DNA of 64,000 bases, taken from contig NC_135243.1 of the NCBI RefSeq assembly GCF_947623445.1, positions 3,660,501-3,724,500 on the forward strand, in the 5' to 3' direction. The translations under genes and the position numbers were made by a program. Shown here one piece after another: positions 1 to 64,000 of the stretch; the stretch's first letter is position 1; every line of letters starts with the position of its first letter. The notes under the pieces were generated by a model. That model ran no database searches. It worked only from the letters and a program-made list of their open reading frames with translations, and was not told where the DNA came from. The stretch is from Clavelina lepadiformis (lineage: Eukaryota; Chordata; Ascidiacea; Aplousobranchia; Clavelinidae).

Positions 1-320
1 ATGATTACTGTAATTAATTACATGACTAATTTAGATGTTTACCATTGATTATAATTATTGAAAGTTTGTCAGATCTTTTATCTGTAAAAGTTGATTGAGA
101 AAATGTCGTGTTATGAGCACAGAAGGCAAATAGATTTATCAAGCCAGGCAAAATACTTCATACTTATAGCATCATATAATGTTGCAATGTTTTGCCGCTG
201 TTAACCATTGCATAATAGCGTACTATGCTGGTTACATTATGTGAATGAGCATTTTATTACATATTTCACTAATTTTGCACAATTCAACAGATTTCATTAT
301 TGTTATAATTTTAATTGTGA

Positions 321-1032
<712 letters not shown>

Positions 1033-1990
1033 GCAACCGCGCACACTGTTGCCTTCGAGGTAGGATGAAGGTTCCTCCTCGCAGTCGCGCTTGTTGTAAT
1101 TTCAATTTCTATGTGGTTTTTAGCGTGAAGAAATATTCAGTTATAAATTTTTTTTTTGAAGATCGTTGCCAATGTGCAAAATTTCTGGCGCAATTGTGAC
1201 GTTGTGCAATTGTGACGTTGCGCAATTGTGACGTTGTGCCCGGCTGTGTGCAATTTTGTCGTTTAAACTGCATTATCCTTCAAGAACGCTGATAGAAGCA
1301 AATGTTAATATGATCTCTGTGTTGGTTATTGTCGTAAAATTGTTTCGTATAAAAAGATGAGCGAGCCCAACAGTGTGCATTACGGTGGTCTTAGATGTGG
1401 CCCGTCTTTATAGCAGAACGTCACGTTGCTTCTTTACCCCAAAGATATTTTTGTCGGGTGCCGTGCACTTTGTGTAGGTCCGTTATGTATAAATATATAT
1501 ATAGTTGTAGTTTTATGTATGTGTCGTAATCATGTCCACACCAATCTAGAAACCAAGTACATGAAATACACAAAACTCTAAAAACTTTGGCTTATTCCTA
1601 AACATCTTCTCCCAGAAATAATTAGTAGGTTTATATTTCTGCATTAAGTTAAGTGATTTTATAAGCATTGGCTTAAAACAAGTTTGATTTGATGTTTCAA
1701 TTTTATTCCAACGTTGCTCTATGTGTTATTTGCCTATTATCCGAATATATGATAGAGTGGTTTGGTGGTGTCATATGAAACCTTTAAAATAAGCAAACAA
1801 TTCTGTTTAAAATTTATGACTGTGTAGGTAAAAGTTTTGAAAATATTCTGTTCACTTATTTCAAAACACTTCTGAAATGTGCTCCTATGTCTGACCCCAC
1901 CTGCATTGTAATTGTAACCACCATGTCGTATTTTTTTGTAAAACGGGTGCTTTGTATGATTGAAACGCAGTGAAAATAAATGTTGACTTC
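1033..1990 (+). other. Rab2 3' UTR with AATAAA signal
   Basis: Non-coding stretch after the Rab2 stop. The first good polyadenylation hexamer is AATAAA at 1975-1980. It contains a short tandem repeat at about 1190-1236. The extent of the UTR is inferred from the hexamer only. Confidence 0.6.
1190..1236 (+). repeat. Three-copy tandem repeat (CGCAATTGTGACGTTG-like unit, about 16 bp)
   Basis: Three near-identical units of roughly 16 bp, each containing CAATTGTGACGTTG, follow one another in the Rab2 3' UTR. CAATTG is itself palindromic. No function is visible. Confidence 0.8.
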
Positions 1991-4490
1991 ATTGGTTAGA
2001 GGACTGTAAAGTTAAAAAATGATACTAAGCTTCCAGCTATTCAAGATGAAGGTTTCTGTGTTAAGCCTCTGGAACTATTTTCAACAGATTGGTTTCGTAA
2101 TTGCAACTGGAAATCAGCCATTTCGTTTGCCCTGCAAATCAACGACATAATTAAGTTACTTACAAAACGCCAGTAATCATAAAAAAACGTTTGTCCTATG
2201 CATTGGGTTAGCCAATTTAAAATTTATTCACAAACATACCGATCTAATATAGTCTACTAAAACTTGCGTAAGACTTTGGCGACGGGACAAAGCGTTACAT
2301 GCATTAAAAGCTTTGTAATAGATACCTGGAGCCTGATCCCTTTTCGGAAATGCACACTTTTCCGGTGACAATGTTGTTAACCGTCAGTATTGAGTAGGTT
2401 TGAAACAGCCTAACCATACTAGCATACTAGCTGTTGCAATATGTAGCCTACAACTAGTGCAAGAATTACTTAATTAGTGATGTATAACTTAAAACTAATT
2501 ATTTCTCAGACAAGTCTGGTGTCCTTGATCATAAGGTTGGTGATATAGAAACAACTGTGCGAAGACAAAGAAATTAAGACCGTGAAGAACGTTAATAGCG
2601 TCAGGACTATCATCCCGCACTGTGGTTTAGTTATCTGAACAATAGGCTAGTGGGAGAGTGCGACTCGCTAGCACTAACGACATTCCTATAACAAAACCAC
2701 TGTACAGAGTCATTGTAAACACATTACACCCTTCGCAATTTCGTTGTTACGTGAGAACAAAGCCATGCTTGAGGTGTTTACCTCACGACAGTTTGGTTTT
2801 TAAAATTACATAAAAGAAACAAAGAACTGAACAACTTCACGAGGGCAAGATACAGCTGCAGTCGGTTGCATTCAAAAGAAAAGGAGCTAATTATCTCTGC
2901 CGAATGTAGGTTAAGCCCCATGCAACTGCTTTAGACAATGTGGTTTGTAAGTGGAACACCAGGCGATTACTGCCGCTAGCAGATTACATAAGTTCGCGTT
3001 AATCTTTTAAAATGTTTTTTTATATATGTTAATTAAATGTGAATAATTATATTTGGTGATATTTTAAGGTGAAAACAGATAAAAGTTGAATCGAAATTTT
3101 CCCACTGTCACAAATTATATTGGATACTTGTCGTCAAACAACTGTGGCCAAACAGGATGTCAATACAAGATGTGGCTTCGTGTGACTCCTTATAAAGTTG
3201 TATGTTCTTCTCGGGAAGCGTAACTAAGTTATTTCTCACTGAAGCATGTTGGCCAACGAATAAAAACAGATAAAACTTTTTTTGCAAACTGATAAACTAA
3301 AGATAACGAAAAGTAGGGTACTGCACAACGTTTAAAACGCAAGGAAATTAAAAAAAAAGCATACAAAGGAGTTCCTTCCATTTGGTTTACGCTCAGAGTA
3401 AGATTATTTCAAACATTATTCAAAACAAGTCCGAAATATGTGAATAAAACATACGTATTGAACTGCAATTGTCGTAGCCATTGCTAATTTGGGGTGGACG
3501 TTGATATTTTGTCCTCATTTTATTTTATTTTAACACTCTAGCGCTACAGCCACACAAGAAAACTCGAGAAACTTCTGAGTGATGTTTCCAAACAAAAAAA
3601 ATTACAAATTTTTTGTGAGTTTGAAATATTGACTTGTAAATTATTGAAATTATAATCAAATAAAGGTTTTACTTTTTATGGTTCTATCGATAAGTTTCTT
3701 TTCACATTTCAAATTTTCAAATTTTTTCCAGCAAAAAACCAAAAAATATCTTTAAACGTCGAACCAAAAAAAACAAATTTAAAAACAAAATGCACTTATA
3801 TCGTATTAGTTGTGGTAACTAGTTTTTAAATCGAAAGACACAACCTTAAATAGTAGAACTTCCAACTTTGTGTAAATAAACAGCGTAAATGCTTACATAC
3901 AACTGCACAAAAATACAAGCGTATTAACGAAATATTAAGCGTAGATAAAGTTGTTAACACCAGTGTTGGGTGGCAAAGAGCTCTTGTATTTTGTCACGAG
4001 AACGTTAATGTCAGTCGAACTCCTACAATAATTTGTCGAATTGAAGTGTGAAAACACTGAAAACGAGAAAGAAGTTATTTGATAAAGACTTTTCGCGTGT
4101 CGGTTGAGCTGGCTTGATCACGCTTTGGTCGAGCTTGTGTGGTGAAGGTTTGGTTGTTGTCTTTGTCTTTGTCTTATTGCTTGATTCATCACTAGAAAAA
4201 GTTGGAAAGGCACCACACTTTTCACTATGTAATAGTGGAGGCTACCACACACACAAGGTTTGTAAAAGTGCGCGCTGCTTCATTCCAAATCAGGAAGGCA
4301 GTCAATACTTAGTAGTTTAAGAAGATAACGTCGATATCGGTAATTTATGTATAACGAATCTTGCTGCAAGTGCAATTTTTGCCTCTTTATATGGCATATA
4401 GTTAGAGTTACACATATAGTTAGCAGACTAAGGTAATCAAAACTAGGTAATTGAACGCCAATTTATAATAAATAAAAAAGAAGAGTCTAG
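1991..4490. other. Intergenic, no gene recognised
   Basis: AT-rich sequence with many stops in all frames and no exon-like stretch with splice sites. The short open frame at 4114-4320 has no recognisable protein similarity or coding character. Confidence 0.6.
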
Positions 4491-4493
4491 GCT

Positions 4494-4653
4494 AATATAC
4501 AAGCGCACAACCACAGGATACCTTTGTATACTAGGCTAGGCCCCATTTACTCAAGTTGTGACGTCATCTTGTGACAACCAGATGTCACAATTTGAGTAGA
4601 TTGGGCCTAGTCTAATATACAAAGGCAACCTGTTGTTGTGCACATGTATACTA
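4494..4653. repeat. Foldback (palindromic) repeat of about 160 bp
   Basis: Two imperfect arms are inverted copies of each other. The left arm runs from TATACAAGCGCACAACCACAGG through GGCTAGGCCCCATTTACTCAAG. The right arm runs from CTTGAGTAGATTGGGCCTAGTC-like sequence to CCTGTTGTTGTGCACATGTATA. The arms meet near 4570-4580 with almost no spacer. It is typical of a foldback MITE; no clear target-site duplication was identified. Confidence 0.75.
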
Positions 4654-5598
4654 TAGAAGCCAAATTTTATACCATCACATGCAGAATTTCATCCTGCATA
4701 AAATACTTTTGAACTGCTTCATTCTGTCAATTTAAAGCAATTGTAACTCTTATGCAGTGCGCTCAGTTTTTACTCGAATGGAGCCACTCAACGAGATTTT
4801 CGCCGTTGTACAAAAACCAAATTTTTCAGTTTTACACGTATTCGTGTTGAGTTTGCTGATTTTTGATTAATAGGTTTTTTAATCATAAACATAAGATGGT
4901 TTCATTATTAAATTTTTTAACGATTTTTTATCAGTAAATTTAGTCTTATTCTTCGAAACTTTTCTTCAAACATCACTAGAAAATGTCAAGTAAAGAAATT
5001 GCTTCTGTTACTTTGAAAATTGATACAATGTTAAAAAAAGAGTCTTGCTGACTAGCCTACCTACAAAAACTCCATTAAATTGGACCAAAAATTAATACTA
5101 AAATAGCGATATTTTGATAAATTTGGACATTATAGGTACTTTCGTAGACCGAACCGACCCTAGTTTAGTCATAAGAGGTGTGAGTTTGAATCAGAGGGAT
5201 TATTTTTAAATTAATGTAGATTTTGCAAAAAAAGTTGTCATTTTTAGCTGAAAGATGCGATTATTTCAGTTCGCAACCCAGCTTAGTAATTTAATCATGT
5301 GAAAAGTAAGAGTTTAGTCAAAGGAGATTAATTTTAGGTTAATTTACATTTTGGAAGAATAAATTTGTCATTGTAAGTTGAAAATAGCATACATTTCAAT
5401 TAACTGACTAGCGTAAATGCCGTATTCGTATTTTCCGACTTCAGTAAATGGCGGCTGGTAAACTAAGTGTCTACTTTACTGGCTGACGTTAACCGAAGCA
5501 AGAAAATACCAATTGCATAACCAGCTATAACCGTTTACCAAAGCAGATTTTTCCAAATTCTGTAATCGGCAGCCGGATAAAATAGACGCAGCCATATA
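4654..5598. other. Intergenic, no gene recognised
   Basis: AT-rich non-coding sequence between the foldback repeat and the Tigger-like element. No exon or RNA gene was recognised. Confidence 0.5.
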
Positions 5599-6486
5599 CA
5601 GTCGAAATCGGTTAATCGCATAGTCAATTTGCCAAGCTTTTTTATGCGATTAACCGATGTATGCGACTAACCGATGTATGCGTTTCCTACATTTTCTCCG
5701 CTATTCTCTTTTAAACACCGGCGCACGCATTCTTGCTCTTCCGCCAATTTTTGGAATGACACAATGCATTATGACGCAACAAGTGAGCTTCCTTCTTTTC
5801 GATTTCGACACAAAAAAAACACGAAATTAAAATGATTCTATCGGACAGACATAAATCTTTTCGCTTTGCTGGCTTACTATTTCCTGGCATTTTATACCGT
5901 ACACGTAGGCTACAGTACAGGTATTCTATGTTTCTGCAGTGGTTTGCGCTTTGCGATGTAACAATCCTTAAGTAAAAATTAGTCTTGTTGTTCTATTGTG
6001 ATGTAACGATCCGTAACAATCCTTAAATGAAACGTAGTTTTATGGTTCATAATCACTGTAGAGAAGGCCTTTTTTCGTGAAGTTTTACTTTATTGTTCAA
6101 ATCATTTACGTGCTACTGTCTCTATAGCCTTCAGCCTTGCGGTGAATTTAATCACAGCTGTCTTTAATTTACAACTGCTGTCTTTAGTGTCTTGTCGTGT
6201 ATTTAATCGCTGCGGGTTATGGGAGATTTTGCGATAATTTTTGTTTATTGGTGAAGATAATCTTCAGCAACTTAACACTTCATCAAAGGAAATTGCGGTT
6301 AAGTGATACAAGTCCACAAATCAATCAAGAATTCCTATTGGATTAACCAATTTATACGATTAACCCTTACGCGATTAATCGTTGAATTTTCTTCACAAGT
6401 GGATGGGAATGGTTTGGGATTATGCAATGCTATGCTATAAAGCGATTTATGCCTTGAACCGATATGCAATTAACCGATTTCGACTG
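5599..6486. mobile_element. Tigger/pogo-like non-autonomous element (888 bp)
   Basis: The element starts CAGTCGAAATCGGTTAA and ends TTAACCGATTTCGACTG, 17-bp near-perfect inverted termini. It is flanked on both sides by TA (5597-5598 and 6487-6488). CAGT-type ends plus a TA duplication are characteristic of the pogo/Tigger branch of Tc1/mariner. The subterminal motif GATTAACCGAT(GTATGCG) is repeated several times near both ends, as expected for transposase-binding sites. No transposase frame is present, so this is a MITE or deletion derivative. Confidence 0.85.
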
Positions 6487-6787
6487 TATTTAATTACTTT
6501 TAATTTCACTTAAAACTGATGTATCAGCTGCTATTACATTTGTGTACTCCCGGCCTGCGAAGCATTTGTTTAGCTTTTGCTGGTCTGCCAGCAGGAAACA
6601 GTTGACTATCACTGCTCTAGGTCAGGGGTGTGCAACCCGCGGCCCGCAAAGGAAAAATATGTGGCCCGCGGAGAAGTGACAATTTTGAACGGTGTGCGGC
6701 CCGCGAAACGAGTTTTAATTTAGTTTAGTCTGCTATGTGCAATCAATTCCAATCCCCTTGCAGTGCTGAATCAAACCTTGGCTGAAT

Positions 6788-6828
6788 GTCTGTGACGCAA
6801 CAATACCTGGTATTGTTGCGTCACAGAC
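6788..6828. repeat. Perfect 20-bp-arm hairpin inside the hAT element
   Basis: Two arms of 20 bp, GTCTGTGACGCAACAATACC and its exact complement, are separated by a single T. No mismatch was found. A perfect palindrome this long in an otherwise decayed element suggests recent formation or gene conversion. Confidence 0.9.
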
Positions 6829-7121
6829 AGACGATTAGGGCCTAACGGCTAGCTTGTGCAAAGCAAGAACGCAATTCACCAAGATGTCAATTGCTGAGCA
6901 GTTAGCATTTCAAGGAAAATGTAGACGCTGTTAAATAAGTAAGAAAGGGCAATTGAAGGTTAAGCAATTAGTAAATAGTCTGAGAGATACAGTAGCTAAA
7001 GTATGTAACAGTCTTAACTAGCACCTTGAAATGACTGACTTACTGTAAACTGGTTTTCAGGTACAAACTTTTCACTCTGCAAATAATTGTAATATATATC
7101 AGATTTACTAATCACTCTGCA

Positions 7122-7301
7122 ATGGCTAATTTTGTAGCAAATTTGCAGCAGACAAAAAAGAGAAAGTTGGAGGATGAGAATCGAATGTTTCAGACAAGAT
7201 GGACTTTTGAGTACTTCTTCATTGAAAATACAGATAAAAGGCCTTTATGTCTTATTTGCAAGCAAACTGTTAATGCTACAAAAGAGTGCAACGTTAATTA
7301 A
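7122..7301 (+). pseudogene. hAT transposase N-terminal fragment (GTF2IRD2/ZBED-like)
   Basis: The frame opens at ATG 7122 (MANFVANLQQTKKRK...). It contains the pattern FQTRWTFEYFF...RPLCLICKQTV, which matches the start of the hAT transposase family domesticated as GTF2IRD2 and related ZBED genes (a KKRK basic patch, then RW..EYFF, then the first CxxC of a BED finger). It stops after about 59 codons, before the finger is complete, and the DDE/RNase-H region is absent. It is a dead remnant. Confidence 0.8.
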
Positions 7302-7378
7302 AGGTGTGGCCCGCGGTTTCAACCAGTTGTTGGGATCTGGCCCTCTTGTACAAAACGTTGCACACCCCTGCTCAAGGT

Positions 7379-8183
7379 CATTGGCTTAAATTTAGACAAA
7401 CTCTGTTGTGGGTACTATAAAACTATGCAGAGTTTTGATTGCAGTTTCTACAATGTCTTGGAGAAATGTGACAAAGCTTAGAAGGGTTTGATCGTGATTC
7501 TTAAATGATTTTTTTCCGCCTTTCAGTTTCAGAAAACTTTCTGATATGTTCACACAACCTAAGAAATGTACTAGTTCTAACATGACCAAAATAGAAATCT
7601 TCAGTAGCAAAATTAGTAACTATTCTTTCATGCACAGATCAGTTTGTCAATTTTGATCAATCGGTTTAAATTTAACAATAAATACAACTGGTTACTGGTC
7701 AGTTCATTCACAAATAATATTGAAATAAGATTTGGAAAAAGTAAAACTTGACAAATTTTATGCAACAAACCCATAGTGGCAAGCATGGCCACTGCACCGT
7801 CGACATTTTTCAAGACGGTGCACCCAAATGTCTTCTTTTTTACCGCCAATAAAAAAGGCCCCAAAGCCATGTGTTTAGGCTAGACTGCAAAATGCACTTT
7901 GTATGCCATTTCGCTCTAGGTGCATTTCAATTTTAGACGTCGTGCACTTCCGAGAGCTCAGCGAAAAGTGCCGTGCTTTTCGGTCTGGTAACAAACACTA
8001 AATAATAAAATAATCATTATTATTTAAGATAACTTTTTACGATACATGTTGTTGATGAAGTAAACCTAGAACAGTTTTTATCAATTATAATGTTTCTCTG
8101 ATCCATTTTTCCTTCAAGTGTGTTTTCGATTTTGTTTTAAATTTAAACGTCTAAAAGCATTGACGTAATTGTAAAATATTCTC
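7379..8183. other. Intergenic, probable upstream region of DNAJA1-like gene
   Basis: No coding exon was recognised. It includes the region immediately upstream of the DNAJA1-like start; no TATA box or other promoter motif stands out. Confidence 0.5.
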
Positions 8184-8189
8184 ATGAAA

Positions 8190-10647
8190 ATGGTTAAAGA
8201 AACAAAATTCTATGATCTTCTTGGAGCTTCGCCGAGATCAACTGAAAGTGAATTAAAAAAAGCTTATCGCAAACTCGCCTTAAAATGTCATCCTGATAAA
8301 AACCCCAACGATCCAACAGCATTAGAAAAGGTAAGACATTCTATTTCCAACTTCAAAAGTTTCCTATTATGCATTCTGATATTTACTAACTAGTGCATTA
8401 TACTAAGTACTCATAACCACTTTCCATTCTATACTTTGTTTCACAGTTTAAAGAAATCTCCTACGCATATGAAGTGTTAAGTGACTCCAAGAAACGGAAA
8501 TTATATGATGAAGGGGGTGAACAGGCACTTAAAGAAGGGGGTCCAGGAGGTGCCCCACACTCCGCTTTTGACATCTTTGATATGTTTTTTGGTGGTGGAG
8601 GTAAATGACTGAAAACATTTCTACTTTGTCTAGCTCTGTTTTGTTAACATTTCTGCAAATTAAAATATCTACGTACTGTGTCGATATCAATAAGCTGTGA
8701 AGAAACTTTTGAGAAATTGCCTGATTTCCTCCCCACAGGAAGCCGGCATCGGCAGCCCAGTAAAGGAAAAGACGTTGTACATCAGTTGAAAGTCACCCTT
8801 GAAGATATGTACAATGGCACCACCAAGCGGTTGTCTCTTCAAAAAAACGTAATTTGCGAGAAGTGCGATGGTCGCGGTGGCAAAGAGGGCGCTGTGAGCA
8901 AGTGCGGTTCGTGTCGTGGAACCGGCATCCAAGTTAAAATTCATCAAATCGGACCAGGAATGATGCAACAGGTAATGTTCTGTGTACTGATGGCAATAGG
9001 TTTGTGACATCACTAAAAATTGTTTTGTTATTATTAATGCCCTAAGTCCTGAGATAAAATTACAGTGTGACTCATAATTAGGCTGTGTATTGTGCCTGGT
9101 TGTTGTGCATTGATGTGTAATAATAATAATCTTAACGCAATAAAGTTTGTATGATTGGTTTAGATCCAGTCCATGTGTCGTGAATGCGATGGCAAGGGCG
9201 AGAGAATTAATGCCAAGGACCGGTGTAAGAACTGTAATGGCAAGAAGGTGATCAAACAGAGCAAGATTCTTGAAGTCCACGTTGACAAAGGTGAGTAAAA
9301 ACATGTCAACACCCGACCAATAATGTCAGCTACCCGAACGCTTTGAAACCAACGAAAGATTGATTTCATGCTCTTAATGACCTAGTTTTTGTTTGCAGGA
9401 ATGAACGAGGGTCAAAAGGTAGTTTTCCACGGAGAGGGCGACCAGGAACCAGACTTAGAAGCTGGTGATGTCATTATCGTGTTGGTCGAGAAAGAACACT
9501 CTGTATTTCACAGGTCAGTTGACTTTCAACTAAACTAATTTCATCTTAACTTCACTCAACTGCTGTTGAAGATTTTAAAGAAATCATGTTTCAACTTTTG
9601 TCAAACGATTTTGGAAATTTTGTGCATCTTTATAGATTGTGGCGCCATACAATGTTTTAAAAACGCTTTCTCTTTCAGACAAAACGAGGATCTTTTATTA
9701 AAGATGGACCTTTCCATCACTGAAGCTCTCTGTGGCTTCCAGAGAGTGATCAAGACATTAGATTCACGTGAAATTGTCGTCTCAACACTACCCGGTATTC
9801 AGTTATTACGCTTTTTAAGTATTGTGTTGAAACTATGCTGTGGCTACTTTCCACTCCACTGTGAAAAACACTGTTTTCCTTTTAAAGAGCAGCTGAATTT
9901 GATCATTGTAAGATTCTTTTTAACAATAATAAGAAAATCATTTGACCAAGCTGTGGTCCATGTGATTAACCGTGCTTACATGTACGTCTCAAATGTGCAC
10001 AGTGCACAGTTTACGTGTGATTTAGCTTAGAAGCTCCCAAATGTGGATATGGCTAAGTACTGTCTGCACTTCCACTAAATTGTCGAATATTGCGATTGAA
10101 ATATGCCGACATGAATAAATCAACGCCGAACGATTTCCCACCAACAGGTGAGGTGATAAAATATGGCGACATCAAGTGTGTGATCGGGGAAGGAATGCCT
10201 ATTTATCGCGACCCGTTCCAAAAGGGACGAATGATCGTACAATTCAAGGTGGAATTCCCCCCTAACCACTGGACCACCGCTCAGAACATCAAGAAACTCG
10301 AACGTCTGCTGCCACCCAAAGATGAGGTCATAATGACTGACGACATGGAGGAAGTAGGGCTCCAGGAGTAAGTCCACGCAGCAAAAGATTTGACTCGTAA
10401 ATTAGTCAGAGTTAGAATGAGTCAATTTTGTTACAGCCACTAACTACGCAGTGTTGGCTCAATTTGTATGTTGATAGTTGAAGCCATTATAAACTGAACT
10501 AGTCAGTAATTTTGTGGTGAGATCAATAACACTGACTTCCTATCATTTAGTTATGATCCCAATCACCGTTCTTCAGCTGGAGGAAGAAATGCTTACGACG
10601 AGGATGATGAGGACCAACCACGCGGGATGCAGTGCCAGAGCCATTAG
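8190..10647 (+). CDS. DNAJA1: DNAJA1-type Hsp40 co-chaperone (8 exons, 400 aa)
   Basis: Exons: 8190-8330, 8447-8600, 8739-8971, 9164-9290, 9399-9513, 9679-9794, 10148-10367, 10551-10647. A type I J-protein that stimulates Hsp70 ATPase and delivers unfolded clients (family knowledge). Visible: the J domain at residues 1-70 with HPD at 34-36; a G-rich linker (DMFFGGGG); the four-repeat zinc-binding domain ([28 protein letters not shown] in the fourth repeat); the substrate-binding C-terminal barrel ([28 protein letters not shown]). An in-frame ATG at 8184 precedes the chosen one by two codons. I chose 8190 because MVKET is the conserved DNAJA1 start. Length matches human DNAJA1 (397). The C-terminal QCQSH aligns with the farnesylated QCQTS of DNAJA1, but the last residue is His, which is unusual for a CaaX box. 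All introns are short, 80-360 bp. Confidence 0.96.
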
Positions 10648-12207
10648 ACTACGACTTCACAATTTCACTCTTTCCAAAAGATAAAAAACAATCACAATTA
10701 CCTGGTCAACCGTGGTACCGGCTATTGCAGCGTGTACCAGTTGGACACACGTTCTATGCTTTTTTAGTCGGTTATTTATTTTTTCCTTGTGTAGAAATCT
10801 TTCTGGTTTCGATTTTAGGCAATTTCAATGTCGGCCAGGCCACAACATACATCATATAAAGTTCTTCGTAAACGTTAATTTTGTACATACTACTTCGAGT
10901 ATTGCTCATCTATTGCGGTTAAACATTGAAAAAGGCAACGGGACGATATTAAGATGTCTATTTTCCAATGCTTACTTTCACGGTTCACTGGTCGATATGT
11001 AAATCAGCATTTTTAAGTTAAGTTTGTGAACTTCCTGGCGTTCATCTGAAAGTAAGTCGCCCAATCCCAGCTAATTCCCTTATAATTGTTTCCCGAGCAG
11101 GAATCTAGTTTTTTTTTAAACTGTTTATAGCTGCTCTGTATTCGCGTCTGGATGTTATATGACCAAATAACAATTTAAACAACCTGTATTTTGATTTTGC
11201 GTGTTTAATTAAACAATCCGAACTCTGTAGCTACGTTCAAGAACGGTCTCTCTTTGGGAGGCTATGACACTCTGGTCTACCTGGGTGTGGCTGTGCTCAA
11301 ATTTGTTCTCGGAGGTAATTCGCGTCGGCTGGTGATGCTGCATTGCGATTATAAATTGTTTTCTAATCATAGATCGTAGGTAATAAGTAATCATTTAACT
11401 TGTATAGTAATCTGCGTCAAAATATGTGAACCACAAATGTTTGAAAGTTGTCCGCCTTTCGTTAAGTCAACCAATCTGAACGAAAGCAAAATTTCTGTTT
11501 TCATAACGTATCAAAAAGGAAATACATTACACGCTATATATACATAACTTAGCAAGCGTCGCTTAACAGAGGGTCGATTTAAAAAGAAAGCTGCTTATTA
11601 GAGCAATTTTTGCCGAAACGAAGAACGATTTCCCCCATAATTTCGTTGCTTTCAGAGATGGCTTTTGACAAAAAATAAAACGATTTATTAGCACGTGGCG
11701 ACATAGTGACGTCGACAAGTGGTCCATGCTGTTGAAGCTTGATTGCGCTGTTGATGTAGATCAAAAGTAAGGTCAAACAGCCCAAAATTGACCAATATGG
11801 GAGTAAAATGTCGGGAGTTGCAACTTATACCTAGAATAAATACAAGAGCGTAAGCAGTAGAAAGCATTTCATTAGGCAGACTTTAACTTGGTCGTTACTA
11901 CTGTCATTTTCAATGTACCAGAGAACAAATGATGCAATCCAAGCTCTAGTTTTAAAAGACGGTGTGTTTCAAGGTTTTCGGTCTGTTTCTCCTGCACGAG
12001 TTTCCGACCTTGGAATCAGAAAAATATGTTTCTAGCACAGCGCTATAGACTAAAGTAGACTTTGGGTGTACAATATCTAAAATACGACTGTCTTGAAAAC
12101 AAAATGTGATGAATGAAAAACGAATGGACGTGATTCCCATCGTTACTTTGCATAATGGCAAGTAAACTGGCAAAAATTGTACGCTAATATAGACACACCG
12201 CTTGTTG
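10648..12207. other. DNAJA1-like 3' UTR and intergenic sequence
   Basis: No gene recognised. An AATAAA hexamer lies at 11835-11840 and an ATTAAA near 11206; which one ends the DNAJA1-like transcript cannot be decided from sequence alone. Confidence 0.45.
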
Positions 12208-12290
12208 CAGTGCTTCTCGGCCTCTGGGTCGCGACCCAAAAGCGGGTCACCGTTTCATTTAGATGGGTTGCGAGTTGCGACTACGTGTAG
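12208..12290 (+). mobile_element. Possible one-sided hAT (Charlie-like) terminus
   Basis: CAGTGCTTCTCGGCCTCTGG followed by GTCGCGACCCAAAAGCGGGTC closely resembles the terminal repeat of Charlie-type hAT elements (CAGTG-TTCTCAACC...GGGTCGCGACCC). No matching opposite end (GAGAAGCACTG) was found downstream, so this is a fragment at best. Confidence 0.45.
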
Positions 12291-12898
12291 TTCACGAAGA
12301 CTTTTGATAACTCGGTACCTTATTTTAGTGCATATTCGTTTAATTTCTCTGACTAGCGAATTCGCGTAGCAACAGACCGATAGATGACGAATACCTTTGT
12401 GACATTACCACACTGGCGGTTAGTATAGTGATTATATGTTTGGTTGGTTCAGCGTAGTATTCTTTCTCATCTATTCTAGAAGGGAATACGAGAACACGTT
12501 GGTGATTTCAAACAAGAAAAATGCTGGGAAAAAAATCAAGATTCAAAAGAGTAACTTATTATTGGCACGCACGCAGTAAAATCCTGCCATTTGATACTGC
12601 CCGCCTGTGTAAGAGCGGATTTTCTGCGTTAACTAAAATCGGACTTCATGTTTGTTTTAAATTGTCTTACTTGTTGCAGTTTTATAGCAATGGTAGTGAG
12701 GTTTCAGATAACCTGCCTACTGTAATATTTTATAAGTGTTGATTAGGTTTTAGTGGGTGCTAGTTTTAGTTTTACTGTCTTTTTAGATTTAGTTTAATTA
12801 TAATGGCGGTAAACGGTGATTCCATTACAAAATACATAACTTATACCGGATTGATTTTAGGATACGAATTTGCAATCGCAGATAACTTAACTTAGAAT

Positions 12899-13410
12899 CA
12901 GAGGTGGGCAGTCGGTAGGCCTACTTTGAAAGTACCGTCGGTAACGGTATCGGTAGCCTACTTGGCAAAAAATGTGCGGATGGTTCAGGTATTTGGTACT
13001 ATTTAAAAATGTTATTCGGTACTTTGTCGGTACTCGATACCGGTACTTTTCGTGATAAAGATGCTGCTGTAAATGCATTAATTGCCACTTTTATGTCCAG
13101 TAAAGGTTACTCCAGGTCAAAACATAAACGTAACTCGCTTGCAATTTAACTTGACACTTTTAGATTAAAAAAGATCAACAGATGCTAAAATTGGCATTAA
13201 GTGTTAATTAACACGTATATTTGAAAACATACTTAATAAAATTATAAAATAATTACGTGAAAGCACCAAGTACCGGGACTGATTAAAATTTCTTGAAAGA
13301 AGTGGTTCTGTACTTTTTTACAAAAGTACTGACGATACCGGTATCGGTAATGAAAAAGTACCGCGGTACAGTAATTCGGTACTATAGTACCGCCGTACTG
13401 CCCACCTATG
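12899..13410. mobile_element. hAT-type MITE of 512 bp (CAGAGGTGGGCAGT ends)
   Basis: The left end CAGAGGTGGGCAGT and right end ACTGCCCACCTATG are inverted repeats. A perfect 8-bp target-site duplication CTTAGAAT flanks them (12891-12898 and 13411-13418). The interior is full of direct and inverted GGTACT/AGTACC and GTACCGG motifs (for example near 12940-13050 and 13320-13390). No transposase frame exists. The perfect duplication implies a relatively recent insertion. Confidence 0.92.
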
Positions 13411-13418
13411 CTTAGAAT

Positions 13419-14414
13419 CCAATACAAACATTGACAAAATTAAACTTAATGTGCTATTTGAAAGTATAATTTTATTGGTTTGATTTAACTGCTGTGCGGT
13501 TAGTCGCGGCGTAAGAGTCGTTCAACTTATACGTACTTAACCACTAGCGTTACTGATACATAAATGCAAATGTATTGTAAGCAGAAATAAATAATATACT
13601 ATATTGCACAATATTACAAAAACAGATTTGAAATAAAGATGTGATTTTATTGAATAAACAGGAAACAAAACGTCCAAAAATAAATCAGTAGGAAGTAGAA
13701 ACACACAATTTATTAAACAAGCAATAAACCTATTAAAGCTAACATTTACGCACACGTTTTTAAACCTGACCAACCCAGATTAATCTACAAGAAAAATCTG
13801 ATAATTTCTAGACTATATTGGTATACTCCTATCTTATTAAATTATGTATTTTTTAATAGAAACAATATTTACCGCCCTAGTCATTTTCAGTGTTCCGGTT
13901 TTAGTGCTGCTGTGTGCTTGGGCAATGATGTGATAAATAACTGGTCCAGTGCACTTCTGCGCTAGACCCCTGATAACTTTTAGACTTTAGTAAAGTTTCT
14001 TGTGAGTGTCTGAATGAATGAATGGTGTCAATCTTTCGTGTGACCGATAGGAATTAGTAAAGTTTATAACAAGAATATTTTACGTTAAATAAGTCAAGGC
14101 TAGCTTACAGTTGGTGTATTTGTACAGATAAGTGTTATTGCTAAATTCTAGCTGAGCTTACGCTAAGTCTAGCATCGTAGACCTAGTGTACCGGTAAACC
14201 AGTAACGGCAAATTTGTCAAAAAAAAAGTTTTTTAAATCAAAAATTTTCTTTTTTAGGTCAAAAAACAATTGCACTGAAAAAAATAATAGATGCATAACA
14301 TCTATAGGCAATATGGCGCAGGTAAACATAAAAATCATATGATAGGTTTACCTCTGTTATGATATACGTACAACTGTGTAACTGTCTTTTTGCAATCTTC
14401 CCAAACTTCTTCAA
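13419..14414. other. Intergenic, probable FER-A upstream region
   Basis: AT-rich, no coding exon recognised; it includes an A/T-run inverted stretch near 14215-14290. The FER-A start codon follows directly. Confidence 0.5.
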
Positions 14415-21818
<7,404 letters not shown>

Positions 21819-23358
21819 CGGCGTGTTTCGTGATAAGTTTATTGAAAGCTTTCCACGGTATTGCATTGTGTATTGCCGATGCCCTGTATGTTAAGTATTA
21901 CGTTCCCTTGCATATTAAGGACTTCCTTAACCTGACTGTTTTGTGGTTGTTTTTTCAGTTTGTCCACCCGCGATTTTTACGTGGGAATTTCTATAATCAG
22001 TGTAGTATCTTTCAACTATATTAAATGTCCGTGCGTTTTTGATATTTGTCAGAAACGTGAAAGGGCGCCTGCACTCTTTGCACTTCAATAATTTTGTGAT
22101 TTACTAATTGCACTTCAATCTAATCAACGCTTCGTTTTCTACGTTGCCGCTTTGCAATATCACTACTTACACGCACGACATTTATCTCTTAATTATTGCC
22201 ACAGAATTTTATCATTGTGTTGTCATAATTGTAGTTCTAGTCTAATTTTATGCAAAGATTTTACGTCACTTCTATATCCTGTTATTCTTCACTTGTAACT
22301 CCAGTGCATTAGTCAACTGTGTACTTATTATATTGCAATTGGAATCACAATCATAACACTTAATTCCATCTCAAATTTTTAAAACATTCATCATTCGTTG
22401 TGTCCATTTCGGTAGGTTTGGGAAAAAAATCCGTATTCTTTATAATGTAAATGAAAACAGTTCCAACGTGTTTGAGTCGATTTTTAATTGCTATGTCCCC
22501 TGACTACTTCACTTGACTTATTATCCGTGAGTTTTGCTGTTCCTTTTTCGACTAACCTAACTAACTCTGTCTTTACGCTGACCATGATGTGCCTGTAACA
22601 TAGTCCCGTAAATTGTGTTTTTGTCGCTTGTCCTGTAGTGTACTTGCCATTTGCAGTCAGCAGTTTCTATTGTCTTGTTTTCACACTCACGATACTAATT
22701 CAACAATTAACATTCTTCCAATTATTTTCCCGTTTAATGAGTTCTTTACAAATTTGCTCCTTTCGATGAAGCGCGACTCTCGGTGAACGGCGTTGCTACG
22801 TAGAGCAATAACCCCTCTGATGTGTTCTGTTACTGATCGTGAAAACATCTACACTATTATTTGTAATAAATAAATATCCCACAAAGAAAAGTCGGTCATC
22901 ATATTATCAACAGTGTAACCATCGAAAGGCCATAACATTATCCACGTCCATGGACTAAGAATATGAAGAACCAGGATTTAATGGTGGTAATTAACTAATT
23001 ACACATTGCTTGATGATGCAGCATGTGCAGATATGAATCATAGAATTATTTAAATAACTCGTGAATGTAAGATGTTTTCAGCGGTGATTAAACTAGTCGG
23101 GGCTAAACCCATTCCATTCCATAGTTAACTTTTAGTAATCTTATTATGATTAAACCTTTGCTTACTGGTAATTTCACGTAGGCAACGGCCTACGCAAATA
23201 GATACGAGCACTCGCTTCGTTTGGTTTGAGTTATGACAGAAGCAAAATCTTCTATTACGACTACCTACTAGACTCGTCTGTGGAAGCAGCATTTTGTGAG
23301 GACGAGGGCTGACTTTACAGGCTTTATCCTACTAAAGTGCAATCAATAACGAAGCCAA
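21819..23358 (+). other. FER-A 3' UTR and FER-A/FER-B spacer
   Basis: No exon recognised. AATAAA occurs at 22865-22870 within an ATAAATAAAT run and probably ends the FER-A transcript. The remaining 480 bp before FER-B is presumably its promoter region; no motif stands out. Confidence 0.55.
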
Positions 23359-31646
<8,288 letters not shown>

Positions 31647-34002
31647 ATCACAAATACCTATGCATTGGGCGATGTTATGACGATATACAGACTTTAATTG
31701 CGTAGATTTTTCATGTGAAGCGGACAGTAATGTTGTCGTGAATTTGTTGTGAGATGTAGCACGCGTGAAACTGTTTATGGTTTCATTAGTTGTTGCGTTG
31801 TATTGTTACGAAAAGAGCAAGCATGCAAGCAGCAGCAAGCATGTGGATTGTCGCTTGGCAAATCGTGGGAACCTAAACTTTTCATTCTTGCCGAATGGAT
31901 TTCCGCATTTTGCCGCCTTTTATGGTGATTTTTTGCCCAATTGTATGTTATACAGATTGTTTTAATTATTTTCCAAGTAAAATCTACAATTCCAGTTATT
32001 TTTCACAATTTCTTGTTAACATATAGTATCTTAAATCTACCTTCTATTTTAGAATTAGTTTCCTACGCCAAACAACTGTAGTCAACTTCTTGTATAGGCC
32101 AATTCCTAGCGTGCTTGTCTTTAACAACGGGCTGTCAGGACAATTTCCGGTGATATAGTTACTTCCATTTATGTTAAAGCTTTCAAGAGATTAAACTGTT
32201 CTTAGAATTGACCATGAACTCATAGAAGCATTTCAGTGAAAGAATCGCGATTAACATTCCACACAAAGCTGTACTTTGTACTCGAGATTATGAGGACTTG
32301 TGTAATATCATGACACACCTTTAATCAACTGTACAAGGTCTTAGTGATGGTACAAGGTCTCAATAAGTTGAGAACGTTAACGAAACATTTGGGAAACGCT
32401 AGACCGCCTGATTATGACGTTGGAAAGGTGCTTGCTTATTGTGTAATAATCAATAAAACATAGAAGTAAAAATGCGGTGGAACACATTCACCCTGACGGC
32501 ACCTAACACGGTATATTACTTCAATGTGTATTGTCGAGCAGCATTGTATAGGTGAGATTCTGAAGTCCCGAATCGATATTGCAATTACGCCCTGGTGATC
32601 AATTAAGCAGGTCAATCAATAGCAATCAATACGGAATAAAGGCATATGTACAATGTGGTAAATTATCAAGTTTTCGTATCATTTAAGTAATCAGAATGTG
32701 CTTCACGCGTGAGGCTTGAGACACAGACTTTTTGTTTTCCGTAAAAACGATTCCTATGGAAAGTTTTTAGCGGCTGATGACTACCCATGATTACTAACTT
32801 CATTGCAATGTTCGCCGTCAGATGCTGATCTATCTGCTGCGTAACCAGCAAGTGAATATAGAGATATTGTGATATTTTATTGAAATATACCTTTGCCCAG
32901 TTGATTTACGGACACAAAAATAGCAAGTAGTCAAAATATATAAGAACAAAAAATGTCGAAAGGAAATACTCAAGAACAATATGTACATGGGTATATGTGT
33001 AAATATGGGGACATATATACTTGGTTTGATTCGTTACGAAGGTTTTAGGTGCAAAGTATGTTTACTGAATCAATAAGCAAATGGCTCTGTACACATAATA
33101 TTCACAGTGAAAACGAATCGGGTTTTTTCGGCGGAACTTGTCTTTAAATAACCAAATACTGAGAATTTTCCGAACTTGACACGTCACAATGGTGTGACGC
33201 TTAACAACGGTTACGCAAGAGTGGCTTTCGTAGCAGAAAAATGTGTCCGTGAAAGCGGCCGGTTTGGTCTGAACCGCAAAAGTGACCTTGCTAAGTTCTA
33301 AACGTTGATTTTTGGAGGTACAAAGCACAGTAAAGAACACGGCTTTAAAAGGAAAAATATTTTGCATTGGAAGTAAAAGTTAAAATCAAGAAAAAAACGA
33401 ACAAAGAATTTGGAGCAGATTTTGCCAAAAAACAACAACACAGCCGGTGTTAAAATTAGGTTTTGAAAGGAATAAGACTCGGTGGTCAACTTTGAGTACA
33501 ATGAGTTGAATACACAGCAATAACACCGTCGTTTGCGTTAGGAACTAGTGTTCTGTGTAAATGATGATGTTTAAACACCGAGACGATATATACATGTTTA
33601 GCGTCTCGTTGAAAATAGCAGGACGCAATTAAATTGCACAGCACAAGAATTCGAATTTAAATAATAAGAATACCGTCAGGGATTTTCATTATTTTTTACC
33701 GGGTATTCCAATCCCTGGTTTATTGTAGTTAGCCGTCGTGTTGGTTGTTAGGATAGCAGACAGGCGTGTGTATTGTACGTTAGTTGATTAAACGATGTGA
33801 CACGAATCTCAATTTATCAGTGATCATTTTCAGTGTCCTCACATCACTTGTGTTCCATAATATCAGACCACTCAGGAACGCGGTTTAAAAAATAAACTAA
33901 AAAACACACCAAAATTTTCCACAGAGTTTCTTTAAATAAAACACGTCCTGTGACTTTTTACCGTCGCCGTGAGGCTCATAAGTCATAAGCACATCCACGC
34001 AG
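31647..34002. other. FER-B 3' UTR, intergenic, and CUB-gene 3' UTR (opposite strand)
   Basis: No gene recognised. A plus-strand AATAAA is at 32452-32457 (candidate FER-B end). TTTATT at 33719-33724 is a minus-strand AATAAA (candidate end of the CUB gene). The two genes converge here. Confidence 0.5.
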
Positions 34003-37000
34003 TTATAGCTGAAACATGAGTTCTGATTCTGGCGTGCGGACGATTCTGTTCTTCTGCTTTTTGAGGCTCTCTTGAGAATCGACCGACGATATAAGCGTGT
34101 TGATGTCGCTTTGGGCGTCTTCGTCGCGCAAACGAATGTTGAACCTTAAAAAATAATGTTTTCGTTATTCCTCTGCGTGATAAGACGATTTTCAGTGAAA
34201 CTACGGTGTTCGTAACGATTGTACATACACAGCATAGCGGGAAACTTGCGATATTTTGCTAAAACATTGCCACGGCCAAGTGGGTGTAATACCATACAAA
34301 GGAAATCAACATATCCTCATATACAGTTTATAACAGCGGCGCCATATGATCAAAGCCTATATGAGACCAGCCTACACCCACTGTAGTAGTTCTGTTACTT
34401 TGTATATTATGCGCTTAAATTATCCGGGATATAGCTGCATCCTCTGTGACGACCGAACGTCACGCGTACGTCTATCGCTGAATAAATTAAACGGGAAGGA
34501 AACGGTGTGTAGAATGGATGCAATGACTAACCGTCAGCTGGTGAGCTGCTACTGCTCGCGTGTACAAGTGCACATGAATCTGTACTAGTATTGCATTTTA
34601 TAAGTAACTCAACCCTCGCCCGTTATTCACGAAGTCAGCGTTTCAACTGCTGCCTTAGTTAAATCATAGGTATAGCAAATTATACACGCCCTGTACTAAC
34701 GGACTTTGTGTTTGAGAAAACAAACATGGCATGAGACCATAGTGAGACGCACATAACGCGCCAATTGGTGAATATTTTAAGGTTAAGCCACAAACCTTCT
34801 GTTTTGTCTCTTCCAGTGCACGTAGGCGACAATGAGCAGAACGCCTAAGACAATGACCCCCAACACCACTATTGCTCCAATCACCACGCCTGAGAGAATG
34901 CCTGCAAGAGAAAAATCCGGATTTTAAAAAATGCAACTTGCGCTTTTGTTGCAATTGCATGAAGCCGACATAAGGCCTCATCAATATCTTTATAATTCAT
35001 ATAACCAAATTTTTAATTTTTTGTGGGTTTAATAATTGGGATGCACTGATTCGAAAATTAACCAAGAGCGATTAATCATTTATCAGTAGTTTTACTTGAA
35101 TAATTACATTGGTAGGTGTATGAGTTCTTATAGGATTAATGAATTAATTATCTTAAAAGACATCCGCTAAATATCTTATGGCACAAAGCTTGCAAGGGAC
35201 TCCTTCGACAGTGCTTAACAAATGATAAAAGATGAATGAACGAATATATGAATGAAGGCTGAACTCAATAGAAAATTATTGAGTTATGTCATTGCAAGTT
35301 ACATTCGAGTTTAGTTTGTAATTCGAGAATTTGAAATTATCACCGAATTTAAGATGCGCAAAGATTTCCTTCAATTGGACAATAAACGTTTCAATATCAT
35401 ACCATACTAATTAATCGGTGCAACCCAATTTATCAGATTTTGTAAAAATTAAAATTTGTCACACACCTGGATTTTGTGAAATAGTATCATTGCCAGCAGT
35501 TGTGCTTGAATCACCATCTTTCTCATTGTCTTCGTTCTCATTGTTATCAACAACCCCGACTGCAGTTGAAACAATTCTATAAAATAGAAATCATATAATT
35601 TTGGAAAATGTTTCCACGTTAAGAGCAGAAGAAATATTTAAGATGAAACCAGAGAATTTATTTCACACAACTTGGATGCATGTAAGCTTCAAGTTTCACC
35701 AAAAACACAATTGTCACAATATATTTCGTGTACTAGCATCAGGCTTATTCAAGAGGTAACAAACTAGCTGAAAGTAAGAAAACGATACAATGAGAATACG
35801 AATATGCCATACTAATAAATACACTTACTTTGACGACAACCTAGTTGAACTCTTTGTGTTAAAAGTAGAAGTGGTGGTGGTGGTTTTGGTGCTAGTGGTG
35901 GTGGTGGTGGTAGTAGTCTTCGATGAGGAATCCGTCTTTACCGGTGGTGCATTGGTTGTTGATGGCAACGGTGAGTTGCTTTTGATTTCAAAAAATGCAC
36001 GGAAACCACGTTTTTCATCCGTTGCATATGACGTTCTCATGTTTATGACAATGACTGAACCTGCAAAAGAATCATTTTTAGTTGGAGCTGTACGTCAAGG
36101 TGAAAGGATTGCAAATACTATCATAAATGGGAAAACGTCTAGATTAACAAACATAAATGTTTGTAAACTGACACAAAATTATTTTACCTGTGGATAATAA
36201 TTTCCTTTTTACAAGTCTGTTATCTTCAAGATCACATGCGCTCTCATAGATTTTGTTTGCGTCCATATTACTTCCATCATAGATGGTGACATTGTTTTTG
36301 GCGCAGCGAGAGCTGACAAACTCAAAAGCAAGCTCAAGAAACTGAAAAGAAATCCTGTCATCTTCTGATGAACCTCTTACGGTCCACGTGCAGTTGAGAT
36401 TGCCATCGTAGCCTTGTGGGTATCCAGGCGATTGTATTGTACAAAATTGGCTGTTTTCAATTATTCCTCCGCACAGGTTTTCAATGCACTGTGCTCCACC
36501 TTCTGCTAAATTATATTTTATGTCAGATTCCAACAACATCATGTAAAACACATCACACATGCAGTACTAGTATATAAGCTACATAACCAACTCAAGGAAA
36601 CAATTGCTTAATTATGATTTTTAAAGTGAAATACAAAGAACCTCAAGCTAAGTCAAAAGAATGTTAAAATCAAATATTACAGAAACATTCACTACTAGTG
36701 CTACTCATATAACGAGGTAGTCTATACAATGGCTTATACATTATATATGATGGGGTGACAGCAGTTACATACATTCTTATAAGAGCCATATGCCCAAGAT
36801 TGAAAAGATTATGTTTTGAGTAGAAAACTATCCTGTGGAAAGACTTTTAGTAACGATCAGATTTTAAAACCACCGTACAGTTTGGAAATTTTCAATCAAG
36901 CGTACACGCTACTTACAATAGCCTGTAAACACAAATATGTTGAAACTACGTATGTACTTGTTGACTTACCTGTGCTTGATTTAAACTCGTATGTTGCTCT

Positions 37001-37939
37001 GAATCCTCTGCCACCATTGGAGCCATAATCAGAAATAAAAGAAATCTTCATAAAACGGCCTGAACTGGTCGCTACTTCAGGAATCTTTTGACCACATAAC
37101 ACACCCCCAAGAACTGGGCTATTCTTATCCACTCCATCAAGGACTTGTACTGTGTCCAAATCGCAATCTCCATCAAAATCTTCAACATCGAAATCGTGGA
37201 AAGTAAGTTGGATGATCTTTCCTTCAGGTGCTTCAATAACCCATTGGCAGGTCAAATCATATTTGTATTTGGAAGGGTAATTTGGGGTGCTTATTTCACC
37301 ATTGGAAGCAGTTAAACGTCCACCGCATGTCTGTAATAATTCAATTATACTGTTTAATTTTTGCCATTCACTGCGGGAAGCGAAAAATAAGGTCTTAACC
37401 TTGTCATAGCCAAACAAAACAAGAAATGGGCGCCCACAAAACAATCATTAAACTTGAAATGTGTGAGGTGCTAACTACAACATTGCTACAGTGATGGAAG
37501 GTAAGTACGGCCACCAAACCCTCAAAATTATATACTATAAATAACTATGATCTTTAACAGACAATGTACATTCTACTGTAGCATGGTACGGGCGAACTTG
37601 GTGGTGGTGGTACCGTACATGTTAAACAAATTGAAAAATAGAGCCTAAATGTCGGAAATTTTACAGATACTAGATGCATAGGCCGAGCGCTCACAACACG
37701 AGATTTTCACTTATACAGTTTATGCATTTCGAAAACATACGATAACAAATGATAATCAGGTTTTTTATTTACAAGTAAACTAATCAAAAAGACATTAAGC
37801 CTAACACATTACTAGAGCATTTAAAGCTTTTTTTTTGCTCATAAACTCAGTATTTAAAGTGGCAAACACTTACCGTCGTCTGAGCAAATGTTTGCTGAAG
37901 TAGTGACAAAATCAAAAGTGTCTTAATTTCTATCATCAT
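34003..37939 (-). CDS. Two-CUB-domain single-pass membrane protein (7 exons, 443 aa)
   Basis: Exons, 5' to 3' on the minus strand: 37939-37874, 37330-36970, 36502-36188, 36060-35829, 35576-35467, 34901-34796, 34144-34003. Exon 1 encodes a signal peptide (MMIEIKTLLILSLLQQTFAQ). Then come CUB1 (about 23-142) with four Cys (TCGG, LTCQW, GDCDLD, VLCGQ) and acidic DFDGDCDLD residues that resemble a calcium-binding CUB site; CUB2 (about 150-265; LCGG, SPGYP, NCTW, YDG); a Thr/Ser-rich, probably O-glycosylated stalk (S/T/K runs, about 285-325); an acidic juxtamembrane part; one hydrophobic helix (about 364-387); then a positively charged stop-transfer HWKRQNRR and about 50 cytoplasmic residues without a known motif. 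CUB modules bind proteins or carbohydrate outside the cell (family knowledge). The ligand is unknown. Not neuropilin (no FV/MAM domains) and not NETO (no LDLa). No family name can be assigned. Confidence 0.9.
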
Positions 37940-40678
37940 TATGCCAACAAGTTGCTTATTGCTTATCAAACATGTAATTACGAAGCACCTGCAAAATGTC
38001 AATGTTTACTCTGTGCAATGTAAACTAATCTACGAAAGGGCTGTCAAACTTTCACGAAGTCAACAAATATTTTGGTTTGTGGTGCCGTTTTAAACCACAA
38101 ACAATCTCATTTACCGGTCACTTCCAATTCTAGACCTTCTCCTATCAGCTTTCGCTGCTCTTATGGACAACGAAAATTTTTTCTAGTTAATTAACACGGC
38201 CTCCGATAAAAGATAAACAACAACTGAATGACCATCTAAAACACAACCATTTCCACTGTGAGAAATTTTCCAAAGGGAAGGTCGAATTTGAGGGACAAAT
38301 TTCTGTGTCTCACTTTTGTAAAGACGAAAAATTTGAATAAGGTTGCCTAGCCTGATACTTGATACATTTCAATGATTTGCCGGGCAACGCCCAAGATCGA
38401 AGATAAATCTCTATGGTGTCTTTTTAATGCTAAATATCTTCAAGAATACTGTATTGGTTGCTGGGGATACTTGCGCCATCAAAAAGTGCGACTTGACGTT
38501 CAACACTTTGGTAACAACTGTTAGATTTACCATGCATAAAATCAAAATATTTTTCAAAAAAATTGTACTTCTCTTCCTAATAAAGCGTGACTACGACTGA
38601 AATGGGCTTATTTTCACCATTTAACAGCATAAATACTTTGGTCAACAATGGTTTTATCGCGATTTTTCACGATGCCGGCATTTTTTTACTACAACCGGCT
38701 GAGCATCACGCGATATTTGTAAGGACCAATCAGAAACGAGCTGGAAAAATGACGTAAGCGCTTGAAAACAAGTGACGTCGAAGCAGAGGGATATAGATAA
38801 ATTTCCTCTTAGAAATAGAAAATGTAAACACGGCGGACAATTTATCTTTTGAAATTTCAAATAAAATGTAAAAATTTGATGTTATATAAGTCGGGTGATG
38901 CTAAAGCGCGTGACATTTACGTAAGACTCATTTTTTTTCAAGCGCATTTAGGCACCTTGCCGGCTTTAGCCATTGATGTTATGTTTGTAGTAAGTTTGCA
39001 ATGTTATGGCAACCGGTAACTTGATACAGTATCAGGCCATTCACTTACGACAAACGTTCGATCGTCAAATGATTTTATGTGTTTATCTTAATTTTCGCTT
39101 CCACAAAACCGTCAACTCATTTCGCGCGTACGTTTAAAATTCCAACAAGAATTGTGGCAACTTGTGAAGTCTGATGTTCGTACAAAGTCCAATTCCATTG
39201 ACTGCGGAGCAACGTATGTTTAAACAAGAGCGTTTGAAGTCATAGCTTTCTATGGTTTATGTGCTTACGTGAATGACAAGTACCGCCGCTTATTGTTTGG
39301 GTAAGTCGGCGATATGACGCTATATTGACTTGCGGATCTACTGCGCAGTTTGTTTTGGACTAAATCAAATTTCCGCTTTCGTCGCTATGAATGACATGAC
39401 TCAAAATAAAAGTTGTCTGGAACTGTTCCTTGTTTCGCCTCTTATTTTCTATTGTGATGTAACAACAGAGTTGCAATACACTAGACTGGAATCAATCAAG
39501 TTTCAGAAAACATGCCCGTACGGTCATAATCACACAAGATGACCCGAAAGCTATTAAAGCGAAAGTAATTTATTCCCAGAGTGAATTGCGATGGCCGTTG
39601 TTCGTTTGATTAAACTAAACAGCTGCCAGCGTCAATCGGCACATAAGAACCCAACATTGCCATATGCTTTACTCCATGTAAGGTCTTTAAAATTTATAAT
39701 TACTGGCTCTCACTGTTTCACTGGACAAAATCGTACGTTCGAAGCAATTTTTAAGTTTCTTGTTAACCTGCTTAATTGTAGCCTAACTACAGAATAGCTA
39801 ATATTAACTTTTTGCAAACCCATTCTCATAACCTAGCCGCCTATCTTTAACAACAGGATGCGTGATCTAAATACGGTGAAATAGTCACTTTCATGATCAT
39901 TACCGCTGCATGCAAAATACAAAAACTAATCTTGCCGAAAATTGTCCATGAATCTGTTTTAATGCAACTGAGTAAGGCCTCGAAATTGATCAAAATCGGG
40001 TAAGCATGGACGCTGATTTATACGTGGTAAAGGTTACAAATCAAAATAAAAGTGACGTTTGTCTACAGGAAATCTGGAACCGAGTTCATACGAGTGAGGA
40101 CAACTTTGAATCCACCTTAGTCATGTACAAAATCGCATTTAAATATAATCTATTAAAAGTTACCAGGAGTTTCAAGGGCGAAGTAATAGTAAGTAATAAT
40201 AAGTGACAACGCCCGCAGCTTGGTGGCTGTTCTGCAGCGAACAGAAATGCCAAAGATGTGTGGAATTTCAGCCGAGTTACGCTTGAGTAACTCTGTCCCT
40301 TGAGGTTTCTTTCATTAATGCGGTTTGCAAATGCAGCGAAATTCCGAAAAAAAAAACGCACAACCTCTAAAGCCTGCAAAATTCTAAAGATAGAAATAAA
40401 CCACCAAGATTTGAAGAATTTTCAACATTTCTCTCCCCACCTTGGCAGCTTTAGTGGTTGAGCCGCCTACACGATGACGTCATGATATGACTGATGTATA
40501 CGGCCTTTTGAGCGGAACGGAAAACTAACATTCCGTACGGTTTAACTTTAACGTATATGTCTGTCATAGCCTTATCTTATCTAAAATACATAAAGAGTAT
40601 AGCTAGCGCCACAAAGCATATCTATGCGATTTAAGTGAAATTCTGGAGGCGAAAGGAAACTGTTTTTATGACTCACAA
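37940..40678. other. Intergenic, 5' flank of the CUB gene
   Basis: No exon with coding character on either strand. Short open frames (38654-38860, 39330-39542, 39591-39797, 40006-40206) lack recognisable protein sequence and splice context. Confidence 0.5.
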
Positions 40679-40725
40679 TGACGTATGACGTATGACGTAT
40701 GACGTAGGTTATGACGTATGACGTA
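40679..40725 (+). promoter_or_regulatory. Cluster of six TGACGTA (CRE/ATF-like) repeats
   Basis: Four contiguous TGACGTA heptamers (40679-40706), a 5-bp break, then two more (40712-40725). TGACGTA matches a bZIP CREB/ATF half-site variant. It lies 1.4 kb upstream of the MLCK-like start. Whether it is an enhancer or only a short tandem repeat cannot be told from sequence. Confidence 0.55.
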
Positions 40726-40989
40726 TGATTGTGGTCTTTCCAGATGCTTGACTATCCGGCACTGGCTAAGGCTAAGAAAATCGCACAATTTTTTAGGAAA
40801 CGTAAACCGATCACTTTTTATTTAATCGAGTCATTTATTTTATCGAAAATCAAACGCTTTGAAATAATTTTTTACTTGTTATAAAGTTGTGCCAGATGTC
40901 TCGCTGAGGTTGCTGTTACTGTTTGCCAAAAGCTTCGTCATGTGACCCTTTATGGCCACCTAGCGGTTAATTAAATTTGTGTGCTTCAG

Positions 40990-41345
40990 TGGTCAGGGAA
41001 ACTCACAGACTCACGGAGTTGTAATGACTCGATTGACTTAAATTAACTCAATTCGCCTTTCAAGAATTTCTTTTTTGTCCAATCACGTATCAAAGTGTAA
41101 TTTCAAACAAAGCTCACACTAACCACTTTTTGTGAATGAACCCGTGTGACCCAGCAAAACGATGCAAGTTTGCAAAAATTCTAGAAATGTCTTCTTTGAA
41201 GAAACGTTTTTTCTTCTGTATGACTTGGTTTCCGATATCAATTGGCTTGACTTTATTTGCCAAATCACTCGACTTGCTTCGAGTCACTTTCATAAAACAC
41301 TCGACTTGACTTGTGAGTTGTAACTGGAGTTAAATGACTTGGTTG
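40990..41345. repeat. Dispersed ACTCGACTTGACTT-type repeat
   Basis: Degenerate, densely repeated GACTTG/CACTCGACTTG/GACTTGGTT motifs (for example 41215-41345). The same motif family recurs at 47370-47530 and 48960-49015 in MLCK introns, suggesting scattered copies of one repeat family. Exact borders are not visible. Confidence 0.45.
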
Positions 41346-42130
41346 CGATTCTGCAAACTCGTTTACTGATTATTATGAACTAAATGACACCACTTAAAGC
41401 CGACGATTGAAAGATGTTGAAAAGAACTATAAACACATCCCTGTCCACCCGGGTTATTAGGTCATTTAAGTAGCCTAAGTCAGTTGTCGACACCTTTCTC
41501 ACGTGACGCTTTTTTGACACTTTTCTCGTCAGAAGAAGGTTTCATTCCTCACAATACTTCAGAGTTCACCAAGAATCGCTGGCTTACGATGACCAATGCA
41601 ATAGTATCGACTATTAATAAGGTTTGAAGCAGTTTATAACAAGAAGACAAGGATACAAGGCCGGCATTCAACAAAGTGCATATGATAGGAGCTGGAAAAG
41701 TCGAACACGCGGCTAAGTTCAGTTTTAAAACCAGCTATAGCTCATCAAGAAGGAAACTGATTCAACTTAGAAGTTATTACATTTTCAATTACGTTACTTG
41801 AAGAAATAAAGCATATAGTTAAAATAAGACATCATTGCTTGTAAATTGACATTTATAGACCAGAAAAGGGGACTACATAACTGCTACTGGTTCACAGCAG
41901 CTGGAATTACCAGCTATTCAATTGGAGTTGTTCGCTTCACAGAGAACAGTATGACCAAAAATATCAGATATTAAATCAAATATTCTATCAGAAAAAATCT
42001 GATATCAAATATTATATCAGAAAGTTTGCATGAAAGTTTGCATCAACGATATTTATATTATTTTTATAGAAGGAGCGAAAGTAAGAAACTTGAATATTGG
42101 CATATTTTTCAAAAAATTATCCTTTCCAAA
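41346..42130. other. MLCK-like 5' flank
   Basis: No coding exon recognised. Near 41955-42040 short direct repeats occur (ATCAAATATTnTATCAGAAA twice; GAAAGTTTGCAT twice). Probably promoter/5' UTR of the kinase gene. Confidence 0.4.
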
Positions 42131-49146
<7,016 letters not shown>

Positions 49147-50356
49147 AGAAGATTTGATGACGTCACAGAGTTATCATATGGGACGTCACAAAGGCAATTG
49201 TAAGAGGAATCGAAATTCTTACAACGATTTTCGCCCGAATTTAATCCGAGTCATAGCTGGATTATTTTGATTAAAACATGACCGAATGATTCATGTGCAC
49301 AATATGTGAGGTTTTACTCTTGGAAGCTTTACCTTATAGCTGCATTCGCCTATACCAGGCGATGTGGAAAAATAATTTATAGCTACTTCTAAGAAGTAAC
49401 AAGATCACGTATTTCTCCCTTCCATATTATTTTACTGTCAATTTCGTTATATTTGTTGTTTAGGCGTTGCTATAACAGCAGTAGATGTGACTTTATTTAG
49501 TTTGCATCGTGTGTACTTTTGTAAATTACTAGCAATGTAACTAATACAGTGTTCTGAGGTTTCGCAGTTTCGTCACCTTGACCCAACTTTCCACCAAGGT
49601 CAAAGAAGTGTGAATGAGTTCATGTAAATATTTCTGTAAATGCAGAAATCGATGCAAAAACTCAAAACTGAAAAATACTGAAAGAAACTGACATAAGAAA
49701 TATTAGTCCATAAACTACAGTACAGTACAACTGGTAACCGAGAAATAACGTATAGGGCAATATGAAGATTATGTACTACTGCAAATGTCAGTCTTATTGT
49801 TAAAAGATTAACTGTTTAAATGGGTAAGCTCGTCATAGGTTTACAGTATGTTGCGCGACAGCAAAATAAATTTTGTAAACTTGGCTAGCAGCAGCAAATA
49901 TTCTAATGTGATGAATCCCATGAATATTCAAATCTGACTAATAGATTTAAAACGAGTTCCAGAACCCTGGATGGAATTATTACATTTTTATTTGTACCAT
50001 CATATAAAACTTCGGTGCAAACAAATATTGTTTTTATTGTGAATCAACGAAACATTAATTAACGCATCAGATAAAACGATTACATTGATGTGACAGTGGC
50101 TGCCATTTGGCAGATAATAATTATTATCAGCAAGCTGAAGTTGATGGAATTAAGCCACAATTCGAGACAAGTTCTGTAAGACTGATGATAAAATTAATTT
50201 GTAATGAGATATTACAAGAACAACGTTTTACTTTAAAACCAGCAGTTATTTACTTATGTGAGGTCACTTTTGTTTCGCGAGCTGAGTCTGACGTCATCAC
50301 CAACATCAACCTCCAAGTGCTGTGAATAAAGAATTGATTAAAAAAAATACTTCAAC
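49147..50356. other. Convergent 3' ends of MLCK-like (+) and NLR (-) genes
   Basis: Plus-strand AATAAA at 49865-49870 (MLCK-like). Minus-strand AATAAA (TTTATT) at 49987-49992 and 50033-50038 (NLR). The predicted 3' ends lie about 100-170 bp apart. The plus-strand frame at 50107-50325 is not supported as a gene. Confidence 0.55.
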
Positions 50357-53300
50357 CTAATTTGCTGGCATTAACACACTCGTACACGCATATATATTCA
50401 CAGTCACATGTGCATGGAGTTTGAACAATACCGAGTTATCAAACTGGTCCAATGTGTTCTGGATTTCATGTCTTTCAGACTCGTTTGCATTTCTATTTCT
50501 TCCCGTTCTTTTATCTTCGTGCGGGAAGCAATGAAACATCCTCAGATACTGGTCAATTTTCATGAAGAAGGAAGACGGTGGGATTGTTTGAAGTGTGTTG
50601 CGGCTGATGTCCAGAATTTGTACCTGGCCACGAAAGTATGAAGTAAAAAAGTAAAGTAAACATGAGAAAGTGGAAAGCAGAAAAGGGGATGTTGACGCGT
50701 GTTAATAAATGTTTATTGTTATTCAGCCAATTATTACTAGAATTTCAATCGAGATAAGTCATGGAAAAACGTATTGAATTTTGAGTTGTACAACTCTAAA
50801 ATGTAAGTAAGTCAAGTGACATCGTTAAACAACTTCACAATACTGTAAAGGCAATTTCATCATTTAGTTATCAATATTTTCTAGAGTTACAAATTAACTA
50901 AAAATATCTGTGAAAATATATATTCCTTCCTTATACTGTAATACTGACAAAGTATTCTGGCTAATAAGTATACAGTAGATATAGGAAATATTTAAAAAGC
51001 TTTAGATTTCAAGGAAAACGACGAGAAAGGAAACAAGCAGGCAAACCTTTCCTGGCATTTCTGTAATTGCTGAAATTATCTTTTCAATATCACCGGGAGT
51101 TGAGAAGCAACCTTCCAGATCAAGCCTCTTGATCACTTTATTCTGTTTCCTTAAAACCTCGCACAAGAGAGTTGTGTGAAAAGAGTTTGACGGCGACTGC
51201 CAGAGATGAAGTTCATGCGGGAATAGTTCAACCGCTTTTTGTGTGAGACGCTCATCCGCGCACTCACTTATTTCAAACAAACGCAAAATGTATTTGCGTC
51301 TGTTGTCATCTATGTAAAAATAGTAGCGGCTTACACCAGATTGCTTATACCAGTCGGTTTTATACGGTACTTGTAGTGCAGTGAAGCTACCTTTGTTCCA
51401 TTCATCGTATGTCAACGGCGAGAAACGAGCCAGTTGTAACTCGAAAGCTTTGGTCAAAATTATTCTTTTCTCTGCAGGATCTAGAAAACAACGAAAAGTT
51501 CAATTAATAGACATATTTTTAGACGTCACCGTGTATAGTTGAAGAGTGTTGAAGAGTTGAAACTAAAAGCACAATTTGTACTTGACCACAGAATTTAACG
51601 TAATTGGCTTGCACAGTTTTCCCAAATAAACATAAGTACAGTAGGTAGGCTAATGCAGAAAAGTAGCAAACCGCAGTACAGCCTTTCTTGAAACATCTCT
51701 ATTGATTCTAAACGCAGAGCATACTTCGATTACGTTTTTTTTTCTTTTTTCGGGTCGTAAATATGTACGTTTCTGCACACAACTATTTTTACTACGCTAA
51801 ACATTCCAGCAGCCTGTACGTGGCGCTATTAATTTACTTGTACGAAAAATATGCCGCTTAATAAGATGCTAAATAACAAAATGAATGAAATACTCACCTA
51901 CATGTTGAACCATTGATGGTGACTGCCCTGCCGAGGTGGACACAGTATGACTAAACCTTTGTTCATAAATACAATTACTGACAAAGATCAAATTAAACTT
52001 GGACTAAGTTTAATAATATTGCATATGGTGGCAGTGATACCTGCTGCATCCGGCCTGTGAGTGCACTGGTAAATCGTGGTCTAAAACAAATAAGAAAATC
52101 TATTAGCTACGATATTTCATACATTATTTCAAGAAACTACTTTTACTCAATAGCTTGTGGTTAAGTCTTTTAGGTCAGTCTTATGCTTTATTGCCACATT
52201 TTCACTAGCTTACTAGCAACGTTGTTACAGACCGAAGTTTTACAGAATAATTAAAACAAGACTTCAAAACATCCTAAAAGCTTCGAGGTAAAAATTCTAA
52301 GACTATAATAAAAAGAAAAATTTACCACGCATCACATCCATCAACAACCCAGAAAGAAATACTCGCACGACAGACCACTTGTCATCAAAGAACATTTGCC
52401 CTGTGACGAAGCGCTGAAATTCATCTAATGGCATGTGATTGATGATCCAAAGTGCTGTGAAGTATTCCTGATAGGACTGATGAGCGAAGAAGAACTTGGT
52501 GTCGTGTTCAAAGACTTTGCTTGTGACACCACAATGAGAATGAAGACAGACGATTATATCCTGGGTTTCGTTTGGATCCAGTCCTTGCGCTCGCATCTCA
52601 GCTGGTGTGATTACTACTGTAGACTTTGCACTGGCGTTGTAGGCCAAGATGCTCAATTGCTCAGTAAGCAGCGTGATGTCATGACTTGTGTTCTCACTGT
52701 GCTGTAAATGCATAAATACAGTCGCAAAAGCCCTAGTGGCGCTGGTAATTTCTCCGATACTGTCGGTAGGATTTAGTAAAGCGATAATTACTAGTTGTAG
52801 TAACAATGGATTGAAACAAAGACGAAATACAGGAAGGTCTCTTTCGTATAATTTATTCCATAACTCATTGGCCTTAGCACCAGCATAGAAATGAAATAAC
52901 TTCTTCATTCCCTCATGAGGGAGATCCCCTACAATGATAGTGGTATCAGGGCGGAGTGATTTCGGAAGCGTAACGACGCTATGAGGTCGGGAAGTGAACA
53001 CGATCAAAGAGTCTGGAAGAAAATGCCCGGTGGAAAGATTGGCGATAAGATCCTGAATTGGTCTAGGAGTATCATAATCTTCCATGGTTGGATGTTCCTT
53101 CAGTGTCCATCCCGCTTGGTCAAGCCCGTCAAAGATAAACAGACATTTTTTCTGATTATTCTTAATCCACTTGAAGGCTTGTTCGTGTGTTTTGCGATTT
53201 ACATTTGGGAAGCGTTTTTCTAGTAATAGTTGCTGCAGTGTTAAATCTTTCTGGTAATTCATATCCATAAGTTTGTAATGGAAACACTTGTAGTCTTCAT

Positions 53301-56300
53301 TTCTTGCTAATCTTTTGGAGAAGGTAGTTTTGCCGGAGCCAGGGTAACCAATTACACCTATAACACGTCTACCACTTCTTATGATGTCTCTGAACTGAAT
53401 TCTACTCTCATGTCGAATATCTTTCATCTCTTCAATAGAAGGTCTAAACGTCTCTTCTTTTGGGAGCGCTCCGCCTTGGTAAAATGACACTTTCGTGTAG
53501 CTAGGATGGACGATGGGGATATTCTTTGAAACCGGCATACCGCCTTGAAGACGAATGTCATCTTCTAGATATCGTTTTTGTTCCATCATTACTTTTTCAA
53601 TCGCAGTTTTTTCTACGAATAATTTTTTATTTGCTTAAAATGTTTTTTTTATACAATAAAATTTGTAAAAATTGTTTTTAACTGACTACTTTACACACAA
53701 ATGTTTCCATTCGCGATAGATTAGCTTCAAAAGATATTTTCAACATATCTAAAAAAATTTCTTTACCTTTACTCTTTGGTAACTTTCTTCCTAAAAATTG
53801 TACAAAAAGAGATTAATGAGAATCACCATATACTGTATTTTATGAGTAAGTTATTAAAGTGCGTCCGTATACTTTTGTAACTTGCACTTTATATAAGATA
53901 ATGTAAGGCAATAAATAGCTGGTTTAATCGATTGTAAATTTTGCTAAACAAGTTAAAACAAAGTTTTAAACCAAAAAGTTAATTTTGTTTACACATATAT
54001 AGTTATTCACTTATTTATTAGTATGTTTGTTATAAGCATAAGACAAAAGTTTGTAAACATTTGCCAAAATTTGCACCCTAAGTTATAAAACGTTGCGTTT
54101 GTTTTAGACGAAAAGCTTACTCATATTTTGTAGAAAGGATGTTTTCCGATACGTTGATCCAAGCGAACTTGTTTCTAAATTCATCTTGGGGTTTGCGTCT
54201 AAAGCCCGAAAGAAAAAAGGTCACAAATGACTGGAATAAACATTATGTTTGTTTCAACTTTCCAACGCTTTTTTTCGCTCATCCGCTTTCACTGTTACTT
54301 GCTGCTGATATGTTATTTTACTGCAAGATTAGCTTATTTTTTCCGGTTACTTTATGTTTTAACTTTGCAAAAAAAACTTTAAAACTTTAACCAAACTTTA
54401 TGTCAAGAAACTGATGATGCCTGTTTTCATCGAAAAATATATTGAAATTGTTTGTCCACTGATTCAGAATTTATTCTTAAATTAAAAATTAGGCTTAAAA
54501 TTAAATTAAGTCGAGATTTAGAAAGCGATAACATTTTGCAAAATTTCATTTAAACAGAACTGAGGAGATTTCATACAATTGCTCTGCTACAAGTTTATTG
54601 TATTCCTCACTATCGTTGTTCTTACCTGATATCACTACGTCAGGTTCTCCCCTTGTTGTAAATTTGGACGAGTGGTTGTGCGCTTGCCCGTATTGGTCTG
54701 TTTAAACAATTACAAGCAATACAAGCTTAAATCACAGGTAAAACGTTACTGTAGGGCAAGGGTGTACATATTTTATTTATCACAACAAAAGCAGTGGACT
54801 GGTATTCTTTCCATCAACAACGAATTAAAAATTGAAAACCACCTGGACGGGAGAAAGCATTTGAAGATGTGCTTGATGTGCTGCTGCCTGCTTCATTTAT
54901 AGCAGAAGATGAGAATGGCTCTTTGGGATGGGTTAACCCCGAATTATCTGGGATGAAGCGTGGGGAAATTACATATATAAATATGACGTACGATATCAAG
55001 CTTAATGTAGACTTGTAACCTAAACTGCGGGTACCTGGGACAAACGCTCTAAATGGCCTTGCGGTAAGATCATCAACTGGGTCACCACCAGCAAGAACTA
55101 AATTTGAAAATATGAATACAGTTTACTTTACAATTTTTTTCATACTACTGGTGTGACCGTTTCAATTACCAATATTCTATTCAACTTTGGTCTAATATAA
55201 CATACCGTTACCAGCCGACGTAGTTGCATGATTTACAGCTTCAGATTCGTTCATGGTAGGTAAGGCAGGGGCTTGTGGTGCAGTACACCAACTTGATTCA
55301 CTTAGTTTCTTTGGTTGTGTAACATCGGATGGATCTATAAAAAACGAAACTATTGCAGTGAAGGTCACGCCAAAAGGTATATCAGTAGTAGCCAGTAAAG
55401 TCAAAAGCAAACCCGTTGTAGTAGCAGTTTGACTTCCTCTTGTGCTCCTTTGCCATGAGGGCGAGGATAAAAAACTTGACTCTGTTGATTCACCTATAGT
55501 CAAAAAACATAATCTGCCGATTATATGTTCTACATAATAACGTTGCTGTTAATTGTATAAAATTAATTGTGACGCTACGTGTATATAGTCTGTAAAAGCT
55601 ATTACACTGTCCACTCTATACATTCTGGAATCTATACTTATCTTCTTTTCAGCAAATGTATAAAAAATAACAAATCTTTAACATATTATGCTCTTAAAAA
55701 TAAAGTATGAGAAATCATTTTGCCACCTCGTTGACGATAAGATCTTGCATTGGTAACTGGAATGTCAACCTTGGAATTCATGATTGTGGCGTCATGTTGT
55801 TGCCTGTTGTCATGATACTGCCTTTGGTCATGATGATGAATTACAGGAGCATAATGTATGCGAATCGGACCTAGGTAAAAATTTGAATTCACGCACCTAC
55901 CGCAAGCAACATTATTCGATTTGTTCAATATAAGCCAACTGTACATACCAGTAGCAATTTCAGCCATTCTAGTCGTAAGTTCTACGAAGCTTTGATCAAC
56001 TCTATTGACAGCAAGTGGCGAAGATTCAGTACGTTCCGTAACGTACATTACCTGGTCCATACTAGCAGCGTCTTGAAGTGGTACAGAGTCTGAAACAATC
56101 CAAATCTTTTAACAGACGGAGGCAGATGTTCGACTATAAGAATTGTTGGCTGATTGTTGAGGTTACTTTGCAAATTTTTTCAAACTTACCAGAGGGTCTT
56201 CTTCGTTCATGTTGCAGTGGAAGGTCATGTGATGTACCCGGCTGTTCATCACCTTCACCTGAAGAACTCTCTTCAGTGTCTTGGTAATGCTGTACGAGAT

Positions 56301-56343
56301 TGATTTCGTTTTCAGGCCCCTTTTCGGCCTCAGATAACGACAT
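50357..56343 (-). CDS. NACHT-LRR (NLR-like) protein with Ser/Thr-rich N-terminus (14 exons, 1006 aa)
   Basis: Exons, 5' to 3' on the minus strand: 56343-56190, 56089-55949, 55870-55727, 55493-55413, 55334-55206, 55097-55035, 54947-54843, 54697-54626, 53790-53767, 53612-52326, 52080-52041, 51977-51898, 51480-51047, 50623-50357. The big exon encodes a NACHT NTPase: Walker A GYPGSGKTT (393-401), Walker B LFIFDGLD (465-469), sensor FTSRP, and a C-terminal winged-helix/NLR motif FFAHQSYQEYFTALW. The last two exons carry a short LRR tail (IKRLDLEGC, then VQILDISRNTLQTIPPSSFF). The first 304 residues are acidic/Ser/Thr-rich with a His/Gln patch (HHHDQRQYHDNRQQHD) and show no recognisable CARD, PYD, death or DED fold. 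NLRs sense intracellular danger and oligomerise through NACHT (family knowledge). Every intron from exon 1 to exon 12 is phase 1. The starting ATG (56343) is the first in its frame; upstream sequence is open without ATG. The ligand is unknown. Confidence 0.88.
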
Positions 56344-58169
56344 GTTTGAGAATTGTCGTGCTGATGATACGAAACAGTTTTTTGAAGAACACACTTGGCA
56401 TAGAAAGGTTTTTGTACTGTGACGAAACAAAATACACGTGATGAGCGGGAAATTACATTTTCAACAGATTTAGTAGGCTATCAATTTGGGTGGGCAATTA
56501 ACCAACTTACACATAGCCCACGCCATCACATGGTCGCGGAAAGCCTATTGCAATAAAAGAACTGGTGGGCTACATTACAAGGAAATGCTACAGCTCATAT
56601 AGTGATAAATATTAACGGCAAAATAGAGAGAGATGTCATGTCATGAGATGCTGTGTCATGAAATGTTTCATGAATGTGTTTGGATAAAACAACACTTACG
56701 TTTGTTGCAGTTACCAGTAAAGCAACAGAATGTAACATTAAAACGCTACAAAAAGACGAAAAGCTACGAAAATGTTCTTGGAGTAGATTGGTTTCATAAA
56801 TTTTAAAAAGCTTTCTGTAATAATAGTGACGTTTGTCGCGTTTTATTTAAACCGCCTGGACGTTTTTATGAGACAAATTTCGCAAAAACAAAGCTATAGC
56901 GTTGTTATATTAACCGCAGGGACAAAACTCCACAAAGTAACCAAGAAAATTCCCTTCCAGTGCTTTTTCAAATGACGGGATTAAAAATTACTCGGAAACA
57001 TGTTGATAAAAACATCAAGCCTGCGCGCGCGTGTGTGTGTGTGCACACTGTGGGAATACAAAATTAGCCAACCATGTGTGTGACGTTAACCCTATCTTTT
57101 TAATGGCAAAGGGTATTAGCAGGAATTCATCAAAGATCTAAATTAATTAACTTAAATAACTACGAAAACATGCAATACACTCATTTGTACAAGGAATTTT
57201 ACTTTTGTAAAAAAGCAATGTGCACTTTACCCTATAAGTATGATTAAGGTATTATTATTACTATTAAGTTATTCTAAGGTTTTGTTGGTTGAAAAGTCTT
57301 CTGCAAAGTGTCTTAACAGGTAAAATTTACTCACATTTCTATAGTTGAAAGTCATCAAAACTGAAGGTAAAGGTTATGACAACGTGAAACTCAGTCCAAA
57401 GATCTTATAAGCTTCTTACTACAATCTGCTATTCCATGCACGTTGCTTCTTAAACCAGCGCGTTAAAGAACTGAATTACAGAAGTTCGCTTTTATTTTTT
57501 CCAACAAGTTACTCTCCGGTGGTACTGAATTTAGTTGATTACATAGTCACAAAAATTAATACGCTTACGTCACCAGCTAGCAAGTCACTCACCTTGGTCC
57601 ACAGCTCAACCAAAATCACTTCCAAAAACTGCCGTTCAGCTGTATACCAACATATCGAATAAATGTTAAAAACGAAACTGAATTCAGATCTAAATCAAAC
57701 ATACGTCTTAACGCATATCCATTTTCGCCTGATTTGAAGCGATTTGAACAAACAAAATATGAGGTAATATCCGCAATGGCGTTTGAGGCAGGGTGCCTGT
57801 TGGCGCAAGTAGAATGTGGATACAACTTACACCATCGCAGCAATAAGGGTGCGTGTGCGGCACGTTACGCATGTTGCACCGATTAGAGCACGTGACGGTG
57901 CAGTAAAAGCAATCATACGAATTATGATGGCGATTGGTTTATTTAATGGGTAACAATTCCTTAGTGTCTCCAATTCGTTTGGTTATATTTATGCATAAAA
58001 ATGTTCATAGATAAATAACAATTTGTTTATCGGTATAAATACAGACTTTCACCTGGTTTGTGCGGGACGTCTGCTGCTGAAATTAGGATTAGCCTGGAAG
58101 TAGATTGAAGCCAATCTTAATGCTCACCTTCAGGCTTGTGCTTAAGTATCTTGCTAAGACAAAGCTGTC
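56344..58169. other. Intergenic, NLR upstream region
   Basis: No exon recognised. Contains a short (CG)/(TG) run at 57025-57043. The minus-strand frame 57616-57843 has no recognisable similarity. Confidence 0.5.
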
Positions 58170-58245
58170 TGCTCTTAACTAGCTTCGAACGGACAACCTC
58201 TAGGACGTCGGCCTGTCGATCCACTGCTACGCTACACAGTCCACA
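58170..58245 (-). repeat. tRNA-derived SINE-like sequence (box A/B)
   Basis: Read on the minus strand it gives GTGTAGCGTAGCAGTGG (box A-like) and, about 40 bases later, CCGTTCGAAGCT (box B-like GTTCGA). The spacing suits an internal RNA polymerase III promoter. The acceptor stem does not pair well and the B box is imperfect, so a SINE head or tRNA pseudogene fits better than a working tRNA. A poly-A or simple tail was not identified. Confidence 0.4.
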
Positions 58246-58379
58246 ATTCAAATGGCGGTGCCACTTAACCAATTAATTTGTTTACTAAGCTTTTCAAGCT
58301 TCCAATGTCAATTCCATAAATTTGTGTACAAGGAATTAACTATTCGGCAAACGATGGACGCTTATAAGGAGGCGCATTT

Positions 58380-58450
58380 TTGTTTCATTGTTTCGTTGTT
58401 GTTTTATTGTTTCATTGTTGTTTCATTGTTTTATTGTTGTTTCCTTGTTT
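58380..58450 (+). repeat. TTTCATTGTTG-type low-complexity repeat
   Basis: Repeated TTTCATTG/TTGTTTTATTG units form a pyrimidine-rich low-complexity tract. The overlapping open frame (58252-58491) owes its hydrophobic translation to this tract and is not a gene. Confidence 0.7.
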
Positions 58451-59666
58451 CCGTTGCAGAGTGTCTCTTTCTACACGTAACTAATCTCTGAGAAGACAGA
58501 TATTTTTTCAAAAATGTGTATTCAGAGCTTGGTTTAATGACAAAGTTTTTAACTGTTAGGTTTATTTGAGCAGTTGAGAAAAATACGGCCGCCTAATGGC
58601 GCAAAAGATTTAACTCCGCAACACTGCTGTTGCTGCATGCACATCGACACATCATAATTCATAGCTATTTTAGGTGTTTGCGCTTCTGGTCATGAAAAGT
58701 ATTCAAAAACAACCGGATCGGATATATGTCAATGACTAAATTTCAGCTTGGTCCATCAATAAAGTTTTCCTTATTTTTGACACCAGTTTTCTGGACTTTA
58801 CGCCACCCTTAACACCATTAAGGAAAAGTGAATGAATGCTTTATACTTAGTTTGTAAACTTTATTAAGATATCAAATCAGAACCATATTGTATTTGGAAT
58901 ATTATTTTTCTGGCAAATTATTACCTATCCGTAATTTAATTTTGTTTCATCGGGTTAACAAATGGCAGCAGGCGTGAGAACTTTAGATAATTATCTTTGC
59001 ACATTCCTCACATATATCTTGGGAGTGTGTGAAAAATTTAATTGTGAATTTCATAAAATATGTTGTACTCCCAATAATAATTTTATTTTTTATTTTTATT
59101 TTATTTTATTTTTACTGGCAATGTAATCATTTTTTATTTCGGAAATTCGATAACGAAGAAGTTGGGCTTTTCCATTTTTGCTAAACAAATGCTATCATTA
59201 AACTGGTAGGAAGCAGGACATATAGAAAGAGCAGCATCGTGAGCTAAACACTGTCAAAACAGAGGAACTCGCAAGGGGAAACGAAGCGTTGTTCAGGAAA
59301 AGAAACATATTATTAGGACAGGCAACTTGATAGCCTGCTACCGGTTTCGTCTTGTCAAGCATGCAAAAGACATGTAAGACATCAGCCTTATGTGTGCCAG
59401 TAGGTGCTGGTTTAGCAAGTTTAGAGCGTTTTGCAGATGCATTAAGTCTATAGCATAGAGATTCTATTGCAGATTTTTGCTTCTATGGATATCAATTTTG
59501 ATACAAAATGACACCTATATTGGTACTAAGCTATACAGTAATTAATTCATATCCAAATGTTCATAGGCATCCATACTTCTGATACCGTATTACTTGTAGC
59601 TACAGTTCTGAAATTCCGACAGCAACAAAATTCTTGACAAACAGCTCCACAATATTGGGATCGCCC
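58451..59666. other. Intergenic, SLC1A upstream region
   Basis: No exon recognised; a TTTTA/TTTTATT tract lies at 59081-59115. Presumed promoter and 5' UTR of the transporter gene lie at the right end. Confidence 0.45.
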
Positions 59667-62600
59667 ATGCCTCGCAGCAAGATGGAGTCGAAAGCCGAAA
59701 AAACGACGTCGAAATCTCGTTGCCACATGAACAGGATTTTGCCTTGCGATTGTCGACGCTTACGCAGCGAAGAGCTTTTGATAATATTGACTGTTGCCGG
59801 TACGTCCGGCTTGCCAGGCATTGAAGTGTAAAATCTCTATTCTTTGTTTATTTTCCTCCTATTTTCGAAGTCATTTTGGTTCTTTATTCTCCTTCTTTAT
59901 CTTCCTTTATTTCTTCTCTATGAAGAAATGCAAAGTTTGTCGTGTTCATGTTAGACTTTAGGTGTTTGGTTGTAATAAGTATTTTGCACGGTACCTCAGG
60001 TGTTCTTATCGGTGTGCTGCTTGGAGTATTTTTGCGCCCGACCTGTCCTTCTGATGACGTCATCATCCTGATCACGTTTCCCGGAGAAATCCTCATGAGG
60101 ATACTGAAGATGCTCATAATTCCCACCATCATCACCAGCGTCATTACAGGTACTGGTCTAAGTCGGACACCAACGGTTGCAAATTGTTTGGTGATTCATA
60201 TTGTGTTGTATGAAATGATTGTACACTCACAGGACTTTCTGGCGTCAATTTAAAACGTGGCGGAAAAATGGCAGGCCACGCCACAGTTTATTACCTAACG
60301 ACTACCACGCTGGCGGTTATAATCGGGATGGTTTTGGTGAGCATCATACATCCGGGACGAAGTTACTTTGATTTGAGATCAGCAGATGACGTAGAAATTG
60401 CCCCATCTTTAGACAGCTTCCTGGACTTGCTAAGGTGATACCGTAAATTAGCCTACTACAATAGTAGGCCTAGTCTATTACAGGCAAGCTAGGCATTGGT
60501 GATAACTAAGCTGCTCCGCGGTCAACAAACTATCCTAAAAACTTCGGAATACATTCAAAGTGGTTGTCTTTGAAAGCTAAAGTTCTTAATTAAGTTTGAT
60601 TAATGCTAACTAACTTTTCTCCGTTTAGAAATATCTTCCCCGACAATATCATAGGAGCATGCACAGCAATGGTAAGCATGGTGAATAAATCCATAAGAAT
60701 GGGGCTACCGTGACATAAGAATGGGGCTAGTGTAACAGCATTACACTGAATAGTAATTGCTCAGATCTTGTTTATTCTTTGCAATTGTGACGTTCAAAGT
60801 TATTCCAAGGTTCAAACTAGAACAAGGAAAATCGCATCACCAGTAAATTCTACGTCATATCCTGTACGTCATAACAGTTCTTTTCTTGAAAACGTTACTT
60901 TGGTCAAGACTCTGGAGGTCGTCCCCAATACGAATGTGTTGGGTAATTAACAAACCAAACTCTTGAAAGAAAAGCAAAACGGTTGTATGTCTGATTACCC
61001 AAATTGTATGATCATTTGTCTTTTTAGGCCTCTTGGTCTTCAGCATGTCATTTGCGGTCACTTTGTCAAGCATTGGGAGACAAGGAAAACCAGTAAAGGA
61101 ATTCTTTTACATACTCAACAAAATCTTTATGAAAATGATTAGGGTGGTCATATGGTATGTATTGTGCGACTAGCAAACACACGTAAACTAGAGACATTAT
61201 GGTAGACTAGATCTACGATAGTGATTTGAATAACACGAAGTGCCTTTCATGACGTTAAACTACAGAAACTTTATGGATTTGTACCTTTAGGTACTCACCA
61301 ATTGGTATTGGCAGTTTAATAGCGGGAAACGTTCTTAGAATGGAGACAACATTTGGTTTCATCGAAACCATTGGTTGGTACATGGTGAGTAGGCCTAAGT
61401 TAAGCAATAACCTACTGTTGTGTATTGTATTGTCTATTTTTCGTCATTAACTTTGTGTGGAGCGAAAGTTACGGCGCTAACCGTTATAGTCATAGCACAA
61501 TAAAACACAGCATACTCACGAAGAATTAACGAGCAGGAAAAAGTGGCAAAGCCCAAGGGCTTAAAACATGTAAGATACCAATAATAGAATTTTACTATAA
61601 GATGACAGTTTAGCATGGCCACCAAACCGACAAAATAATTCTTAAGTTTAATTTTATTTAAGGACAAAGTAGCACAAAGAAAGACACAACTACACTTTTG
61701 GAAGATATAGAGGACATGTTCCCTAACATTAAATGCACGGATATTAACAGCTGAAATAGACATATAAAGTGACATGGTTAGATTAAAATGACAATGAATA
61801 TCTAAAGTGCACAACAAATGGATGGTTAAAAAAACGCACAAAAGAAACTCCACCCTGGTAAACTGTGGTAAACTAACTTCTCTCTTAATCGGTTTCTGGG
61901 ATAACACCAAAGCTTTTTGAATAAAATTGTACGTATTTGTCGTACGTTGTGCATTTTACTTATTTTTGTTAAATTACGTTTCCAGGGAACTGTTTTGATT
62001 GGTCTATTAATTCATTGCGTCATTGTTCTTCCCGCCATATTTTACATCATAACACGAAACAACCCATTTCGGATTTACAAGGGAGTCTTCCAGGCCTGGT
62101 TAACCGCCTTAGGAACAGCATCGAGGTAAACTGAATGTTAAAAGTTTGAAATTGGAAAGCTGTTTTCTTAATGAATGCCAGTGGTTCAAGGCCGCCGATG
62201 CCAATGCATTTGTTTGTCTACAACAAATGGTCACCAAAGCTGAAATGTAATATAATTATAATAGTACCTGTGCACATTGAGGTGCAAGTGAAGATGTATT
62301 GATATAGTATTTGTTGCAGCGCCGCCACCCTCCCAGTGACGATGATGTGCGCAGAAAGGAATCTGAATATTGACAAAAGAGTAACTAGGTTCGTGTTACC
62401 ACTAGGTGCGACTATGAACATGGATGGAACTGCATTGTTAGAGGCGGTGGCGGCAGTTACCATCGCCCAGATGTGTCAGATTGACTTGAACACCGGTCAG
62501 CTGGTAACAATTAGGTAAGTGGATCCGTGAAATGCATAAAGACATAGAAGACCTTCCATGACGTGAGACCTAGTCATAGCCTTTATATGATTCTTCATGT

Positions 62601-63163
62601 GATTCTACGATTTTACCTAGGTTACATTCGATTTAACATTTAAACTTCATAGCGCGGTTACCGCTTATAGGTTTATCAAACATATGAGAGAGTAACAAGT
62701 TTACAAAATCATTGGATATCTACTTGTCAGCACCTGCAACGATAACTTGCATGCGTTTTAGTGTTACAGCTACTTTAGCCAGCACTGGAGCCGCTGCTAT
62801 ACCGGGAGCCGGTCTGATGGCTGTTTTGCTAATTCTCTCAGCCGCTGGCATCCCATCGGAAGGCATCGCAGTGTTATGGTCAGTCGACTGGATCTTGTAA
62901 GTTTCCTTTATATGATGTCAGTTGTAAAGTCATTTTCGATGACGTAATTGTGCCGTCGTTGTTGAAACGCTTTTTCAAGGGACCGGCTTCGAACCTCAGT
63001 TAACATACTGGGTGACTGCATTGGGGCCGCGATCGTTGACCATCTTTACAAAAGTAGAACAAAGAAAATCCAGAAACATACCGAAATAGTTTCACTTAAG
63101 GGGAACTCCAGTCATCTTTCCTACTCTGATGATATTGAAGCTGTTGCAGCTGAACAAAATTGA
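59667..63163 (+). CDS. SLC1A: SLC1-family excitatory amino acid (glutamate/aspartate) transporter (11 exons, 526 aa)
   Basis: Exons: 59667-59799, 60000-60149, 60233-60434, 60629-60671, 60765-60942, 61028-61154, 61291-61384, 61986-62125, 62320-62514, 62762-62896, 62980-63163. A Na+-coupled plasma-membrane glutamate transporter. Visible: TM1 ([20 protein letters not shown]), the [16 protein letters not shown] segment, the extracellular loop with N-glycosylation sites (NST, NSS, NVT) in exon 5, HP1 region GTASSAATLP, TM7 signature [12 protein letters not shown]2 [10 protein letters not shown], and TM8 [19 protein letters not shown]8 Arg (DRLRT) and Asp (LGD) are the residues that bind the substrate side-chain carboxylate and amino group in EAATs. 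ASCT neutral transporters lack that Arg, so an acidic amino acid substrate is predicted. Length agrees with EAATs (about 520-570). The start of exon 5 is the weakest junction. The next in-frame ATG is 59682, five codons later. Confidence 0.94.
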
Positions 63164-64000
63164 TTGCTCTTGTATTTTGTAGCAAAACTAGTATATTATG
63201 TATTGTTTTTTTGACTGTTAAATGGACTATTGTAAAAATTAGTTTCTATCCTATCCGGAATCTCAGCTTCAGGTCATTTTATTGGCCAATAAAGCAACAT
63301 AAGTCGACTCAGTAGTGTAACTTTGGTAAAGATATTACTATATGTTACAAAGCCTTACTTCGTAACCGGGGCTAATCACCATCACCAGGTTCAAGTGTAG
63401 CAAAAGTTTTCTGTCAGTCTGAGAATAAGACATCTTACTACCCAATTCACATCAAGCTCACAGCTGTCTATAATTACCATTATAGTCCCAAGCATATTGT
63501 GGTTGGTACACTATGGCGATTATCACCAACTTTCAAAGTACAACAAAGAAATTTCGAATGCTTCTGTGATGGTAGCACGAGACAGTAGCTTTTTTAAGTC
63601 CAAAACATACAAAACAAATTTTAAACCTCACTGACTGCGTATTCAAGTGTTTGGAAAAATTTATTTCAAACTTGCTATGCACAAGCTGCGTATACACGCA
63701 AGTGGCAGGTAGAGTTAGTTTTAAATAAAGTGCATTTACCAATAAACTCACAAAATGAAATGTACACAATTATCTAACATATATAAATGCACAAAAGAAA
63801 TACTGGAAAATGGAAAAGCTGTTTGGAAAAATGAAAATGACTTCAATATTGTAATAACAATGGCAATGTATTATGTAGGTAAGCAGTTTACGATGCAGAT
63901 ACAAACTAAAATCTAACAAATGTTGACTCAGCTTGTTCAATTGGAAATATATTGGTGCAAAGATCAAGACAGGTAGAAAACAGCAGTATATACATAGACT
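63164..64000 (+). other. SLC1A 3' UTR and downstream sequence
   Basis: AATAAA at 63288-63293 follows the stop by about 125 bp and probably ends the transcript. The rest shows no gene. Confidence 0.6.

What the first reader, a model, noticed from the sequence alone, without database searches (positions are those of the whole stretch)
50357..56343. NACHT-LRR protein whose N-terminus is a chain of phase 1-1 Ser/Thr-rich exons
Exons 2-9 (24 to 144 nt) all begin and end in phase 1, so any can be skipped or duplicated without a frameshift. They encode low-complexity Ser/Thr/Pro and His/Gln-rich segments instead of a death-fold effector domain. The LRR region is very short, about one or two repeats. 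This suggests an NLR with a splicing-variable, possibly non-canonical effector region.
Basis: partly seen in the sequence, partly recalled or inferred. Interest (0 to 1): 0.72.

Follow-up and report, generated by a model that had tools for sequence, protein, structure and literature searches.

The report
Modular front end of ascidian NLR
This sea-squirt immune receptor gene begins with a string of small interchangeable exons, and in sister genes of a nearby array a ready-made TIR signalling cassette is present in or absent from that string, so the family shows how a receptor can swap its output domain.

Summary
A minus-strand, 14-exon model (56343-50357, 1006 aa) has NACHT in exon 10 and nine exons before it; all nine introns between them and to NACHT lie in phase 1. 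No effector domain is found in residues 1-304. The genome matches Clavelina lepadiformis, chromosome 4. An array of NLR paralogues lies 207 kb away. In 20 fetched paralogues exons 1, 2, 3 recur in 20, exon 5 in 15, exon 7 in 13; 5 and 7 are copies of one repeat.

TIR presence changes at least 8 times on a 23-row NACHT tree, and near-identical head-plus-TIR blocks sit on different NACHT clades. So the string is a platform for module exchange; the window gene is a TIR-less member. Window exons 4, 6, 8, 9 have no homologue. Splicing variation is untested. Closest known: zebrafish NLR-B30.2 genes.

The parts
56190..56343 (-). exon 1, acidic Ser/Glu-rich head, start codon; phase 0-1
   Evidence: homologues in 20 of 20 fetched array loci and L043
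55949..56089 (-). exon 2, phase 1-1
   Evidence: array exon kept 17/19
55727..55870 (-). exon 3, phase 1-1, conserved motif GPIRIHYAPVIHHHDQRQYHDNR
   Evidence: dN/dS 0.64
55413..55493 (-). exon 4 (putative), phase 1-1, Ser/Thr-rich, weak donor GTTTGC
   Evidence: no similarity to array exon 4
55206..55334 (-). exon 5, phase 1-1, repeat unit with DVTQPK
   Evidence: similar to array exons 5 and 7
55035..55097 (-). exon 6 (putative), phase 1-1
   Evidence: within chance expectation; no homologue
54843..54947 (-). exon 7, phase 1-1, repeat unit with GLTHPK
   Evidence: similar to array exons 7 and 5
54626..54697 (-). exon 8 (putative), phase 1-1, strong donor
   Evidence: no homologue
53767..53790 (-). 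exon 9 (putative), 24 nt, phase 1-1
   Evidence: no homologue
52326..53633 (-). exon 10, NACHT with GYPGSGKTT; phase 1-1
   Evidence: PF05729 E 3.7e-16; NLRP1/NLRP3 chains
52041..52080 (-). exon 11, phase 1-2
   Evidence: same phase pair after NACHT in L035
51898..51956 (-). exon 12, Ser-rich, phase 2-1
   Evidence: phase 2-1 counterpart in L035
51047..51480 (-). exon 13, pre-LRR/LRR exon, phase 1-0
   Evidence: homologues in the C4 array, on C7, C9 and C5
50357..50623 (-). exon 14, last LRR and C-terminus, stop
   Evidence: conserved terminal exon

Best explanation
The locus is a TIR-less member of an ascidian NACHT-LRR family whose genes are built, in front of NACHT, from symmetric phase 1-1 modules. 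Shown by sequence: (1) a conserved head (exons 1-3) and a copy-variable, mostly disorder-like string (exons 4-7, where 5 and 7 are one repeat unit); (2) in about half of the paralogues a TIR domain on three exons (1-0, 0-1, 1-1), symmetric as a whole; (3) whole modules present or absent between paralogues with the breakpoints examined lying in phase 1 introns, so junctions stay in frame; (4) near-identical head-plus-TIR blocks on different NACHT clades. Inferred: on sensing through the short LRR end, NACHT oligomerises; in TIR-bearing siblings this brings TIRs together to act as an NAD-consuming enzyme or scaffold, while the window protein, lacking TIR, offers only its head motif and flexible string and most likely acts as a helper or dampener that co-assembles with TIR-bearing siblings, or recruits a partner through exon 3. 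The functional part is about 35% likely as stated; the architectural part about 85%.
For: Exon map of 20 paralogues: TIR in 10/20; exons 4-7 all absent in 4/20; exon 7 twice in 2/20; exon 5 twice in 1/20; the H exon present without TIR in L019. Phase 1-1 kept in most aligned paralogues. 27 of 50 minus-strand C4 NACHT hits have TIR_2 within 14 kb upstream. At least 8 TIR changes on a 23-row NACHT tree. Present/absent blocks with intronic ends: L029/L019 (TIR block), L033/L021 (exons 4-7), L028/L020 (TIR plus one exon-7 copy). L033 and L028 share exon 1 to TIR at 95.6% DNA over 4.3 kb but the NACHT exon at 63%. Head and NACHT histories disagree: exon 3 is nearer to L043 (58-72%) than to L045 (30-43%, or no match) in 20 of 20 array loci, while NACHT is nearer to L045 (47-53%) than to L043 (31-36%) in the 12 of 20 whose NACHT frame the script caught; the window gene shows the same (exon 3 52 against 42%, NACHT 32 against 50%). 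dN/dS: NACHT 0.29, TIR 0.35-0.39, exon 3 0.64, exons 2, 4, 6 1.3-1.4. TIR_2 E 5.1e-24 on the joined L033 cassette; the alignment to RPS4 places its CKRE glutamate on the RPS4 CVRE glutamate (that this residue is catalytic is recalled).
Against: No transcript was seen: that string, TIR and NACHT share one mRNA rests on homology and phase. Window exons 4, 6, 8, 9 have no homologues. The third TIR exon has a weak acceptor in its 1-1 model; a better-scoring 0-1 model is kept in only 4/9. Solved-structure matches of the TIR are weak (best 3h16 E 0.0057; RPS4 0.17-0.18; SARM1 0.21-0.74). Nothing tests co-assembly or NADase activity. Mosaics can arise by gene conversion without functional meaning. 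In the tree 7 of 19 inner branches are drawn open, the window and L043 branches are long, rows were not trimmed alike, and the count of 8 is for that one tree.
Confidence: 0.72

Rival explanations
1. One reading: the string itself is a splicing-variable, non-canonical effector region of a single gene, with isoforms made by exon skipping.
For: All string exons are symmetric, so any skip keeps frame; genomic loss and duplication of such exons is seen between paralogues.
Against: No RNA data; array exons 2, 4, 6 evolve near or above neutral (dN/dS 1.3-1.4), which suits a spacer or fast-evolving linker better than a defined effector; TIR is the recurrent effector.
Confidence: 0.3
2. Two genes: exons 1-8 form a small upstream gene that ends by reading on past the exon 8 donor, and NACHT belongs to a second gene.
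For: Past exon 8 the frame stays open for 26 codons (GKNNDSEEYNKLVAEQLYEISSVLFK) to a stop; an AATAAA lies about 70 nt further, found by eye.
Against: The NACHT exon starts in phase 1 behind an acceptor in window and array, so something must precede it; an exon-1 hit lies upstream of NACHT in 43 of 50 cases, window included.
Confidence: 0.1
3. Neutral debris: the window gene and much of the array are decaying copies, and the string is unconstrained intron-like sequence.
For: dN/dS near 1 for several string exons; L048 holds an orphan head with none of the searched modules in the 6.4 kb after it, and L047 TIR and H exons of a head-bearing unit with no NACHT in the next 4 kb.
Against: Open frame of 1006 codons; array NACHT dN/dS 0.29, TIR 0.35-0.39, exon 3 0.64; splice sites and frame kept in most paralogues.
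Confidence: 0.1

Closest known systems
Zebrafish NLR-B30.2 (FISNA) family, PMC4852459 (passages and section 2.2 read)
   Same: Large NLR family; NACHT on one large exon; N-terminal peptides of about 30 aa repeated, each on its own exon; effector (death fold) only in some groups; N-terminal types shuffled between NACHT groups.
   Different: No FISNA or B30.2 match here; the optional effector is TIR on three exons instead of a death fold. Repeat sequences were not compared, and the word 'phase' does not occur in the paper's held text.
Amphioxus TIR-NACHT proteins, PMC2575513 (passages read)
   Same: TIR and NACHT in one predicted protein of a non-vertebrate chordate.
   Different: No head-and-string architecture, cassette exchange or mixed array in the passages seen.
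Ascidian NLRC as surveyed in PMC11508797 (passages read)
   Same: Ascidian NACHT-LRR proteins reported without CARD or N-terminal domain, as in the window gene.
   Different: Here many relatives in the same array have TIR exons upstream of NACHT, so that statement does not cover this family.
Exon shuffling of modules in Metazoa, PMC8001218 (search listing only; class 1-1 modules recalled)
   Same: Symmetric phase 1 modules exchanged through introns.
   Different: Here the exchange is between tandem receptor paralogues and concerns an intracellular signalling domain.

Membership tests
Metazoan NLR (NACHT-LRR) | NACHT NTPase | tested here: met
   PF05729 E 3.7e-16, 59.9 bits over cut-off 26.7; NLRP1 chain E 1.8e-9, NLRP3 chains from 3.6e-8
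Metazoan NLR (NACHT-LRR) | C-terminal LRRs | tested here: inconclusive
   LRR_1 E 0.019, 15.4 bits under cut-off 20.6; exons conserved family-wide
Metazoan NLR (NACHT-LRR) | N-terminal death-fold effector | tested here: not met
   one sub-threshold, unrelated match (E 0.056) in 304 aa at E up to 10; by sequence only, no structure prediction was run
TIR-NACHT NLR | TIR upstream of NACHT | tested here: not met
   window gene: none; met in 10 of 20 fetched paralogues
Zebrafish-type NLR-B30.2 | FISNA and B30.2 domains | tested here: not met
   not among the Pfam matches of the NACHT exon (25 listed, E up to 1) or of the C-terminus
Zebrafish-type NLR-B30.2 | N-terminal peptide repeats on single exons | tested here: met
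   exons 5 and 7 are one repeat unit on single exons: works like it, is not a member
Class 1-1 shuffling modules | symmetric phase 1 borders and exchange in introns | tested here: met
RHIM amyloid motif | Pfam RHIM match | tested here: not met
   no RHIM match in exon 3 of L044-L046 at E up to 10; the genome search with PF12721 gave two sub-threshold hits elsewhere

The most novel reading that the evidence does not exclude
Exons 2-3 are an unrecognised NLR signalling head: a short helix-like segment plus a motif GPVxIxYAP..DxRQYxDxR that my searches found only in this array (a few units there lack a recognised NACHT), at C7 family loci and at two NLR genes at C4 19.4-19.6 Mb. In the deeper lineages (L044, L045, L046) exon 3 runs on into INIGDGQ / DLNLGSGS / DLNFGSGN, which by eye resembles the RHIM amyloid core. 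The head would then be an ancestral amyloid-like signalling end, with TIR an exchangeable second output, and the window gene a receptor that signals, or silences siblings, through the head alone.
Probability: 0.13. Interest if true: 0.85.

Novelty: new variant of a known kind. Interest (0 to 1): 0.62.

Why it matters
Ascidian NLRs have been described as lacking an N-terminal output domain (PMC11508797, passages). Here one array shows the output domain present or absent as an in-frame cassette within a single species, with close relatives on both sides of the change. That makes effector gain and loss in animal NLRs directly testable: closely related receptors differ by one TIR block. Five searches of the PMC library (listed 20 of 38, 4 of 4, 15 of 40, 0 of 0 and 12 of 19 papers) showed no title or abstract start describing this family; most texts were not read and the library lacks most subscription papers.

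Tried and rejected
RHIM membership of exon 3: no Pfam match, and no solved-structure match for the L045 peptide, the only one tried, at E up to 10; kept as a lead. A partner effector gene sharing exon 3 elsewhere: none at E up to 10 (single-protein searches whose first look is limited). Homology of window exons 4, 6, 8, 9: not found. Strict splice scans missed true exons and were replaced by paralogue-supported models. A first full-length join was out of frame by one base at exon 12, corrected. TIR remnants in the 10 TIR-less loci and the window: none at E up to 0.1 on the gene strand; one 14-residue opposite-strand match in L031 (E 0.081) to a query that turned out to be the wrong frame. Simple loop-out by recombination between the two exon-7 copies fits the flanks of L020 against L028, but informative sites inside the repeat are mixed, so direction and mechanism stay open. 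In one search three of six NACHT protein comparisons, and eight of 20 array loci, gave nothing because the script's Walker pattern did not fit them. dN/dS varies with the way of pooling: H 0.20 from L033 alone, 0.67 over all pairs; exon 4 1.8-3.5, 1.32. The head-versus-NACHT comparison used a typed composite array exon 3; one search repeats it with the loci's own letters and is the one cited.
Full report
Where it is. The window is C4:3660501-3724500 of a 209.06-Mb genome. C4 is 25,070,715 bases and C7 20,448,514; the published Clavelina lepadiformis assembly has 210.1 Mb, chromosome 4 of 25.07 Mb and chromosome 7 of 20.45 Mb (PMC10884593, passages). I take it to be that ascidian.

The gene. 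On the minus strand 14 exons from 56343 to 50357 give 1006 aa with one stop at the end. Exons 1-9 encode the 304 residues of the finding; exons 2-9 are symmetric phase 1-1. Exon 10 holds NACHT. By charge and hydropathy residues 1-304 lie on the disordered side, with hydrophobic residues 20% against 37% in the NACHT exon; exons 2 and 6 alone of the nine fall on the ordered side. Pfam finds no effector domain there at E up to 10, only one sub-threshold unrelated match.

Is it more than chance. Random order-1 sequence yields on average 0 to 0.15 candidates as good as each exon per 2.54 kb, except exon 6 (0.82). Better evidence is homology. A search of the genome with the 304 residues finds, outside the window, relatives of exons 1, 2 and 3 in an array at C4 0.3-3.5 Mb and exon 3 on C7 (E up to 10, the weaker ones convincing only by strand and place). 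I fetched 20 array loci, chosen for short head-to-NACHT distance. At E up to 0.01 all 20 have exons 1, 2, 3 in order; 15 have exons 4 and 5, 9 exon 6, 13 exon 7; L026 has of these only exon 7, placed after TIR; 4 have none of exons 4-7. The array exons of the string are best modelled as phase 1-1. For window exon 5 none of 400 shuffles reached its score with either array exon 5; for exon 7 none and 2 of 400; the cross pairs 5-7 and 7-5 gave 0 of 200. So 5 and 7 are one repeat unit, with the motif [DG][VLF]T[HQ]PK; window exons 4, 6, 8, 9 match nothing.

The missing effector. In 10 of the 20 loci three exons upstream of NACHT encode a TIR domain; joined from L033 they match TIR_2 at E 5.1e-24. 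Their phases are 1-0, 0-1, 1-1, kept in 9/9 aligned loci each, the third with a weak acceptor, so the block is symmetric. By position, 27 of 50 minus-strand NACHT hits at 0.3-3.72 Mb (window gene included) have TIR_2 within 14 kb upstream and 43 of 50 an exon-1 hit; the NACHT list is a lower bound. The window gene has no TIR.

Exchange. TIR-bearing and TIR-less genes are mixed in all three array NACHT clades; at least 8 changes on 23 rows. Pairs show clean blocks: L029 carries 1.9 kb with TIR that L019 lacks, while the neighbouring H exon is in both; L021 lacks 2.07 kb with exons 4-7 against L033, the aligned parts abutting; L020 has one exon 7 where L028 has two around the TIR block. L033 and L028 are 95.6% identical over 4.3 kb from exon 1 to TIR but 63% in the NACHT exon, whereas L033 and L021 are 95% in NACHT, 92% in the TIR part and 81% in exons 1-3. 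On a deeper scale exon 3 and NACHT disagree: exon 3 of all 20 array loci is nearer to L043 on C7 (58-72%) than to L045 at C4 19.59 Mb (30-43%, no match in 7), while NACHT, read in 12 of 20, is nearer to L045 (47-53%) than to L043 (31-36%); the window gene does the same. Exon 3 alignments are 22-42 residues long. L043 is a TIR-less homologue with exons 1, 2, 3, a weak exon-7-like unit, NACHT and the last two coding exons; L044, another C7 locus, has exon 3, TIR (59% to L033) and NACHT. So TIR is old in the family and its presence or absence recurs in two clusters. I infer loss in the window lineage but cannot exclude that it never had TIR.

Selection. dN/dS (rough Nei-Gojobori, pooled pairs, 9-20 rows): NACHT 0.29, TIR 0.35-0.39, exon 3 0.64, H 0.67, exon 7 0.73, exon 5 0.92, exons 2, 4, 6 1.3-1.4 with wide ranges; other pooling gives other values for H and exon 4. 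Exon 3 is constrained, exon 7 perhaps (0.61-0.98), the rest of the string is relaxed or diversifying.

Reading. The string is best seen as a platform of symmetric modules in which an output cassette can be placed or removed. The window gene shows the bare platform. Function is inference: the L033 TIR keeps a glutamate that aligns with RPS4, so NAD cleavage is plausible there; the window protein would work through its head motif or by co-assembly. Closest known design: zebrafish NLR-B30.2 genes, where N-terminal peptides of about 30 aa sit each on one exon and are shuffled between NACHT groups (PMC4852459). That precedent makes this a new variant of a known kind.

Noticed in passing
C9:12.6-14.4 Mb: About 32 copies each of the family's LRR exon and terminal exon lie on chromosome 9, yet the NACHT search (97 rows, a lower bound) listed none on C9; a NACHT too divergent for the model, or another architecture.
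   Followed up: no
L048 (C4:2201500-2208700) and L047 (C4:1587500-1593200): An orphan head (exons 1-3 with none of the searched modules in the 6.4 kb after it), and TIR and H exons of a unit with a head upstream but no NACHT in the next 4 kb: remnants or NACHT-free proteins.
   Followed up: partly
L023 3891-8107: About 4.2 kb of short tandem repeat (self-matches at shifts that are multiples of 8) between the exon 7 unit and NACHT.
   Followed up: no
L021, L034, L035 downstream of NACHT: A stretch is repeated about 950-970 bp apart; in L035 it holds a pair of Ser/Glu-rich exons with phases 1-2 and 2-1, so the C-terminal side is modular too.
   Followed up: partly
C4 0.3-3.7 Mb: 34 of 49 gaps between successive minus-strand NACHT hits are 35-70 kb, though the one gene measured end to end (L035/L042) spans about 12 kb; the content of the intervals was not read.
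   Followed up: no
window 36144-37444, minus strand: Two CUB-domain exons of another gene (PF00431 E 1.6e-11 and 1.8e-28).
   Followed up: no
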